A stretch of DNA of 64,000 nt. Source: an uncultured Bacteroidales bacterium (GTDB taxonomy: Bacteria; Bacteroidota; Bacteroidia; Bacteroidales; Paludibacteraceae). Below the pieces are notes generated by a model that was given only the letters and a program-made list of their open reading frames with translations, was not told where the DNA came from and did not search any database. How positions within the stretch are numbered: position 1 is the stretch's first letter; each line of letters starts with the position of its first letter. Shown here piece by piece: positions 1 to 64,000 of the stretch. Location of the stretch: NCBI GenBank assembly GCA_902800525.1, contig CADCEV010000003.1:124001-188000 (forward strand), read 5' to 3'. The position numbers and the translations under genes were made by a program.

Positions 1-316
1 CATGCTCATGGTGATGATGTCCGCTGAAAAGCAGCACAATGCCGCAGACGAACATGAATCCTGCCAAAATAGGTTCTCCCCAATGCGCAAGCAGGTGTTG
101 AATGCCGTCCGTCTGAGCCCCCATAAGGAACGGAATACTGAGTAACACGTATGTAGCTAATTTACCCAGAACGAACATCAGACCGTTGGTAAGAACCATT
201 CGTTTGTTGTTGATCTCTTTGTCAATGTAACCTATCGCCGTGATGCTGGTCATCAGCGTGCAAGGGTCCAAAATAGTGAGTAAACCAAGCAAAAATGCTG
301 TAAAAATCTGTACCAT
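1..316 (-). CDS. CcdA/ArsG-like membrane transporter, N-terminal part
   Basis: The gene is cut by the window edge; about 105 N-terminal residues are visible, starting at the ATG read from 316. The translation begins MVQIFTAFLLGLLTILDPC and continues TLMTSITAIGYIDKE, a first membrane helix followed by a Pro-Cys motif as in the CcdA/DsbD and ArsG-type permease superfamily. Two more hydrophobic segments follow (about residues 47-65 and 80-97), and the visible part ends in a His run (HHHHEH) that could be a metal-binding loop. A divergent promoter lies just upstream. Superfamily placement rests on motif recall; the substrate (reductant, arsenical or metal) cannot be told from this fragment. Confidence 0.6.
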   Translation of the reverse strand, partial: MVQIFTAFLLGLLTILDPCTLMTSITAIGYIDKEINNKRMVLTNGLMFVLGKLATYVLLSIPFLMGAQTDGIQHLLAHWGEPILAGFMFVCGIVLLFSGHHHHEH

Positions 317-341
317 AAATAATTTTTTGCGAAAAAGTTTG

Positions 342-389
342 CAAAGATACATATTTTTTTGCATATATGCAAATTTTTTAGTACCTTTG
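342..389. promoter_or_regulatory. bidirectional promoter with shared palindromic -33 box
   Basis: Two Bacteroidota-type promoters point away from each other. Plus strand: TTTG at 358-361, 20 bases, TACCTTTG at 382-389, serving the histidine kinase. Minus strand: TATCTTTG read from 349 to 342, with its TTTG 20 bases upstream (373-370), serving the transporter. Both -33 boxes are the ends of one perfect palindrome, TTTGCATATATGCAAA (358-373). The layout is seen directly; promoter activity is inferred from the family consensus. Confidence 0.75.
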
Positions 390-409
390 CAAGCGAAAAC
401 GTGTTAATT

Positions 410-1867
410 ATGTCAGATAAGTTCCAAATATCGCTCCGAAACAAGCGTATTACTACGCGAATCCTCTTTGTGGTATTCGCCTGTGTGACCATCATTTTTG
501 TGTTTACGCTCATTATGTCGATCCGTTATGTCTATTCGAGTGTGGCGCAGCAACAACGGCATGAACTGATCACTCGCGCCGAGTATATCCAATCGTATCT
601 GCGTTCCTTGTATTATTGGGACGTGACCTTGACGTCGAATCAGTCGTCCGGTTTGGCGATAGACCTGCGTGACCTCAGTATTGATATGCAGCAGGATTTG
701 CATGTCTATTCGCTGGAAGGCGAATTGTTAGCGTCCTCTTCGCCGCAACTCTTCGACGGTGGTATTCTCTCGCGCAGCATGAGTGTCAACAAGCCTTTCT
801 TCAGCGATGACCATATAGCGCTGTGTTATGAGCAGATACAGAATCAGCCTTACCTCATTGCGTATTTGCCGTTCCATAATGGTGCTTTTGTGCCCATCGG
901 TTATATAGCCGTGCCGTATTTTCTGAGCGAGCAGACCCGCAATGCCGAAGTGCAAGCGTTGTTGATGCGTCTTATCCCGGCATACCTCATTGCCTTGATT
1001 TTGTCGCTCGCGTTCTCCTATCTGGCAACGCGTTCCATCACCTCGCCGATCACGATGCTTACGGATAAGATGCGCCGGTTTGAGATGGGAGCCAAAGAAA
1101 ATCACATTGATTATCCTTATCATGATGAGTTAGGTGCCCTCGTCGAACGTTATAACATCCTTGTGGACCAAGTGGAAGAATCTGCGGAGAAGTTGGCGAA
1201 CGCAGAGCGTGAAGGGGCTTGGAGAACGATGGCAAGGCAAATTGCCCATGAGATCAATAACCCGCTGACACCGATGAAGCTCTCCGTGCAGAAACTGCAA
1301 CTCAAATATGGTACCGACCAGTTTGACGCCTATTTCGAAAAGACCACCAAAATGCTCATCGCGGAGATAGATAACTTGGCGCATATCGCGCAATCATTCT
1401 CCACGTTCGCCAAACAGCCCGAGGTCGTCACGACCGAAGTGGACGTGGCGGAGAAACTGTCGAACGTCATTACCCTGCAACGCGAGAACGACGAACAGAT
1501 ACCTGTCCGCTATGTCGGTCCCGACTCCGGCGTCATCGTGCGTGCCGACAAAGAGCAGATCAGCCAGGTCTTTGTGAACATCATCCGCAATGCGCTGCAG
1601 GCTTCGCCGACTGATATCATCGTTGTGCTCAATGCCGCTTTCTCCGACCGCGAAGTGCAAATCTCCATCTCAGACGATGGTACCGGCATCCCGGAAGATA
1701 TACAGCCGCGTATCTTCCGGCCGAACTTCACTACCAAATCCAACGGCAACGGGCTCGGTCTTGCTATCTCCAAACACATCGTCGAGGCTTCCGGCGGACG
1801 TATTGAGTTCGACACATCGTCCAAAGGAACCACCTTCTTTGTCTATCTCCGTAAACAAGTAAGCTGA
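410..1867 (+). CDS. sensor histidine kinase, NtrY-like
   Basis: Membrane sensor kinase of 485 residues. A transmembrane helix near residues 17-38, an extracytoplasmic sensor region, a second helix near 185-205, a HAMP linker, a HisKA domain with phospho-acceptor His280 (RQIAHEINNPLTP) and a HATPase domain with N box (NIIRNALQA), G1 (DDGTGIP) and G2 (GLGLAISKH) are visible. The open frame extends upstream, but the -7 promoter box at 382-389 lies inside that extension, so ATG 410 is the likely start. The stop overlaps the next gene (TGATG). No response regulator is adjacent, so partner and signal are unknown. Confidence 0.85.
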   Translation: MSDKFQISLRNKRITTRILFVVFACVTIIFVFTLIMSIRYVYSSVAQQQRHELITRAEYIQSYLRSLYYWDVTLTSNQSSGLAIDLRDLSIDMQQDLHVYSLEGELLASSSPQLFDGGILSRSMSVNKPFFSDDHIALCYEQIQNQPYLIAYLPFHNGAFVPIGYIAVPYFLSEQTRNAEVQALLMRLIPAYLIALILSLAFSYLATRSITSPITMLTDKMRRFEMGAKENHIDYPYHDELGALVERYNILVDQVEESAEKLANAEREGAWRTMARQIAHEINNPLTPMKLSVQKLQLKYGTDQFDAYFEKTTKMLIAEIDNLAHIAQSFSTFAKQPEVVTTEVDVAEKLSNVITLQRENDEQIPVRYVGPDSGVIVRADKEQISQVFVNIIRNALQASPTDIIVVLNAAFSDREVQISISDDGTGIPEDIQPRIFRPNFTTKSNGNGLGLAISKHIVEASGGRIEFDTSSKGTTFFVYLRKQVS

Positions 1868-2727
1868 TGTATTTCCAGATCATATATCCCACAGAAGCCT
1901 TGCGGCCTTATATCTCCCGCTATGTGTTTGTGCGGGCGGAGGGCTCAACGGATACGATGGCACCGCCGTCGGAAGACCCGCGGTTTGTGAACGGCAAACA
2001 TGTGCAACCCTTGCTGCCCAATTACGGCAGTTTCATCTTCGTTAGGAATGCCGTGGTGGAAATCGGCGGAAAGCAATCCGGCGAATTGATGTTGCTCGGA
2101 GCGAACCAGACCACGTTGGGGCTGACGACCCTCAGCGGTTGGTTTGAAGGGATGATGCTGGATTTTGAACCGGGCGGTATGCATGTCCTGACAAACATGG
2201 ATTTGCAGAGCTTGTCCGGCAAAGTGCTGACCGCACACGAAAGTGGGGACGAGGGGCTGATGCACTTGGATCAGATCTTTCGTTCTTCGTCCAATGCCGA
2301 GGAAATAGCACCGCAGTTAGATGCTTTCTTCCTGGGACGCATCCCGCAAAAAACAGATATTAACTACACGCGGCTTCGCAAAGTGATAGCCGCTTGCGAT
2401 GAGGCGAAAGGGAATATCTCTGCCGCCGAAATGGCATCTGTGGCATGCCTCGGAGAACGCCAGTTCCTGCGCGTCTTTCGTAATTATGTGGGAATTCCGC
2501 CGAAGCAGTTTGTCCGCTTGAGGCGTTTTCATAGTACCCTCCAAGATATGCAACTTCAAGCCTCACAAGGCGCATCCATTGATCTTCTCGCTACCGTCAT
2601 GCGGCATGGTTATTATGATCTGAGCCACGCTGCGCTGGAGTTTCAACAGATGGGGTGTGTCTCTCCCGGGCAATTCAGAATGCTCGGAATTCCGCTGACA
2701 CAAGATTTTTCGGTCTTTTTTGCATAA
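1867..2727 (+). CDS. AraC-family transcriptional regulator
   Basis: DNA-binding regulator of 286 residues. The N-terminal half (YPTEALRPYISRYVFVRAEG and onward) resembles the cupin-like ligand domain of Bacteroidota AraC proteins. The C-terminal third has two helix-turn-helix units, the first around ISAAEMASVACLGERQFLRVF and the second around YYDLSHAALEFQQMGCVSPG. The start overlaps the kinase stop by one base, so the two are probably cotranscribed and translationally coupled. A kinase paired with an AraC protein lacking a receiver domain is not a standard two-component pair; a functional link is only inferred from the overlap. Confidence 0.85.
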   Translation: MYFQIIYPTEALRPYISRYVFVRAEGSTDTMAPPSEDPRFVNGKHVQPLLPNYGSFIFVRNAVVEIGGKQSGELMLLGANQTTLGLTTLSGWFEGMMLDFEPGGMHVLTNMDLQSLSGKVLTAHESGDEGLMHLDQIFRSSSNAEEIAPQLDAFFLGRIPQKTDINYTRLRKVIAACDEAKGNISAAEMASVACLGERQFLRVFRNYVGIPPKQFVRLRRFHSTLQDMQLQASQGASIDLLATVMRHGYYDLSHAALEFQQMGCVSPGQFRMLGIPLTQDFSVFFA

Positions 2728-2751
2728 AAACACCGCAATGTCCGTTTTTTC

Positions 2752-2783
2752 ATATACCATTTGCGCAAAAAGCTGTACCTTTG
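2752..2783 (+). promoter_or_regulatory. promoter of the outer-membrane receptor gene
   Basis: TACCTTTG at 2776-2783, followed by CAC, is a clear -7 box 24 bases before the start codon. The -33 position 20 bases upstream is AT-rich but is not TTTG; a TTTG at 2760-2763 is too close. The promoter is therefore weaker by consensus than others in the window. Confidence 0.55.
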
Positions 2784-2807
2784 CACAAAATTTTAAAATT
2801 GCATGTT

Positions 2808-5333
2808 ATGAAAAAGTTCTTTTTAGGAATGTTCTTGCTATGTTCTGTAGCTCTCGGCGCAGAAACGATCAAAGGTTCTGTCATCGATTCCAAGGGTACA
2901 CCGATGCCCTTTGTCACGATCTCGGTTCTTGACAAAGACTCATCCCTCATCACCGGTGCCATCACCGACGAGCAGGGAAAGTACAGCATTGAATCTCCCT
3001 CCCTTGTGGGGAGGGCCGGGGAGGGGTTTCTCATCCAAGCCTCCTATATCGGTTATCACACCGCTTTCGGCGGACCGGATTTTGTACTCCGCGAAGAGAC
3101 CGAACGCCTTGCCGAAGTAGAGGTAAAAGCCAAGAAACCGCTCATTGAACGCCAAATGGACAAACTGGTGGTGAATGTCTCCGCCTCTCCTTTGTCAGCA
3201 GGCTCGAACGGCAACGATATTCTTCGCCGCTCGCCGGGCGTGCGGATTGATAAGGACGGAAACATCACGGTCAACGGCAAAGGGGTAGAGATTTGGATAG
3301 ACGGCAAACCCTCATATCTCTCCGGGCAGCAACTCAAAGCGATGCTCGATGGAACGGACGGAAACACTATCGAAAAAATCGAAATCATCTCCAATCCTTC
3401 TGCCAAATATGATGCGTCAGGGCAGGGTGGTATCATCAATATCAAGACCAAACGCAACATGATGAAAGGTCTCAATGGTATGCTTTCTGTGGGGTATGGC
3501 GGTATGTATTTCAGCGATGTCAAACGCTGGCTGAATAACGAAATGGTCTCGCTTAACCTCAATTATCGCGGAGAAAAGACCTATACCTTCGGCCAACTCA
3601 CGCAGGTTTATGCCCAGAATGATGTCGATTTTGAGACCCGCAGAACAGTGCCGGAAATAGGCTCGAAACAGGCAATCGAGAACTATTCGTATTCCGGTTA
3701 TAACCTTGATTTTCAGTATTATATGCTCAAACTCGGCAACGATTGGTATATTGATTCGGTAAACACGTTCGGTTTTATTCTGCAAGTGCCGTATATGCGC
3801 ATGCGCCAAGACATCATCGACGATCGCAATATCGGCTATACCGTGAACGGCTCGGACACCACGTTCTCCAAAACGGCGACGAACACCGCTACGCAGGCTC
3901 CGCAACACACGGCGAACCTCAACTTCACGCACACCTTCAATGAGGCGCTGGAACGTGAACTGACCGTCAACGTGGACTACAACCGTTATTCCACACGTTC
4001 CGCTAACCTGCAAAAGACAGACTTCGGCACCCGTTCGCTGAACTTGGACATCAATACCCGTCAAGCTGCGGACATCTATTCGGCGAAGCTCGATTTCCAG
4101 ACCAAGTTCTGGCAAACCGGCATGATCGAGACCGGCGTCAAGTACGCGCTCTCTTCCACCGATAACCGCATGACAACAGACTCCACCATTAACAATGTCA
4201 AACAACCGCAAACGATCTCCAATTTCCTGTATCAGGAGCACGTCGCGGCGGCATATATATCGGTCGGAAAGCAGTTCGGCGAACACTGGTCAGCCAAACT
4301 CGGCCTGCGCGGCGAATATACCTTCTCCCATGGTAACTGGACTTCTGCGGATTCGGTCACCAACAAGTCCTATTTTGATCCCTTCCCCACAGCCTATGTC
4401 GGTTATACCTCGTCGCCGCTGGGCAAACTCCAACAACCGATTGCCGTGTCTGCATCATACACCCGACGCATCAAACGACCTAATTATTGGATGCTGAACC
4501 CCTTCCGTACGTATGTGGATGCTTATAGTTATCAGGAAGGAAATACGAACCTCTCACCGGAGTTTAACAACGATGTCGAGCTGCATTTCTCGTGGACGCA
4601 ATATTTCAACTTGACCTTCAATTTTGCGCACACGCAAAATATGTTTAACCGCAAAACGGATATCCTTGCGGATGGAACGGGTAGAATGCGGTGGGTCAAT
4701 TTTGGTACTTGTACAACCCACGGAGGTAACCTCTCTTTGACCGAACTGCCCCTTGTGCCGAAGTTCTCTAACTCTCAAGCCGCCGAAGGCGAAATCGTAA
4801 ATCGTAAATCGTCAAATCGTCAATTAGTTGGGGCTTGGCTTGCACTCACTGTCAATGCCGGTTGGTATCATTTCCTTAATAAATCCTATGACTTGAAGCC
4901 CGATGGCAAGCCCGTTTATCAGCTCGGCAACCACTACGGCTATGTCGGCGGTACACTCTTGGCATACTTGCCCAAGGATTGGACCATGACCCTTGACGGC
5001 AACTGGTCTTCGCCGATGACCACCGGCTATGAGCGCCAGGAGAGCACCTATTACCTCTCTTTCGGCATCCGCAAAATGTACATGAAACGAGGGCTGATCT
5101 TCAACCTCAACGTCCAGGACCTCGCGCGTTCCTTGCGTTTCACTTCCACCGACATGGGACAGCAACCCGGCTATTCCAGCTGGTATAGCCAGACCGTTCG
5201 CCAACAGCGCGTCATGCTTTCTATCACATGGATGTTCGGTCAACAACAGCAACATAAATACCGCAAAGTCGGCGAATTGGACGAATCCTCACGTCTCGGC
5301 GGAGGTGGCGGAGGGGTATCGACAGGCAAATAA
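2808..5333 (+). CDS. TonB-receptor-like outer-membrane beta-barrel protein
   Basis: Outer-membrane protein of 841 residues with a signal peptide (MKKFFLGMFLLCSVALGAE). Next come a carboxypeptidase-regulatory-like domain (about 20-105), a plug-like domain (NDILRRSPGVRIDKDGNITV; KIEIISNPSAKYDASGQGG) and a long C-terminal barrel rich in alternating aromatic/polar strands. This matches the Bacteroidota 'outer membrane beta-barrel family' (OMP_b-brl_3). ATG 2808 is preferred over upstream in-frame starts because the promoter -7 box is at 2776-2783. Two short repeat-family sequences are read through in frame (residues about 63-75 and 662-674). No SusD partner is adjacent, so a classical glycan locus is unlikely; the substrate is unknown. 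Confidence 0.85.
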   Translation: MKKFFLGMFLLCSVALGAETIKGSVIDSKGTPMPFVTISVLDKDSSLITGAITDEQGKYSIESPSLVGRAGEGFLIQASYIGYHTAFGGPDFVLREETERLAEVEVKAKKPLIERQMDKLVVNVSASPLSAGSNGNDILRRSPGVRIDKDGNITVNGKGVEIWIDGKPSYLSGQQLKAMLDGTDGNTIEKIEIISNPSAKYDASGQGGIINIKTKRNMMKGLNGMLSVGYGGMYFSDVKRWLNNEMVSLNLNYRGEKTYTFGQLTQVYAQNDVDFETRRTVPEIGSKQAIENYSYSGYNLDFQYYMLKLGNDWYIDSVNTFGFILQVPYMRMRQDIIDDRNIGYTVNGSDTTFSKTATNTATQAPQHTANLNFTHTFNEALERELTVNVDYNRYSTRSANLQKTDFGTRSLNLDINTRQAADIYSAKLDFQTKFWQTGMIETGVKYALSSTDNRMTTDSTINNVKQPQTISNFLYQEHVAAAYISVGKQFGEHWSAKLGLRGEYTFSHGNWTSADSVTNKSYFDPFPTAYVGYTSSPLGKLQQPIAVSASYTRRIKRPNYWMLNPFRTYVDAYSYQEGNTNLSPEFNNDVELHFSWTQYFNLTFNFAHTQNMFNRKTDILADGTGRMRWVNFGTCTTHGGNLSLTELPLVPKFSNSQAAEGEIVNRKSSNRQLVGAWLALTVNAGWYHFLNKSYDLKPDGKPVYQLGNHYGYVGGTLLAYLPKDWTMTLDGNWSSPMTTGYERQESTYYLSFGIRKMYMKRGLIFNLNVQDLARSLRFTSTDMGQQPGYSSWYSQTVRQQRVMLSITWMFGQQQQHKYRKVGELDESSRLGGGGGGVSTGK
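2995..3031 (+). repeat. GC-rich mini-element copy inside coding sequence
   Basis: A C-run/G-run inverted sequence (CTCCCTCCC, short spacer, GGGGAGGG, then CGGGGAGGGG) sits in frame in the receptor gene and encodes SPSLVGRAGEGF. Relatives occur at 6861, 25487 and 46867, and a related palindrome at 41454. Confidence 0.7.
4791..4826 (+). repeat. ATCGTCAA-type word repeat inside coding sequence
   Basis: Tandem short words (AATCGTAA, AATCGTCAA, AATCGTCAATTA) are read in frame as EIVNRKSSNRQLVG in a barrel loop. The same word array is found between genes at 8090-8125 and, degenerate, inside the DUF177 gene at 17894. Confidence 0.7.
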
Positions 5334-5355
5334 TTTTGAAAATATTGCTAAAATA

Positions 5356-5387
5356 TTTGCATATTTCAAAAAAAAGCAGTAACTTTG
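5356..5387 (+). promoter_or_regulatory. promoter of gdhA
   Basis: TTTG at 5356-5359, 20 bases, TAACTTTG at 5380-5387. The initial transcribed region carries CGATTTT four bases after the -7 box, as in several other promoters here. The leader to the start codon is about 70 bases. Confidence 0.8.
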
Positions 5388-5462
5388 TACCCGATTTTTA
5401 TTAGATACTAATAAACGCAAATTTTTTTAATAACAATATACCATTTAAAACACACACACATT

Positions 5463-6806
5463 ATGAAAGTACAAAACATTATGCAGCAATTAGCTGCGAA
5501 ACATCCGGGTGAAGCAGAGTATCTGCAGGCAGTACAAGAAGTGCTCGAATCAATTGAAGAGGTGTACAACCAACACCCCGAGTTTGAGGCTGCGAAAATC
5601 GTGGAGCGTATGGTCGAGCCGGACCGTATCTTCACGTTTCGCGTGACGTGGATTGATGATCAGGGCGAAGTGCAGACGAACCTCGGTTACCGCGTGCAGT
5701 TCAACTCCGCTATCGGCCCGTATAAAGGCGGTCTGCGTTTCCATAGAGCCGTGACACCTTCGATGCTCAAGTTCCTGGGCTTCGAGCAGACTTTCAAAAA
5801 TGCGCTCACGACCCTGCCTATGGGCGGCGCGAAAGGTGGATCGGACTTTGATCCGGTCGGCAAATCCGATGCGGAGATCATGCGTTTCTGTCAGGCATTC
5901 ATGCTCGAACTATGGCGTTGCATCGGTCCGGATCAGGATATCCCGGCAGGTGACGTGGGTGTCGGCGGACGTGAGATCGGTTTCCTCAACGGCATGTACC
6001 AGAAACTCGCGCGCGAATATCATACAGGTGTCCTCACCGGCAAAGGTATGACATGGGGCGGTTCGATCCTTCGCCCGGAAGCTACTGGCTTTGGCGCACT
6101 CTATTTCACACAACATCTCCTGCATACCGCGGGCAAAGATATTAAAGGCAAGAAAGTGGCGCTCTCCGGTTTCGGAAACGTAGCTTGGGGTGCTGCAACG
6201 AAAGCGGTTGAACTCGGTGCCAAAGTGGTGGCGATCTCCGGTCCGGACGGCGTAGTGGCTATCCCCGACGGAATCACCAAGGAAATGATCGACTACATGC
6301 TCGTTATGCGTGCTTCGAACCGCAATAAAGTGCAAGACATGGCGGATAAATTCCCGTCTCTCTGTACCTTTACAGCAGGCAAGAAAGCATGGTCTGTTCC
6401 GTGCGACATCGCTCTGCCGTGTGCTTTTCAGAACGAACTCTCTGAGGACGATGCCAAGGAACTCAAAGCAAACGGTTGCTGGTGTTGCTGCGAGGTATCG
6501 AACATGGGCTGTCAGCCGGGAGCAATCCATTTCTTCCAGCATAACGGAGTCCTCTTTGCGCCGGGCAAAGCGGTCAACGCAGGTGGTGTAGCAACCTCCG
6601 GTCTCGAAATGACACAGAACGCAGAGCACCTCTCTTGGAAAGCCGAAGAAGTGGACGAGCGTCTCCATCATATTATGGAATCAATCCACGAGCAATGTGT
6701 CCGTTATGGTACGCAGCCCGATGGCACGATCGACTACGTCAAAGGCGCTAACATCGCCGGCTTTATGAAGGTTGCGACAGCTATGCTTGAACAGGGCATC
6801 ATTTGA
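5463..6806 (+). CDS. gdhA: NADP-type glutamate dehydrogenase
   Basis: Catalyses reversible amination of 2-oxoglutarate to glutamate in the cytoplasm. The protein has 447 residues, the usual length of hexameric bacterial GdhA. The substrate-binding stretch YKGGLRFH, the catalytic-lysine motif PMGGAKGGSDFDP, GDVGVGGREIG and the Rossmann motif SGFGNVAWGAA are all present. It has its own promoter and stands first in a same-strand series with kbl and tdh. With glnA (22.6 kb) and glmS (24.8 kb) it makes the window rich in nitrogen assimilation genes. Cofactor preference (NADPH) is inferred from the family. Confidence 0.95.
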   Translation: MKVQNIMQQLAAKHPGEAEYLQAVQEVLESIEEVYNQHPEFEAAKIVERMVEPDRIFTFRVTWIDDQGEVQTNLGYRVQFNSAIGPYKGGLRFHRAVTPSMLKFLGFEQTFKNALTTLPMGGAKGGSDFDPVGKSDAEIMRFCQAFMLELWRCIGPDQDIPAGDVGVGGREIGFLNGMYQKLAREYHTGVLTGKGMTWGGSILRPEATGFGALYFTQHLLHTAGKDIKGKKVALSGFGNVAWGAATKAVELGAKVVAISGPDGVVAIPDGITKEMIDYMLVMRASNRNKVQDMADKFPSLCTFTAGKKAWSVPCDIALPCAFQNELSEDDAKELKANGCWCCCEVSNMGCQPGAIHFFQHNGVLFAPGKAVNAGGVATSGLEMTQNAEHLSWKAEEVDERLHHIMESIHEQCVRYGTQPDGTIDYVKGANIAGFMKVATAMLEQGII

Positions 6807-6860
6807 TGCAGCTGTTCAAGGTGATTTATCATGGAACAAGGAATAATCTAAAACAAAATC

Positions 6861-6900
6861 CTTCTCCCCTCCTTTTAGGGAGGGGCGGGGGTAGGCTAAT
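6861..6900 (+). repeat. GC-rich mini-element copy in gdhA-kbl gap
   Basis: CTCCCCTCC, a short T-rich loop, AGGGAGGGG, then CGGGGGTAGGCT fills most of the 95-base gap directly before kbl. It is close to the copy inside glmS at 25487. No T-tract follows, so it is not a plain terminator. Confidence 0.75.
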
Positions 6901-6901
6901 T

Positions 6902-8092
6902 ATGTATCAAGATTTTCAACAACACCTGCAAAAAACGCTGAATGAGATTCGCGAAGCAGGACTTTATAAGAACGAGCGCGTGATCATCACCCCGCAGTCT
7001 TCCGGTATTGCTGTGGAAGGCGGACAGGAAGTCATCAACTTCTGCGCGAACAACTACCTCGGACTCGCTGATAACAAAGAGCTTATTGAGGCAGCAAAAG
7101 CCCGTATGGATGCGCGCGGTTACGGTATGGCTTCCGTGCGTTTCATCTGCGGTACGCAGGACACCCATAAGGAACTCGAACGCGTCATCTCCGATTTCTT
7201 TGGAACGGAAGACACGATCCTTTATGCCGCTTGTTTTGATGCCAACGGTGGACTCTTCGAACCTCTCTTGACCGAAGAGGATGCCATCATCTCCGATGCG
7301 CTCAACCATGCGTCTATCATTGACGGTGTGCGTCTTTGCAAGGCAGTGCGTTACCGTTACGCTAATGGAGACATGAACGACTTGGAGGAGCAGCTCAAGA
7401 AAGCGCAAGCTCAGCGTTTCCGTATCATCGCTACTGATGGCGTCTTCTCCATGGACGGTAATGTCTGCCCGTTGGATAAGATCTACGAGCTTGCACAGAA
7501 ATACAATGCCCTCGTTATGGTCGATGAGTCGCACTCCGCCGGAGTTGTTGGCAAGACCGGTCACGGTGTGACCGAACTCTATAACATGCGCGGAAAAATT
7601 GAGATCATCACCGGCACCCTCGGAAAAGCCTTCGGCGGCTCCGTCGGCGGTTTCACTACCGGTAAGAAAGAGATCATCGACCTGCTGCGTCAACGCAGTC
7701 GTCCGTATCTTTTCTCGAACTCTATCCCACCAATGATTGCTGCTGCCGGTATCAAGACCTTTGAGATCCTCACGCGTTCCAACGAACTGCAAGATCGTCT
7801 GCACGAGAACACCGCGTATTTCGTGGAGAAAATGCGTGCAGCAGGCTTCGACATCAAACCGACGCAGTCGGCTATCTGTGCCGTCATGTTGTACGATGCA
7901 CGTCTCTCGCAGGACTTCGCGGCAGCCCTCCAGAAAGAAGGCATCTACGTCACAGGCTTCTATTATCCGGTAGTTCCGAAAGGGCAGGCGCGCATACGCG
8001 TGCAGGTTTCTGCTGCGCACACACGCGAACAATTAGATAAATGTATCGCCGCTTTCACCAAGATTGGCACGGAACTTGCTGTATTGAAATAA
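6902..8092 (+). CDS. kbl: glycine C-acetyltransferase (2-amino-3-ketobutyrate CoA ligase)
   Basis: PLP enzyme that cleaves 2-amino-3-ketobutyrate with CoA to glycine and acetyl-CoA, the second step of threonine breakdown after Tdh. From ATG 6902 it has 396 residues, the family norm; the longer open frame would run through the repeat element and the end of gdhA and is rejected. FCANNYLGL, the PLP-aspartate region DESHSAGVVG and the PLP-lysine motif TGTLGKAFGGSVGG are visible. tdh follows after 33 bases, so the two-step pathway is intact and probably cotranscribed. Confidence 0.93.
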   Translation: MYQDFQQHLQKTLNEIREAGLYKNERVIITPQSSGIAVEGGQEVINFCANNYLGLADNKELIEAAKARMDARGYGMASVRFICGTQDTHKELERVISDFFGTEDTILYAACFDANGGLFEPLLTEEDAIISDALNHASIIDGVRLCKAVRYRYANGDMNDLEEQLKKAQAQRFRIIATDGVFSMDGNVCPLDKIYELAQKYNALVMVDESHSAGVVGKTGHGVTELYNMRGKIEIITGTLGKAFGGSVGGFTTGKKEIIDLLRQRSRPYLFSNSIPPMIAAAGIKTFEILTRSNELQDRLHENTAYFVEKMRAAGFDIKPTQSAICAVMLYDARLSQDFAAALQKEGIYVTGFYYPVVPKGQARIRVQVSAAHTREQLDKCIAAFTKIGTELAVLK

Positions 8093-8125
8093 ATCGTCAA
8101 ATCGTAAATCGTCAAATCGTCAATT
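8090..8125 (+). repeat. ATCGTCAA-type word repeat between kbl and tdh
   Basis: The whole kbl-tdh spacer consists of repeated words ATCGTCAA / ATCGTAA / ATCGTCAATT ending at the tdh start codon. It nearly matches the array inside the receptor gene at 4791-4826. Confidence 0.75.
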
Positions 8126-9151
8126 ATGAAAGCTCTTGTCAAGAGATTTCCTGAGCCCGGCATCTGGATGGAAGAAGTGCCGATGCCCGAAGTGGGAGTG
8201 AACGATGTCCTCATCAAGGTCACCAAAGCCGCTATCTGTGGTACCGACCTCCATATGTATAAATGGGACGCATGGTCACAGGCGCATTGCAAACCGCCTT
8301 ATACGATGGGACACGAGTTCGTCGGTGTCGTAGCGGAAGTGGGAGCCGGTGTTCGTAATTTCCAAGTCGGTGAACGCGTTACTGCCGAAGGACACATCGT
8401 CTGCGGACATTGCCGTAACTGCCGTCGGGGTATGGGACACGTCTGCGAGAACACTATCTCCGTCGGTATAATGGGCAAAGACGGCTGCTTTGCGGAGTAC
8501 GTCACAATACCCGAATCGAATGTCGTCAAACTGCGCCCGGAGATACCAGATGACTTCGCTGCCATCATGGATCCCTTCGGAAACGCAACCCATACAGCCC
8601 TCGCTTTCCCGTTGCTCGGAGAAGATGTACTTATCACAGGCGCAGGACTCATCGGAACGATGGCGGCAGGTATATGCCGCTACGCCGGAGCAAAGAACAT
8701 CGTCGTCACCGATATCAACCCGCTTCGTCTGGAGATAGCTAAGAAAATGGGCGCAACCCTCACTGTCGATGGCTCTAAAGGCGAAACGGTACAAGACGCA
8801 ATGAAGCAACTCGGTATCAAGGGCTTTGATGTCGGCTTGGAGATGTCCGGAGCACCCGCGGCATTCAACGAGATGATCGAGCATATGTACAAAGGGGCCA
8901 ACATCGCCCAATTGGGTATCCTGCCTTCGGACACGCAGGTCAACTGGTCGGATGTCATCTTCAATGCCCTGACCATCAAAGGAATCACCGGACGACGCAT
9001 GTGGGAGACTTGGTACCAAATGGAGCAGATGCTCCTCGGAGGACTTGACCTCTCGCCGGTGATCACACACCGCTTTAAATTCGAAGATTTCCAGAAAGGC
9101 TTCGACGTCATGGTCTCCGGACAATGCGGCAAAGTCCTACTCGAATGGTAA
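8126..9151 (+). CDS. tdh: L-threonine 3-dehydrogenase
   Basis: Zinc-dependent medium-chain dehydrogenase oxidising L-threonine to 2-amino-3-ketobutyrate with NAD+. It has 341 residues, as in classical Tdh. The catalytic-zinc region ICGTDLHMYKWD and GHEFVG, the structural-zinc motif CGHCRNCRRGMGHVC, and the nucleotide-binding segment ITGAGLIGTMAAG are visible. It directly follows kbl across a repeat spacer, giving a complete threonine-to-glycine route. The zinc ligands appear intact. Confidence 0.94.
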   Translation: MKALVKRFPEPGIWMEEVPMPEVGVNDVLIKVTKAAICGTDLHMYKWDAWSQAHCKPPYTMGHEFVGVVAEVGAGVRNFQVGERVTAEGHIVCGHCRNCRRGMGHVCENTISVGIMGKDGCFAEYVTIPESNVVKLRPEIPDDFAAIMDPFGNATHTALAFPLLGEDVLITGAGLIGTMAAGICRYAGAKNIVVTDINPLRLEIAKKMGATLTVDGSKGETVQDAMKQLGIKGFDVGLEMSGAPAAFNEMIEHMYKGANIAQLGILPSDTQVNWSDVIFNALTIKGITGRRMWETWYQMEQMLLGGLDLSPVITHRFKFEDFQKGFDVMVSGQCGKVLLEW

Positions 9152-9230
9152 AGACCTCGATATCTCGATATCTCGTGATTTCGCGACCTCGTGATCTCGA
9201 AAAAACAATTAACAATTAATAATCAAAACA

Positions 9231-12140
9231 ATGAGAAAATTTTTACTTAGCGCTCTGCTGCTCATTTGCGGCACCGCATTTCTCTCCGCTCAGTCCCGTG
9301 AGGGCCTGACAGAGTACAAGTTGGAAAACGGACTCACTGTGCTTCTGTGGGAAGACCATGATCAGCCGGATGTCACCGGTTATGTGGTCGTTCGCGCAGG
9401 TGCTGTGGATGAACCGGCGGAATACACCGGTCTGGCACACTACCTCGAGCACATGCTTTTCAAAGGTACGCAACGTATCGGTGCGATCAACTGGGAAGCT
9501 GAGAAACCGATTTATGACTCCATCATCGCTTTGTACGACCAGTACAGCGATACAAAAGACCCGAAAATCCGTGAGCAACTCGCTACACAGATCAATGAGT
9601 GCTCCATGCGTGAGGCTAAGATCTCTTCTACAGAAGATTTCTTCAACATGCTCGACCTCATCGGTGCTGAAGGTGTGAATGCGTACACCTCTTTCGACCT
9701 CACGGCGTACCACAACTCCTTCCCGGCTGCAGAGATGTACCGCTGGCTGACGATCTTCTCCGATCGTCTCATCAACCCGGTCTTCCGTACGTTCCAAGCG
9801 GAGTTGGAGAACGTCTTCGAGGAGTACAATATGTACGCCAACAACCCCTCTTCACAGGCGCAGAAACAACTCATGGAGGATATCTACAAAGGTTCGCCGT
9901 ACGAGCGTGATGTCATCGGTCTCCCCGAGCACCTCAAGAACCCGCGTCTCTCCAAACTCATCGAGTTCTACAACACCTGGTATGTGCCTAACAACATGGC
10001 GCTCGTGATCGTTGGTGACTTCGATACCGAATCTACCAAACCGATGATCGCAGAGACCTTCGGCCGTCTGGAGCCTAAAGACCTCCCGGCACGTCCTGAG
10101 TACCCGGCTGTCAAACTGACCGGCAAGAAGCACTACAACCTCGGTTACAACCCGCAGGTGGCATGGGTTTACCAAGGTGTCAAAGAGGGTGACCCCGATC
10201 AGGATGTACTGGAGTTTGTCTGCAACCTCCTTTACAATGGTCAGGTCGGTTTGCTCGACCAAGTGAACACCAAGGGTGATGTCAGCTCGGCATACGCTTT
10301 CCTTGATGCACGTCGTAACGACGGACGTATTCTCGTCATGGCTGTGCCTTATTATGATGCGAACCAGCAGATGTTTGAGTCGGATAAACAAACCGAAGCA
10401 ATCGTCATGAAAGAGATCGACAAGATCAAACGCGGCGAGATCTCCGATGAACTCATCGCCAACGTGAAGCACATGTACGCGCAATCGTATAAGGCGTTCA
10501 ACGAGTCTCCGAGTTCGAAGATGAACGTCCTTGTGGATGCCTTCACCTATGCAAAACCGATCGATGATATCTTCACAACGAACGCTAAAATTCAGGCGCT
10601 CACCAAAGAGGAGATCGCACGTGTGGCTAAGAAATACTTCGATGCGGATCACATGACCGTCTCCTTCGATGAGGATACCAAGACCCCGAAGGCGAATACC
10701 CTGCCGAAGCCGAATATCAAACCGCTTGATCCGGTGAAGAATGCGAAGACGGCTTACGCGGAGGCTTTCCAGAAACTGCCGAAGGGAGAACTCAAACAGA
10801 CCTTCAACAATTTCAATGACGTAAAATTGTCGTCGCTGGGTGAGAACGTTACCCTCCATTACACGCCGAATACGAAGAATGACATCTTCACCCTGACCCT
10901 CCGTTATGGTATCGGCGAGCACGAAATGCCGCTTCTCCCGTACGTAGCTGCCTTGATGAGCAACGCCGGTATCATGGGTAGCCCGGCTACCGAAGGTAAA
11001 GACTTCAAACAGCAAATGGCGCAACTCGGTGCTTCCGTTTCGTACGGCTGTAATGATTCGTACTTCTACATCTCCATCTCCGGTGAGGACGGAAACATGA
11101 GTAAGATCATGAACTTGGTGAACCGCCAACTCCTCATGCCGTACTTGGAGCAGAAACAGTTGGATGCTATCAAGGGTGGTGAGTTCTTCAGCCGTCTCAG
11201 CCGTCAGAAACGTACGGCCGTTCAGAAATCTGCGCTCATGCAGTACGCTATGTACGGCAAGAAATCGTCTTATCTGGACGAAGTGCCGTTCGTGGATATC
11301 TGGCAACTCGGTCTGCCGAAAGTGCAATCCCTCGTAGCGCAAGCGCGTACATATGCGCTGGATGTGTTCTACTGCGGTACGCTCTCTCAGGAAAAACTCG
11401 TGCCTGAACTGCCCTTGACCGAAGGTATGCAACCTTCCAAATCGCCGTTCGTTCAGGATCGTCAGAAATACGACAAACCCACCGTGCTCTTCTTGCCGAA
11501 TAGCAACGTACAGCAGGCGGACCTCTATTTCTACATCAACGGACGTCCATATGACATCGCTTCCGATGTACAATCGGATGCTTTTAACCAGTACATGTCG
11601 GGCGGCTTCACTGGTATCATCATGAATGAGATCCGTGTAAAACGCTCTATGGCATACTCGGCGTATGGTGTTGATGCTACTCCGGAACTGCCGGGCAAGG
11701 ACTGCTACTTCATTGGTTATGTGGGTACTCAGTCGGATAAGGTCAATGATGCAATTTCCGTCTACATGGATATCCTCAATGACATGCCGCAAGACTCAAC
11801 CCAGTTAGTAGCCCTTAAAGCTGCCCTCAAGCAGGCTGCGCAGACGGCTAAACCCTCTATGCGTTCGAAAGCTTCTACCTTCGAGTACTGGAAACGCCTC
11901 GGTTACAACGATGACCCGGCTAAGGTCAATGCTGCGAAGATTGATGCGCTCACCTTCAATGACATCGAGAAATTCTACGAGGATAACATCAAAGGAAAAG
12001 CGGTGACCATCATCCTCATGGGTGACCCCAAGAAGATCGACACCAAGGCGATCGAGAAGAAACTGGGCTGCAAAGTAACCAAACTCTCGCCGGCTAAGCT
12101 CTTCAACTCGGTAGATGAACTCTATGATGCTGTCATGTAA
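9231..12140 (+). CDS. M16-family zinc metalloprotease (two-domain, exported)
   Basis: A 969-residue insulinase-family peptidase with a signal peptide (MRKFLLSALLLICGTAFLSA), so it likely acts in the periplasm. The active zinc motif HYLEH is at residues 70-74, with the downstream zinc-ligand Glu region ENVFEEYNMY about 75 residues later. The second half (from about residue 520) is a second M16 pair without an HxxEH motif, as usual for the inactive half. The 79-base upstream gap contains CTCGATAT/TCGTGAT words and AACAATTAA words of the spacer-repeat kind. The substrate is unknown. Confidence 0.9.
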   Translation: MRKFLLSALLLICGTAFLSAQSREGLTEYKLENGLTVLLWEDHDQPDVTGYVVVRAGAVDEPAEYTGLAHYLEHMLFKGTQRIGAINWEAEKPIYDSIIALYDQYSDTKDPKIREQLATQINECSMREAKISSTEDFFNMLDLIGAEGVNAYTSFDLTAYHNSFPAAEMYRWLTIFSDRLINPVFRTFQAELENVFEEYNMYANNPSSQAQKQLMEDIYKGSPYERDVIGLPEHLKNPRLSKLIEFYNTWYVPNNMALVIVGDFDTESTKPMIAETFGRLEPKDLPARPEYPAVKLTGKKHYNLGYNPQVAWVYQGVKEGDPDQDVLEFVCNLLYNGQVGLLDQVNTKGDVSSAYAFLDARRNDGRILVMAVPYYDANQQMFESDKQTEAIVMKEIDKIKRGEISDELIANVKHMYAQSYKAFNESPSSKMNVLVDAFTYAKPIDDIFTTNAKIQALTKEEIARVAKKYFDADHMTVSFDEDTKTPKANTLPKPNIKPLDPVKNAKTAYAEAFQKLPKGELKQTFNNFNDVKLSSLGENVTLHYTPNTKNDIFTLTLRYGIGEHEMPLLPYVAALMSNAGIMGSPATEGKDFKQQMAQLGASVSYGCNDSYFYISISGEDGNMSKIMNLVNRQLLMPYLEQKQLDAIKGGEFFSRLSRQKRTAVQKSALMQYAMYGKKSSYLDEVPFVDIWQLGLPKVQSLVAQARTYALDVFYCGTLSQEKLVPELPLTEGMQPSKSPFVQDRQKYDKPTVLFLPNSNVQQADLYFYINGRPYDIASDVQSDAFNQYMSGGFTGIIMNEIRVKRSMAYSAYGVDATPELPGKDCYFIGYVGTQSDKVNDAISVYMDILNDMPQDSTQLVALKAALKQAAQTAKPSMRSKASTFEYWKRLGYNDDPAKVNAAKIDALTFNDIEKFYEDNIKGKAVTIILMGDPKKIDTKAIEKKLGCKVTKLSPAKLFNSVDELYDAVM

Positions 12141-12172
12141 TTGAGAAAATGAGTAAATGCGAAAATGATAAA

Positions 12173-13066
12173 ATGGTGCATCGCAGTGGCTTTGTGAATA
12201 TCGTTGGAAACCCCAACGTCGGCAAATCGACACTCATGAATGCGTTGGTGGGGGAGCGCCTTTCGATCATCACGTCGAAGGCGCAAACCACCCGCCATCG
12301 TATCATGGGTATCGTCAACGGCGAAGATTTCCAAATGGTCTATTCCGATACGCCGGGTGTCCTCTCGCCGAACTACCAACTACAGCGTCAGATGCTCGAG
12401 TTCTCCCGTTCGGCTCTCGTGGACGCGGACGTTCTCTTGTATGTCACCGAACCGCAAGACACCATCGACCGCAATCCTGACTTCATCGAGAAAGTAAAGA
12501 AGATGTCTTCCGCGGGCACGCGCGTGTTCCTTATTATAAATAAAATAGACCTCACGACTCAGGAAACCCTTGAATCGCTCGTCTCCTTCTGGCACACGCA
12601 ACTACCCGATGCAACCATCTTCCCCATTTCGGCGCAAGAGCGTTTCGGTATTTCGCAACTCTTCGATGCCATCAAAGATGCATTGCCTGTCGGTCCTCCG
12701 TTCTTCCCCAAAGACCAGCTGACCGACAAGCCCGCACGATTCTTTGTCAATGAGATCATCCGCGAGAAGATACTCCAGAACTACGACAAAGAGATCCCGT
12801 ACTCCGTCGAAGTCGAGGTAGAATCCTTCAAAGAAGAGGACAAACTCATCCGCATTGACGCAGTCATCTATTGCGAACGCGATTCTCAAAAAGGCATCAT
12901 CATCGGCAAAGCCGGTTCTGCCCTCAAGCGCGTCGGATCGCAAGCACGCAAGGACATCGAGGAATTCTTCCAAAAGCAGGTCTTCCTCCAACTCTTCGTC
13001 AAAGTGGACAAGGATTGGCGTTCCAACACCAACCGCCTCAAGCACTACGGCTACGATCTCTCCTGA
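12173..13066 (+). CDS. era: GTPase Era
   Basis: Ribosome-assembly GTPase that binds the 3' end of 16S rRNA. G1 GNPNVGKST, G3 DTPG, G4 NKID and a C-terminal KH domain (GIIIGKAGSALKRVG) are present. From the ATG at 12173 it has 297 residues, like other Bacteroidales Era. An upstream ATG at 12149 would add MSKCENDK, but those codons lie in a spacer of GAAAATG-like repeats, so 12173 is preferred. A hairpin terminator follows. The downstream gene dnaK has its own regulatory region. Confidence 0.93.
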   Translation: MVHRSGFVNIVGNPNVGKSTLMNALVGERLSIITSKAQTTRHRIMGIVNGEDFQMVYSDTPGVLSPNYQLQRQMLEFSRSALVDADVLLYVTEPQDTIDRNPDFIEKVKKMSSAGTRVFLIINKIDLTTQETLESLVSFWHTQLPDATIFPISAQERFGISQLFDAIKDALPVGPPFFPKDQLTDKPARFFVNEIIREKILQNYDKEIPYSVEVEVESFKEEDKLIRIDAVIYCERDSQKGIIIGKAGSALKRVGSQARKDIEEFFQKQVFLQLFVKVDKDWRSNTNRLKHYGYDLS

Positions 13067-13086
13067 TAATCAATCCGCCTTTATCT

Positions 13087-13112
13087 ATCCGCCAATCTTG
13101 GCGGATTTTTTT
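13087..13112 (+). terminator. intrinsic terminator after era
   Basis: Perfect hairpin ATCCGCCAA / TTGGCGGAT with a two-base loop (13087-13106) followed by a run of T. The same 20-base hairpin recurs at 15312-15331 without the T-run. Confidence 0.85.
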
Positions 13113-13156
13113 ATGTCCTTCTGCCATTTTGTCAGCCTTTTTCTGCCAAATCCCCT

Positions 13157-13174
13157 TTGGCACGCCTTTTGTCA
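13157..13174 (+). promoter_or_regulatory. sigma-54-like promoter upstream of dnaK
   Basis: TTGGCACG then CCTT then TTGTC matches the -24/-12 consensus TGGCACG-N4-TTGC with correct spacing, except GT instead of GC at -12. It lies about 85 bases before the dnaK start. No TTTG/TAnnTTTG pair is evident in this gap. Recognition by RpoN is inferred. Confidence 0.45.
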
Positions 13175-13257
13175 TTATTAGGGTGACAAGTTTCCTAGTA
13201 CTTCCTAGGCTCCTAAAACACTAAAACAGTAAATTAATTAAAGAAAGGAAAAATACT

Positions 13258-14112
13258 ATGTCTAAAATTATTGGAATTGACCTCGGTACTACAAACTCAT
13301 GTGTAGCCGTAATGGAGGGTAACGAACCGATCGTTATCGCAAACGCTGAAGGTAAACGTACTACGCCTTCTGTAGTCGGATTCATCGATGGTGGCGAGCG
13401 TAAAGTGGGCGACCCTGCTAAACGTCAAGCAATCACAAACCCGACCAAAACTATCTATTCTATCAAACGTTTCATGGGAGAAACCTATGATCGTCTGCAA
13501 TCGGAGATCGCACGCGTTCCTTATAAGGTAGTAAAAGGCGATAACAACACCCCGCGTGTGGACATCGACGGACGTCTCTACACTCCGCAGGAGATCAGCG
13601 CTATCATCCTTCAGAAGATGAAGAAAACCGCTGAGGACTACCTTGGACAAGAGGTGACCGAAGCTGTCATCACAGTGCCGGCATACTTCAATGACTCGCA
13701 ACGTCAGGCTACTAAGGAAGCCGGCGAGATCGCAGGTCTCAACGTACGCCGTATTGTCAACGAGCCGACCGCAGCTGCCCTGGCTTATGGTCTTGACAAG
13801 TCCAACAAGGACATGAAGATCGTTGTCTTCGACTGCGGTGGTGGTACCCACGATGTATCCGTGCTCGAGCTCGGTGATGGCGTCTTCGAGGTAAAAGCAA
13901 CCGATGGTGATACCCACCTTGGTGGTGACGATTTCGATCATCGTATTATCGATTGGCTCGTTCAGGAGTTCAAGAACGAGAACGGCGGAGCAGACCTCTC
14001 CAAAGACCCGATGGCTATGCAGCGTCTGAAAGAGGCTGCTGAGAAAGCAAAAATCGAGCTTTCGTCCTCTACCTCTACGGAAATCAACCTGCCGTATATA
14101 TCATGCCGGTAA
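13258..14112 (+). CDS. dnaK: DnaK chaperone, N-terminal fragment (frameshifted gene)
   Basis: First 284 codons of Hsp70. [16 protein letters not shown], the phosphate-binding [13 protein letters not shown] and THLGGDDFD are intact. The frame runs into a stop shortly after INLPYI because TATATA (14095-14100) holds an extra two bases compared with the expected TATATCATG; codons SCR-stop follow. The remainder of the protein continues in another frame from 14103. As read, this fragment would be most of an ATPase domain with no substrate-binding domain. An essential chaperone is unlikely to be lost, so sequencing or assembly error is a serious alternative. Confidence 0.85.
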
Positions 14113-15179
14113 ACGGTGTTCCTGCTCACCTCGTAAAGACCCTGACTCGTGCTAAGTTCGAGCAACTCATCGACGATCTGATCCAGCGTACCATCGCTCC
14201 GTGTCGTACGGCTCTGCAGAACGCTGGCCTCACGACCTCCGATATCGACGAAATCATCTTGGTTGGTGGTTCGACTCGTATCCCGGCTATCCAGGATGCT
14301 GTACAGAAGTTCTTCGGCAAAGCTCCGTCCAAGGGCGTGAACCCCGACGAGGTAGTAGCAGTCGGAGCAGCGATCCAAGGTGGTGTCCTCACAGGTGATG
14401 TAAAGGATGTCCTCCTGCTCGATGTAACCCCGCTGTCCCTCGGTATCGAGACCATGGGCGGTGTCATGACCAAGATGATCGAAGCCAACACCACTATCCC
14501 GACCAAGAAGACCGAGACCTTCACCACCGCTGTCGACAACCAGCCGTCCGTTGAGATCAAAGTGCTCCAGGGTGAGCGTCCGATGGCGGCTCAGAACAAG
14601 CAAATCGGTATCTTCCACCTTGATGGAATCATGCCTGCCCGTCGTGGCGAACCGCAGATCGAAGTAACCTTCGATATCGACGCCAACGGTATCTTGAACG
14701 TCACCGCGAAGGACAAAGCTACCGGTAAGGAGCAGAAGATCCGTATCGAAGCATCCTCCGGTCTCTCTGACGACGAGATCAAGCGAATGAAAGCGGAAGC
14801 TGAAGCCAATGCGGAAGCCGATAAGAAGGCGAAAGAGCAGGCTGACAAACTCAACAAAGCCGATGCTACGATCTTCCAGACCGAGAAGCAACTCGCTGAA
14901 CTCGGCGACAAGATCCCGGCCGACAAGAAGGCGCCGATCGAGAAAGCCCTTGCAGACCTCAAAGATGCGTACGCTAAACGCGACGCCGATGCCTGCGAAG
15001 CAGCCAACAACGCTTTGATGTCCGCCTTCCAAGCCGCCAGCGCAGAGATGTACGCTGCGCAACAGCAAGCACAACAATCCGGTGCTAACGCAAACAACGG
15101 AAACAACGGAAACAACGGAGCCAACGGCTCCAATGGTCAGCCCACCGCCGAGGACGTCGACTTTGAGGAAGTAAAATAA
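14103..15179 (+). CDS. dnaK: DnaK chaperone, C-terminal fragment (frameshifted gene)
   Basis: The rest of dnaK in a different frame. It begins [20 protein letters not shown], which continues directly from NLPYI of the first fragment, then the end of the ATPase domain ([13 protein letters not shown]), linker [16 protein letters not shown], the substrate-binding domain and a lid ending in an Asn/Gly-rich tail and DVDFEEVK. Removing two bases at 14095-14100 would restore one chaperone of 639 residues, with nothing else missing. Whether this half is translated alone cannot be known from sequence. An intrinsic terminator follows. Confidence 0.85.
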
Positions 15180-15218
15180 GATTACGTCCCTGACAAGGAG
15201 CGTCAGCTCCGCCTAATT

Positions 15219-15250
15219 ATCCCCCGTTCTCTCGTAGAGCGGGGGATTTT
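15219..15250 (+). terminator. intrinsic terminator after dnaK
   Basis: Hairpin with stems ATCCCCCG / CGGGGGAT (roughly 15219-15247), then TTTT. A smaller hairpin GGAGC-GTCA-GCTCC lies just before it at 15197-15210. Confidence 0.8.
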
Positions 15251-15306
15251 CTATTTCCCGTTTCTCCTTATCCCTTCCCCCTTTCCTCCGTTCGGCATTT
15301 CCCTTT

Positions 15307-15690
15307 TTTGTATCCGCCAATCTTGGCGGATTGGAAATGCCGCTTTGTCTCTCTCCCCCTCCATGGGGTTATCCTTTTTCCCCTCCCCCCCCTCGATGTC
15401 CTGTGCGCGCCACCTCCGTTGGCGCGTTTCCTCTTCGTCTATTTCTCCGGCATTGTATGCCGGCATCTTTTGTATGTTCATTTCCCCGGATTGTATCCGG
15501 CATCCGCCGTCTTGTATCCGTACTTTGTCTATTGCGCCGGAATTGAATTCCGGCATTTCGTCGTTTATTGCGCCGTCTTGTATCCTGCATCTTCCCCTCT
15601 TCCTCTCGCCCCACGTTGTCCTGTGCGCGCCACCTCCGTTGGCGCGTTCCCTCCTCTTTCTTCCTTTTTTCCGGATACCATCCGGAGCTT
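15307..15690 (+). repeat. hairpin array in non-coding DNA
   Basis: No convincing gene between dnaK and 15781. The stretch is pyrimidine-rich on the plus strand and carries at least seven short perfect palindromes: 15312-15331 (the era terminator stem again), 15406-15426 and its copy 15626-15646 (CGCGCCA/TGGCGCG), 15447-15463 (CCGGCA/TGCCGG), 15486-15500 (CCGGA/TCCGG), 15537-15553 (CCGGAATT/AATTCCGG) and 15671-15685. Degenerate units with CCG..TTGTATCC also occur at 15507 and 15573. Open frames here have low-complexity translations and are rejected. Confidence 0.7.
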
Positions 15691-15724
15691 CCCTCTCCCT
15701 CCCTTTCTTGCTGTTTACCTGCGG

Positions 15725-15759
15725 TGCTTTTTCTTTTTTTGCTGTTTATCTGCGATTTT
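15725..15759 (+). repeat. long direct repeat, copy 1
   Basis: A 35-base sequence (TGCTTTTTC, T-run, GCTGTTTATCTGCGATTTT) that recurs at 16649-16684 with one extra T. The two copies flank the structured RNA candidate and the small lipoprotein gene. Confidence 0.85.
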
Positions 15760-15780
15760 CTGCTATTTTTTGCAAAAATA

Positions 15781-15812
15781 TTTGCATATATCAAAAAATT
15801 GTTGTATCTTTG
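15781..15812 (+). promoter_or_regulatory. promoter before the structured RNA / lipoprotein
   Basis: TTTG at 15781-15784, 20 bases, TATCTTTG at 15805-15812, then CACCGTCTTTTG. It is a full consensus promoter nearly 380 bases ahead of the nearest protein start, which suggests a non-coding RNA or a long leader. Confidence 0.8.
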
Positions 15813-15817
15813 CACCG

Positions 15818-16030
15818 TCTTTTGATAGATAGCTGGCTCCGACAGCGTAAAAAAGCGGTGACATATTGATTATTTCGCGTTTGCGATTTATTGGACATTT
15901 CGAAATGTAGGAAGTTTTAAAATGACACCAATAATAAGTCAGCAAACGTCCATAGTGTATATATGGGCGTGACTTATCGGTGTTATGGGCATTTCCTACA
16001 GCCTCGAAATGGATAAGGAAACGCTCATAT
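15818..16030 (+). ncRNA. candidate structured RNA, 6S-like rod
   Basis: Downstream of a consensus promoter lies one long imperfect hairpin. Paired segments: GCGTTT 15877-15882 with 16019-16024; TTAT 15888-15891 with 16013-16016; CATTTCGA 15896-15903 with 16004-16011; TGTAGGAA 15906-15913 with 15993-16000; a bubble of about 11 and 9 bases; ACACC 15925-15929 with 15979-15983; ATAAGTCA 15934-15941 with 15970-15977; CCATA 15950-15954 with 15962-15966. A closing stem, central bubble and apical stem are the plan of 6S RNA, but identity is not proven. T-rich sequence follows. The alternative is a long structured leader of the lipoprotein gene. Ends are approximate. Confidence 0.45.
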
Positions 16031-16165
16031 TTCTTTTGTGTTTTTCCAACAATAATACCGCAAACGGTTTTTATAGAGAACCGTACTCTTCAAACGGGGC
16101 AATACCTGTTAAGCCGTAAGAGCAGGATATTAATTTTACTGTATTATTTTAGAACCGAGGGGACG

Positions 16166-16195
16166 ATGGTATATAACGGTCAACAAATTCAATGA
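16166..16195 (+). other. possible nine-codon leader ORF
   Basis: ATG GTA TAT AAC ... CAA TGA encodes MVYNGQQIQ. Its stop overlaps the lipoprotein start as ATGA. The same design (nine codons, ATGA overlap, lipoprotein downstream) occurs at 52158-52187. Translation is not shown. Confidence 0.3.
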
Positions 16196-16593
16196 AAAAG
16201 TTTTTGATGTATTTCATGGCGGTTTTGTTCGCGGGAATGACTTTCACAAGCTGCCAAAAGAATGATCCGGCAAGCCTTATTCAAGCTAAGTGGAGTGCAA
16301 CTTTAGTCTCTATGACTGAAGACGGTCAGACTCAAGATGTAAAAATTGAGACACCGAGTTACATTTATTACACCTTTTTTGCTGATGGCAATTATTTAAG
16401 AGAAATAAATGCTATGGGTGAGAAGGGTCAGGATGAAGGCATCTGGGAATTAAAAGATAAGATTTTAACTCTCGACAAAGGTGGCTATGACGAGATGGAA
16501 TACAGCGTGTTGGAATTAACAGGTTCCAAACTTGTCGTAAAGGCTCAAATGGGTTCATCTTCTATAAAGATCAACTTTAATAAGGTAAAGTAA
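16192..16593 (+). CDS. small lipocalin-like lipoprotein, unknown function
   Basis: A 133-residue protein with a lipoprotein signal (MKKFLMYFMAVLFAGMTFTSC; lipobox Cys21), so it is probably anchored in the periplasm or outer membrane. The mature part has alternating strands (WSATLVSMTEDG, YIYYTFFADGNYLREI, GIWELKDKILTLDKGG) reminiscent of the lipocalin-like Bacteroidota lipoproteins that end in a beta-rich fold. It stands alone between dnaK and an orphan gene, with a long, structured upstream region. I cannot assign a ligand or role. A weak terminator hairpin follows. Confidence 0.75.
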   Translation: MKKFLMYFMAVLFAGMTFTSCQKNDPASLIQAKWSATLVSMTEDGQTQDVKIETPSYIYYTFFADGNYLREINAMGEKGQDEGIWELKDKILTLDKGGYDEMEYSVLELTGSKLVVKAQMGSSSIKINFNKVK

Positions 16594-16619
16594 TTTCGCT
16601 GACAAAAAGCACTATGAGG

Positions 16620-16643
16620 GACGACCATTCGGCCGTCTCTTTT
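16620..16643 (+). terminator. probable terminator after the lipoprotein
   Basis: GACGACC-ATTC-GGCCGTC hairpin with one mismatch, followed by TCTTTTCTTT. Confidence 0.55.
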
Positions 16644-16648
16644 CTTTA

Positions 16649-16684
16649 TGCTTTTTCTTTTTTTTGCTGTTTATCTGCGATTTT
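16649..16684 (+). repeat. long direct repeat, copy 2
   Basis: Second copy of the sequence at 15725-15759, differing by one T in the T-run. Confidence 0.85.
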
Positions 16685-16931
16685 GGTGATTTTTGGACGA
16701 ACTAATAGATATAAATTCGTTTAATTCTTATCTCGTTTCACTCGAACGATTTTTTCGTTTAATTCGCCGTTTTTATTTTTTTTGGATCGTTTTTGGACAT
16801 TTTGGACTAAAAATAAAATTGTCTTTAATTGTCTTTAATTGTTGACCACTAAAAATTCGTTCCCTTTGTGTCCTTTGTGAATGCAAAAATCGCCCCAAAA
16901 CATATTTTTATCACTTTTTCGTGTCAAAAAA
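16685..16931. other. AT-rich stretch without a gene
   Basis: No plausible coding sequence. It contains short direct words (TTTTTGGAC repeated; TTGTCTTTAA twice in tandem near 16820-16840) and TTCGTTTAATTC variants. It may be a decayed or regulatory spacer; nothing further can be supported. Confidence 0.5.
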
Positions 16932-16963
16932 TTTGCATATTCCATTTTTTTGTTGTACCTTTG
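16932..16963 (+). promoter_or_regulatory. promoter of the 114-residue orphan gene
   Basis: TTTG at 16932-16935, 20 bases, TACCTTTG at 16956-16963, then CACCATC. The leader to the ATG at 17119 is about 150 bases. Confidence 0.8.
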
Positions 16964-16986
16964 CACCATCTTTACCTGATCGGAAC

Positions 16987-17020
16987 GACGGTCAAGCGAC
17001 GGTCAAGCGACAGTCAAAGC
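16987..17020 (+). repeat. three tandem 11-12-base repeats in a leader
   Basis: GACGGTCAAGC twice exactly (16987-16997, 16998-17008), then GACAGTCAAAGC. They lie in the likely 5' leader of the gene at 17119. Followed near 17068-17105 by a long AT palindrome-rich tract. Confidence 0.75.
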
Positions 17021-17118
17021 CAACGTAACTTACCGGTAAAGCCCAAAATGAGCCCAAATTTTTATGTAATACTATATTATATATTTATATATAATATACA
17101 TTTTAAAAACCTCTTTTT

Positions 17119-17463
17119 ATGTCAGAAATTAAAACATCCTCAGGCATCGACGAGATTCGCGGCAAAACCAACGGCCGTGACAGCGGCTATTTTTACATGC
17201 GAAACGGCAAACAGTTTTACCGCACACGCGAAGAATCCTACCAGAAAAATCAGTCTCCTCGTCAAAAATGGAACTCCGCCGCTTTTAAATATGCCAACTC
17301 ATACCTCAAACTCCTGACCTCTCCCGAGGCCAAAGCGCAACTCGAGGCCGACTTTGAAGCAGCAAAACACATCGCTTCTAACGGAAAATCGTACTCCACT
17401 TCCCGTGCTTGGAAATTCAACTCTCTCATCCATGATTACAAAGTGGCGCATCCTTTTGAATAA
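17119..17463 (+). CDS. uncharacterised 114-residue protein
   Basis: I do not recognise a characterised family. The protein starts MSEIKTSSGIDEIRGKTNGR, then YFYMRNGKQFYRTREESYQKN and a helical C-terminal half (NSYLKLLTSPEAKAQLEADFEAAKHI). It has no signal peptide or membrane segment and is moderately basic at the N-terminal side. It has its own full promoter and a long leader with tandem repeats, so it is probably a real, separately regulated gene. A competing frame (16868-17317) lacks a fitting start and is rejected. A nucleic-acid or structural role is possible but unsupported. Confidence 0.7.
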   Translation: MSEIKTSSGIDEIRGKTNGRDSGYFYMRNGKQFYRTREESYQKNQSPRQKWNSAAFKYANSYLKLLTSPEAKAQLEADFEAAKHIASNGKSYSTSRAWKFNSLIHDYKVAHPFE

Positions 17464-17550
17464 CTATGCACTAAATACGAGCCTACTTTTCTTCTTGTTG
17501 ATGAAATAAATCTATATTTTGCAAAAAAATCAATAAAAAAGTAAAAAATA

Positions 17551-17582
17551 TTTGCGTATTTCAAAAAAAAGTAGTAACTTTG
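17551..17582 (+). promoter_or_regulatory. promoter of the DUF177-rpmF unit
   Basis: TTTG at 17551-17554, 20 bases, TAACTTTG at 17575-17582. CGATTTT starts at 17587, at the same offset as in four other promoters here. The leader is short, about 12-15 bases. Confidence 0.85.
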
Positions 17583-17599
17583 CACTCGATTTTGCGTCT

Positions 17600-18088
17600 A
17601 TGAGCGAAAATAACCACTATATCATCGATTTGAAGCGCCTTCCTTTAGGCTCGCATTCGTTTGATATTCAGCTAAATGACGATTTCTTCGCTTCCTTGGA
17701 GAAGTCCGAAATACTGAGCGGAACGGTGGACGGCAAAGTGACGCTTAATCTCCGGGAGGAGGACTATCAGCTCAACATAGCGGTTCAAGGAACTGTCTTT
17801 GTTGTGTGTGATAGATGCCTCGACCCCATGCCCCTTGAAATAGTGGATGAGCAAGAAATCTTCTCTGAAGATGAGGAAACGGGCGATGGTGATGAAATCG
17901 TACCTCGTCAATCGTCCAATCGTCAATCTCTTGATCTTTCCTGGCTTGTCTATGAAATAGTAAGTATCAATATTCCGATCGTGCACAGTCACCAGCCGGG
18001 TGAATGCAACCAGCAAATGGAACTTCTCCTCCAATCTCACCTTTGTGCCGAGCCGGATCCCGATGTTGATACGCTGATAAATAACTGA
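17600..18088 (+). CDS. DUF177 / YceD family protein
   Basis: A 162-residue cytoplasmic protein of the DUF177 (YceD) family, which typically precedes rpmF and is linked to 23S rRNA or ribosome metabolism in other organisms. The CDRCLDPM motif near the middle is typical. ATG 17600 is chosen because an in-frame upstream ATG lies at or before the promoter box. A degenerate copy of the ATCGTCAA word repeat is read in frame (about residues 99-110, EIVPRQSSNRQS). rpmF follows after 28 bases, supporting cotranscription. Confidence 0.88.
   Translation: MSENNHYIIDLKRLPLGSHSFDIQLNDDFFASLEKSEILSGTVDGKVTLNLREEDYQLNIAVQGTVFVVCDRCLDPMPLEIVDEQEIFSEDEETGDGDEIVPRQSSNRQSLDLSWLVYEIVSINIPIVHSHQPGECNQQMELLLQSHLCAEPDPDVDTLINN
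17894..17930 (+). repeat. degenerate ATCGTCAA word repeat inside coding sequence
   Basis: Words AATCGTACC, TCGTCAATCG, TCCAATCGTCAATC resemble the arrays at 4791 and 8090 and encode a hydrophilic loop in the DUF177 protein. Confidence 0.55.
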
Positions 18089-18116
18089 ATGGTAAATATT
18101 TAAATTGTAAATAACT

Positions 18117-18299
18117 ATGGCACATCCTAAAAGAAGACAATCACACACCCGTCAAGCGAAACGTCGTACCCATGACGTAGTGAAGGCTCCGACACTGGCT
18201 ACATGCCCGAACTGTGGCGCACTTCACATCTACCACACTGTTTGCCCGTCTTGTGGCTATTACCGTGGTAAGTTGGCAATCGAACAAGCTGAAGCTTAA
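18117..18299 (+). CDS. rpmF: 50S ribosomal protein L32
   Basis: A 60-residue ribosomal protein starting MAHPKRRQSHTRQAKRRTHD. The four zinc-ribbon cysteines are present (CPNCG and CPSCG), so this is the zinc-binding form. It follows the DUF177 gene in the conserved order. The 151-base gap after it holds GAAAGG-type words and a GC hairpin at 18376-18391 (GCGTGC-GTGA-GCACGC) with no T-run. Confidence 0.96.
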   Translation: MAHPKRRQSHTRQAKRRTHDVVKAPTLATCPNCGALHIYHTVCPSCGYYRGKLAIEQAEA

Positions 18300-18450
18300 T
18301 GGGAAATGGAAAGGTAAGAACGAAAGGTGAAAGGAGTATTTGTATTCCTTTTGCCTTTTTACCTTACTAAATTAAGCGTGCGTGAGCACGCGCGTGACCC
18401 GTGAGGGCCACCTCGGAAATTTATCTATCAACATTTAAAATTCTAAATTG

Positions 18451-19515
18451 ATGTACAACAATTCCAACAATGAAGGTGAACGCAGACCACGTCCGCGTTT
18501 CCATCGTGAAGGAGAGCCTGTTTCGGCTCGTCCTCGTTTCACTCGTGAAGGCGGATCATACTCCGAGCGCCCTGCTTATGGAGACCGTCCCCAACGTTCT
18601 TTTAACGGCGAACGTCAGCAACGTTCTTTTAATGGCGAGCGTCCGCAGCGTTCTTTCAACGGCGAGCGTCCGCAGAGACCCTTTAACGGCGATTTCTCGG
18701 AGCGCCCGAACCGTCCTTTCGGCGGCAAACCTAAACGTAACAACGGACTCTATTCGGCTCGTAAACAGCAAACCTATCGTGAGCAACACGAAGACCCGAC
18801 GAAGCCTATTCGTCTTAATAAATACTTGGCAAACGCTGGTATTTGCTCGCGCCGCGAAGCAGATGATTTTATTCAGGCAGGCGTAATCACCGTCAATGGT
18901 GTAACCGCTGATAACCTGGGTGTTAAAGTGCTTCCGACCGATGATATCCGTTTCCATAACCAACCGGTTCGTCGTGAGCGAAAGGTCTATATCCTCCTCA
19001 ATAAACCGAAGAATACGGTAACCACCACGGATGATCCCCAAGAGCGTCACACGGTGATCGACATCGTTCGTAACGCCTGTGCGGAGCGTATCTATCCGGT
19101 GGGACGTCTGGACCGTAACACGACCGGCGTCCTCCTCCTCACCAACGATGGGGACTTGGCTGCCAAACTGACGCACCCGAAGTTCCATAAGAAGAAGATC
19201 TATGCCGTTACGCTGGATCGCGACTTGGACGAGGTGGACGAGGCTATCGTTCGCGCAGGTGTTGTGCTGGATGATGAACGTATCATTCCGGACGCACTTG
19301 AGTTCCCGAAAGAGGATCGCCGCCACATCGGCTTGGAGATTCACTCCGGTCAAAACCGTGTCGTACGCCGTATTTTTGAGAAAGTCGGCTATAAAGTGGT
19401 GAACCTTGACCGTGTTTCCTTTGCCGGACTTACCAAAAAGAACGTGAGCCGGGGCAAATACCGCTTCCTCACATCGAAAGAAGTAGCTATGCTCCATATG
19501 GGAGCTTTTGAATAA
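18451..19515 (+). CDS. RluB/RsuA-family pseudouridine synthase
   Basis: A 354-residue enzyme converting uridine to pseudouridine in rRNA. The N-terminal ~110 residues are low-complexity, Arg/Gly-rich with RSFNGERPQ repeats, likely disordered and RNA-binding. Next come an S4 domain (RLNKYLANAGICSRREADDFI) and the catalytic domain with the Asp motif GRLDRNTTGVLLLTNDGD. Large-subunit RluB-type activity is more likely than RsuA by organisation, but not certain. Start is ATG 18451; the codon before it is TTG. Confidence 0.88.
   Translation: MYNNSNNEGERRPRPRFHREGEPVSARPRFTREGGSYSERPAYGDRPQRSFNGERQQRSFNGERPQRSFNGERPQRPFNGDFSERPNRPFGGKPKRNNGLYSARKQQTYREQHEDPTKPIRLNKYLANAGICSRREADDFIQAGVITVNGVTADNLGVKVLPTDDIRFHNQPVRRERKVYILLNKPKNTVTTTDDPQERHTVIDIVRNACAERIYPVGRLDRNTTGVLLLTNDGDLAAKLTHPKFHKKKIYAVTLDRDLDEVDEAIVRAGVVLDDERIIPDALEFPKEDRRHIGLEIHSGQNRVVRRIFEKVGYKVVNLDRVSFAGLTKKNVSRGKYRFLTSKEVAMLHMGAFE
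18595..18696 (+). repeat. 27-base coding tandem repeat
   Basis: Units start at 18595, 18622 and 18649, with a partial fourth from 18676, each encoding RSFNGER(P/Q)Q. Copies differ at silent positions, so it is not a fresh slippage product, but it can vary in copy number. Confidence 0.8.
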
Positions 19516-19517
19516 GA

Positions 19518-20366
19518 ATGAGCGAGAATAAATGGGATTTGGAAATCACACCCCGCGATAAACTGCTGGCGGTGGATTGGAAAGAAATATGGCGTTACCG
19601 CGACATGTTCGTCTTGTTCGTGGAGCGCAATTTCCGCACGGCCTATAAACAGACTATCTTGGGTCCGCTGTGGTTTATCATCACGCCGGTACTCTCCGTC
19701 ATCGTCTATGTGACGGTGTTCGGCGGTATCGCGAATATACCCACGGACGGTGTGCCTCCGATCCTGTTTTACCTCCTCGGTATATCTGTCTGGGGCTATT
19801 TCTCTTCATGTCTCAGCTCTACGTCGAACTCGTTCGTCTCGAACGCAGACATCTTCGGAAAGGTCTATTTCCCGAGAATCATCATGCCTCTTGTGGCGGT
19901 GACGACTAATCTGCTCACGTTTGCTATCCAGCTGGCTATCTTTGCGGCATTCTATATCTATTATGTCGCAACAGGTACCGAACTGGTCATTCATTGGCAG
20001 ATTGTCCTCTTCCCGCTTCTTATTGTTCTGCTGGCTTTTATGGCAGTGGGCTTCGGTATGATTTTCTCGTCCATGACCACCAAATACCGCGACTTGCAGA
20101 TCATGCTGGCGAAGATCATCTCCCTCTGGGTCTATATCACCCCGGTGATCTATCCGCTCAGTATGGTCACAAACCCCAAGTTACACTTGGCTATGTCGCT
20201 CAATCCGGTCACGCCGGTGATGGAGGCGATCAAGTACTCGCTCCTCGGGCAAGGTCAGTTCTCCTGGCTCTGGCTCGGTTACAGCGCAGCGTTTACTCTC
20301 ATCCTCCTCATCTTCGGCCTGATGTTGTTTAACAAAGTGCAAAAGTCCTTTATGGATACGGTGTAA
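19518..20366 (+). CDS. ABC-2 type polysaccharide export permease (first of two)
   Basis: Inner-membrane permease of 282 residues with six predicted helices, Wzm/TagG type. RNFRTAYKQTILGPLWFIITP near the N-terminus is the family's typical amphipathic entry. Such permeases export O-antigen or other undecaprenyl-linked glycans with an ATPase (Wzt). It starts two bases after the pseudouridine synthase stop. The next gene is a close paralogue and no ATPase gene is adjacent, so the pair may form a heterodimer served by an ATPase encoded elsewhere; that is inference. Confidence 0.88.
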   Translation: MSENKWDLEITPRDKLLAVDWKEIWRYRDMFVLFVERNFRTAYKQTILGPLWFIITPVLSVIVYVTVFGGIANIPTDGVPPILFYLLGISVWGYFSSCLSSTSNSFVSNADIFGKVYFPRIIMPLVAVTTNLLTFAIQLAIFAAFYIYYVATGTELVIHWQIVLFPLLIVLLAFMAVGFGMIFSSMTTKYRDLQIMLAKIISLWVYITPVIYPLSMVTNPKLHLAMSLNPVTPVMEAIKYSLLGQGQFSWLWLGYSAAFTLILLIFGLMLFNKVQKSFMDTV

Positions 20367-20367
20367 T

Positions 20368-21225
20368 ATGGCAAATACTCAAGAAAATTACTGGACAACA
20401 GAGATTTCGCCGACAACCTTTTCCAAGGGACTCGGCTTGAAAGAACTATGGGCTAAGAAATACCTCATTTGGCTCTTCATTAAACGTGACATTACCGTCC
20501 AGTTTAAGCAGACCATCTTTGGTATGGGGTGGTATTTTATCTCGCCCCTTTTCTCGATGTTCATGTACATCGTGGTCTTTGGCCGCATTGCCGGTATTCC
20601 GACGGATGATATACCTCAGCCGGTCTTTTACCTCTCCGGTATCTGCCTTTGGGAGTATTTCTCGGAGTGTCTTACGGCGGTTTCCAATACCTTCCAGACG
20701 AACGCAGGCCTCTTCGGAAAGGTCTATTTCCCGAGGCTGGTGTCGCCGGTATCGGTTGTGGCGTCCAAACTCTTCCGTTTCTCGCTCCAACTCGGTACCT
20801 TCGTGATCGTGTATCTGCTCTTTGTTTTCAAAGGAGTACACTTGCGTCCAAACGGGTATCTCCTTTTGTTCCCGGTGCTGATTCTGATGATTCAATGTCT
20901 GGCGTTGGGTTTGGGACTCATCGTCTCTTCCCTGACTACCAAGTATCGTGACCTGACCAATTTCTTCGGTGTCTTTGTATCCCTCTGGATGTACGCAACG
21001 CCGATCGTTTATCCGCTCAGTTATGTCACGAACCCCACACTCCATAAGATCATGCTCTTTAACCCGATGACGGCGATCATCGAGACTTTCAAATATGGCG
21101 CTTACGGAGCGGGACAGTTCTCTTGGACTTCTCTCGGCTATTCGGCAATCATCATCTTTGTGCTCCTTATCACTGGTATCGCGATGTTTAACCGCAAGCA
21201 AAAGTCTTTCATAGACACTATCTGA
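20368..21225 (+). CDS. ABC-2 type polysaccharide export permease (second of two)
   Basis: A 285-residue paralogue of the preceding permease with the same order of motifs (KRDITVQFKQTIFGMGWYFI, GLFGKVYFPRLVSPV, SSLTTKYRDL, TPIVYPLSYVTNPTLH). It begins one base after the upstream stop, so the two are coupled. Its N-terminus carries an extra conserved-looking segment (TTEISPTTFSKGLGLKELWAKK). Divergence between copies is clear, so this is an old duplication and not a recent one. The exported polymer is unknown. Confidence 0.88.
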   Translation: MANTQENYWTTEISPTTFSKGLGLKELWAKKYLIWLFIKRDITVQFKQTIFGMGWYFISPLFSMFMYIVVFGRIAGIPTDDIPQPVFYLSGICLWEYFSECLTAVSNTFQTNAGLFGKVYFPRLVSPVSVVASKLFRFSLQLGTFVIVYLLFVFKGVHLRPNGYLLLFPVLILMIQCLALGLGLIVSSLTTKYRDLTNFFGVFVSLWMYATPIVYPLSYVTNPTLHKIMLFNPMTAIIETFKYGAYGAGQFSWTSLGYSAIIIFVLLITGIAMFNRKQKSFIDTI

Positions 21226-21228
21226 TAT

Positions 21229-22386
21229 ATGCAACTCTCCCAACGAGTACAGAATATCTCTGCCTCGCAAAGCCTCGTTATGGCGGCGCGGGCGAAAGAG
21301 ATGAAAGCCTCCGGCATCGATGTGATCAGTATGTCGCTCGGCGAGCCGGATTTCGATACGCCGCTTCATATCCGCCGTGCCGCGCAGGAGGCAATCGATA
21401 ACCATTTCTCCCACTACGGACCCGTTCCCGGCATCCCTTCTCTAAGAGAAGCAATCGCTAATAATTATCAATCCTCAATTGTCAATTATCAATTCTCGGA
21501 CGTCATCGTCTCCGTGGGAGCGAAGATGGCGATTTACAATGCGATCCAGACGGTGATTAACCCTGGTGATGAAGTGATCATTCCTATGCCTTCTTGGGTG
21601 AGTTATACCGAAATGGTCAAGCTGGCGGAAGGAACTGTAGTGCCTGTAGAAACGACCTTTGAAGAGAACTACTGTCTCACGCCCGCTAAACTGCGTGCAG
21701 CCCTCACGCCGCGAACAAGAATGATCATCCTCTGTTCGCCCAATAACCCCACAGGCTCGGTCTATACCCGTGCGCAACTGGAAGAACTGATAGCCGTCCT
21801 TCGGGATTTTCCCGAAGTAACGATCCTCTCTGATGAGATATACAACGCACTCGTCTATGACGTGGAAGCGCCTTCTTTGGCATCCTTCCCGGAACTCGCC
21901 GACAGGCTCGTCATCATCAACGGGGTCAGCAAGTCGTACGCCATGACAGGCTATAGAATAGGGTGGTTGCTTTGCAAAAACAAAGCCTTCATCGCGGCTT
22001 GCACACGTCTCCAGGGCCAGCAACTCACATGTGCCACTATGGTCGCACAGAAAGCTGCCGAAGCGGCTTTAACCGGTTCACAAGACTGCGTAAAAGAAAT
22101 GCGGCAGGTCTTTGCAAACCGCCGCGAACTTATTTGCCGTCTGGCTTCAGAAATACCCGGTTTCAAGTTCCGTGAGTCCCAAGGTGCGTTCTATCTCTTC
22201 CCGGACGTCAGTGCCATAGGCTCCGGCGATGAAGTGGCGGAACTTCTGTTGGACAAAGCCCATGTGGCGGTTGTTTCCGGCTCTGCGTTCGGCTGTCCGT
22301 CTTGTATCCGCCTGTCCTATGCCATCTCTACCGAAGAGATCACCGAAGCCCTCCGCCGCATCAAATCCGTCTTGACGCATAATTGA
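21229..22386 (+). CDS. class I/II aminotransferase, AspC-like
   Basis: PLP-dependent aminotransferase of 385 residues, fold type I, group I-gamma like bacterial aspartate aminotransferases. SLGEPDFDTP, CSPNNPTGSVY and the PLP-lysine region INGVSKSYAMTGYRIGWLL are intact. The substrate is probably aspartate/2-oxoglutarate, but related enzymes differ. Residues about 78-90 (NNYQSSIVNYQFSD) are encoded by an in-frame AATTATCAATT word repeat. It starts three bases after the permease stop. A terminator hairpin follows, ending this transcription unit. Confidence 0.88.
   Translation: MQLSQRVQNISASQSLVMAARAKEMKASGIDVISMSLGEPDFDTPLHIRRAAQEAIDNHFSHYGPVPGIPSLREAIANNYQSSIVNYQFSDVIVSVGAKMAIYNAIQTVINPGDEVIIPMPSWVSYTEMVKLAEGTVVPVETTFEENYCLTPAKLRAALTPRTRMIILCSPNNPTGSVYTRAQLEELIAVLRDFPEVTILSDEIYNALVYDVEAPSLASFPELADRLVIINGVSKSYAMTGYRIGWLLCKNKAFIAACTRLQGQQLTCATMVAQKAAEAALTGSQDCVKEMRQVFANRRELICRLASEIPGFKFRESQGAFYLFPDVSAIGSGDEVAELLLDKAHVAVVSGSAFGCPSCIRLSYAISTEEITEALRRIKSVLTHN
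21461..21497 (+). repeat. AATTATCAATT-type word repeat inside coding sequence
   Basis: Words ATTATCAATC, CTCAATTGTC, AATTATCAATT in tandem, read in frame in the aminotransferase. It is nearly the same array as the glnA-glmS spacer at 24784-24819. Confidence 0.75.
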
Positions 22387-22454
22387 CGATCCAGACCTCA
22401 CGCGCACACGTGCGTAAAATATAAGGTATATCCTCTCTCTAGGATAAATCCGAT

Positions 22455-22480
22455 AAAAGAGCTCATTTGGGCTCTTTTTT
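22455..22480 (+). terminator. intrinsic terminator before glnA
   Basis: AAAAGAGC / GCTCTTTT hairpin followed by a T-run, between the aminotransferase and the glnA promoter. Confidence 0.8.
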
Positions 22481-22500
22481 CTATAAAAAATGAAAAATTA

Positions 22501-22532
22501 TTTGCATATATCAAAAAAAAGTTGTACCTTTG
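22501..22532 (+). promoter_or_regulatory. promoter of glnA
   Basis: TTTG at 22501-22504, 20 bases, TACCTTTG at 22525-22532, and CGATTTT starting at 22537. It probably drives glnA-glmS-ddh. Confidence 0.85.
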
Positions 22533-22584
22533 CGGTCGATTTTGAAATTTAATCGGATTGAAAACAAAAAATAACGTCAAAAGT

Positions 22585-24786
22585 ATGAGTAATATTCGTT
22601 TTGAAGCGTTAAAAAACGCTTTTGAGCACCAAAAAGAGGTACAAAAGGACAAATGTCAAACAGCAAATGACAAAAGAGTCAAAGACTATTTCGCGACTGA
22701 TGTCTTCACTCGTGAGAAAATGAAGGAGTATATCTCCGCGGAAGTGTTGGAACAATTGTTTGACGATGTGGACAATGGTCGCACTATCCATCGTGACATC
22801 GCTTCGGTCGTAGCCATCGGTATCCGTAAATGGGCGGTGGAGCACGGTGCTACGCATTTCACCCACTGGTTTCAGCCCCTCACCGGTGGCACAGCGGAGA
22901 AGCATGATGCGTTCTTCACCCTCAAGAACGGCGTACTCATGGAGGAGTTTAGCGGTGACAGTCTCTATCAACAGGAGCCTGATGCTTCCTCTTTCCCCAA
23001 TGGGGGCATTCGTAACACCTTCGAAGCCCGCGGCTACTCCGCGTGGGATCCGTCAAGCCCTGTTTTCCTCATCGGAGACACACTTTGTATCCCGACGGTT
23101 TTTGTGGCATATACTGGTGAAGCATTAGATTACAAAACACCGCTAATCCGTTCCACGGCAGCACTTTGTCACGCAGCCCGCGAAGTGTGCGCGTATTTCG
23201 ATAAACAGGTCAAGCACGTGCACGCGAACCTCGGGTGGGAGCAGGAGTACTTCTTAGTGGACGAAGCGCTCTATAATGCGCGACCGGACCTGATGCTCAC
23301 AGGCCGCACACTCATGGGACATAACAGCGCGAAGAGCCAGCAGCTCGAGGATCATTATTTTGGTGCAATCCCCGCACGCGTCCTGGCGTTCATGCGAGAA
23401 CTCGAATACGAAGCACTCAAAGCCGGAATCCCTGTCCGCACACGGCATAATGAGGTGGCCCCGAATCAGTTTGAAATGGCACCTATATACGAAGATGTCA
23501 ATTTGGCAAATGACCATAACCTGCTCGTAATGAGCATCATGGAGCGTGTGGCGGAGAAACATCATTTCCGCGTTCTGCTGCACGAGAAACCCTATGCCGG
23601 GGTCAACGGTAGCGGCAAACATTGCAACTGGTCAATGGAGACCAACACCGGAATCAACCTTCTGGCGCCGGGTAAGAACCCCTATCAAAACCTCCAGTTC
23701 ATCACTTTCCTTGTGAACGTCCTCATGGCGGTACATCGTCATAACGGACTCCTCAAAGCCTCCATCGTCTCTGCGACAAATGAACATCGTCTGGGAGCGA
23801 ACGAAGCACCTCCGGCTATCATCTCCGTCTTCCTCGGCAAGCAGATCACCGAGGTGCTCGACAAATTGGAAAACGCTTCGGCGGAAGAGGCTATCATCAT
23901 CAATGCCAAGAAAGAGATGAAACTTGGTGTGGCAAATATCCCGGAGATCCTCCTCGATAACACCGACCGAAACCGCACATCACCTTTCGCGTTCACAGGT
24001 AACCGTTTCGAGTTCCGCGCGGTGGGCTCTTCGGCTAACTGCGGAGCCGCGATGTTGGCGCTCAATGCCGCCGTGGCGGAGCAGCTCATGCTCTTCAAAG
24101 CCGAAGTGGATGCGCGTATCGAAAAAGGCGAAGCCAAAGAGCGGGTGCTCTTCGATGTGATAAAGAAATATATCGTTTCCTGCAAGGCGATTCGTTTTGA
24201 CGGTAACGGTTACAGCGACGAATGGAAAACCGAAGCGGCGCACCGCGGTTTGGACTGCGAGACCTCCGTGCCTCTCATCATCGACCGTTATTTGGCGCCC
24301 GAATCCATCAAGATGTTCGGCGTGACCAACGTCCTCAACGAAGCGGAACTGCACAGCCGCAGTGAGGTCAAATGGGAGACGTACGTTAAGAAACTGCAGA
24401 TCGAGAGCCGCGTCATGGGCGACTTGGTCATTAATCATGTGCTTCCTGCCGCCAAACGATACCAGACGATGTTACTCCAGAACGTACTTGCTGTCAAACA
24501 GGTCTTCTCTGCCGATGAGACTGCTTCGCTCAATGAGATGGACTATAACATTATCAAGCAGTTGGAACATCACTCCGGTGCTATCTATGCCGGTGTGGAA
24601 GCCATGACCGAAGCGCGTCACAAGGCGAATCGTCAGCTCGATGAGCGTTCCAAAGCCATCGCTTACCACGACACCGTCCTGCCCCTCATGGCGGATATCC
24701 GTGAGCACGCTGACGCCCTCGAACTCATCGTGGATGACGAACTATGGACCCTCCCCAAATACAGAGAATTGCTGTTTATTCACTAA
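22585..24786 (+). CDS. glnA: glutamine synthetase, type III
   Basis: Makes glutamine from glutamate, ammonia and ATP. The 733-residue length is that of type III (GlnN) synthetases common in Bacteroidota, much longer than type I. The stretches FTHWFQPLTGGTAEKHD, GVNGSGKHCNWSM and FAFTGNRFEFRAVGSSANC match the type III core. ATG 22585 (MSNIRFEALKN) is preferred; an upstream TTG would add nine residues. glmS, which consumes glutamine, follows after a 33-base repeat spacer, a sensible metabolic pairing. Confidence 0.95.
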   Translation: MSNIRFEALKNAFEHQKEVQKDKCQTANDKRVKDYFATDVFTREKMKEYISAEVLEQLFDDVDNGRTIHRDIASVVAIGIRKWAVEHGATHFTHWFQPLTGGTAEKHDAFFTLKNGVLMEEFSGDSLYQQEPDASSFPNGGIRNTFEARGYSAWDPSSPVFLIGDTLCIPTVFVAYTGEALDYKTPLIRSTAALCHAAREVCAYFDKQVKHVHANLGWEQEYFLVDEALYNARPDLMLTGRTLMGHNSAKSQQLEDHYFGAIPARVLAFMRELEYEALKAGIPVRTRHNEVAPNQFEMAPIYEDVNLANDHNLLVMSIMERVAEKHHFRVLLHEKPYAGVNGSGKHCNWSMETNTGINLLAPGKNPYQNLQFITFLVNVLMAVHRHNGLLKASIVSATNEHRLGANEAPPAIISVFLGKQITEVLDKLENASAEEAIIINAKKEMKLGVANIPEILLDNTDRNRTSPFAFTGNRFEFRAVGSSANCGAAMLALNAAVAEQLMLFKAEVDARIEKGEAKERVLFDVIKKYIVSCKAIRFDGNGYSDEWKTEAAHRGLDCETSVPLIIDRYLAPESIKMFGVTNVLNEAELHSRSEVKWETYVKKLQIESRVMGDLVINHVLPAAKRYQTMLLQNVLAVKQVFSADETASLNEMDYNIIKQLEHHSGAIYAGVEAMTEARHKANRQLDERSKAIAYHDTVLPLMADIREHADALELIVDDELWTLPKYRELLFIH

Positions 24787-24819
24787 TTATCAATTATCAA
24801 TTGTCAATTATCAATTATC
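24784..24819 (+). repeat. AATTATCAATT-type spacer repeat between glnA and glmS
   Basis: The spacer is entirely TAATTATCAATTATCAATTG-like words ending at the glmS ATG. Confidence 0.8.
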
Positions 24820-26700
24820 ATGTGTGGAATTGTAGGATATATCGGTAAACGCAAAGCGTACCCGATTTTGATAAAAGGTCTTCATCGTTTGGAATACCGC
24901 GGCTATGATAGTGCCGGTGTAGCGCTTATCAATGAGGACGGGCAACTGAATGTGTATAAAGCTAAAGGCAAAGTGGCGGAGCTGGAAGCGTTTTGTGCGG
25001 AGAAAGATACGCGCGGGAATATAGGTATCGCGCACACGCGTTGGGCGACGCACGGCGAACCGAACACCGTTAACGCGCACCCTCATTACTCCGAGTCGGA
25101 GCGGCTGGCGATCATCCATAACGGGATCATCGAGAACTACGCCGTGCTCAAGGCAGGTTTGCAGCAGGAAGGTTATACCTTCAAATCCGAAACGGATACC
25201 GAGGTGCTCGTTCAACTCATTGAATATACACAACTTAACCGCCACGTTGATCTCAAAACGGCTGTACAATTAGCCCTCCAGCAGGTCATCGGCGCGTACG
25301 CTATTGCAGTCCTCGACAAAGATCATCCGGACACCCTCATCGCAGCCCGCAAGGGTTCGCCGTTGGTTGTAGGAATAGGAGAGGGAGAGTACTTCTTAGC
25401 CTCCGACGCTACGCCGATTGTCGAATATACTGACCAAGTCATCTATATCGAAGATGAAGAAATAGTGTATATTTCTATGAATCCGAACTCCCCTCCTTTC
25501 AGGGAGGGGCAGGGGGTAGGCTCATTAGATATCACCACTATCAATAATGTCGCCAAGACTCCTGAGATCAAGCGGTTGGAGTTGTCTCTGAGTCAGTTAG
25601 AGAAAGGCGGTTACCCGCATTTCATGCTCAAGGAGATCTTCGAGCAACCCCGCACGCTGACGGACTCCATGCGCGGACGTGTGAACGTGCGGCAAGACAA
25701 CATTGCGCTCTCGGGATTCATTGATAACAAAGAGCGCTTCCTTAATGCTAAGCGTATCATCATCACCGCCTGTGGCACGAGTTGGCATGCCGGACTCATT
25801 GCGATGTATGCCATCGAAGAGTTCGCGCAGATACCCGTCGAAGTGGAGTATTCCTCCGAATTCCGTTACCGCAAGCCCGTGATCAACAAGGACGATGTGG
25901 TCATCGCTATCTCGCAATCCGGTGAAACGGCGGACACGCTCGCAGCAATTCAACTGGCTAAGTCCAAAGGTGCGTTCATCTTCTCCATCTGTAATGTCGT
26001 TGGAGCTTCTATCCCGCGTGTTTCGGACAGCGGTTGTTATACCCACGTCGGACCCGAGATAGGCGTCGCTTCTACCAAAGCCTTCACCGCACAAGTGGTA
26101 GCCCTCACGATGTTGGCTCTCTGTATCGGCCGCGAGAAAGGTACTTTGAGCGAAGAGCACTATCTGAACATTGTGCGCGAATTGGGTCAGATCCCCGATA
26201 AGATCGAACGCGTGCTCGGTCAGAACAAACGCATTGCCGACTTCGCCAAGACCTTCACGTACGCGCAGAACTTCATATATCTCGGACGCGGGTATAACTT
26301 CCCCGTCGCAATGGAAGGAGCGCTCAAACTGAAGGAAATCTCCTATATCCACGCTGAAGGTTATCCTGCTGCGGAGATGAAACATGGTCCCATCGCCCTC
26401 ATTTCTCAAGAGATGCCGGTGGTGGTTGTTGCGCCTCATTGCGGCACGTACGAAAAAGTGGTCTCGAATATCCAGGAGATCAAAGCACGCAAAGGACGTG
26501 TCATCGCCATCGTCACCGAAGGAGACAAACTTGTTTCCAAAATAGCGGATTATGTCATCGAAGTGCCAGAGACCGAAGAGTGTCTCACGCCGCTCCTCAC
26601 CGTCATTCCGCTCCAACTTCTTGCGTACCACATCGCCGTCGTCAAGGGCTGTGATGTCGATCAACCCCGCAATTTAGCAAAATCAGTAACTGTTGAATAA
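24820..26700 (+). CDS. glmS: glucosamine-6-phosphate synthase (glutamine-hydrolysing)
   Basis: Converts fructose-6-phosphate and glutamine to glucosamine-6-phosphate, the entry to peptidoglycan and LPS sugars. The 626-residue protein has the N-terminal nucleophile Cys2 (MCGIVGYIG), the class II amidotransferase domain, and two SIS sugar-isomerase domains (TACGTSWHAG; SQSGETADT) ending in DQPRNLAKSVTVE. Residues about 223-236 (NSPPFREGQGVGS) come from a GC-rich mini-element read in frame at the linker between the two domains, making it slightly longer than usual. It lies downstream of glnA. Confidence 0.96.
   Translation: MCGIVGYIGKRKAYPILIKGLHRLEYRGYDSAGVALINEDGQLNVYKAKGKVAELEAFCAEKDTRGNIGIAHTRWATHGEPNTVNAHPHYSESERLAIIHNGIIENYAVLKAGLQQEGYTFKSETDTEVLVQLIEYTQLNRHVDLKTAVQLALQQVIGAYAIAVLDKDHPDTLIAARKGSPLVVGIGEGEYFLASDATPIVEYTDQVIYIEDEEIVYISMNPNSPPFREGQGVGSLDITTINNVAKTPEIKRLELSLSQLEKGGYPHFMLKEIFEQPRTLTDSMRGRVNVRQDNIALSGFIDNKERFLNAKRIIITACGTSWHAGLIAMYAIEEFAQIPVEVEYSSEFRYRKPVINKDDVVIAISQSGETADTLAAIQLAKSKGAFIFSICNVVGASIPRVSDSGCYTHVGPEIGVASTKAFTAQVVALTMLALCIGREKGTLSEEHYLNIVRELGQIPDKIERVLGQNKRIADFAKTFTYAQNFIYLGRGYNFPVAMEGALKLKEISYIHAEGYPAAEMKHGPIALISQEMPVVVVAPHCGTYEKVVSNIQEIKARKGRVIAIVTEGDKLVSKIADYVIEVPETEECLTPLLTVIPLQLLAYHIAVVKGCDVDQPRNLAKSVTVE
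25487..25524 (+). repeat. GC-rich mini-element copy inside glmS
   Basis: CTCCCCTCC-TTTC-AGGGAGGGG then CAGGGGGTAGGCTC, nearly the same as the copy ahead of kbl at 6861, here within the reading frame. Confidence 0.8.
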
Positions 26701-26715
26701 ATAATCCAATATCAA

Positions 26716-27591
26716 ATGTCAAATTTAAAATCTAAAATTCGCGTAGCGATACTCGGTTATGGCAACATCGGCAAAGCAGCCGAAGAAGCCATCAAAGCCG
26801 CTCCGGATATGGAACTGGCAGGTGTTTTTCACCACAATGATTGTTTGAACTGCATCGATGCAGATGTCGTGTTGGTAGCAACCCCGACACGTGAAGTGCA
26901 GAAGTTCGCCACCGTCCTCGCGGCGCGTGGTATATGCACGGTGGATAGTTTCGATATCCACGGCCAGATATGGAACTTACGCAGTTCCTTGGATGCGGTC
27001 TGTCAAACCAATAAGTGTGTCTCGATCATCTCCGCAGGATGGGATCCGGGCTCGGATTCGATGATCCGTGCGCTCCTTCTGGCACTTGCTCCGAAAGGGA
27101 TCACGTACACTAATTTCGGTCCAGGTCGTTCCATGGGGCACACCGTCGCTGCCAAAGCGATCAATGGCGTCAAGAACGCACTCTCCATGACGATTCCTTT
27201 GGGAACAGGAATCCATCGCCGCATGGTGTATATCGAACTCGAAGAAGGAGCCGATTTCAAGACCGTAGAGGCGGCTATCCTTGCTGATGATTATTTTGCA
27301 CACGATGAGACTCACGTCATTGCCGTGGATTCAGTCGATGCACTCAATAACGTAGCGCACGGAGTGAACCTCGTCCGTTCGGGTGTCTCCGGAGAAACAC
27401 ATAATCAGCGTTTTGAGTTCAATATGACCATCAATAACCCTGCTCTCACAGGTCAGGTCATGGTCTCTTGTGCACGTGCCGCTTTCCGCATGAAAGAGCG
27501 CGGTGTCTATGGAGCAAAGACCATGATCGAATTGGCTCCGATAGATCTCCTTCCGGGGTCTACCGAAACCTTGGTTCGAGCTCTGGTGTAA
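26716..27591 (+). CDS. ddh: meso-diaminopimelate D-dehydrogenase
   Basis: NADPH-dependent enzyme making meso-diaminopimelate from tetrahydrodipicolinate in one step, for lysine and peptidoglycan. The 291-residue protein has the Rossmann motif ILGYGNIGKAAEEAI, SAGWDPGSDSM and GPGRSMGHTVA of the Ddh family. The first codons (MSNLKSKI) lie in an AAATCTAAAATT-like spacer word, so a slightly later start cannot be excluded. It follows glmS after 15 bases and converges with lysA, which uses its product, 16 bases away. Confidence 0.93.
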   Translation: MSNLKSKIRVAILGYGNIGKAAEEAIKAAPDMELAGVFHHNDCLNCIDADVVLVATPTREVQKFATVLAARGICTVDSFDIHGQIWNLRSSLDAVCQTNKCVSIISAGWDPGSDSMIRALLLALAPKGITYTNFGPGRSMGHTVAAKAINGVKNALSMTIPLGTGIHRRMVYIELEEGADFKTVEAAILADDYFAHDETHVIAVDSVDALNNVAHGVNLVRSGVSGETHNQRFEFNMTINNPALTGQVMVSCARAAFRMKERGVYGAKTMIELAPIDLLPGSTETLVRALV

Positions 27592-27607
27592 ACTTGGAGG
27601 ATAACTC

Positions 27608-28798
27608 TTAACTGAAATCTGAAGTGATGTGCCCGGGGAGACGGCGGAGGTTGTATTGAGAAGCCATGGTTTCGCCGTAAGCCCCGGCACTGCGCATGAC
27701 GAGGATGTCTCCTCGTTGGATAGCTGCTATATGATAGTTCTCAACAAAGACATCGGAGGATTCGCAAACGGGTCCTACGATGTCGTATAGTTGTTCTTCG
27801 TTATCCGGGTGAGTGATGTTCTCTACTCGGTGGAAAGCACCGTACATTGCAGGACGAATAAGGTCGTTCATGCCGGCATCCACGATAGCAAACTGCTTGT
27901 TTTCTCCCTTTTTGACATAGAGCACGCGGGTGATGAGATTGCCGCATTGCGCTACAATGGATCGTCCGAGTTCGCAATGGAAATGCTGGTCGGGACGTAA
28001 CTGTAAGTGCTTACGCCAAGTATCGAAATAGGCTTTGAAATTCGGAATAGGGAAGTGGTTCGGGTGCTCATAGAGGATTCCGAGTCCTCCGCCGACATTG
28101 ATATGAGTCACGGTGGGAGTAACGGAATTGCCTTCTTCATCCGTACAGGAGAGTGCCTCTACCACTTTTACGAGTTCATTGATACGGTGCGCCAATTGGA
28201 CAAAAGGCGTCATATCTGTGATTTGTGAACCTATATGGAAATGCAACCCCAAAAACTCAATCGCCGGCAAACGATAGCAGAGTTGCACCGCTTCCGGCAG
28301 GAATCGCATCGGTATTCCGAATTTGTTCTCACTAAGCCCCGTAGTGATCTTATCATGTGTATGGGCATCAATATTGGGGTTTACGCGCAAACAAACCCGC
28401 GCTGTTTTACCCCTCTCGGAAGCCAAAAGTGAAATCACCTCCAGTTCTTCCATCGATTCCACATTGAAACAGAAGATCCCTTGCTCCAAGGCATATACTA
28501 TCTCCTTATCCGATTTGGCTACTCCGGCAAAAACAATCTTATTCGCAGGAAATCCCGCTTCGATAGCCGCTTTCACTTCGCCGCCACTTACGCAGTCTGC
28601 GCCTATTCCGGCTTCGGAAATGGTTCGTAAAATCGTATCTGTGGCGCAGGCCTTGATCGCATAATGAACATGGTAACGCGGGTCTGATGTCTCCGCTTGT
28701 AATGTGGACAATGTGTCGCGCAAGACAGTCATGTCGTAAAAATAAAACGGGGTATCTGTTTGGCGGAATTGGTCTATAGGAAAAGTACCTGTGATCAT
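27608..28798 (-). CDS. lysA: diaminopimelate decarboxylase
   Basis: PLP enzyme that decarboxylates meso-diaminopimelate to L-lysine. The 396-residue protein has the PLP-lysine motif HYAIKAC, the His region GLHFHIGSQI, the glycine-rich INVGGGLGI and the second-subunit Cys motif GPVCESSDVF. Last gene of a long minus-strand run, 27 bases after lysC. It faces ddh, so both meso-DAP makers and users cluster here. Confidence 0.95.
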   Translation of the reverse strand: MITGTFPIDQFRQTDTPFYFYDMTVLRDTLSTLQAETSDPRYHVHYAIKACATDTILRTISEAGIGADCVSGGEVKAAIEAGFPANKIVFAGVAKSDKEIVYALEQGIFCFNVESMEELEVISLLASERGKTARVCLRVNPNIDAHTHDKITTGLSENKFGIPMRFLPEAVQLCYRLPAIEFLGLHFHIGSQITDMTPFVQLAHRINELVKVVEALSCTDEEGNSVTPTVTHINVGGGLGILYEHPNHFPIPNFKAYFDTWRKHLQLRPDQHFHCELGRSIVAQCGNLITRVLYVKKGENKQFAIVDAGMNDLIRPAMYGAFHRVENITHPDNEEQLYDIVGPVCESSDVFVENYHIAAIQRGDILVMRSAGAYGETMASQYNLRRLPGHITSDFS

Positions 28799-28825
28799 GA
28801 AGGAATAGACTATTTTGCGATTTGT

Positions 28826-30121
28826 TTACGATTCAAAAAGGGCTTTGCTGAGAGCCTGGAGAGCTGTTGTTTTGTTATCCGAGTTGATGAGAAGGGATAT
28901 ATTATGTTCTGAGCCTCCGTAACTGATCATACGGATAGGAATGTCCCTAAGTGCCTGCACAACGATAGACTCAATACCGCGGTTATCCGCGCGTAGATCA
29001 CCCACGACGGAGATGATGGTCATGTTATCCTCTACATAAACAGTGCCGAGTGTGCGCAGTTCGGCTACAATCGCATCCAATTGGCTATTATTATCGACAG
29101 ACATTGACACAGCAACTTCGGAGGTAGTGATGAGGTCAATAGAAGTGCGGTATTTCTCGAAGACCGCAAAAACGCGGCTGAGGAAACCATATGCCATAAG
29201 CATTCGGTCTGATTGCACTCGTACCGCATAGATACCATCTTTCGCGGCTACTGCTTTAACCGGTAGTGGCGAAGTATGGTTGTCAATGAGGGTGCCGGGA
29301 GCCTCCGGTGCCATCGTGTTAAGCAGCCTTACAGGTACATTGTGCATCTTTGCCGGCAGAATACAAGTAGGGTGAAGGATCTTTGCTCCGAAATAAGCCA
29401 ACTCTGCGGCTTCGTCGAAACTGATATGGCGTACCGGCTGTGTGCCCTCCACAAAACGGGGGTCATTATTGTGCATGCCATCAATATCGGTCCAAATCTG
29501 TATCTCTTGCGCCTCTAACAATGCACCTACAACCGATGCCGTATAGTCGCTTCCACCACGTTTGAGGTTATCCACTTTGCCTTCGGCATTACGGCAGATA
29601 AAACCCTGTGTGATGATATAACGGTGAGTGTTATATTGTGCTAATAAGGTTCGAAGGAGCTGTTCCGTAGCCTGCAAATCCGGTTCGCCTTCCGCATTGA
29701 TACGCATAAAATCAAGCGCCGGCATGAGTACAACATCTTCTCCGATCTGCGCCATATAGGTAGCCATCATTGTGGTAGAGATCAGTTCTCCGAACGCGAC
29801 CACCTCCTTGTCTGTTTGGCATGTATATGGGGCGAGACAATGTTTGCGCAGTGTGGCAAAAAGTGGTTGCAGGATATCGAATGTAATACCTAAATCGGCA
29901 CACTCTTTGCGGTATTTCGTCTCCAGTTTGTCGAGCATGTCGGTAGCGCCCGAGGCATTGCCGAGACGGATATATTCGGTGGTTTGGATGAGATGGTTTG
30001 TCGTGCCCGACATAGCCGAGATAACGACGATCTTATGCTCGCCGTCTGCAATGAGCTTGGCTACGGATTGCATTCTGGCAGCAGAGCCGACGCTTGTGCC
30101 GCCGAATTTTTGAACTAACAT
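28826..30121 (-). CDS. lysC: aspartokinase (monofunctional)
   Basis: Phosphorylates aspartate, the first step to lysine, threonine and methionine. From ATG 30121 the protein starts MLVQKFGGTSVGS and has 431 residues: a kinase domain followed by two ACT domains (from about residue 300; KDGIYAVRVQSDRML, NMTIISVVGDL), which usually bind inhibitory amino acids. A TTG-initiated extension to 30136 falls in the upstream AATTATCAATT repeat and is rejected. No homoserine dehydrogenase is fused. Confidence 0.93.
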   Translation of the reverse strand: MLVQKFGGTSVGSAARMQSVAKLIADGEHKIVVISAMSGTTNHLIQTTEYIRLGNASGATDMLDKLETKYRKECADLGITFDILQPLFATLRKHCLAPYTCQTDKEVVAFGELISTTMMATYMAQIGEDVVLMPALDFMRINAEGEPDLQATEQLLRTLLAQYNTHRYIITQGFICRNAEGKVDNLKRGGSDYTASVVGALLEAQEIQIWTDIDGMHNNDPRFVEGTQPVRHISFDEAAELAYFGAKILHPTCILPAKMHNVPVRLLNTMAPEAPGTLIDNHTSPLPVKAVAAKDGIYAVRVQSDRMLMAYGFLSRVFAVFEKYRTSIDLITTSEVAVSMSVDNNSQLDAIVAELRTLGTVYVEDNMTIISVVGDLRADNRGIESIVVQALRDIPIRMISYGGSEHNISLLINSDNKTTALQALSKALFES

Positions 30122-30125
30122 GGAG

Positions 30126-30162
30126 ATATTTATCAATTATTAATTATCACTTTTCAATTATC
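30126..30162. repeat. AATTATCAATT-type word repeat overlapping a gene end
   Basis: The spacer between the S41 protease and lysC is made of TATCAATTATTAATTATCAC-like words. It also supplies the last codons (TIIEK-stop) of the protease. Confidence 0.7.
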
Positions 30163-31775
30163 GTAAGGGCGCGGTGGAATTCGGGATCGTAGCGGAGGTT
30201 AAACGCCGCTTGACCTTTTTGGTAATAATAGCGCAGAACAATCTCGGATCCCAACATCCTTTTCACTTCCTCTTTATTACGCGCGATAGCTTTTCTGAAA
30301 TCCGGGGTGAGGATAGGTTCCAGTTCGCGGAGTCTGGTAATGGTGGTGGAATCAATATCTTCGTGTTCTGCCATCTTGATCATGTCCGCAAAGAACTTGC
30401 TTGTTTCGGTTTCGTATTTGAAACCCCGTTCGTCAAGGAACCGGCAAAAATCCTCTATCTCTTCATCACTGAGGTCAAAGACTTCCGGAGCTGCTATCGA
30501 TTCGTGGAGACGATGGTAGCGTGTCGCATAGTCGAAGAAATAGTGGTTTATATAGAGCGTATAGCAAATATCCACCTTCGCGGAGTCTTCTATGACAATA
30601 TCCGGCAAAATGCCGCCGGCAGTGTCGCGTTTAAGTTCGTGTCCTTTTTGACGTTCGGAATAGTCAATCGCCTGTATGCATCGTCCGGAAGGCAGGTAAT
30701 ACTTGCTGGTGGTCACTTTGATATGACCTCCATAGACAATAGGTCGTACGTTCTGAACGAGTCCTTTACCGAAGGTGCGCTGCCCGATGAGAGTAGCGCG
30801 GTGCAAGTCCTGCAACGAACCGGAGACGATCTCAGAAGCCGAAGCGGAGTTCTTATCCACCAATACGATAAGCGGCAGATCTTTGTACCGCGGGGTGTTG
30901 CGGGTCTTGTAGGTCCGGTTCGATTGCGAGGTCTTGCCTTTGGTCTCCACGATCGTCTGATCGCGATCGACGAAGAGGTTCACAATCTGCAATGCCTCGT
31001 CAACGATACCTCCTCCGTTTCCGCGCAGATCCACGATCAGTTTGCGTGCCCCTTGGTTATAATAGAGGTCGTCAAGCGTGTTGGTGAAAGCAAGCGCCGA
31101 GCCTTCCGTGAACTCACTGAAAGCGATATATCCCACCGGTTCGGTCAACGAATCCGCCTTGATGACAGTTGCGTATGATACAGGCTCCAAGTGTATATCC
31201 TCGCGGACAATTGAAACCTTGAACGGCTTGTCCACACCTTCCCGCTCTATCTCTAAGACCACGGTTGTACCGGGTTCTCCCCGGAGGTTGTTGCTGACCT
31301 CGGAGACAGAGAGACCTTGGGTCGTTTTGCCGTCTATTGTGAGGATGCGGTCTCCGGCAAGAATACCCGCACGCTGTGCAGGTTTACCCTCGTAGGGGTT
31401 GATGGCATAAGTAGCCAATGAGTCTTTTGACACATTCTTTTTTCGTCCTTTGGCTTTATCTCTATTCGCTGGCAAAGGACGTTGCTGGATGATGGAGCCG
31501 ATACCTCCGTATTTGCCGGTAGTGAGCATTCTCAGGTCGCGGTCTTTTTTCTTGGAATAATAGACGGTGTACGGGTCTATTTTCCGAAGCATGGCAGTGA
31601 TGGCGGTCTCCGTCAGATCCTCGTAATTGAGAGTGTCCACATAATTGACATCCACCTGGCGCATGACATCATTGAAGATCGAAATCGCCTCATCCGCGCG
31701 GGTTGTTGCCTGACGCGTTTGGGCATAACCTTGCACGCTCACCGCAAGCAATATCGTGAATATATATTTGCGCAT
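30147..31775 (-). CDS. S41-family C-terminal processing protease
   Basis: Exported serine protease of 542 residues with a signal peptide (MRKYIFTILLAVSVQGYAQ). A PDZ domain lies around residues 90-190 (PAQRAGILAGDRILTIDGKTT), and the Ser/Lys dyad is seen in NSASASEIVSGS and RTFGKGLVQ. The C-terminal region (from about 390) is a helical extension. Such proteases trim or degrade periplasmic proteins. Its last five codons are in a spacer repeat, so the extreme C-terminus is likely not conserved. It is in a run with coaD. Confidence 0.92.
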   Translation of the reverse strand: MRKYIFTILLAVSVQGYAQTRQATTRADEAISIFNDVMRQVDVNYVDTLNYEDLTETAITAMLRKIDPYTVYYSKKKDRDLRMLTTGKYGGIGSIIQQRPLPANRDKAKGRKKNVSKDSLATYAINPYEGKPAQRAGILAGDRILTIDGKTTQGLSVSEVSNNLRGEPGTTVVLEIEREGVDKPFKVSIVREDIHLEPVSYATVIKADSLTEPVGYIAFSEFTEGSALAFTNTLDDLYYNQGARKLIVDLRGNGGGIVDEALQIVNLFVDRDQTIVETKGKTSQSNRTYKTRNTPRYKDLPLIVLVDKNSASASEIVSGSLQDLHRATLIGQRTFGKGLVQNVRPIVYGGHIKVTTSKYYLPSGRCIQAIDYSERQKGHELKRDTAGGILPDIVIEDSAKVDICYTLYINHYFFDYATRYHRLHESIAAPEVFDLSDEEIEDFCRFLDERGFKYETETSKFFADMIKMAEHEDIDSTTITRLRELEPILTPDFRKAIARNKEEVKRMLGSEIVLRYYYQKGQAAFNLRYDPEFHRALTIIEK

Positions 31776-31789
31776 TTTGTCAAGGGGTA

Positions 31790-32239
31790 TTAACGAAGTT
31801 TATTGGGAACAAAGGCGGAGACGTCTTTGCCGTATGAATACAGGTCGCGCACAAGGGTAGAGGAGATATGTGCATACTCGGGACGGGTGTAGAGGATGAT
31901 GGTCTCTACGCCGGCGAGTTGTTTGTTCGCCTCCGCCATGTTGCGCTCGTATTCGAAATCACCGATACAGCGCATACCGCGGAGAATGAACTGCGCGTCT
32001 TGCTCTTTGGCGAAATCAACGGTGAGACAATCATATATAGCTACCGACACGCGGGGTTCGTCCGCAAAGATCTTACGGATCGCTTCTTCCCGTTCGCGGA
32101 TAGGGAAAGTCTCTTTTTTAGTACTGTTTCGGCCAATGCCGATGATGATCTTATCGAAGATATTCAAACCTCGTTTGACGATATCGTAGTGGCCTACGGT
32201 GAAGGGATCAAAGGATCCCGGGAAAATTGCAATTTTCAT
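31790..32239 (-). CDS. coaD: phosphopantetheine adenylyltransferase
   Basis: Transfers AMP from ATP to 4'-phosphopantetheine in CoA synthesis. The 149-residue protein has the nucleotidyl-transferase motif GSFDPFTVGHYDI and YARPEYAHISSTLVRDL. Normal length. Short spacings to the acyltransferase upstream (12 bases) and the protease downstream (14 bases) suggest one transcript. Confidence 0.95.
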   Translation of the reverse strand: MKIAIFPGSFDPFTVGHYDIVKRGLNIFDKIIIGIGRNSTKKETFPIREREEAIRKIFADEPRVSVAIYDCLTVDFAKEQDAQFILRGMRCIGDFEYERNMAEANKQLAGVETIILYTRPEYAHISSTLVRDLYSYGKDVSAFVPNKLR

Positions 32240-32251
32240 AATTTCAAATTT

Positions 32252-33244
32252 TTAATTGGATTGGCATTTACGGTAATTAACTACCGGGTTATTGTACATT
32301 TCGTATAGTTTTTCGCGCAGGAAATCTTCATCCTTATTCGGAATATCGATCTTCGCAATGCGGCTCTCAATATATGCTTCAAAATCTGTGCCACGATCAA
32401 AAATCTCGTATCCTTGGTGGATATGCCGATCGATGATGTCGCATACATGTTGGAGTTGGTCGTGCGATGATAACTCTCTGTATTCCGGGTGTTCCGCGAG
32501 CATGGCGTCTATCTCTGGGTTGATAGAAGGTGTCAAGCGATATACAACGCGTCCTTTCCTCCCCTTAATACCTGTTTTCATAGAAAGGACATCATCGCGT
32601 TTGGTCTTTCGCCAGCGCGGGTTATCCCGTTTGAGTTGCGCTTCTGCGGCCTTTAAATAGTCGCAGGGGTCATACTCGTAAGAGATGCTGACAGGGCAGA
32701 TATTGAGTGCTTTCACGTTCTCGTAGAAATCTCCTTCCGTGAGGGTGAGCATATGTAAAACGGAGGGTTGTGTCAGGTCATTGCTGTCTTTTGCGCGTCC
32801 TTCACGTTGGGCTAACCAGATGGATTTATGCCGTCCGCGCAGATAGCGGATATACGCGGATAACTTTTTGGCATTTTCCAATTGCGCGTGTGCGCCCACA
32901 TTGCGTTTGACGGCAAAGCAGCGGTTATAGCGCATTAGGAATTCTATCCATTTCTTGGCGAACAGGTTATCGCCGACTCCCATGTAAGGACGTATGCAAT
33001 AACGCATCCTCAATTGGAATGAAAGCCATGCTGCATCCATGACAATATCGCGGTGGTTCGTCATGAAAAACGCACCGTGCCGGATGTCTTTCTCTATCTG
33101 TTTACGATCCCCTGAATACTCTAATGTAAGGCTCGTAGTGGTTTTCTTTTTGAGATACCACAAATAAGGGAACATGATCAGACCATCGGTGATGGGCAGA
33201 AGTGCTGCTACATGGTAACAGGATATGTCGGAATAATTGGTCAT
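32252..33244 (-). CDS. PlsC-like acyltransferase
   Basis: A 330-residue protein of the lysophospholipid/glycerol acyltransferase superfamily. The acceptor motif is NHRDIVMDAA near residue 63, the variant spacing (H-x5-D) seen in Bacteroidota homologues, followed by NRCFAVKRN and WLAQREGRAKDSND in the second and third blocks. It probably acylates a lipid at the inner face of the membrane; the acceptor is unknown. The start codons (MTNYSD) fall in an ATGACCAAT-type spacer word repeated at the end of yigZ. Confidence 0.85.
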   Translation of the reverse strand: MTNYSDISCYHVAALLPITDGLIMFPYLWYLKKKTTTSLTLEYSGDRKQIEKDIRHGAFFMTNHRDIVMDAAWLSFQLRMRYCIRPYMGVGDNLFAKKWIEFLMRYNRCFAVKRNVGAHAQLENAKKLSAYIRYLRGRHKSIWLAQREGRAKDSNDLTQPSVLHMLTLTEGDFYENVKALNICPVSISYEYDPCDYLKAAEAQLKRDNPRWRKTKRDDVLSMKTGIKGRKGRVVYRLTPSINPEIDAMLAEHPEYRELSSHDQLQHVCDIIDRHIHQGYEIFDRGTDFEAYIESRIAKIDIPNKDEDFLREKLYEMYNNPVVNYRKCQSN

Positions 33245-33254
33245 TTCTGATAGG

Positions 33255-33617
33255 TCATTTGTTATTGGTCATTTTGTCAAGGGCGTCTTTGGATGCTTCG
33301 CGGTAAGCGACCATCAGTCCTCCGGTTCCAAGTAGCGTGCCTCCGAAATAGCGGACAACGACCACGAGGATGTTGTCGAGTGATCGTGCATCGATGGATC
33401 GCAGGATAGGTGCTCCGGCAGTGCCGTGCGGTTCTCCGTCGTCCTTTGTGCGCCAGAGATTCGGCCCCAAGCGGTATGCGTAGCACACATGACGCGCGTC
33501 GTGGTACTTCTTCTTGTACCACGCAATGCGGGATTTGGCTTCCTCCTCGGAGGTGATAGGTTCTGCAAAAGCCAGGAACTTACTGCCTCGGTCTTTATAG
33601 ATGCCCTCAAATACCAT
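33255..33617 (-). CDS. yigZ: YigZ/IMPACT-family protein, short form
   Basis: A 120-residue protein matching only the N-terminal domain of YigZ (UPF0029): GIYKDRGSKFLAFAEPI, DARHVCYAY, DDGEPHGTAGAPIL and VVVVRYFGGTLLGTGGL. The usual C-terminal DUF1949 domain (family about 200 residues) is absent. Homologous sequence appears to continue a few codons upstream of the ATG (CKSYLV), so either a non-ATG start is used or the N-terminus is trimmed. The final codons (KMTNNK) come from an AATGACCAATAAC word repeat, suggesting truncation by repeat spread. Confidence 0.85.
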   Translation of the reverse strand: MVFEGIYKDRGSKFLAFAEPITSEEEAKSRIAWYKKKYHDARHVCYAYRLGPNLWRTKDDGEPHGTAGAPILRSIDARSLDNILVVVVRYFGGTLLGTGGLMVAYREASKDALDKMTNNK

Positions 33618-33630
33618 GACGAGATACGAT

Positions 33631-34842
33631 TTACAAATGGATTTTTTTCTTGATGTCCTTCGGAAGAGCCGCTTTATGAACGAGGATATCGTTGGTCTTG
33701 TACTGCATGAATGCCTCGGAGACGTACCAGATACCTTTGTAGTCGGATTTGAGAGTTCCCCAAGAGTTCTTGATCATGTAGTATTTCTTGCCGTTCTGGT
33801 CATGTGCGATGCCGAAGATCTGCATGCCGTGGTCGTCGGTGTTCTCCCAGTTATCGAACGCATCCTGGCGCATTTGCTGGGTAATTGTTTTCTCCGGCAG
33901 CGGTTTCTTGGTCAGTTCCTCTTTCTTCTTATCGGGCGTCATACCGACCCATTTCGCCATGTCCGAGCCTGTAATATCTGCTCCGTTGTCCTCATCGGGC
34001 ACTACGCCGATACCTTTGCGTGTAAAACCGATCTCGCTGACATCGGCACCCCATACGAGTGTGTAGCCGTTGGCGAGGGCATGGTCGATGATTGCCATCA
34101 TTTCCTCCATGGGCACGTTGTACATCTGATCCATGCGCCAGTTATCCGGCACTTCGAGCGCAAAACGCTCATAGAACGGATGATGGGTATAGGAAGTGAA
34201 GGATACATAGTCCTCCTCTTTGAGTCCGAGACTTTCCACGAACGACCGCGGGGTGTACGTTTTGCCTTCGTATGTAAAGGTCTCGGGACAGGAACCGAGA
34301 TAGGTGTCATAGATGGCTTGCAGACCTTTTTTCCATACGGGGCTGAGTTTCTTCAGTCCTGTGAGTCCTTTGAGATAGCCGGAGGCTACATGGTCCAACT
34401 CGGAATGAACTGGCAGGGTGTCGTTCTTCGTCCAAGCATACTGAATTCCCGGCATCGCCTCTTGCGGAACAAGTCCGTAGTGGGACATACAGTAGATAAC
34501 ATCATATGCCGATCCGCCGGGCGCAAAATGAGGCTCGTTATAGAGCCGTACGCAGTATGTGGCGCGATCCATCATGGTCTTGCTGACCACGAACATCTCG
34601 CTGAAATCGATCTCTTTGCCTTTGGTTCGAAGCACTTCCGACTCGAGAAAACCGAGTGCCGAGAATGCCCAGCAGGTCGAACTGCGGTTTTGGTTTTTTA
34701 CCGGTGTGATGGCTACGCTATCGATGGTGGTGAAACGGAATCCTTCGTCCAATGAGTCTTTCTTGACTTCCGTGCTGTCCGTTTGTGCAAAAGTAACTAT
34801 TGCCGTTACGGCAAGAAAAATAGTGCTAACTAATCGTTTCAT
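33631..34842 (-). CDS. C1-family cysteine peptidase, bleomycin-hydrolase-like, exported
   Basis: Papain-fold aminopeptidase of 403 residues. Catalytic Gln51 and Cys57 (KNQNRSSTCWAFS), His338 (DHGMQIFG) and Asn359 (KNSWG) are present. Unlike classical cytoplasmic PepC/bleomycin hydrolase it has a signal peptide (MKRLVSTIFLAVTAIVTFAQ), so a periplasmic place is likely. It lies 11 bases after prfB in a long minus-strand run. The self-compartmentalised hexamer known from the family is not testable here. Confidence 0.92.
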   Translation of the reverse strand: MKRLVSTIFLAVTAIVTFAQTDSTEVKKDSLDEGFRFTTIDSVAITPVKNQNRSSTCWAFSALGFLESEVLRTKGKEIDFSEMFVVSKTMMDRATYCVRLYNEPHFAPGGSAYDVIYCMSHYGLVPQEAMPGIQYAWTKNDTLPVHSELDHVASGYLKGLTGLKKLSPVWKKGLQAIYDTYLGSCPETFTYEGKTYTPRSFVESLGLKEEDYVSFTSYTHHPFYERFALEVPDNWRMDQMYNVPMEEMMAIIDHALANGYTLVWGADVSEIGFTRKGIGVVPDEDNGADITGSDMAKWVGMTPDKKKEELTKKPLPEKTITQQMRQDAFDNWENTDDHGMQIFGIAHDQNGKKYYMIKNSWGTLKSDYKGIWYVSEAFMQYKTNDILVHKAALPKDIKKKIHL

Positions 34843-34853
34843 ATATTGTAATT

Positions 34854-35960
34854 TTAGTCAGGAAACTCCATTAAATACGCTTTGATGAAAGCATCAATGT
34901 CTCCGTCCATGACGGCATTGACATTGGATGTCTGGTAATTGGTTCGATGGTCTTTGACGCGCCTGTCATCAAAGACATAGGAGCGGATTTGCGAACCCCA
35001 TTCAATCTTTTTCTTTCCCGCCTCCACTTTCGCTTGTGCCTGACGGCGTTTCTCAAGCTCAAGTTCATAGAGTTGCGAACGAAGGTGCCGGAGTGCGTTC
35101 TCGCGGTTCTTTGGCTGATCGCGGGTTTCGGTGTTCTCAATGACAATCTCATCGGGCTGGTTCGTCAGCGGGTTGACAAACTTATAGTGGAGTCGCACGC
35201 CGGATTCCACTTTGTTGACGTTCTGTCCTCCTGCTCCGGAACTGCGGAAAGTGTCCCAACTGATGTTAGCTGGGTTGACTTCTACCTCGATCGTATCGTC
35301 AATCAACGGCACAACAAAGACCGACGCAAAAGAAGTCATACGCTTTCCCTGCGCGTTATAAGGGCTCACGCGCACGAGGCGGTGGACGCCGTTTTCGGAT
35401 TTGAGGTAGCCGTAAGCCATGTCTCCTTCGATATTGAAGGTGACGGTCTTGATACCGGCTTCATCGCCTTCCTGCAAGTTCGCGATGGTCACCTTATAGT
35501 CATGTTTCTCGCAGTAACGCTGGTACATACGCATGAGCTGTTCGGCCCAATCCTGGGCTTCGGTTCCACCGGCTCCCGATACGATTTTGAGCACCGCCGG
35601 CATTTGGTCTTCCTCATGGGAGAGCATATTCTTCATTTCTAGGTCCTCTACCTCTTGAAGTGCGTGCGCATAAGCGGCATCTACCTCCTCTTCGGAAACC
35701 AACTCCTCTTTATAATAATCGAAGGCGAGCGCCAATTCTTCTACGGCGGCACGAACCCCTTCGTAGCCTTCGATCCATCGTTTGATTCCTTTTACTTTTC
35801 TCATCTGCGCCTCGGCAGCCTTTGCATCATCCCAAAATCCCGGAGCTTGAGTGTGCAACTCTTCCTCCTCCAGTTGGATGCGTTTTTCATCAATCTGGAG
35901 ATACGATTTGAGCTTGTCTGCCCGCTGCTGTACGTCTTTCAATTGTTCTATCGTTATCAT
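34854..35960 (-). CDS. prfB: peptide chain release factor 2
   Basis: Terminates translation at UGA and UAA. The 368-residue protein has the GGQ loop (RSSGAGGQNVNKVESG) and, at the codon-recognition site, SPY (VRVSPYNAQGKRMTSF) where the classical motif is SPF. ATG 35960 (MITIEQLKDVQQRADKLK) gives the normal length; the upstream extension crosses the promoter. No internal UGA frameshift site is present: the frame is continuous through YLQIDEKR, where many bacterial prfB genes are interrupted. It leads the minus-strand run to lysA. Confidence 0.93.
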   Translation of the reverse strand: MITIEQLKDVQQRADKLKSYLQIDEKRIQLEEEELHTQAPGFWDDAKAAEAQMRKVKGIKRWIEGYEGVRAAVEELALAFDYYKEELVSEEEVDAAYAHALQEVEDLEMKNMLSHEEDQMPAVLKIVSGAGGTEAQDWAEQLMRMYQRYCEKHDYKVTIANLQEGDEAGIKTVTFNIEGDMAYGYLKSENGVHRLVRVSPYNAQGKRMTSFASVFVVPLIDDTIEVEVNPANISWDTFRSSGAGGQNVNKVESGVRLHYKFVNPLTNQPDEIVIENTETRDQPKNRENALRHLRSQLYELELEKRRQAQAKVEAGKKKIEWGSQIRSYVFDDRRVKDHRTNYQTSNVNAVMDGDIDAFIKAYLMEFPD

Positions 35961-35992
35961 AAGCCTATAATTTGCCAATTTAAAATCGGGTA

Positions 35993-36000
35993 CAAAGGTA
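35993..36000 (-). promoter_or_regulatory. promoter -7 box of the prfB run
   Basis: Read on the minus strand: TACCTTTG, then TACC, then CGATTTT, in the same phasing as gdhA and glnA. The -33 TTTG is not clear; the place is taken by AAGTTGAAA words. Confidence 0.65.
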
Positions 36001-36090
36001 CAAAAAAAAGTTGAAAGTTGAAAATTGAATGCCGAAAGAAGTGAAAATTTTACTGAAAATACACTTTTTTTTATAAAAAACGCGCGCGTA

Positions 36091-36122
36091 CTTGCATATG
36101 TCAAAAAAAAGTAGTAATTTTG
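36091..36122 (+). promoter_or_regulatory. promoter of the TPM-lemA run
   Basis: CTTG at 36091-36094, 20 bases, TAATTTTG at 36115-36122, then TAGCCGAA. It is divergent from the prfB promoter about 100 bases away. Confidence 0.75.
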
Positions 36123-36150
36123 TAGCCGAATAGTGTTTTGTTCGCAAAAG

Positions 36151-36948
36151 ATGCTTAAAAAAGTGCAAAAAATTGGACTCGTTATGTTGCTGCTGTTGGC
36201 GGCGATAGGAGGGGAGGCAAAAGTATATACGCCCTCTTCCTTACCGAGTCCGAAAGAGAGCGGACAGGGCTGGTATGTGGCTAATCCGGACGCTATTATC
36301 GCGGATAGCGATGTCGTTTTTCTGAACCGCTGTGCAGCGGACTTGGAGGCGAAAACGAACGTGGAGATGTGTGTGGCGGCGGTGCAGTCTATCGGAGAAG
36401 CTGAATGTTTTGATTTTTGTTACGAGTTGTTCCAACGCTGGGGTATCGGCAAAAAAGGACAGAACACCGGCGTATTGGTCTTCTTTGCTATGGAGAGCCA
36501 TGATGTGCGAATTATGACAGGTGTCGGCCTGGAAGGCGTGTTGCCGGATGCACGGTGCTCGCAGATCATCCATGACTATATGATCCCCGCTTTCCGGGCG
36601 GGAGATTTTGGAGGAGGCTTGTGTTTGGGCGCGCTCAGGATATACGAGGTTTGCACGGATAGTGAAGCGCCTGAGGAACTCCGGAATATGAAATCCGTTA
36701 CCAATCGCGGCAAATATGCTGAGGAGGAAGATGACGCAGAGGAATGGATTGTCATTGTGGCTTTAGTCATTTTTATCGCTATCCTCATCTGGGCTTCGAA
36801 ACATAAAGGCGGCGGAGGAATGAACAGCGGTAGAACGATAAGCGGCGGACCGGTTTTTATGGGCGGAAGCAGTTATGGCGGCGGATTTAGCGGCGGATCA
36901 TGGGGAGGAGGCTCTACAATGGGCGGAGGTGCCGGTGGAAAATGGTAA
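36151..36948 (+). CDS. TPM-domain membrane protein
   Basis: A 265-residue protein with a signal peptide, a TPM (DUF477) domain at about residues 35-165 (WYVANPDAIIADSDVVFLNR; RIMTGVGLEGVLPDA), one transmembrane helix (WIVIVALVIFIAILIWA) and a Gly/Ser-rich tail ending GGAGGKW. The TPM fold faces the periplasm. ATG 36151 is preferred over a GTG at 36133, which nearly abuts the promoter. It pairs with lemA 28 bases downstream, a conserved pairing whose molecular role is not settled. Confidence 0.88.
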   Translation: MLKKVQKIGLVMLLLLAAIGGEAKVYTPSSLPSPKESGQGWYVANPDAIIADSDVVFLNRCAADLEAKTNVEMCVAAVQSIGEAECFDFCYELFQRWGIGKKGQNTGVLVFFAMESHDVRIMTGVGLEGVLPDARCSQIIHDYMIPAFRAGDFGGGLCLGALRIYEVCTDSEAPEELRNMKSVTNRGKYAEEEDDAEEWIVIVALVIFIAILIWASKHKGGGGMNSGRTISGGPVFMGGSSYGGGFSGGSWGGGSTMGGGAGGKW

Positions 36949-36976
36949 ACTAACTCTTTTAAAATAAAATAAACTT

Positions 36977-37564
36977 ATGAGCAATTCGATGAGATGGGTT
37001 GTAGTACTGGGTGTACTGGCAATCATCGCCCTTTGGGGAGTAAATGTGTACAATGGTTTGGTGGAAGGCCAGGAAGATGTGGAGTCCGCGTGGTCGCAGG
37101 TGGAGAATCAATACCAGCGGCGGGCTGACTTGGTGCCGAACTTGGTTGCTACCGTAAAAGGGTATGCTTCCCATGAGCAGGAGACTCTGGAAGGGGTAAT
37201 AGCAGCGCGTTCCAAAGCTACCCAGATTACAATCAACCCGGATGAGATAACACCGGAGCAATTAGCTGCTTATCAGGCGGCACAAGGTGAACTGAGTCAG
37301 GCTCTGGGAAGACTGTTAGCCGTTGCGGAGAGTTATCCGGATCTGAAAGCTAACGCCAACTTCCGCGACTTGCAAGCGCAGTTGGAGGGCACAGAGAACC
37401 GAATTGCGGTTGCACGTCAGAACTTCAACGATACGGCGAAAAACTACAATACCAAAGTAAGACGTTTTCCGTCAAATATCATAGCTTCCATGTTCGGCTT
37501 TGAGAAAAAACCGTATTTCGAAGCGGAGGAGGACGCAAAAAAAGCTCCCAAGGTGGAGTTCTAA
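36977..37564 (+). CDS. lemA: LemA family protein
   Basis: A 195-residue membrane-anchored protein: one N-terminal helix (MRWVVVLGVLAIIALWGVNV), then a long helical bundle (QVENQYQRRADLVPNLVATV; NFNDTAKNYNTKVRRFPSN) that defines the LemA family. It is usually found next to TPM proteins, as here. The C-terminus FGFEKKPYFEAEEDAKKAPKV is typical. Confidence 0.93.
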   Translation: MSNSMRWVVVLGVLAIIALWGVNVYNGLVEGQEDVESAWSQVENQYQRRADLVPNLVATVKGYASHEQETLEGVIAARSKATQITINPDEITPEQLAAYQAAQGELSQALGRLLAVAESYPDLKANANFRDLQAQLEGTENRIAVARQNFNDTAKNYNTKVRRFPSNIIASMFGFEKKPYFEAEEDAKKAPKVEF

Positions 37565-37596
37565 TCGCATATAAATGCCTAATGGTACTATAAATT

Positions 37597-39081
37597 ATGG
37601 ATAACACAAGAAAAGAAATTATTGACGAACTCAAGCAGTTGCTTGAGCAAGATGACGTGATGGCAATCAAGGAACAGGTAGATCACCTCAAAACCCGTTT
37701 CTATTCCGTTGAGGAAACAGCTGCCGATGAGAACGCAGAAGAGCCTGTTGCTGAAGAAACAGCCGCGGAGACCAATCCAGAAGAGGAAGAGTTTAAAGAA
37801 CTGTTATCGCAATATAAAGCCAAACGTGCTACTATTGCAGCTGCAAAGAGCAAAGAACTGGAAGATAACTTGGCCCGCAAGGAAGCTATCCTCAATGAGA
37901 TGAAGGAGATGGCTGAGGGCGAGGATGCAGATGGCGTGATGGCTAATTTGCAGAAAATGCGTGAGTTGCAGGCTACTTGGAAAACCATCGGAGATGTGCC
38001 GGCTCCTAAAACCCAGGAGATCCGCAAGGCATATCAGCAATATCAGGAGAAATTCTATGATTTGGTGAAAATCAATATTGAGTTGCGCGATTTGGATTTC
38101 AAGAAGAACTTGGAATTGAAGACTTTGCTTTGTGAAGCCGCAGAGCGGTTGCAAAACAACGAGAATATCGTGGAGGCAAGCCGTTCGCTGCAACAGTTGC
38201 ATGATGAATGGGCTGAAATAGGCCCGGTTGCACGTGAATTGCGTGAGGATCTCTGGAACCGTTTCAAGGCGGCTTCTACCATCATCAATAAGAAACATCA
38301 GGCTTATTTTGACGAACTGCACGCAAAAGAGCAGGAGAATCTGGACCGCAAACGTGCGTTTGTGGAGCAACTCAAAGAGATCAATGCGCCTATCGTCAAC
38401 GGCGAGCCGATGAATGCCAAACAATGGGACGAGGCTACGGCTAAAGTACAGGAGATCCAGAACGAATGGCGCAAAGTTGGCTTTGCTCCGAAAAAGTTCA
38501 ATCAGTCTATTTACGAAGAATACCGCGCGGAATGTGACCGCTTCTTCCATACAAAGACCGAGTATTTCAAAGAGGTAAGAGAGACCTTCTCGACGAATTT
38601 GAAACATAAACGCAACTTGGTTTCTGCTGCGCAGGAGGTAACCGAGAGCCTGAAAGCCGGCGAAGAATGGAGCCGCGAGCAATGGGAAGAAGCAACTGCC
38701 AAGATCCAAGCGCTGCAAGCGGAATGGAAAACCGTTGGTGTGGTTGCACGTAAGTACTCCGATGATCTTTGGAAACAGTTCTCCGAAGCTTGTGATGAGT
38801 TCTTCAATGCCAAACGCGAAATGGTGAAAGGCGAGCGCGCGAAAGCCAGAGGTGAACGCGCATCACGTGCCGCTAAAGCCGCCGCAAGCCAAGGTGTTGA
38901 CGGATTGATCAGAATGCGAGACCGACTCCAGCAGGAGATCAAAACGGCGGAGAATAATATTCTTTTCTTTACTGCCAAATCCAAAACTGCCAATAAGTTG
39001 GTGGACAGCATGCAGGCTAAAATCAATGAACTCAAGAAGCAGCTGGCGGATGTAAAGGAAAAAATCGAGAACGAAGAGTAA
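37597..39081 (+). CDS. DUF349 coiled-coil protein
   Basis: A 494-residue cytoplasmic protein built from tandem DUF349 helical repeats. At least four are visible, each with a W-x-x-G-x-V/A core: LQATWKTIGDVP, LHDEWAEIGPVA, IQNEWRKVGFAP, LQAEWKTVGVVA. The N-terminal ~70 residues are acidic and the C-terminus (from about 425) is a coiled coil. No signal or membrane segment is seen. The family is widespread in Bacteroidota without a proven function. Its stop overlaps the ftsE start (TAATG), so the genes are coupled. Confidence 0.88.
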   Translation: MDNTRKEIIDELKQLLEQDDVMAIKEQVDHLKTRFYSVEETAADENAEEPVAEETAAETNPEEEEFKELLSQYKAKRATIAAAKSKELEDNLARKEAILNEMKEMAEGEDADGVMANLQKMRELQATWKTIGDVPAPKTQEIRKAYQQYQEKFYDLVKINIELRDLDFKKNLELKTLLCEAAERLQNNENIVEASRSLQQLHDEWAEIGPVARELREDLWNRFKAASTIINKKHQAYFDELHAKEQENLDRKRAFVEQLKEINAPIVNGEPMNAKQWDEATAKVQEIQNEWRKVGFAPKKFNQSIYEEYRAECDRFFHTKTEYFKEVRETFSTNLKHKRNLVSAAQEVTESLKAGEEWSREQWEEATAKIQALQAEWKTVGVVARKYSDDLWKQFSEACDEFFNAKREMVKGERAKARGERASRAAKAAASQGVDGLIRMRDRLQQEIKTAENNILFFTAKSKTANKLVDSMQAKINELKKQLADVKEKIENEE

Positions 39082-39743
39082 TGGCTGAACTGATTGAATA
39101 TAAGAATGTTGAGATTCATCAGGCCGACCAGATCGTGTTGCATGATGTGAATGTGACGGTGAATGGTGGCGAGATGATCTACCTGTTAGGCAAAGTAGGT
39201 AGCGGCAAGTCCTCGTTTATGAAGACTTTGTACGGCGCTTTGCCGATAGCTGACGGCGAGGCACGCGTATTGGAATACGATATGCGCAAGATACGCCGAC
39301 GTCAGTTACCCTACCTGCGACGCCGTATGGGCATAATTTTTCAGGATTACAAATTGTTGACCGATCGATCGGTGGAAGAAAACCTGCTTTTCGTGCTTCG
39401 CGCTACCGGTTGGAAAGACAAGAAATTGATGCAGGCGCATGTACGTGAGGTGCTGGAGCAAGTAGGCATGGATACGAAAGCCTACAAGCGGCCTTATGAA
39501 CTGTCCGGAGGAGAACAACAACGTGTGGTCATTGCCCGCGCGTTGTTGAATTCGCCGGAGTTGATCTTGGCTGACGAGCCGACAGGAAACTTGGACGCTG
39601 AAACGGGCAAAGAAATCATGGATCTGCTGTACGCCATTTCGCAAGCCGGTATAACCGTCCTGATGAGTACACACAACCTGCAGTGGCCGGAATTGTATCT
39701 CGGTAAAAAATGGTATTTTGAAGGAGGAGAGATTAAAGCATGA
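39081..39743 (+). CDS. ftsE: FtsE-like cell-division ABC ATPase
   Basis: A 220-residue ABC ATPase. Walker A GKVGSGKSS, signature LSGGEQQR, Walker B LILADEPTGNLD and the switch His (MSTHN) are present. By sequence and size it resembles FtsE, which with the membrane partner FtsX activates septal wall hydrolases. No ftsX is adjacent; neighbours are a DUF349 gene and sufE, which it overlaps by ATGA. Another MacB/LolD-type ATPase role cannot be excluded without the partner. Confidence 0.82.
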   Translation: MAELIEYKNVEIHQADQIVLHDVNVTVNGGEMIYLLGKVGSGKSSFMKTLYGALPIADGEARVLEYDMRKIRRRQLPYLRRRMGIIFQDYKLLTDRSVEENLLFVLRATGWKDKKLMQAHVREVLEQVGMDTKAYKRPYELSGGEQQRVVIARALLNSPELILADEPTGNLDAETGKEIMDLLYAISQAGITVLMSTHNLQWPELYLGKKWYFEGGEIKA

Positions 39744-40150
39744 CAATCAACGAGAAACAAGACGAAATCATCGAAGAGTTTGAGATGTTGGATGACTGGA
39801 TGGATAGGTATCAGTTGATCTTAGATTTTGCTAAGGGTATTTCACCACTGTCTGAGGAGGATAAGACCGAGCAGAACTTGATAGACGGATGTCAGTCCAA
39901 AGTGTGGTTTACCTGCCGTCTCGAGGAGGGCAAAATCATTTATAACGGAGATTCGGACGCGCTGTTGGTTCGTGGTATCGTAGCATTGCTGATTGATGTC
40001 CTAAGCGGTCATACTCCTAAAGAGATAGTGGATGCGGATCTCTATTTTATTGATAAAATCGGTTTGCGTGAGCATCTTAGCCCGACGCGCACAAACGGCT
40101 TGGTGGCGATGCTCAAACAAATGAAACTCTATGCTTTAGCGCTCGCATGA
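39740..40150 (+). CDS. sufE: SufE-like sulfur acceptor protein
   Basis: A 136-residue protein of the SufE family, which takes persulfide sulfur from the SufS desulfurase for Fe-S cluster assembly. The acceptor Cys lies in IDGCQSKVWF, and the C-terminal IGLREHLSPTRTNGLVAML is conserved. sufBCDS are not in the window. It overlaps ftsE and aroK by ATGA at both ends. Confidence 0.93.
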   Translation: MTINEKQDEIIEEFEMLDDWMDRYQLILDFAKGISPLSEEDKTEQNLIDGCQSKVWFTCRLEEGKIIYNGDSDALLVRGIVALLIDVLSGHTPKEIVDADLYFIDKIGLREHLSPTRTNGLVAMLKQMKLYALALA

Positions 40151-40683
40151 CATTACCGATTTACCTCATAGGATATATGGGATCCGGCAAAACGACTGCC
40201 GGAAGATTGTTAGCCTCCAAACTCGGATGGCATTTTGTGGATTTGGACGAGGCTTTCGCGCAGATCCACGGCTACACGACCGCAGAGTATATCCGCCGGT
40301 TCGGCATGGAGGATTTTCGCAAGAAAGAGAAATATGTCCTCGAGGACATAGCGGATCAGTCGCCGTATGAGAAAGTTATCTATGCTACAGGCGGAGGTTA
40401 CCCTTGCTGGGAAGACAACATGGAGTGCTTGCGCGAATTAGGGACGAGTATCTATATCCGTTGGAAACCGGAGCATTTGGCAAAACGGCTCAGCCTGACT
40501 GATCTCAATGACCGTCCTGTGTTGCAAGGTAAGACGGAGGAAGAGTTGTTAGCGTTTATCACACCGCATTTAGAGGCGCGCGAACCGTTTTACTCGCAGG
40601 CGAACCACATACTTGACGTAGATATATGCGATGAAGACTCCGACGAACGTATCGCCGAAGAACTTTATGAGTTCCTGAAATAA
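40147..40683 (+). CDS. aroK: shikimate kinase
   Basis: Phosphorylates shikimate in the chorismate pathway. The 178-residue protein has the P-loop GYMGSGKTT, the DLD segment for Mg2+/shikimate (FVDLDEAF), YATGGGYP and the lid LNDRPVLQGKT. Last gene of the TPM-to-aroK run, overlapping sufE. The following genes are on the opposite strand. Confidence 0.94.
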   Translation: MTLPIYLIGYMGSGKTTAGRLLASKLGWHFVDLDEAFAQIHGYTTAEYIRRFGMEDFRKKEKYVLEDIADQSPYEKVIYATGGGYPCWEDNMECLRELGTSIYIRWKPEHLAKRLSLTDLNDRPVLQGKTEEELLAFITPHLEAREPFYSQANHILDVDICDEDSDERIAEELYEFLK

Positions 40684-40714
40684 TTAAACCGTGCATATAG
40701 CACAAAGAAGTGGG

Positions 40715-41044
40715 CTAATATTCCCAAGTATCGTTATCCGACCACTCAATGTGGCCGGTTTTTTTGTCCATTGATGCTAATGGAAAGATAGAAGAGAAGG
40801 GTGGAGTAATTGCGCGAATCGGTATCCACTCCTTATTATATACACGCGCGCACGAGGAACACTGCGGCGTGCAAGAGGTCATAACTACGATGGCAGAATC
40901 GGAGGTCAGGAAAACCTCCATTGTTGTGCTGTCTGTCAACGCGACCTTTTCATAAGGTCCGTCTTGCTCTATAACCTGCGGATTGCCTCCTATCTGAAGG
41001 AGGTTGCTCAGCATCGCAAGTGATATAAGAAGAATAGATACCAT
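40715..41044 (-). CDS. small exported Cys-motif protein, unknown function
   Basis: A 109-residue protein beginning MVSILLISLAMLSNLLQIGG, a signal or anchor segment. A thioredoxin-like strand-turn (AIVVMTSCTPQCSSCARVYNKEW) with Cys-x3-Cys-x2-Cys follows, which could bind metal or act in redox chemistry, but the chain is too short for a full thioredoxin fold. ATG 41044 is chosen because it lies eight bases after the ispF stop; longer frames run into ispF. No family is recognised. Confidence 0.65.
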   Translation of the reverse strand: MVSILLISLAMLSNLLQIGGNPQVIEQDGPYEKVALTDSTTMEVFLTSDSAIVVMTSCTPQCSSCARVYNKEWIPIRAITPPFSSIFPLASMDKKTGHIEWSDNDTWEY

Positions 41045-41052
41045 AGGCGTTT

Positions 41053-41523
41053 TTAGTTGATCAGCGCTACGGCATAAGCCGCCATGCCTTCTTCGCGACC
41101 TACAAATCCGAGGTGCTCGGTGGTCGTGGCTTTGATATTGATTTGACTTGCCGCAACGTTCATCACTTCTGCCAAACATGCTTGCATAGCAGGGATGTGC
41201 GGGTTTAACTTGGGGGCTTGTGCGCAGACTGTGATATCGCAGTTGCCTAATTCATATCCGGCTTCGCGGAGCATTGCCATAACGCGGCGGAGCAAGATCT
41301 TGGAGTCTATCCCTTCGTATTCATTCCCTTTTGTGTCCGGGAAATGATAACCGATGTCGCGCATTCCTGCCGCGCCGAGGAGTGCATCGCAGAGAGCGTG
41401 AATGAGCACATCTGCGTCCGAGTGACCTAATAGTCCCCTGTCCGAAGGTACCTCAATTCCCCCTAACCACAAAGGGCGGTTAGGGGAGAATTGATGTACG
41501 TCATATCCAAAGCCGATTCGCAT
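41053..41523 (-). CDS. ispF: 2-C-methyl-D-erythritol 2,4-cyclodiphosphate synthase
   Basis: Step five of the MEP isoprenoid pathway. The 156-residue protein has zinc ligands in DVHQF and GHSDADVLIHALCDALLG, and ITVCAQAPKLNPH near the active site. Its start overlaps the porV stop by one base. A 40-base near-palindrome is read in frame near the N-terminus (FSPNRPLWLGGI). Confidence 0.95.
   Translation of the reverse strand: MRIGFGYDVHQFSPNRPLWLGGIEVPSDRGLLGHSDADVLIHALCDALLGAAGMRDIGYHFPDTKGNEYEGIDSKILLRRVMAMLREAGYELGNCDITVCAQAPKLNPHIPAMQACLAEVMNVAASQINIKATTTEHLGFVGREEGMAAYAVALIN
41454..41493. repeat. 40-base near-perfect palindrome inside ispF
   Basis: CAATTCCCCCTAACC and GGTTAGGGGAGAATTG form a 15-base stem with one bulge and a nine-base loop. 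Its C-run/G-run style resembles the GC mini-elements, but the sequence is different. It encodes conserved positions of IspF, so it may be a coincidence of codon use. Confidence 0.65.
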
Positions 41524-42758
41524 TATTTGTTGTTGTTCACTAAGTCTTTGATACCTGCGAGGTCGAAACCGAGTGTGAAACGCATTGTTTGGTCAAGCGG
41601 GTTGGTAGCTGCCAAACCTACGCAGTAAGACACATCCAGTGTGACGATAGAGAGGTGGAAACCGGCTCCGAAAGTGAGCACGTTGCGGTTACCTTTGTAG
41701 AAGTTCTCATAGCTGTAACCTGCGCGGGCAAAGAACTGCTTGTTGTAGCTATATTCGAGACCTACACCCCAACGAACCTCTTCAAACTCCTCCGAAGCTC
41801 CGCGAGGTGCGTCTCCGAATGATTGGAACCAACCTTTAGCGGGGTTGAGCTCTGAATAAGCTACTTGGTTCATCTGCCATGTAGCCTCGTTGGTCGGATC
41901 TACTGGTGTGCCGTCTGTTTTCCAAAGATCTTGGTTATCTGCGGTCTCTTTGGTGGTGAATTTAGAGCGGCGGGTAGGAACGAGCATTTTGTTTGCCTCC
42001 AGGTTGAAGGTTAACGAGTTGTATTTGTCAAACGGCAACTCATAGGAAGCACCGATGTTCATGGATGCCGGGATGAAGTTTGAACTACCATCGTCTGCAT
42101 AGCTCATCTTGCCACCTAAGTTCTTCAACGTGAAACCGATTGCGAGGTTGCTCGGACCCATAGGCAGATCAAACGGTTGACGATAGTAAACAGCTACATC
42201 TGCTGCTGCTGTCATTGCCGGGTGCATCTCCGTTCCTGCTTTGTTTACGCCGTTGTTCAGGTCGGAATAGAGGAAACGTACGGCAACGGACATAGATACA
42301 TACTCATGCAGTTTACGGAAATAACTGAGGTCAAGGGCCCATTCGTTCGGACGTACGTCTTGCAACTTGGTTCCGTTTAAGTCCATCAGCACTACATCAC
42401 CCATAGAGAAATAGGTGAAGCTGGCACCGATACCGCCGGCTAATTCACCGAAATTGTAGAAACCTGCCAAATAAGCCAGATCAATGTCGCCTACCAACTT
42501 ACGCAACCACGGCGTGTAGTTGGCGGTAAGACCTCCCTTGGAATACATGTAGGCATACTTAGCTGGGTTCCAATACTGTGAGTTAAAGTCAGCCTCCGTA
42601 GCCACACCTACATCAGCCATACCGGCAGCACGTGCATCCGGAGCGATGGAAAGGGACGGCATTGAAGTAATTACAGGGTTTGCCTCGCGGGTCGCCTGTG
42701 CAAAACCGTTGCTGCATAACGCGATTGCGAGCAGTGTTAAAAGAATTTTCTTGTTCAT
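41523..42758 (-). CDS. porV: type IX secretion outer-membrane protein PorV
   Basis: A 411-residue outer-membrane beta-barrel of the FadL-like PorV/LptO family, with signal peptide MNKKILLTLLAIALCSNGFAQ. PSLSIAPDARAAGMADVGVA and QYWNPAKYAYM are hallmarks. PorV shuttles cargo from the SprA translocon to the PorU sortase in the T9SS. It lies directly downstream of porU; the 120-base gap has a GTTATG-GCGA-CATAAC hairpin (minus strand, 42815-42800). Confidence 0.92.
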   Translation of the reverse strand: MNKKILLTLLAIALCSNGFAQATREANPVITSMPSLSIAPDARAAGMADVGVATEADFNSQYWNPAKYAYMYSKGGLTANYTPWLRKLVGDIDLAYLAGFYNFGELAGGIGASFTYFSMGDVVLMDLNGTKLQDVRPNEWALDLSYFRKLHEYVSMSVAVRFLYSDLNNGVNKAGTEMHPAMTAAADVAVYYRQPFDLPMGPSNLAIGFTLKNLGGKMSYADDGSSNFIPASMNIGASYELPFDKYNSLTFNLEANKMLVPTRRSKFTTKETADNQDLWKTDGTPVDPTNEATWQMNQVAYSELNPAKGWFQSFGDAPRGASEEFEEVRWGVGLEYSYNKQFFARAGYSYENFYKGNRNVLTFGAGFHLSIVTLDVSYCVGLAATNPLDQTMRFTLGFDLAGIKDLVNNNK

Positions 42759-42878
42759 TTTAGTTTTGTTATTGTTATTTTGTTGTTATTCTAATGTTCG
42801 TTATGTCGCCATAACGGGGTAAAATATTCTTCAAGCGATTTGCTTCATAGGCAAAATATGGTTTTTAATTAGTATTTA

Positions 42879-45800
42879 TTATTTAGTAATTATGATTTTT
42901 CCGGAGGAAGCACTATATTTGTTTCCCGATGATTTGAGGCGCACATTATATACATATACACCCGGGAGAAGATTGATATCCGCCAAGTTAACCGTCATTT
43001 GCTCCGAGTTGTTACGCGGATTCATGTAAACCATCTGTCCGCTGAGGTTGTAAATGTACAACTCTGCATTCAGCAGTTCATCCGGCTGGTCGTATTGTAC
43101 CAATATATTGACGATACCGGTAGCTTGTACGGGGTTCGGATAGCTGGTAACGGAGTGAATCGTTGGATCAGCACCTGCTTGCACGATGAAATTCAAACTC
43201 TTGGTTGTGCTGTTATTTAAAAGATCCCATGCTCTGAAGGTCAGACTGTGTGCGCCGTCCGGCATTGCACCCATAAGGTAGCTTATTGTTCCTTTCTGAT
43301 AACTGCTGTTCGCGGCAATGAAATACTCATTGAGTGTGTATATCTGCGCCGGATCATCATCCACAATCATCAGCAGGTCATGACCAATACCTGCGCCGGC
43401 GGTGTTGATACCATGTTCGTCGTACAGTTCTGCGAAGAACCGTGGGGTAGAGTTGGTCTTGAAGGTCATGGTGTCTTTGCACTCTTTGCAATTACAATCC
43501 GGGCAATTCAGGTAAATCTTCATCTCCGGTCCTACGGTGTCGGCATAGAATGAAGAGCCGGTTCCGCCTATCGTAAATTGCTCATAGTGACCTACCGCTT
43601 CTGCTAACTCCAGCGAGTCGGCAGTCGAGGCATAATATACGATTCGTCCGTTGCCGTAGTTGTAGCGGATGTCCTTGGGAACCATAAAAGTGAACCCGAA
43701 CTTACCCTCTTTCACTTCTGCTGAGCCGGAGAAAATCGTATTGGGGTAGTCGTTGTATTGCAATTCGTTGGCATTCTCCGGCGCTGCATCGTTGTCGCGG
43801 GTCTTGATAACTTGCATCTTGTCATAGATGGTGATATCTACGGTACCATTGAAATCTTCCACCACGAAATTGTCCTCATCAATGATCTCGCCTTCAAAGT
43901 GCTGAACGCTCAGGGCGTTGAGGGTGTCTTTTTCTGTCGGCTTGGTATAAACCTGATATTGTGTGGGGTAATTCAGATGGATAGCCGGGTCGCCGAGCAG
44001 TACATAGGCCATTTTGTTGGCATCCGAGCCGAGTCTGTTTTTACCTCTTGCGCAAGCTTCACCGATGGTCATGTCGTACCGGAATGGAGTGGAGTGACTA
44101 AAGAGCGTATCGGTCACGCTACGGTTCAGTTCCGTGTTCGGCGAGGCATACACTGTGCGTGTCGCTGCAAAGACGCCGATTGCGCCTCCGTTCGGATTGA
44201 GAACGGCGGCCTCTGAGCAACAACGTTTACCGCCGTCGCACTCCGCAAAACTGCAGGTGGCAAAGAGCCAGAAGGCTTGGTTGCGGTTGGTCATCTTCTC
44301 AATATCGCGGATGTTCATTATGGACTCGTTGGTAATGGCGTTATAGCCGCCGTGACCTGAATAATCGAAGAAGAGCACGCCGTTCTTGAGCAGATTGTCC
44401 AAACGGTTCTTGGCCAAAGGATAACTCTCTCCGCTGGCGTTCACTTCCTGCGGATAAGCGTCAAGATAGATCTTGTTCACTACAAAATCAGGGTTCTTCA
44501 GTCGCATCAACTCCGCACTTTCTTCGGCGGTGATGGTGTGAGTGCCGTTTTCGCCGTCGTCTGCTAAATAGACGATTTGGTTTTTCCATCTGCCGGCGTT
44601 CTCGTTGCGTATGTACGCGATCAATTTATCTACTGTGGTTCGCGCCTCCTCTAAATTATAAACAGGAAGACGTCCTACACCTATATCCATGCGTCCTGCC
44701 GTATCGGATTCGCCTTCTGAGTCATCCAAAAAGCCGAAGTAGTCATCCGTGCAGTAGGCGTTCACTTCGTTCTCCGAGTTCTTGGCTTGATAGGTTAGCA
44801 GCAGGCTGACACCGGAATTGTCCAGTATTTTGCGGTTGTCAAAAGAGCCGTGACCCATTAACAAGAGCCATCTGGGCTTCTGTATAGCATTTCCATCTGC
44901 GCGGTCGTATAACATCTTCATCAGCCAGCGGTACGCGGTCGCGTCAGGTGTGCCGGAGGAGAACTCGTTATACACCTCTTGGTCGGTTACAACGGCCCAG
45001 GTGATCGCCTCTTTCTCCTCATGGGCTTTTGCCAAGCGTTTTGCCTCTTCTTCATATCCTTCCGGGCAGATAATAACGTAGTCGATATTCTTGAGCGCGT
45101 GTAAGTTTTGATTGGAAATAGTGTGTGTCTCTTTCTCATCTACGGTAACCCAATTCGTGCCTTCTGGGTTGACGGCTACGTATTCGTGAATGCCATCTAC
45201 CTGAGTGCCGATCCATTGGGTCTCGCCGTTTGCGTATGTGCTCGGCATTTTGACGATATGTGTCTTGTCGGTTACATCCCAAATCTGGATGTTCTCCGTC
45301 GTATTGGTCAAATGGAAACGGACAGGAGCAGAGGTCTTGTAGTTCACATTTGTGCGGATAGGCATCCAACTCCCGGTCATCTTCAATTCGCTCGGAGTGG
45401 TTACTTCGATGAAATTCAACCAACCTAACGCGCTCGCCAAAGAGCATTGATACTCTAATTTCACCTTCTGTTGCCCTGCCGTGGACATCTGTTTGATATT
45501 CGTCAAACCGGTCTTCGCGCGGGTGTAGTTATCGGTGGCTGCTAAGATGTTGATGGTCTTTGTATTGCCGCCGTTCACGCTTGCGCTGAAATTGGATGCC
45601 ACCGATGAATATGCCGCCAACTCCATATACACCGTACTCTGTTCGTCGGTCAAGGCATTGGGAGTGGAGAACGTGAACGTCCGCGGTTTGTTGATGCTGA
45701 ACTGCTCGCCATAGAAGGTTCGTCCGCCGCCTGACACGCCTGAACGGTCAATCAGGTTAATCGAATCTTTGTCATGTACCTGATAATACGGGTATTTCGT

Positions 45801-46256
45801 GATTTCTGTCGGTGTGCCGGTAACAACCTCGCCTTCGGTAGGAGCCAGCATTGAACCGGTATTATCCGTGAGGAAATAGTATCCGTAATTTGAATACGTG
45901 TTCCGGGTATGCGTAAAACGCGATCCGGTGTAAGACCAACTGATCGGACCTTGCACCCAGAAAAGCACAAAGTCTGTTCCTACATACACCGGTACTTGCG
46001 GCAGATCGTCTATATTGGCTTTGCTGAAATCTTGTAATTTCTGTGCGCCGCCATAACCGAATACGCGCAACTCGCTCGGATTGAGACCGGCGCGCTCCAA
46101 TTCGCTGAAACTCATGCGGCACACACCGGATTCGCTCACACGGATCTTTACCCACTTTCCGCTATTCAATACGGAATTATCCACATACGTGTGAATGCCG
46201 GCCATCATGGACAAGCTCATCGCCAATATGGCAACTAGGGAAACAATCTTTCTCAT
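42879..46256 (-). CDS. porU: type IX secretion sortase PorU
   Basis: A cell-surface C25 (gingipain-type) cysteine protease that removes the C-terminal signal of T9SS cargo and attaches it to A-LPS. The 1125-residue protein has a signal peptide (MRKIVSLVAILAMSLSMMAG), catalytic His635 (DYSGHGGYN) and Cys668 (LFATCSFAECDGG), and its own C-terminal T9SS domain (PNPVQATGIVNI; LYIYNLSGQMVY; LLPGVYVYNVRL). The longer open frame upstream of 46256 overlaps another gene. Start overlaps the FAH-like stop by ATGA. porV follows. Confidence 0.92.
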   Translation of the reverse strand: MRKIVSLVAILAMSLSMMAGIHTYVDNSVLNSGKWVKIRVSESGVCRMSFSELERAGLNPSELRVFGYGGAQKLQDFSKANIDDLPQVPVYVGTDFVLFWVQGPISWSYTGSRFTHTRNTYSNYGYYFLTDNTGSMLAPTEGEVVTGTPTEITKYPYYQVHDKDSINLIDRSGVSGGGRTFYGEQFSINKPRTFTFSTPNALTDEQSTVYMELAAYSSVASNFSASVNGGNTKTINILAATDNYTRAKTGLTNIKQMSTAGQQKVKLEYQCSLASALGWLNFIEVTTPSELKMTGSWMPIRTNVNYKTSAPVRFHLTNTTENIQIWDVTDKTHIVKMPSTYANGETQWIGTQVDGIHEYVAVNPEGTNWVTVDEKETHTISNQNLHALKNIDYVIICPEGYEEEAKRLAKAHEEKEAITWAVVTDQEVYNEFSSGTPDATAYRWLMKMLYDRADGNAIQKPRWLLLMGHGSFDNRKILDNSGVSLLLTYQAKNSENEVNAYCTDDYFGFLDDSEGESDTAGRMDIGVGRLPVYNLEEARTTVDKLIAYIRNENAGRWKNQIVYLADDGENGTHTITAEESAELMRLKNPDFVVNKIYLDAYPQEVNASGESYPLAKNRLDNLLKNGVLFFDYSGHGGYNAITNESIMNIRDIEKMTNRNQAFWLFATCSFAECDGGKRCCSEAAVLNPNGGAIGVFAATRTVYASPNTELNRSVTDTLFSHSTPFRYDMTIGEACARGKNRLGSDANKMAYVLLGDPAIHLNYPTQYQVYTKPTEKDTLNALSVQHFEGEIIDEDNFVVEDFNGTVDITIYDKMQVIKTRDNDAAPENANELQYNDYPNTIFSGSAEVKEGKFGFTFMVPKDIRYNYGNGRIVYYASTADSLELAEAVGHYEQFTIGGTGSSFYADTVGPEMKIYLNCPDCNCKECKDTMTFKTNSTPRFFAELYDEHGINTAGAGIGHDLLMIVDDDPAQIYTLNEYFIAANSSYQKGTISYLMGAMPDGAHSLTFRAWDLLNNSTTKSLNFIVQAGADPTIHSVTSYPNPVQATGIVNILVQYDQPDELLNAELYIYNLSGQMVYMNPRNNSEQMTVNLADINLLPGVYVYNVRLKSSGNKYSASSGKIIITK

Positions 46257-46780
46257 TTTATTTTGCAATATAGTTTTTCTTCTCCGTCGATCTCGACGCG
46301 GATAATTTCTTCTTTTTGCACCGCACGGGGCGCTTTGTTTGCTTGAATATAAATCAGGTCGCCTTGTCGGATTGTCATCACTTTGCTGGCTTGTGCAATC
46401 GCCTCCGAAGGGGAAATTACCAACGATTCCTTTGTCCATTGTACTTTGTCCCCTTGTACTTCTGTCCATTCTCCTATCGCCAGAGAATAGTCAAAGCAGG
46501 TTGCCGTCGTCCATGGTCTTCCTTCTTTTTGCAACTCGCGCAGAATGTCTATTGCTACAAAGTCTGCTCCGGGAGCTACTGCATCGTAATATCGCTCTGC
46601 AAACCGCGGGGCGATCTCTTTGCCCAAACGACTCACACGCAAGATAAAACAATCGGTCACTCCAAGTTCCTTCGTCCATTCAGGGATGAACATCGGCTTA
46701 CGACCGTTGAGCAGACAACTATCACCTTTGAGTACCATTTCCGGCGCTCCGTTGCTATGTACAAAGCCTATTATTTTCAT
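46253..46780 (-). CDS. fumarylacetoacetate-hydrolase-like protein, short form
   Basis: A 175-residue protein resembling the FAH family. RVSRLGKEIAPRFAERYYDAV, GADFVAIDILRELQKEGRPW and TIRQGDLIYI match its core order, but the family is normally 200 residues or more, and the metal-binding E-x-E pair is not obvious. It may be a degenerate hydrolase or decarboxylase. It heads the porU-porV-ispF run and overlaps porU by ATGA. The promoter -7 box ends only eight bases before the ATG, so the mRNA is almost leaderless. Confidence 0.75.
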   Translation of the reverse strand: MKIIGFVHSNGAPEMVLKGDSCLLNGRKPMFIPEWTKELGVTDCFILRVSRLGKEIAPRFAERYYDAVAPGADFVAIDILRELQKEGRPWTTATCFDYSLAIGEWTEVQGDKVQWTKESLVISPSEAIAQASKVMTIRQGDLIYIQANKAPRAVQKEEIIRVEIDGEEKLYCKIK

Positions 46781-46788
46781 TTAGCGTG

Positions 46789-46820
46789 CAAAGTTACAAC
46801 TTTTTTTTGACATATGCAAG
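46789..46820 (-). promoter_or_regulatory. promoter of the FAH-porU-porV-ispF run
   Basis: On the minus strand: CTTG (46820-46817), 20 bases, TAACTTTG (46796-46789), CACGCTAA, ATG. The 5' leader is predicted to be about 0-5 bases. Confidence 0.8.
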
Positions 46821-46866
46821 TTTTTAAGTAAAAAGTATAACTTTTTCTTAACTTTTGTATTCTTTC

Positions 46867-46897
46867 TCTCCCCTTTGGGGGAGTTGGAGAGGGCTTT
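46867..46897. repeat. GC-rich mini-element relative after der
   Basis: CTCTCCCC-TTT-GGGGGAG then TTGGAGAGGGCTTTTTT. Similar C-run/G-run style to the copies at 2995, 6861 and 25487. With the T-run it could end plus-strand transcription; for der (minus strand) the T-run is on the wrong side. Confidence 0.55.
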
Positions 46898-46898
46898 T

Positions 46899-48215
46899 TT
46901 ATTTGGCTCGGATGAACAATTGAACCGGCGTGCCTTCAAAGTCCCACCATTCGCGCAATTTGTTCTCCAAGAACCGGCGATATGGCTCTTTCACGTATTG
47001 CGGCAGGTTCGCAAAAAACACAAACGTCGGGATCTGCGTGTTCGGCAACTGAGTACAATATTTGATCTTGATATATTTGCCTTTCCATGCGGGCGGCGGA
47101 TAGTTCTCAATCAGCGGCAGGAACTTCTCGTTCAGTTGTGCGGTCGGCACTTTCTTGTTCTTGTTCTCATACACATGAATTGCCGTCTCCACTACCTTGA
47201 AAATACGTTGTTTGGTCAGCGCGCTTGTAAAGATAATCGGGAAATCTGTAAACGGCGCGATTCGCTCGCGAATGGCGGATTCGTACGCTTTAATATCCGC
47301 ATTCGTCTTACTCTCAACAAGATCCCATTTGTTGATACATACCACGAGACCTTTCTTGTTTTTCTGTATGAGCGAGTAGATATTCAGATCCTGCGCTTCT
47401 ATGCCACGCGTCGCATCAATCATCAGAATGCACACATCGCTGTTCTCTATCGCGCGGATAGAGCGTACAACGGAGTAGTACTCCAAATCTTCCGTCACTT
47501 TCGCTTTTTTGCGGATACCGGCGGTGTCTACCAGGTAAAAATCCTTGCCGAACTTATTATACCGCGTATAAATCGAGTCGCGTGTAGTACCCGGAATGTC
47601 TGTTACGATCGTTCTTTCCTCGCCGATAAACGCATTCAGGATAGAAGACTTACCGGCATTCGGTCTGCCTACTATCGCAAAACGTGGCAGTTCCTCCAAT
47701 TCCTCGTCGGAGTTGTCCTCTTTCTTGAAACGGCTCACCACTTCGTCTAACAAATCGCCGGTTCCCAAACCGTTCTCTGCCGACAGAATAAACGGTTCGC
47801 CTAAACCTAATTTGTAGAATTCCGCAGCGCCGTATTGGTTTTCAAAGGTATCTACTTTGTTGACGCAGAGTACGGTTGGTTTCTTGGCTTGACGAAGCAG
47901 ATGGGCCACTTCCGTATCGAATTGTGTCACGCCTTCGTTTACATCCACTACTAACAGCACAACGTCCGACTCGCGGATAGCCAAATTCACTTGGCGGTTG
48001 ATCTCGCTCTCGAATGTGTCGTCGCTATTCACAACCCACCCTCCGGTGTCGATCACGCTGAACTCGCGACCACACCATTCCGCTTTGCCGTATTGGCGGT
48101 CACGCGTCGTACCTGCTGTATTATTCACTATCGCCCGACGAGTGCCCGTCAAGCGGTTAAACAGAGTCGATTTCCCTACATTGGGACGACCCACTATCGC
48201 TACAATATTTGCCAT
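46899..48215 (-). CDS. der: GTPase Der (EngA)
   Basis: Double GTPase for 50S ribosome maturation. The 438-residue protein has two G domains: [12 protein letters not shown] with DTGG and NKVD in the first, and [12 protein letters not shown] with DTAG and NKWD in the second. A KH-like domain follows ([15 protein letters not shown]). Family-normal length. The 165-base gap to the slyD-like gene has no clear promoter. Confidence 0.96.
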
Positions 48216-48380
48216 AGTTGTATTTTTTTTATGTTGTTTTACTTTTGTTTTCTTTTGCTTCTCTTTTTGTCAGACTTCCGCCATATATGCGTAAATCAGA
48301 CTAACGAGACACTATCGAGAGAGAATCGAATCGGGGTTAAATCCTGGTAAAGACGGAGTCAACCCACACTCAATCCCTGC

Positions 48381-48968
48381 TTACTCGCATCCCCCGCAAT
48401 TACCACATCCCTCTCCGCAATCACCACAGTTTTCGCCTTTCTTCTTGTGGCAACCGCCTCCGCAACAACCGTGACGAGGGTTGCGGATTGCCTCTAACTC
48501 ACCCGGAGTGACATCGCGGATTGCGATGATTGTACCTTTGAAATGCAGATCTTCGCCGGCGTACGGGTGATTCAAATCAATAGTAACACTCTCGTCCGTG
48601 ATCTCGCACACTTGTGCTTTGACCACTTGGCCGTCTGTTGTGTTCATCGGAACGATTGCACCCACATACACACGCTCAGAATCGAACTCGCCGTCGCCGT
48701 TGAAGAACATCTTCTTCGGCAAGGTCATCAGTCCTTCTTCCAAGTACTCACCGTAGGCGTCTTTGGCAGCTAACACGAAATCAAAGCTCTCGCCTTCTTC
48801 CTTGCCTGCCATAGCTGCCTCAAACGCCGGAAGCATCATTCCTTCGCCGTGACACCACACTAACGGAGCTTCCTCCGTCGCTTTTTCCATTAACTCTTCT
48901 TGACCACTTTCGCCGTTGATATACAACTCATACGTGGCACTTACTACTTTTTGATTTTCAATTTTCAT
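48381..48968 (-). CDS. SlyD-like FKBP peptidyl-prolyl isomerase
   Basis: A 195-residue FKBP-type isomerase/chaperone. The N-terminal FKBP fold is interrupted by an insert-in-flap domain (about 70-125), then DLNHPYAGEDLHFKGTI as in SlyD. The C-terminal tail is rich in Cys, His and Gly (GCCGGGCHKKK, then repeated GxCGxC), a metal-binding tail like the nickel tail of SlyD. It is followed by der and preceded by lptD across a word-repeat spacer. Metal type is unknown; no hydrogenase or urease genes are near. Confidence 0.9.
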   Translation of the reverse strand: MKIENQKVVSATYELYINGESGQEELMEKATEEAPLVWCHGEGMMLPAFEAAMAGKEEGESFDFVLAAKDAYGEYLEEGLMTLPKKMFFNGDGEFDSERVYVGAIVPMNTTDGQVVKAQVCEITDESVTIDLNHPYAGEDLHFKGTIIAIRDVTPGELEAIRNPRHGCCGGGCHKKKGENCGDCGEGCGNCGGCE

Positions 48969-49045
48969 ATCATATAAACTTTAAACTTTCAACTCTCAAC
49001 TTTATAACTTCTCTAAACTCTAAACTTTCAACACTCAACTAAAAC
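48969..49045. repeat. ACTTTCAACT-type word repeat between lptD and slyD-like gene
   Basis: The 77-base spacer is filled by words such as AAACTTTCAACTCTCAACTT and CTAAACTCTAAACTTTCAAC. It is another member of the spacer-word family. Confidence 0.75.
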
Positions 49046-51940
49046 CTACCACCAATTAACCCTCGAGTTGGTGTTGTTATTGCTGTTTGTATCATATTTG
49101 AGGTCGCTCAATATGGACGCATTCACACCGATATGGAAGGTATAGCTCTTGAACGGACCTAACGGGTTGATGCTGGCGCTCATGTTCCAGCAATGCAGGT
49201 CGCGGCTGATGTTGAACGTGCAACTTGTCACTTTCATATAATCGAAGTTATACGTCATTGATGCACTCACTTTCCATCCTTTTCCGAGACCGATATTGCC
49301 GTTCATGCTCAGCGAGTGTGTGAACTTCATGTCGTACTGCATCTTGTCGTAGTTGAACGTATTGGAGTTCGCGTACGCTAATGAATAACTGAACGACAAA
49401 CTCCACGGTATTTCCGTCTTGACATAGCCGTCATCCACTTCCGCCTCTTTCTGATTCTTGTTTTTTGCATTCTTGATCGTACCGTCATCGTTATGCTCAA
49501 TGCCGGTGGTGTCTTCGGGTTCGTTGTTATCATCCTTCACGCGTTTTCCGGCGGCTTTTTCTTTCCATTTCTTAATGGTCTGATTCGTGAACGTATAACT
49601 GAAACTCCATCTCAAACCGCTCCAGTGCGGGAAACGGCCGTTGTGCCAATACTGTTTGTTCGTCCGAACGGGGTTGCCGGCGGCGTTCAATTGGTACATA
49701 TACGGATCAAGTGTGGTGTTCAAGTTCAAACTGTAGTTGTTCAGCTTCGGGAATTTCAAACGCAGGTTCACGTTGAAATTGCTCCAGTTCATACTATCCG
49801 CCGCGAAGTTATATCCGCCGCTCACATAGAACTTGTCAATAAGACTGATCACCTTGAACGGCTGTTTGCCCGTGGTATCGTCTTTATTCACCACCTTCAT
49901 CTCTAAATTGTTTTCCAAACTGAAGTTCAGCGTCGCGGACAGACCTCTGCCGGCATTGCCGTATATACCGTTAGCAAAACGCGAATAGACATTGTGTTGC
50001 ACAACGGGGTTGCCGGCTTCATCTACTTTTTGGATTTTGCGACCGGTGATACTATCTACTTCGCCGGTGAATACCGGCTGGTCATAACTGCCGTAATAGC
50101 CCCAGAAACTCTTCTCAAAATCCGGGTGATAACTGAAACTGATAGACGGGGTCATCACATGCCGGAATTTCTCCACTTTGCTGTTCGGGAATAGTTTCTT
50201 TAGAGGCGTATAGAATCCATATAACTTGGTACTCATCGATACGCCCATATCGAAATCAAAGACGTTGAAGAATCCGTTCGTCGTGTCCATCTCCACGGCT
50301 TGCATGTTGTCATTCCAGTTCTGGTCCACACGCTGGAAATACATTCGGTCGCGTATATTGATGTTTGGCGATATATTCAGGTATTTTAATACCGTAAAGT
50401 TGGCGGAAATCGGTAACGAGTGTTGCAAACCGGTCTTCCAGTCGCGCAGGAAATTGGATTTGAGGAAATAGCTCTCCTTGAGGCTGTTGGCGGCAATACG
50501 GCCGTTACCGGAATAACGGATACTGATCTTCTCATACCATTGTTCCTTGCCTGTCGGCTTGCCTTTCTTTTTGTAAATAGCTTGCCGTAACTGCTTGAAC
50601 GGATAGATCGTACTCATCGAAACCGCTAATTCCGGCGCAGTAAGCGAGATTGTAGAGTCTTTCGTGCGTTGTGTCAAACTTGCACTCGCGCTGATACTCC
50701 ATGGACTCTCCGGAAAACGCTGTGTGTAACTGATCGTACTGCTCTTCGTGTTCTCTGAATAGGCATTCGGGTTGTAATAACTGTTGATATTACTGCGGTT
50801 GTAACCGCTGGTCGAGAAGTTCACACTCGCCGAGAAAGTGGAGTAGGGGTTGAACTTCGAGTCCTGCGTATGGGTCCATTGTACGCTGAAGTTCTTGCTC
50901 TGCGTATAGTCCGGCATGCCTTTCTCACCCGTCACGTCATTTCGGTAATTGATACTGAGGTTGCCCGAGAAATGGTATCGCCAGATATATTTGCTTTGAG
51001 CCCGAATGGCCCATGTACCACGAGTGTAGATATCGCCCGTTACCTGCAAATCGCAGTAGTCGCTCAGCGCAAAATAATATCCTAACCCCGTCAGATATAA
51101 GCCGCGCGTGTAGTCGTCGCCGAACTGAGGCATGATCAAACCGCTTGAATAACTGTTCGTGAACGGGAAGAAACCGAACGGAATAGCAAGCGGAAGAGGC
51201 ACATCGCCCACTACCATATACGCCGGGCCGGTAGCAATATACTCTCCGGGTTTCACTTTCGCCTTGGTTAATTTCAGATAAAAGTGCGGGTGATCATGGT
51301 TATCACAGGTGGTGTATTGACCGCCGCCCATCATCATTACATCGCCTTCTGCTTTTTTGGTCTTGTCGGCGATGATATATCCTTCTCCTTGTTGGGTCAC
51401 TACGCGCCGGATATAACCCTTCTGTGTCTTGATATTATACGTGATCTCGTTTGTCTCGTACTCATCCTTACCTTCTTTGAATACCGGCTTGCCTCGCCAT
51501 TCCTCTTCAATACTGTCCCATACGCCGCAAGCATAAATCTGACTCGAATCGATATTCATTCGGATATATTCAGACTCCAACTCCATGGTTTGGTACTTCA
51601 ATTCGCCTTTTCCGTGCAGATACGCTGTTCCGTTACCCATCATTACCATCGAGTCGCTTGCCTGATAGTGTACCGGTCCGTTGATCTTACTCTTCGGTTG
51701 CGGCTTTGTGTCATTCGCAAATCTTGTGCTGTCGTTCAGGATCTTGGTGGAGTCATTCACGATCTTTGCGGTATCGTTTACAATCTTTGCGGTATCGTTT
51801 ACAATCTTTGTACTGTCTGTCGCGGCGCTGTAATTTACAATCTTTGTACTGTCGTTCAGCGCACGATCTTCTGCCCGCAAAGCCGGAAGGCTAAGCAGGA
51901 GTATCATCCATAGGCAATATGTCTTTACACGCACGCGCAC
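49046..51940 (-). CDS. lptD: LptD-like LPS-assembly outer-membrane protein
   Basis: A large protein (about 964 residues) with an OstA-type N-terminal domain (GNGTAYLHGKGELKYQTMEL; GQYTTCDNHDHPHFYLKLTK) and a C-terminal barrel; it should insert LPS in the outer leaflet. The start is uncertain. A TTG at 51967 overlaps the -7 promoter box, so GTG 51940 (then RVRVKTYCLWMILLLSLPAL, a good signal peptide) or ATG 51907 is likelier. Residues after the signal peptide are seven-residue repeats of STKIVND type encoded by 21-base tandem DNA repeats. Confidence 0.85.
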   Translation of the reverse strand: MRVRVKTYCLWMILLLSLPALRAEDRALNDSTKIVNYSAATDSTKIVNDTAKIVNDTAKIVNDSTKILNDSTRFANDTKPQPKSKINGPVHYQASDSMVMMGNGTAYLHGKGELKYQTMELESEYIRMNIDSSQIYACGVWDSIEEEWRGKPVFKEGKDEYETNEITYNIKTQKGYIRRVVTQQGEGYIIADKTKKAEGDVMMMGGGQYTTCDNHDHPHFYLKLTKAKVKPGEYIATGPAYMVVGDVPLPLAIPFGFFPFTNSYSSGLIMPQFGDDYTRGLYLTGLGYYFALSDYCDLQVTGDIYTRGTWAIRAQSKYIWRYHFSGNLSINYRNDVTGEKGMPDYTQSKNFSVQWTHTQDSKFNPYSTFSASVNFSTSGYNRSNINSYYNPNAYSENTKSSTISYTQRFPESPWSISASASLTQRTKDSTISLTAPELAVSMSTIYPFKQLRQAIYKKKGKPTGKEQWYEKISIRYSGNGRIAANSLKESYFLKSNFLRDWKTGLQHSLPISANFTVLKYLNISPNINIRDRMYFQRVDQNWNDNMQAVEMDTTNGFFNVFDFDMGVSMSTKLYGFYTPLKKLFPNSKVEKFRHVMTPSISFSYHPDFEKSFWGYYGSYDQPVFTGEVDSITGRKIQKVDEAGNPVVQHNVYSRFANGIYGNAGRGLSATLNFSLENNLEMKVVNKDDTTGKQPFKVISLIDKFYVSGGYNFAADSMNWSNFNVNLRLKFPKLNNYSLNLNTTLDPYMYQLNAAGNPVRTNKQYWHNGRFPHWSGLRWSFSYTFTNQTIKKWKEKAAGKRVKDDNNEPEDTTGIEHNDDGTIKNAKNKNQKEAEVDDGYVKTEIPWSLSFSYSLAYANSNTFNYDKMQYDMKFTHSLSMNGNIGLGKGWKVSASMTYNFDYMKVTSCTFNISRDLHCWNMSASINPLGPFKSYTFHIGVNASILSDLKYDTNSNNNTNSRVNWW
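51721..51860 (-). repeat. 21-base tandem repeat in lptD
   Basis: Units of 21 bases, two of them identical (51762-51782 and 51783-51803), with diverged neighbours on each side and one 36-base variant. They encode (S/T)(T/A)KIVND in a linker before the OstA domain. Unit length is a multiple of three, so copy-number change would keep frame. Confidence 0.85.
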
Positions 51941-51964
51941 AATACCGCAAATTAAAAAAACGTG

Positions 51965-51996
51965 CAAATTTACAAAAAATAATTGATATATACAAA
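51965..51996 (-). promoter_or_regulatory. promoter of lptD
   Basis: Minus strand: TTTG (51996-51993), 20 bases, TAAATTTG (51972-51965), then CACGTTTTTTT. Confidence 0.75.
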
Positions 51997-52028
51997 TCTT
52001 TTGGCAAAAAAATCATCTTTTACTGAAT

Positions 52029-52080
52029 TTTCGTGGGTATTTCGTGGGTATTTCGCGGGTTTTTCGCGGGTATTTCGGGA
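52029..52080. repeat. 11-base tandem repeat between lptD and GH97
   Basis: TTTCGTGGGTA twice, TTTCGCGGGTT, TTTCGCGGGTA and a partial TTTCGGGA, in phase. It lies between the two divergent promoters and does not encode protein. Confidence 0.85.
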
Positions 52081-52117
52081 TCTCACTTTAAAAATCAATT
52101 AAAATTTACTCAAAAAA

Positions 52118-52149
52118 TTTGTGTATTTGCGAAAAAAGTTGTACCTTTG
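52118..52149 (+). promoter_or_regulatory. promoter of the GH97 gene
   Basis: TTTG at 52118-52121, 20 bases, TACCTTTG at 52142-52149. Confidence 0.8.
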
Positions 52150-52157
52150 TGCCCCAA

Positions 52158-52187
52158 ATGAACGATCTTATTAAAAATATCTTATGA
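52158..52187 (+). other. possible nine-codon leader ORF before GH97
   Basis: ATG AAC GAT ... TTA TGA encodes MNDLIKNIL. It starts eight bases after the -7 box and its stop overlaps the GH97 start as ATGA. Translation is not shown; the same design occurs at 16166. Confidence 0.35.
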
Positions 52188-54265
52188 AACGTTTCTTCTA
52201 CTTTGTAGCAGTTTGTCTTTTTATGACAGCTTGCAAACCATCTTCTGAACTCAGTTCGCCCGATGGAACACTCACTGTTCGTTTTGAACATTATTGCTCG
52301 CAAGGGATTGCGTATTCTGTTTACCAGAACGGTGAAAACATCATTGAATCCTCTCCACTTGGATTGGTAACAGAGAATCTTACTCTGCAAAAAGGCTTTC
52401 ATTTGAAGCATATTAAACATACGCACAGCAATTCCCAATGGGAAACGGTTTGGGGCGAGGAGCGTCTGATTACAGACCATCACAATGCGATGCTTGTGGA
52501 ATTGGAGCATGAAACAGGATTGCGGATGAATATTGAGTTCCGGGCATTCAATGACGGCTTTGCGTTTCGCTATATTTTCCCGAAACAAGCGACCAAATCG
52601 CTTATCATTACCGATGAGTTAACTGCTTATCGTTTCACTAAGGATGCGGAAGCTTGGTCTATTCCTTGGCGCACCGAATATTACGAGGGTCTTTGGCATA
52701 AACGGACAATCAATAATTCTCAATCATCAAATGCCGAGTCTCAATTAACCACGGATACGCTCTGCTCGCCGGTTACAATCGAGTTCGCAGATGGTACATA
52801 CGGCTTTGTACACGAAGCGGCGTTAACCGACTATCCCGCGCAGAATTTATATGTTCGCGAGGGCGCTCTGCGTACCTATTTGACCCCGTGGATGAACAAG
52901 CAGACAGCCAATAACCAAGAACCGAAAGCCTTTGTTAAAACGCCGTTCTCTACGCCTTGGCGCATGGTGATCTTGACCAAAACTCTGCCGGAATTGGTGG
53001 CAAGCCGGATCATGCTGAATTTGAACGAACCCTGCAAGATCGAAGACACCTCATGGATCAAACCGATGAAATTCATGGGTATCTGGTGGGGCATGCACGT
53101 AAAGACCATGACATGGGAGCAAGGACCTAAACACGGCGCAACAACCGAGAACATGGAGCGCTACATGCGTTTCGCGAAAGAACATGGTATTCAGGCGGTC
53201 TTGGCGGAAGGCTGGAACAAAGGCTGGGAAGACTGGAAACACTTCGACTTTACAACCCCATATGACGATTGGAATATGGATTATTTGAGCCGTTTGGCGA
53301 GCGAATTAGGAGTGCAGATAGTCGGTCATAACGAGACAGGAGGAAATGCCGCTGACTATGAAAAAGATCTCGACTCTATCTATCGCTACCATGCTTTGCA
53401 TGGTATTCATGCAATTAAAACAGGTTATGTGGCTCCAATTATCCGCACTGTTGACGGCCTGCAATGGAATAAAGGTCAGTCCGGCGTACGTCATTACCGC
53501 AAAGTTATTGAGACCGCTGCGAAATATCAGATTATGATTGATAACCACGAGCCAGTTATGCCGACCGGTTTGCAACGTACGTATCCGAACTTGGTCACAC
53601 AGGAAGGGGTTCGCGGACAGGAATGGAATGCGTGGTCTGCTGATGGGGGAAATCCATGCGAACACGTAACTGTTCTGCCTTTTACACGGATCATGGCGGG
53701 ACCCGTTGACTTTACTCCGGGGGTGTTCCATTTCGAAAATCCCGGCAATGCGATAGATCCTACCGGCACAAGAGGGACGGCTGATTTGAACGCACCGCGT
53801 GTTCACGCTACATTAATGAACCAGCTCGGACTCTTCGTATGTTTTTATAGCCCGCTCCAAATGGCGTGTGACCTGCCCGAACATTATATGGAGCACCCGG
53901 ACGCTTTCAGTTTTATTGAGCATGTGCCCTGTAATTGGGAGCGTTCTTTATTAGTGGACGGTAAAATAGGCGATTTCTGTATCTTCGCGCGTCAGGAAAG
54001 AGGTACGAATAACTGGTATCTCGGAGGTGTTACGGATGAAGAGCCGCGGGAAGTGAGCATTCCGCTATCCTTCCTCGATGAACAAAACGGAAATACGCAA
54101 ACCGGACAATATAAAGCCGTTCTTTATTTGGATGCGGAAGATGCCGAATGGATGTCGCGCCCATACGCGTATAATATAAAGGAGATAGAACTCACTTCTG
54201 CCGATACGCTGCATATTAGAATGGCTTCCGGAGGCGGCTTTGCCGCGGAATTTATCTGCCGCTAA
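52184..54265 (+). CDS. glycoside hydrolase family 97 lipoprotein
   Basis: A 693-residue lipoprotein (MKRFFYFVAVCLFMTAC; lipobox Cys17) with the GH97 three-part layout: N-terminal beta-sandwich, (beta/alpha)8 barrel and C-terminal sheet. Candidate catalytic residues Glu456 (DNHEPVMPTGLQRTYPN) and Glu480 (EGVRGQEWN) match the inverting alpha-glucosidase type (SusB-like). No SusC/D genes are adjacent. A word repeat is read in frame at residues about 175-189 (NNSQSSNAESQLT). The start is set by the ATGA overlap with a short leader ORF. Confidence 0.9.
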   Translation: MKRFFYFVAVCLFMTACKPSSELSSPDGTLTVRFEHYCSQGIAYSVYQNGENIIESSPLGLVTENLTLQKGFHLKHIKHTHSNSQWETVWGEERLITDHHNAMLVELEHETGLRMNIEFRAFNDGFAFRYIFPKQATKSLIITDELTAYRFTKDAEAWSIPWRTEYYEGLWHKRTINNSQSSNAESQLTTDTLCSPVTIEFADGTYGFVHEAALTDYPAQNLYVREGALRTYLTPWMNKQTANNQEPKAFVKTPFSTPWRMVILTKTLPELVASRIMLNLNEPCKIEDTSWIKPMKFMGIWWGMHVKTMTWEQGPKHGATTENMERYMRFAKEHGIQAVLAEGWNKGWEDWKHFDFTTPYDDWNMDYLSRLASELGVQIVGHNETGGNAADYEKDLDSIYRYHALHGIHAIKTGYVAPIIRTVDGLQWNKGQSGVRHYRKVIETAAKYQIMIDNHEPVMPTGLQRTYPNLVTQEGVRGQEWNAWSADGGNPCEHVTVLPFTRIMAGPVDFTPGVFHFENPGNAIDPTGTRGTADLNAPRVHATLMNQLGLFVCFYSPLQMACDLPEHYMEHPDAFSFIEHVPCNWERSLLVDGKIGDFCIFARQERGTNNWYLGGVTDEEPREVSIPLSFLDEQNGNTQTGQYKAVLYLDAEDAEWMSRPYAYNIKEIELTSADTLHIRMASGGGFAAEFICR
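52707..52750 (+). repeat. word repeat inside the GH97 gene
   Basis: CAATCAATAATTCTCAATCATC then GAGTCTCAATTAACC words, read in frame in a surface loop. Related to the spacer-word family. Confidence 0.55.
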
Positions 54266-54279
54266 ATACGGCTAATGAA

Positions 54280-54307
54280 AAAAAACGCTCATTGTGGGCG
54301 TTTTTTT
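54280..54307 (+). terminator. terminator after GH97
   Basis: ACGCTCA-TTG-TGGGCGT hairpin flanked by an A-run and a T-run. Confidence 0.85.
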
Positions 54308-54316
54308 AGACAAAAA

Positions 54317-54348
54317 CTTGCGTATTTGAAAAAATATTTGTATCTTTG
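54317..54348 (+). promoter_or_regulatory. promoter of the EF-G paralogue
   Basis: CTTG at 54317-54320, 20 bases, TATCTTTG at 54341-54348, then CAGC and CGATTTT at the shared offset. Confidence 0.85.
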
Positions 54349-54409
54349 CAGCCGATTTTGTAAAGTTAAGTTTGCAAAAGACAGTAAAACCTTAAAATAC
54401 TAACACATT

Positions 54410-56566
54410 ATGGCTAAAGTTTATCAAGCATCTGAGATCAAGAACGTCGCTATGTTGGGCGGCTCGGGATCCGGTAAAACGACTCTCATGGAGTCCATGT
54501 TGTTTGAAAGCGGGGTGATTAAACGCCGCGGTTCGATTGAGCAGCAATCCACCGTGTGCGATTATTTCCCGGTAGAGAAAGAGTACGGCTACTCCGTTTT
54601 CTCCACAGTTTGTAACATTGAGTTCGAAGGCAAGAAACTGAACGTGATCGATTGCGCAGGTTCGGACGACTTCTGCGGCGGTACCGTAGCAGCACTGCAA
54701 ATGTGCGGCTCGGCGCTCATCGTTCTTTCCGCTAACGGCGGCGTGGAAGTGGGTACGCAGAATAACTTCCGTCTCGTAGAGAAAGCACACAAACCGCTCG
54801 CATTCGTCATCAATAAATGCGACCACGAGAACGCAGACTTCGAGCGCACGTATGCGCAATTAAAGGAGAACTTTGGCAATAAGTGTACGCTGATCCAGTT
54901 CCCGGTTAATGCTGGAGCAGGTTTCAACGCAGCAATCGATGTTCTCAAAGGCAAGATGCTTGTTTGGAAAGCAGAGGGCGGTGCTCCTGAGTTCAAAGAC
55001 ATCCCGGCGGAATATGCTGACAAAGTAGAGGAAATGCGTCAGGCGCTCCAGGAGCAAGCTGCTGAGGCTGACGAGACGCTGTTGGATAAGTTCCTCGGAG
55101 AAGGTCTGACCGATGAGGAGATTATGCAGGGTCTGAAATCCGTCTATGCTGATGGTTCGATGTACCCGGTTATCTGCTGCTCGGGTCTCAAGGATATGGG
55201 TGTTCGTCGTCTGATGGACTTCCTGAACGGTATGGCTCCGAGCCCTGCACAGTTCAGTTATCCGACGGTTGACGGCAAGAAGATCAGTCCGGACGCTTCA
55301 GCTCCGACGAGTCTCTATGTCTTCAAGACTTCTGTAGAACCGCATATCGGTGAGGTCAACTATTTCCGCGTAATGCAAGGAACTGTTCGTAACGGCGACG
55401 ACCTTCTGAACATGGAGCGCGGCTCGAAAGAGCGTATCTCACAGCTCTATCAGGTGGCCGGTTCGATCCGTACTGCCGTTGATGAACTGCAGGCAGGTGA
55501 TATCGGTGCTACTGTGAAGCTCAAAGATACCCGTACGGGTAACACGCTGAATGCAAAAGAGTGTGACAACCAATACGCTCCGATCGTTTATCCGCAGCCT
55601 CGTTACCGCCGTGCTATCAAGCCGGTGACCGAGTCCGACGCTGAGAAACTGGCAGCTCTCCTGACCCGTATGCACGAGGAAGATCCGACTTGGGTAGTAG
55701 AGCAGTCCAAAGAGCTCCGTCAGATGATCGTTTCCGGTCAAGGTGAGTTCCACCTGCGTACCCTCAAATGGCGTCTGGAGAACAACGATAAGATGATGGT
55801 TGAGTTCCTCGAGCCGAAGATCCCGTATCGTGAGACGATCACGAAGGCAGCGCGTGCGGACTACCGTCATAAGAAACAATCCGGTGGAGCCGGTCAGTTC
55901 GGTGAGGTGCACCTGATCGTTGAGCCGTACGAGGAAGGTATGCCGGTTAAGGAGACCTATAAGTTTGGTAATCAGGAGTATAAGGTATCCGTTAAGGATC
56001 AGCAGGAGATCAACCTCGAATGGGGCGGTAAACTCATCATCATCAACTCCATCGTCGGCGGTGCTATCGACGCACGCTTCATTCCGGCTATCGTAAAAGG
56101 TATCATGGATCGTATGGAGCAAGGTCCGTTGACCGGTTCGTATGCACGCGACGTGCGCGTCATTATTTATGACGGTAAGATGCACCCGGTTGATTCGAAC
56201 GAAATCTCCTTCCGTCTGGCAGGTCGTAACGCGTTCGCACAAGCCTTCAAAGAGGCGAACCCGAAAGTGCTCGAGCCGGTTTATGACCTCGAAGTGTTCG
56301 TTCCGTCGGAGATCATGGGCGATGTGATGTCCGATATCAACGGTCGTCGCGGTATGGTAATGGGTATGGAGACCGAGAAATCGTTCACCCGCCTCAAAGC
56401 ACAAGTGCCTTTGAAAGAGCTCTCGAGCTACTCGACGACTCTCTCGTCGCTGACCGGTGGACGTGCTACGTTTACCATGGCGTTCAACTCGTACCAGCTC
56501 GTTCCGGCAGACGTTCAGGAGAAACTGCTCGCTGCTTACGCTGCTTCGCAGACCGACGAAGAATAA
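54410..56566 (+). CDS. elongation factor G paralogue (EF-G2-like)
   Basis: A 718-residue protein with all five EF-G domains. The P-loop is GGSGSGKTT (17-25) instead of the usual AHVDAGKTT, and G3 is DCAGSDDF (81-88) where canonical EF-G has DTPGHVDF, so the catalytic His is replaced by Ser85. G4 is NKCD. Domain IV (KQSGGAGQFGEVHLIVEPYE) is intact. The pattern matches the Bacteroides EF-G paralogue reported to lack GTPase activity yet support translocation. It is a single-gene unit with its own promoter and terminator, not in a str operon. GTPase loss here is inferred. Confidence 0.88.
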   Translation: MAKVYQASEIKNVAMLGGSGSGKTTLMESMLFESGVIKRRGSIEQQSTVCDYFPVEKEYGYSVFSTVCNIEFEGKKLNVIDCAGSDDFCGGTVAALQMCGSALIVLSANGGVEVGTQNNFRLVEKAHKPLAFVINKCDHENADFERTYAQLKENFGNKCTLIQFPVNAGAGFNAAIDVLKGKMLVWKAEGGAPEFKDIPAEYADKVEEMRQALQEQAAEADETLLDKFLGEGLTDEEIMQGLKSVYADGSMYPVICCSGLKDMGVRRLMDFLNGMAPSPAQFSYPTVDGKKISPDASAPTSLYVFKTSVEPHIGEVNYFRVMQGTVRNGDDLLNMERGSKERISQLYQVAGSIRTAVDELQAGDIGATVKLKDTRTGNTLNAKECDNQYAPIVYPQPRYRRAIKPVTESDAEKLAALLTRMHEEDPTWVVEQSKELRQMIVSGQGEFHLRTLKWRLENNDKMMVEFLEPKIPYRETITKAARADYRHKKQSGGAGQFGEVHLIVEPYEEGMPVKETYKFGNQEYKVSVKDQQEINLEWGGKLIIINSIVGGAIDARFIPAIVKGIMDRMEQGPLTGSYARDVRVIIYDGKMHPVDSNEISFRLAGRNAFAQAFKEANPKVLEPVYDLEVFVPSEIMGDVMSDINGRRGMVMGMETEKSFTRLKAQVPLKELSSYSTTLSSLTGGRATFTMAFNSYQLVPADVQEKLLAAYAASQTDEE

Positions 56567-56600
56567 TTATTCAAACAGCGGTAAAACACTGCATACAGAG

Positions 56601-56628
56601 AAAAAGCGCAATGAAAATGCGCTTTTTC
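56601..56628 (+). terminator. terminator after the EF-G paralogue
   Basis: AAAAAGCGCA / TGCGCTTTTT hairpin with a seven-base loop. Confidence 0.85.
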
Positions 56629-56637
56629 TTATTTTTA

Positions 56638-56669
56638 TTTGCATATGTGCGAAAAAAGTTGTAACTTTG
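56638..56669 (+). promoter_or_regulatory. promoter of the barrel protein-GT2 run
   Basis: TTTG at 56638-56641, 20 bases, TAACTTTG at 56662-56669, then CACGCTTTTTGG. Confidence 0.8.
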
Positions 56670-56708
56670 CACGCTTTTTGGTATGTATAATTCAATTTTT
56701 TAATCAAT

Positions 56709-57470
56709 ATGCGTAAAATTTACTTGCTTTTATCAATGGTTCTAATGGCCGCCGGTATGGTAGCACAGGATAGTACCAAGGTGGTTGTACCGATAGTAGA
56801 AAAGCCGCTCTGGAAACAAAAACTGTATTACGGTTACAACTTCGACATCTATTATCACCATGACTCGCGTCAGTCCAAGAAAGAGAACGGCTGGTCAATC
56901 AGTATTACTCCGGAGTTAGGCTGGAGACTCAATGACCGCATGAACATAGGTTTGCGTTTTGGCGGTAGTTATGAAGATACTCGTACGGAGATCTCCGTAG
57001 AAAGTGAAACCGGAGGTGCGCCGACTATTCAGAATCTGCGTGTGCGCCAAGGCTCATGGGAAGTGACGCCTTATGGTCGTTACCTTCTCAAACGAATCAT
57101 CAATAACAAGATCGGTATTTGGGTCGAGGGGCACCTGTATGCCGGCATGAAGTATCCGCGTGTGACCGACGGTGTTACCAAGGGAACGGATTATGACGGT
57201 TTGCGTCATACCATTAACTACGGTGCGCAGATTTCGCCGGTTATTACTTATCAGTTTAATGAAAAGAGCACTTTCCAACTCTTCTTCTCCATCATCAGCT
57301 TTGGTTATAGCGGTTCAACCTATAGTTATGTTGATCCTATTGACGGACATCGGTATAACGAATATACCAACGATGTGATTATCTTCTCAGGAAAACTTCG
57401 GAACTTGCTCTCTAATCAGTTCATACCGGGTCTGTACGGTATTAAGTTTGGTGTGCAAAAAAGTTTCTAA
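56709..57470 (+). CDS. small outer-membrane beta-barrel protein
   Basis: A 253-residue exported protein (signal MRKIYLLLSMVLMAAGMVAQ). The mature part has alternating strands with aromatic girdles (LYYGYNFDIYYHHDSRQ; TPELGWRLNDRMNIGLRFGG; WEVTPYGRYLLKRIINNKI; YGAQISPVITYQFNEKS) and ends FGVQKSF with the C-terminal Phe expected for barrels handled by BAM. Probably an 8-10-strand porin-like protein. Function unknown. The glycosyltransferase starts three bases later. Confidence 0.8.
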   Translation: MRKIYLLLSMVLMAAGMVAQDSTKVVVPIVEKPLWKQKLYYGYNFDIYYHHDSRQSKKENGWSISITPELGWRLNDRMNIGLRFGGSYEDTRTEISVESETGGAPTIQNLRVRQGSWEVTPYGRYLLKRIINNKIGIWVEGHLYAGMKYPRVTDGVTKGTDYDGLRHTINYGAQISPVITYQFNEKSTFQLFFSIISFGYSGSTYSYVDPIDGHRYNEYTNDVIIFSGKLRNLLSNQFIPGLYGIKFGVQKSF

Positions 57471-57473
57471 TCT

Positions 57474-58436
57474 ATGGATATTTCTATAATTGTTCCGCTT
57501 TATAACGAAGCGGAATCGCTGCCGAAACTCTACGAGTGGATAGCACGTGTAATGAAAGAAAACAAGTTCTCCTATGAGGTCATTTTTGTCAATGACGGCT
57601 CTAATGACAACTCATGGGAGGTAATTACCTCTCTTCAGGCGCATAACACGGATAAGAACGCGTCCGTTCGCGGTATTTGTTTCCGCCGCAACTATGGTAA
57701 ATCCGCGGCACTATACTGCGGTTTCAAGGCGGCGCAAGGGGATGTGGTGATCACGATGGATGCGGATCTGCAAGACAGTCCGGACGAGATACCGGAACTC
57801 TATCGCATGATCACGGAGGACGGCTTTGATCTCGTTTCCGGCTGGAAACAGAAGCGTTATGACAATGCCCTGACCAAGAATCTGCCCTCCAAATTGTTCA
57901 ACGCGACCGCGCGCAAAGTGACCGGCATTCAGCTCCATGACATGAACTGCGGGCTCAAAGCTTATCGCAAAGATGTGGTGAAGAATATTGAGGTGTTCTC
58001 GGAAATGCACCGCTATATTCCTTATCTGGCAAAGAACGCCGGCTTTACCAAAATCGGCGAGAAAGTGGTACAACACCGCAAGCGCGAGTTCGGTACTTCG
58101 AAATTCGGTATCAACCGTTTCGTGAATGGTTATCTCGACCTCATGACCTTGTGGTTCTTGAACAAGTTCGGCAAACAGCCGATGCACTTCTTCGGCTTGG
58201 TGGGATCGCTGATGTTCTTCATCGGTTTCATCGCCGTGTTAGTTGTGGGAGGTATGAAACTATATGCTCTCTCGCACGGCGTACAAGCGATGTTGGTGGG
58301 TGTGAACCCTTATTTCCACATCGCTATACTGATGATGATTTTAGGCTGTATGCTCTTCCTGGCAGGTTTCCTGGCAGAACTGGTGATACGCAATTCTCCT
58401 TCCCGCAATGATTATCTGATCAAAGAAGAGATATAA
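57474..58436 (+). CDS. family 2 glycosyltransferase, DPM1/GtrB-like
   Basis: A 320-residue membrane glycosyltransferase. The GT-A domain starts ISIIVPLYNEAESLPKLYEW, with the DxD-type site MDADLQD and MNCGLKAYRK. Two C-terminal helices (near 230-255 and 270-295) anchor it. Such enzymes often charge undecaprenyl phosphate with a sugar. It could supply an envelope polymer; the donor is unknown. It lies between a barrel gene and an unknown helical protein. Confidence 0.9.
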   Translation: MDISIIVPLYNEAESLPKLYEWIARVMKENKFSYEVIFVNDGSNDNSWEVITSLQAHNTDKNASVRGICFRRNYGKSAALYCGFKAAQGDVVITMDADLQDSPDEIPELYRMITEDGFDLVSGWKQKRYDNALTKNLPSKLFNATARKVTGIQLHDMNCGLKAYRKDVVKNIEVFSEMHRYIPYLAKNAGFTKIGEKVVQHRKREFGTSKFGINRFVNGYLDLMTLWFLNKFGKQPMHFFGLVGSLMFFIGFIAVLVVGGMKLYALSHGVQAMLVGVNPYFHIAILMMILGCMLFLAGFLAELVIRNSPSRNDYLIKEEI

Positions 58437-58447
58437 ACTCAGACAGT

Positions 58448-59677
58448 ATGCCTCAAAAGATTGAAGATCAAATAGCTACAATAGAGCGGGCATTGGGCGA
58501 GCGCATGATAGAACATGCGCTCGTCATTGTGCGTTCATGGCTCAATGAATTAGGGGAAAACAATCCTTACGAAGAGGCGTATTTCTCTATTCACAAGCGT
58601 AGCAAAGCGGTCTTTGACGCGTGGCTTAGTTCCAATAACGAGAACGTGGATGAGCGTCTCAATGAACTGACCGGAGAGATGTACCAAATGGTGGATTCTG
58701 TGTATGCAGATATCCGTCTCAAACGAGGTATTTCGCCCGAAATGCATGGTTTTAATGAGGATAATACTGCTTCTATTCTCAATTATTTCCATAATTGTGT
58801 GCGGTTGAGAGAGGAAGATGTAGAGTGGTTTCAGAAGCTGCTCCGTGACGAAAGTCGCGCCGGCACCGCTCTGACCGCTATTACTGCGATCGCGCAAAAT
58901 ATCCGTGAGAACTTTTCCATAGACGGCTTTTTGATGCTGATTGAAGGCATGAATGTGGAGAATGAGACCGTCGCGGATCAATGTGCCGCGCAGGTGATCA
59001 CGCTGCTCATTCATTATGACGTGCGAATCGACTTTTTCCCGCAGATACAAGAAGCGTTTCTACAAGCGGCGTCCGAGATGAATGATGACGGCGAACAGCT
59101 GTTCGATCTCCTATGCCGATTGATTGAATCCTCTGATATGAAGAACTTTAAGGAGGCTATCCGCTCCGGCGAACTGACTACTTCCGCGTTGCCTAAAGAG
59201 TTGCAGAAACTGATTCAGCAAGCGGGTTTGGGAGATTCATTAGACACCTTGCTCCAATGGATGCCTAAAACGGAGACGGAATATATTGCGGGCTTGATAG
59301 AAATGTTGCCGCAGACTTGGGTTTATACGGCGTTGGTGGAAGGCGTTGCGGAGCGTGAAAAGAGTTTGGCACAAATCTGTCTGTCCTGCGGTTTCCGAGA
59401 CGTGCTGTGGGATTTTCCGGATGTGGGAGAGAAAGTGTACCGCAAAGCTCTGCGCAAAGGTGCCAAACAGCCTATTGATTATATCAATTATGCACATTGT
59501 TTGTTGCTTAACGGTGACCGTGTTATGGCGTACGAATACTATCGCCAAGCACGCAAGTTATGTTCTTCACCTAAAACATTCTTCAATCTTTTCCGTCCGG
59601 ATCGCCGTCCGCTAATTGATCACGGCGTGCCTATCGAACAGGTCTATATGATTGAAGACCAACTGTTGAATAATTGA
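58448..59677 (+). CDS. uncharacterised 409-residue helical-repeat protein
   Basis: No characterised family is recognised. The protein is acidic, with no signal peptide or membrane helix, and mostly helical. The middle (RAGTALTAITAIAQNIRENF; ADQCAAQVITLLIHYDVRI) looks like HEAT/ARM-style helices and the C-terminus (INYAHCLLLNGDRVMAYEYYRQARKL) like a TPR, suggesting a scaffold. It starts 11 bases after the glycosyltransferase. The last codons (LLNN) lie in an AATAATTGATAATTG word repeat. It converges with the deacylase gene at 10 bases. Confidence 0.75.
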   Translation: MPQKIEDQIATIERALGERMIEHALVIVRSWLNELGENNPYEEAYFSIHKRSKAVFDAWLSSNNENVDERLNELTGEMYQMVDSVYADIRLKRGISPEMHGFNEDNTASILNYFHNCVRLREEDVEWFQKLLRDESRAGTALTAITAIAQNIRENFSIDGFLMLIEGMNVENETVADQCAAQVITLLIHYDVRIDFFPQIQEAFLQAASEMNDDGEQLFDLLCRLIESSDMKNFKEAIRSGELTTSALPKELQKLIQQAGLGDSLDTLLQWMPKTETEYIAGLIEMLPQTWVYTALVEGVAEREKSLAQICLSCGFRDVLWDFPDVGEKVYRKALRKGAKQPIDYINYAHCLLLNGDRVMAYEYYRQARKLCSSPKTFFNLFRPDRRPLIDHGVPIEQVYMIEDQLLNN

Positions 59678-59687
59678 TAATTGTGAA

Positions 59688-60983
59688 TTACAGATACGCT
59701 CCTAAGCCCACTGCAACGAATTCGACTTTCGTGAGGTGGGCTTTCATGATGCCTTGCACGAAGAGATGATGCGGGAAACGGTAACGGAGTGCTATTTGGG
59801 TATATAACCATCCGTCCGGGTAACCGGCAGAACCGGCTTTGATCAGGTCATAGGGATAGAAGATACCCTTGTTTGCCAAGTTGCCGTTTTGCCATAAGTC
59901 CGCGTGTGCGGAGGCATCGTCTTTGGAGACTTCGCGGTTCTTTACCGGGTCGTACAGATAGACGCCGAAATGGAAACCGGCTGTGAAATGTCCCATTACG
60001 AACTCAGGCTGTACACTGACGCCGACGCGCCAACAGTCCGCTTGTGTCGCACCGCTCAGATACGTCTTGCCGAATTGCGTCGGACGGTCATAATACGCTC
60101 CGTCGTACATCACATCAACACCGCCTCCCAAACGGAAAATACGGTGCGCGCGCCAATAAGCCGCTGCTTGAAACTCGGAACAGAAGAAAGTCTGCTTATC
60201 CTTGTAATAAACTTGTCTCGGTGCGCCGCTCACGGCGAACTCGATCTCACAATGGTGTTTGCGCAAGGTCTCCAAGCTATATTCCTTGGTGGTGTGGGGT
60301 GTTCCCTCTTTTCCTGTCGTTTCGGCGTCGTCCTCCGGCCGGTATTTGACATTCAGTTCTCCGCAGAAGATATTATAGCCCGAGTTAGGTTGCATGATAC
60401 TTCCGTTGCTCATGTGGTACCAGCCCAGCGCCAAACCCACCGTCCATCCGCTGCGGATCGGGAAATTGAAATACATGGCTTCCGGGAAGTAGTAATTGAA
60501 GACTGAACCCACTGATTGATTGATGTTTGGCGCTTGAAGCACATTGTATAGTTGTTCCGGTGTAGCGGTATTGAAATAGGTCTTGGTAATGAACGAACAG
60601 CCTATACCCGGACGCACGCCCACTTCGAAATGTTCGGACTTATAGAAAGGCACGTCCACGAAGACGTATGGCGCTATAGCATGCCCCAACAGGTCTTTTT
60701 CGCCCGAGCGGGTCATGTCTAATTTCCAATAACTGAGTGCCACTCCGATCCGTGCATCGTTCCATTCACGAAGAGACTGCCAGTTCGGTTTGAAACTTAC
60801 CGCAAACTCACCGCTCAAAGCAGGACCGACCCATTTGCCTTTCTGGTCTAACATGGCGTCCACTTTACCGTCCGGCATGATCAGACCGCTACGCAAAGAC
60901 AAGCGGTATTCGGTGTCCAAAGCCGATACGGAAAGAGGAAAAAGAAGACAAAATAGTATTATTTTGTAGCTTAATTTTTGCAT
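59688..60983 (-). CDS. PagL-like acyloxyacyl hydrolase (lipid A deacylase)
   Basis: A 431-residue exported protein (MQKLSYKIILFCLLFPLSVSAL). The signature WYHMSNGSIMQPNSGYNIF gives the His-Ser pair and Asn/Gly pattern of Bacteroidota acyloxyacyl hydrolases (PagL fold), which remove a lipid A acyl chain. It is much longer than enterobacterial PagL (about 170-185 residues); a second domain follows from about residue 240. It shares a bidirectional promoter with murC. Confidence 0.82.
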   Translation of the reverse strand: MQKLSYKIILFCLLFPLSVSALDTEYRLSLRSGLIMPDGKVDAMLDQKGKWVGPALSGEFAVSFKPNWQSLREWNDARIGVALSYWKLDMTRSGEKDLLGHAIAPYVFVDVPFYKSEHFEVGVRPGIGCSFITKTYFNTATPEQLYNVLQAPNINQSVGSVFNYYFPEAMYFNFPIRSGWTVGLALGWYHMSNGSIMQPNSGYNIFCGELNVKYRPEDDAETTGKEGTPHTTKEYSLETLRKHHCEIEFAVSGAPRQVYYKDKQTFFCSEFQAAAYWRAHRIFRLGGGVDVMYDGAYYDRPTQFGKTYLSGATQADCWRVGVSVQPEFVMGHFTAGFHFGVYLYDPVKNREVSKDDASAHADLWQNGNLANKGIFYPYDLIKAGSAGYPDGWLYTQIALRYRFPHHLFVQGIMKAHLTKVEFVAVGLGAYL

Positions 60984-61013
60984 ACTAAACGCACGATTTA
61001 ATTTTTTCGGCTA

Positions 61014-61061
61014 CAAAATTACGAAAATATTTTGATATATGCAAATTTTTTTGTACCTTTG
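61014..61061. promoter_or_regulatory. bidirectional promoter: deacylase / murC
   Basis: Plus: TTTG 61031-61034, 19 bases, TACCTTTG 61054-61061. Minus: TTTG 61045-61042, 20 bases, TAATTTTG 61021-61014, then TAGCCGAA. The two -33 boxes are the ends of TTTGATATATGCAAA, a near-palindrome, so RNA polymerases would compete. Confidence 0.8.
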
Positions 61062-61086
61062 CACGGAAATTTGTGAAAACTGTAAA

Positions 61087-62514
61087 ATGATAGCACAAAG
61101 CGACATAAAAAACTTCTTCTTTTTGGGTATCGGAGGCATTGGAATGAGTGCCTTAGCCCGTTATTTTCACCATGAAGGTTATCCGGTCTCCGGCTATGAC
61201 CGTACTCCCTCCGCGCTGACCAAGGAATTAGAGGATGAGGGTATCAAGGTATGCTTCAGAGACGCGCAAAATATGCTGAAAGGTATAGGATTATCCGCTA
61301 ATCATACGCTGGTGATCAGAACACCGGCAGTTCCTGAGGATAGTGTGCTGTATAGTTATTTCCGCGCTGAGGGATATTCGATTATCAAACGCGCAGAGGT
61401 GTTGGGTTTGGTGACAAAGCAGAAAAAAGCACTTTGCGTAGCCGGAACTCATGGAAAGACCACTACTTCTACGATGCTGGCACATTTGTTGAATAAAGGA
61501 CAAGGGGACGAGGTTCAATGTACAAAGGGAGTGAATGCGTTTTTGGGCGGAATAAGTATGAATTACGGGACGAATCTGCTGCTGGACAAGGAGAGTGAGT
61601 ATGTCGTTGTGGAAGCGGATGAGTATGACCGTTCGTTCCATCATCTGAGACCTTATATATCGGTGGTGACGGCGGTGGATCCGGATCATTTGGATATATA
61701 CGGCACGGCAGAAGCATACCGCGAGTCCTTTGCACACTATACAAGTCTGATCACGCACGCGCTGGTGATGAAACATGGAATTGCACTCCAACCGCGTCTT
61801 CAGCCGGGTGTGAAATGTTATACGTACGGAGTAGTGGAGAATCAGCAATCCGCAAACAGTTATCCTTCTTTTTATGCGGATCATATACGCATAGAGGACG
61901 GACAGATTTATTTTGATTTTCATACGCCGGACAGCGTGATAGCGGATATGCAATTAGGCGTGCCCGTGTGGGTGAACATTGAAAATGCGGTAGCAGCTTT
62001 AGCAGTAGCCTGGCTCGTACAAACGGACGAGGAACAGTTGAAAGAGAGGCTCGCTTCTTTCAAGGGCGTGCTTAGGCGTTTCAATATTCATGTCAATACC
62101 GCGAAAGTGGCATACATAGATGATTATGCGCATCATCCGCAAGAGATTGCCACGTCTATTGATTCGATACGCAAACTCTTTCCTGAGCGTCCATTGATCG
62201 GTGTATTCCAACCGCATCTCTATACGCGGACACGGGATTTTGCAGATGGTTTTGCCAGTGTTCTTTCTACGCTGGACGAGGTGGTATTACTGCCTATTTA
62301 TCCGGCGCGTGAAGAGCCGATTGAGGGAGTGAACAGCGAGATGCTGATGGCGCTTATTACAAATCCGCACAAGACGATCGTGCAAAAGCCGGAGTTAACG
62401 GAGTTCTTGCAAAAGCGTGTGAATGAGGCGAATGAGCCGGTGGTGATTTTAACCGTCGGAGCAGGAGATATAGACAGGCTTGTGCCTGAAATAACGGAAA
62501 AACTGAAAGGATAA
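61087..62514 (+). CDS. murC: UDP-N-acetylmuramate--L-alanine ligase
   Basis: Adds L-alanine to UDP-MurNAc in the cytoplasm. The 475-residue protein has the Rossmann stretch FLGIGGIGMSALARYF, P-loop CVAGTHGKTTTSTMLAHLL, VVEADEYDRSF and YAHHPQEI. ATG 61087 is chosen since the longer frame starts inside the promoter. ftsQ follows after one base. Confidence 0.95.
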   Translation: MIAQSDIKNFFFLGIGGIGMSALARYFHHEGYPVSGYDRTPSALTKELEDEGIKVCFRDAQNMLKGIGLSANHTLVIRTPAVPEDSVLYSYFRAEGYSIIKRAEVLGLVTKQKKALCVAGTHGKTTTSTMLAHLLNKGQGDEVQCTKGVNAFLGGISMNYGTNLLLDKESEYVVVEADEYDRSFHHLRPYISVVTAVDPDHLDIYGTAEAYRESFAHYTSLITHALVMKHGIALQPRLQPGVKCYTYGVVENQQSANSYPSFYADHIRIEDGQIYFDFHTPDSVIADMQLGVPVWVNIENAVAALAVAWLVQTDEEQLKERLASFKGVLRRFNIHVNTAKVAYIDDYAHHPQEIATSIDSIRKLFPERPLIGVFQPHLYTRTRDFADGFASVLSTLDEVVLLPIYPAREEPIEGVNSEMLMALITNPHKTIVQKPELTEFLQKRVNEANEPVVILTVGAGDIDRLVPEITEKLKG

Positions 62515-62515
62515 A

Positions 62516-63256
62516 ATGTCTAAAACGCTGCACATAGTGGGAATCGTATCAGGTATCGTGATTGCGACAGCTTTTTTGTGCGCTGCGGTGTGGTGTGGCG
62601 AGACGATGTTGCCCAAAGATGCACCCTGCAAGGCGGTACACTATATTATCGCGGACAGCGAGGAGAGGATGTATGTCACGCCGGCTGAACTGAACAAGAC
62701 CTTGCAGGACGTGGGACTTTTTCCGCTCGGACAGGCGGCGAATACGATCCAAGTGCAACAGATAGAATGGACGATCAAAAATCATCCTATGGTACGTACG
62801 GCGGAGTGTTATCTTACTCCGAGGAACGAGATGATGATCCGTTTGACGCAACGAGTGCCGCTCCTCAAAGTGCAAAACCCCGGTGACGCGTATTTCATAG
62901 ATACGGACCGGAAAGTGATGGAAGCCCGTTCGGTAGTGAAAGACAGCGTGTTGCTTGTCGTTGGCGCAGTGGGAGTACAGAGCGCCCGAACGCAGTTTGC
63001 CCAGTTTGCACAGTGGTTGCAGAAAGATGCATATTGGAGGCAACGCGTGGATCATATTTATTTGCAAACACCTCAAATGGCTTATGTGTATCTGAAAGGC
63101 GGAAATAACCCAAGGATAGCCATAGGAACCATGAACGATTATGAGAACAAGTTGCGCAAAGCAAAGCAATTCTTGGATCAAGGCGCAGAACTGACACAAG
63201 GAAAACAATATAAGGAATTAGATGTACGATTCAAAGGACAGATAATAGGCAGATAA
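62516..63256 (+). CDS. ftsQ: FtsQ/DivIB-like division protein
   Basis: A 246-residue bitopic membrane protein: a helix at about 8-30 (IVSGIVIATAFLCAAVWCG), then a POTRA-like and a beta domain (WTIKNHPMVRTAECYLTPRN; MMIRLTQRVPLLKV; GDAYFIDTDRKVME). Sequence similarity to E. coli FtsQ is low, but the position between murC and ftsA and the topology support the call. It should recruit FtsB/L-type proteins to the septum. Confidence 0.88.
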   Translation: MSKTLHIVGIVSGIVIATAFLCAAVWCGETMLPKDAPCKAVHYIIADSEERMYVTPAELNKTLQDVGLFPLGQAANTIQVQQIEWTIKNHPMVRTAECYLTPRNEMMIRLTQRVPLLKVQNPGDAYFIDTDRKVMEARSVVKDSVLLVVGAVGVQSARTQFAQFAQWLQKDAYWRQRVDHIYLQTPQMAYVYLKGGNNPRIAIGTMNDYENKLRKAKQFLDQGAELTQGKQYKELDVRFKGQIIGR

Positions 63257-63257
63257 G

Positions 63258-64000
63258 ATGGCAAGAAGACAAGTAAAAATAGCAGACACGCTTCCGTTGG
63301 TGGCGATTGATTTAGGAAGCGACAGTGTCCGCGCGATGGCCGCGCGGTGTATAGCGCCGGACTTATTTCAAGTTTTAGGCGTGGAAGAACGCTCCCAGAA
63401 AATGGGGAATACGTGTGTAGAGCAGGGTATAATTACTCAGTCGAGCAATGCCGGTTACGTCATAGCCGAAGTGCTCAAACTATTAGCAAACCGAATAGGA
63501 GAAGAAGATTTACCAACGGCTTTTGTAACAGTCGGCGGTCAATCTATGCAGATAGTGGCGGTTCATTCTCGTCGTGATCAAGTGCGTAAGAAAGAGATCA
63601 GTCAGGCTCTTCTGGACGAGATGGAACGGGAGTGCAAGGAGAAAATCGAGCTCCGCAACCCCGAAGTGGCGGTTTTGGGCTTGGTGCCGTCGTTCTTCAA
63701 GTTAGACGGCAAGGAGCAGGACGAGACGCCGACACCGGATCAAAGAGCCGCGTTGGTGGAAGCCAATTATATAGCTTTTTACGGACGCAAGGTGATCGAT
63801 ACGCAACTTCAGAAATCGTTTTCGCAGGCCGGACGGAGCATAGAGCGCGCATTTGTGCGTCCCGAGGCTCTGTTGTCCGCTTTCGCCACTTGCGATGGAA
63901 ATTATATTTTAGATGATGGATGCGCTGTTCTGGATATGGGCGCGCAAACAACGACTTTGACCGTATATAAAAGCGGACAATATCTGCTGAACAAAGTAGT
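63258..64000 (+). CDS. ftsA: FtsA, cell-division actin homologue (partial)
   Basis: The first 247 residues are in the window; the rest is cut. The protein starts MARRQVKIADTLPLVAIDLG. Phosphate-1 (VAIDLGSDSVRAMAA), the 1C-type subdomain and phosphate-2 region (AVLDMGAQTTTLTVYK) of the actin fold are seen. FtsA tethers FtsZ to the membrane. It starts one base after ftsQ; ftsZ is expected next. The start codon is set by the junction and by the family N-terminus. Confidence 0.92.
   Translation, partial: MARRQVKIADTLPLVAIDLGSDSVRAMAARCIAPDLFQVLGVEERSQKMGNTCVEQGIITQSSNAGYVIAEVLKLLANRIGEEDLPTAFVTVGGQSMQIVAVHSRRDQVRKKEISQALLDEMERECKEKIELRNPEVAVLGLVPSFFKLDGKEQDETPTPDQRAALVEANYIAFYGRKVIDTQLQKSFSQAGRSIERAFVRPEALLSAFATCDGNYILDDGCAVLDMGAQTTTLTVYKSGQYLLNKV

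Follow-up and report, generated by a model that had tools for sequence, protein, structure and literature searches.

The window analyzed here is a stretch of 64,000 nucleotides from a contig of an uncultured Bacteroidales bacterium (Paludibacteraceae), in which positions 15818-16030 fold into a rod between a promoter and a lipoprotein gene. The question raised by this locus is whether such an RNA works on its own, as would the 6S RNA that the first-pass annotation named as its candidate, or whether it belongs to the gene behind it as a regulatory leader.

The rod-shaped element and its promoter

Positions 15818-16030 folded into a single rod of -66.8 kcal/mol, compared with -46.2 ± 4.4 kcal/mol for 200 dinucleotide shuffles (z -4.66), none of which reached the stability of the native fold. 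The rod spans approximately 15883 to 16024 and consists of stacked helices and internal loops, as the first-pass annotation had described, and the rod-shaped RNA is thus confirmed as a real observation. The consensus promoter claimed directly before it is also present and is of the Bacteroidota type (Table 1), with transcription predicted to start at approximately 15818. The class of Bacteroidota promoters with TAnnTTTG at -7 is also named in PMC9723704. This promoter type lies outside the model of our sigma-70 scan, and the promoter at 15781..15812 is absent from the list of that scan. The element was rightly placed far from any start codon, the next gene beginning at 16192, 162 nt past 16030. 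The span given for it holds for the rod but is too short for the feature, which continues past 16030 with a U tract (16030-16037), a motif resembling DUF805 (16071-16132) and a small hairpin before the ATG. At gathering scores, Rfam gave zero matches within the window.

Table 1. Features of the element and its surroundings in the window.
Feature	Position	Strand	Evidence
Direct repeat, copy 1, upstream of promoter	15725..15759	+	Core 20-mer found twice in genome
Bacteroidota-type promoter: TTTG (15781-15784), 20 nt, TATCTTTG (15805-15812)	15781..15812	+	Visible in the sequence itself
PK1, H-type pseudoknot: stem GCTG/CAGC, loop CTCCG with CGGTG past an A-rich linker	15832..15860	+	Rule-based search and swap test
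Segment a, with mini-hairpin CGC-GTTT-GCG (15876-15885); partner b in the terminated form	15876..15894	+	a:b swap z -14.0; second set z -8.6
Rod helices 1 and 2, 5′ strands (partner 15991-16011)	15896..15915	+	13 of 13 pairs with two-sided changes in 58 diverse rods
Segment b, including T5 (15946-15954); partner a or c	15928..15954	+	a:b and b:c swap tests; T5:T3 counts
Segment c (T3 and CTTATC); partner b (rod) or d (terminator)	15962..15978	+	b:c z -16.3; c:d z -13.6
Rod helices 2 and 1, 3′ strands	15991..16011	+	Pair covariation in 58 diverse rods
Segment d (GATAAG and E); closes the predicted terminator hairpin with c	16012..16029	+	3′ half 15962-16029, folded alone, has a paired 3′ end
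U tract TTTCTTTT of the predicted intrinsic terminator	16030..16037	+	At least 5 U in 8 nt after d in 94 of 95 elements
DUF805-like cis-regulatory motif (RF03081)	16071..16132	+	26.9 bits, E 0.033, under the gathering score of 51.1
Small hairpin of GATGGGATATAA type before start codon	16154..16182	+	By eye; at least 15 other copies
Lipoprotein gene with Lipocalin_4 domain, behind the leader	16192..16593	+	PF13648, E 3.3e-6; TSC in the translation, presumably lipobox-like
Direct repeat, copy 2, after lipoprotein gene	16649..16684	+	97% identical to copy 1

Relatives of the rod and its alternative pairings

A DNA search with the window element gave matches in 67 of 101 genomes; many short matches comprised the promoter alone, and the longer ones were the same leader before differing genes. 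A strict pattern matched 103 stretches of named records, with titles that were all Paludibacteraceae or Bacteroidales among the matches listed (80 of 103), and it had 0 matches in viral contigs. Model R1 matched in 56 of 61 genomes of the window's own genus, which appears to consist of uncultured, mostly rumen Paludibacteraceae, in 10 of 40 other genomes of the order, in 74 of 295 genomes of an order draw and in 11 of 296 genomes of a phylum draw; model R2, which is broader and was built on 58 diverse rods, matched in 66 of 392 genomes of the phylum draw. The genus, order-draw and phylum-draw counts include the window's own genome, the draws partly overlap, the filters are strict and several of the genomes are incomplete drafts; both models are rough, as are their E-values by the tool's own statement. 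In the R1 search of genus genomes and others in the order, up to nine copies per genome were found before unrelated genes. Most of the copies listed were scattered rather than arrayed; a few pairs lie within 2-4 kb of each other, as in G076:C295 from this search and L157 from the strict-pattern matches. The window itself holds a weak R2 match at 56604-56688 (21.4 bits, E 0.014). In the scanned loci the rod itself gave no match at the cut-off of any Rfam family.

When we analyzed 35 aligned rods of the same genus by RNAalifold, 21 of the 50 consensus pairs carried two-sided changes. Across the 58 diverse rods, which share 23 consensus pairs, there were 332 two-sided cells compared with 88 in shuffles, 95.8% of pair cells were paired compared with 72.2%, and slid partners fell to 30-43% paired; the rod is therefore conserved as a structure, and it passed the check by covariation in relatives that the first-pass annotation had proposed. 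The acceptance of G-U pairs within the helices, together with strand bias, leads us to favor an RNA over a hairpin at the DNA level.

At the rod tip, the 5′ arm (T5) has a look-alike in the 3′ end of the element (E), and the strand T3 can pair with either. In alignment A1, T3:E was paired in 95.2% of cells, with 22 two-sided cells compared with 5.4 in shuffles and slid controls at 25-61% paired, and the counts for T5:T3 behaved like those for T3:E. Forcing T3:E in the window produced a second complete fold, in which a:b forms a hairpin on the 5′ side and c:d another on the 3′ side, at -56.3 kcal/mol compared with -66.8 kcal/mol for the rod; T5:T3 and T3:E by themselves came to -11.3 and -11.0 kcal/mol.

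These pairings involve four segments, a to d (Table 1), for which duplex energies within an element were compared with those of partners swapped among elements, in all six pairings. Starting from 116 elements (100 complete R1 hits and 16 from the order and phylum draws), 100 could be segmented by rule, the automatic segmentation failing for 16, and 78 non-redundant elements were kept. Three pairings were specific, with 0 of 5000 permutations reaching the matched energies: b:c (matched -21.7, swapped -16.1; z -16.3), a:b (-18.6, -14.4; z -14.0) and c:d (-22.0, -16.4; z -13.6). For a:d, a:c and b:d no specificity was found (z 0.3, 0.5 and -0.2). The same division was obtained with 36 of 40 further elements, segmentation failing for four: z was -8.6 (a:b), -10.3 (b:c) and -9.6 (c:d), and the other three pairings again lacked specificity. 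Because these three share the same relatedness, relatedness alone is not the source of the signal. The element thus contains three alternative helices in which c pairs with b or d and b pairs with a or c, so that a strand of the predicted terminator is shared with a mutually exclusive antiterminator.

Segment a and an internal loop, 5′-GAAA/3′-RCCU, look conserved, and the a:b pairing explains the conservation of GCGUUUGC. The mini-hairpin of segment a is moderately supported, at 82.2% of cells paired compared with 73.7% in shuffles. A retron-like non-coding RNA was considered for this GUUU-loop hairpin and tentatively set aside. A basal helix of GCGUUU with RAACGC, proposed by RNAalifold on the 35 rods, is unsupported: it has zero two-sided change, because its 5′ side hardly varies, and a:d lacks specificity in either set.

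On the strand on which the element is read, c:d is followed by a U tract. A run of at least four T near the rod end occurs in 95 of 100 elements and is missing from five, and among those having it 94 of 95 carry at least five T in the 8 nt past d (34 of 36 in the second set); T runs of at least five were found at 87 of 100 rod ends compared with 34 of 199 control stretches. In the window copy a single C interrupts the tract. The c:d hairpin of the window is interrupted and has at least 15 pairs, and its 3′ half (15962-16029), folded alone, reached -25.6 kcal/mol with the 3′ end paired immediately before TTTCTTTT. Folded alone, the 3′ half had its end paired in 63 of 63 elements, these being those of the 78 for which placement by script succeeded, compared with 41% of 1260 shuffles (mean z -4.5). 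A terminator hairpin with a U tract is accordingly present at the level of sequence and predicted structure, and c:d with its U tract looks like an intrinsic terminator; it is absent from the list of our mechanical terminator scan because its loop exceeds the limit of the scan. In the same 63 elements the rod was more stable than the terminated form by 10.5 kcal/mol on average (range 3.2 to 24.4), and the terminated form therefore needs kinetics or a factor.

Further modules, genes and cassettes around the element

Additional modules flank the rod. PK1 precedes it in many genus copies, the window copy having one mismatch. Our rule-based search picked up the PK1 hairpin in 55 of 88 elements, a figure that probably includes spurious cases, and in none of nine loci of other families; for 40 distinct loop/3′-strand pairs, matched energies averaged -3.15 compared with -1.58 ± 0.26 when swapped (0 of 5000). 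Behind the rod, the motif at 16071..16132 reads as an H-type pseudoknot. DUF805 (RF03081) matched at the same place in 5 other of 20 scanned loci at 30.5-35.7 bits, its gathering score being reached neither there nor in the window, and DUF805b (RF02914) scored above its cut-off behind the rod in L086 and L273. DUF805 is said to originate from Weinberg 2017. In L096 a sub-threshold DUF805 match lies before the rod, not behind. Four class-level relatives (L280, L284, L285 and L286) show by eye a second small hairpin, CACTTT..TGAGTG, between rod and start codon. In the own-genome copy C1 (L086, 2820-3260) the rod is followed by an apparent reverse promoter, a forward promoter with DUF805b above its cut-off, and then a gene; an apparent reverse promoter was also seen by eye behind the rod in L113, L114, L115, L117, L118 and L043.

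The 103 R1 matches, after removal of three incomplete ones and of those with near-identical downstream sequences, left 89 elements for analysis of the genes that follow; simple scripts were used to call the ORFs. Behind 76 of the 89, an ORF of 60 codons or more lay on the same strand within 300 nt, at a median gap of 52.5 nt; eight had their nearest downstream ORF on the other strand and five had no qualifying ORF. In the order-wide set the corresponding figures were 39 of 40 and 55 nt. TAnnTTTG was found within 130 nt upstream of 54 of the 89, and not every copy is a promoter-proximal leader. Of the other 35, 23 lie close behind a same-strand upstream ORF, and some copies may therefore sit inside operons. 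The window copy has both the promoter before it and the co-directional gene behind it.

The downstream genes differ in content, with secreted proteins and DNA methylases often among their products. A signal-peptide-like start, scored by a simple rule that missed some obvious cases, was present in 49 of 76 downstream ORFs compared with 14 of 49 window ORFs (Fisher p 1.1e-4) and 11 of 87 ORFs in yceD loci. Among downstream proteins picked for annotation were DNA methylases and restriction-modification proteins (D12, type III, MmeI-type, type I-like and IIG), and 6 of 10 further picked proteins, mostly secreted, were without a Pfam match. The 39 order-wide genes, not picked by content, included five N6_N4_Mtase, two C5 methylase, two MmeI_Mtase and one EcoRI methylase, and BspA-type repeats in three of the 39, among the best 25 of 31 Pfam families; the methylase counts are raw, without a matched background rate. 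Ten picked upstream neighbors included two YoeB, one YafQ, one HEPN and one YhcG. L097, whose genome belongs to a different family, has matches to group II introns (RF01999 and RF00029) at 1088-1665, approximately 1.2 kb upstream of its rod.

In a close relative, G021, conservation of 92-97% extends over the dnaK side, over the promoter as far as 15817 and over the yceD side. Its promoter region (15713-15817) is 97% identical and homology stops at 15817; from 15818 to 16682 nothing is matched except the direct repeat. At this locus G021 has instead a gene that we read as radical-SAM-like, behind a diverged leader that R1 missed and R2 matched (49.7 bits, E 4.8e-8). Leader and gene therefore change together behind a conserved promoter. 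The 20-bp core of the direct repeat that flanks the window cassette occurs exactly twice in its own genome at up to two mismatches.

A second variable cassette lies at window positions 16868-17517, where G021 keeps the promoter to 16980 and the yceD promoter and the gene between is replaced; that gene, at 17119-17463, had no Pfam match at E≤1. The long intergenic stretch after dnaK (15180-15720) contains many short inverted repeats (for example GCGCGCCACCTCCGTTGGCGCG twice and variants of CCGGATTGTATCCGG), and G021 carries similar repeats. In G021 (L259, ~2910-2780, minus strand) a short ORF ending in CSGCANCSGIVGD follows the radical-SAM-like gene and has by eye the look of a RiPP precursor, with a DUF805b-like sequence, also seen by eye, preceding it.

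Proposed mechanism, alternatives and relation to known systems

Judged from these sequences, the element is very probably a cis-acting leader that works by transcription attenuation. RNA polymerase would start at approximately 15818 and make segments a, b, c and d in order. In the terminated form a:b and c:d would pair, the latter with at least 15 pairs and U residues directly after, and transcription would stop near 16037 to give an RNA of approximately 220 nt. In the read-through form b:c would pair and the strands on either side would close up to complete the long rod, leaving a to its mini-hairpin and d free; there would be no terminator, and the lipoprotein gene at 16192 would be transcribed. 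A factor bound at segment a with its mini-hairpin, or at PK1, would set the choice. Comparison among copies shows the rod and its alternative helices, the U tract, a usual place ahead of a co-directional gene and dispersal in front of unrelated genes; actual termination at c:d, an exchange between the two forms within the cell and a choice set by a bound factor are what we infer. The two alternatives to 6S in the first-pass annotation, a new RNA and a regulatory leader, find support together in the multiple copies, the same-strand ORF behind and the terminator and antiterminator strands.

The same promoter, terminator-like end and strong structure could belong to a stand-alone, trans-acting small RNA with its end at the U tract; the gene that follows would then be incidental or have its own promoter. 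This account is helped by the 13 of 89 copies without a qualifying same-strand ORF behind them and would better fit the several copies with an apparent reverse promoter behind the rod. We nevertheless consider it unlikely: a same-strand ORF follows at a median of approximately 50 nt in 76 of 89 and 39 of 40 elements, up to nine copies per genome lie before unrelated genes, and the conserved c:d and a:b alternatives are something for which a constitutive small RNA has no need. Neither would they be needed by a processive antitermination RNA, such as HK022 put or the Bacillus EAR element, that modifies RNA polymerase to read through long accessory operons. A complex conserved RNA, often before accessory and restriction-modification genes, would suit such an element, but the conserved terminator helix carried by the rod element itself, with partners that exclude one another, makes this account very unlikely. 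The case for 6S RNA, or a Bacteroidota variant of it, consists of the promoter and of the single, internally looped rod, and this reading has practically no chance of being correct. At E≤10, RF00013 matched nowhere in the own genome and did match in 8 of 14 control genomes (four over the cut-off); the element is multi-copy before protein genes and a same-strand ORF mostly follows approximately 50 nt downstream. RF01685 (6S-Flavo) had no match in the own genome either, a weak test since neither the 13 genomes nor the controls gave any match over the cut-off of that model. The 6S reading of the first-pass annotation was thus set aside.

A mobile palindrome acting as DNA, similar to a MITE or to an integron attC site and with a hairpin used in recombination, has a slim chance at best. 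Dispersal in multiple copies would follow from it, as would accessory, toxin-antitoxin and restriction-modification neighbors in the examples picked for annotation, the different cassette at the same locus in G021, the unique direct repeat flanking the window cassette and the few pairs of copies within 2-4 kb. Its hairpin would not, however, account for orientation with the gene, a U tract on one strand, G-U pairs in the helices or three-way pairing; most of the copies listed are scattered rather than arrayed, and the basal arms of the rod lack the R-box orientation of attC. On orientation and the RNA-level evidence, attC and MITE were set aside. A phage origin was also considered and set aside. 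Of the exact patterns searched in viral DNA, one gave a single 19-mer hit, where R1 found nothing, and one other gave 0; plasmid blastn with two members as queries gave none, and one member used as a single query had a 21%-coverage match in an unannotated phage record. With exact patterns and single members, these results do not imply absence from mobile elements.

If the attenuation reading is extended beyond this locus, the elements could represent a phylum-wide orphan class of RNA switch that travels with cassettes and through which one common cellular signal, perhaps an infecting phage or incoming foreign DNA, sets their expression by attenuation; we regard this as possible but doubtful. 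The cassettes would then be anti-phage restriction-modification genes in one branch and surface lipoproteins and BspA-type proteins in another, and a newly acquired gene would arrive pre-wired to a host signal. A structured RNA in 74 of 295 order and 66 of 392 phylum genomes, often multi-copy and without an Rfam match at cut-off over the rod in the loci scanned, would be a large gap for a phylum with a prominent place in gut and rumen. Its exchange of strands leads to direct predictions of a termination site and of compensatory mutants, and the link to methylases and restriction-modification raises the question of how bacteria dose newly acquired defense genes.

Within a literature search of limited coverage for subscription papers, we found no title or abstract describing the element. 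One Rfam family with a match over a rod is Pedo-repair (RF01715), a Pedobacter motif for which cis-regulation is called unsure in Weinberg 2010 (PMC2864571). Its full-length match to one rod (L006) is weak (26.4 bits, E 0.00056 in a 451-base search), far under the gathering score of 150 bits, and RF01715 had no match over 198 phylum genomes and none in the controls either; it may be an older, species-specific description of part of this family. DUF805 and DUF805b, as cis-regulatory motifs, match the part downstream of the rod in several leaders and are confined to that short part, the rod attenuator being absent from them. 6S RNA shares the rod with internal loops, and the window element differs from it in having no match to RF00013 or RF01685 in its own genome, in being multi-copy and in being a gene leader. 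Riboswitches with a terminator platform differ in that the annotated genes here share no pathway and no ligand or aptamer is known for the element; they share a structured 5′ leader and a mutually exclusive terminator and antiterminator. In trp/his-type attenuators segments 1:2, 2:3 and 3:4 pair. The element differs from these in its very large rod, in annotated genes that are not amino-acid ones and in the lack of a conserved leader ORF: with ATG starts only, 14 of 65 elements had any ORF that ends near segment a, differing in start and frame, and a leader-peptide attenuator, which has such an ORF over segment 1, was rejected. What it has in common with them is the exchange of strands itself, in which 1:2 with the 3:4 terminator stands against the 2:3 antiterminator, followed by a U tract.
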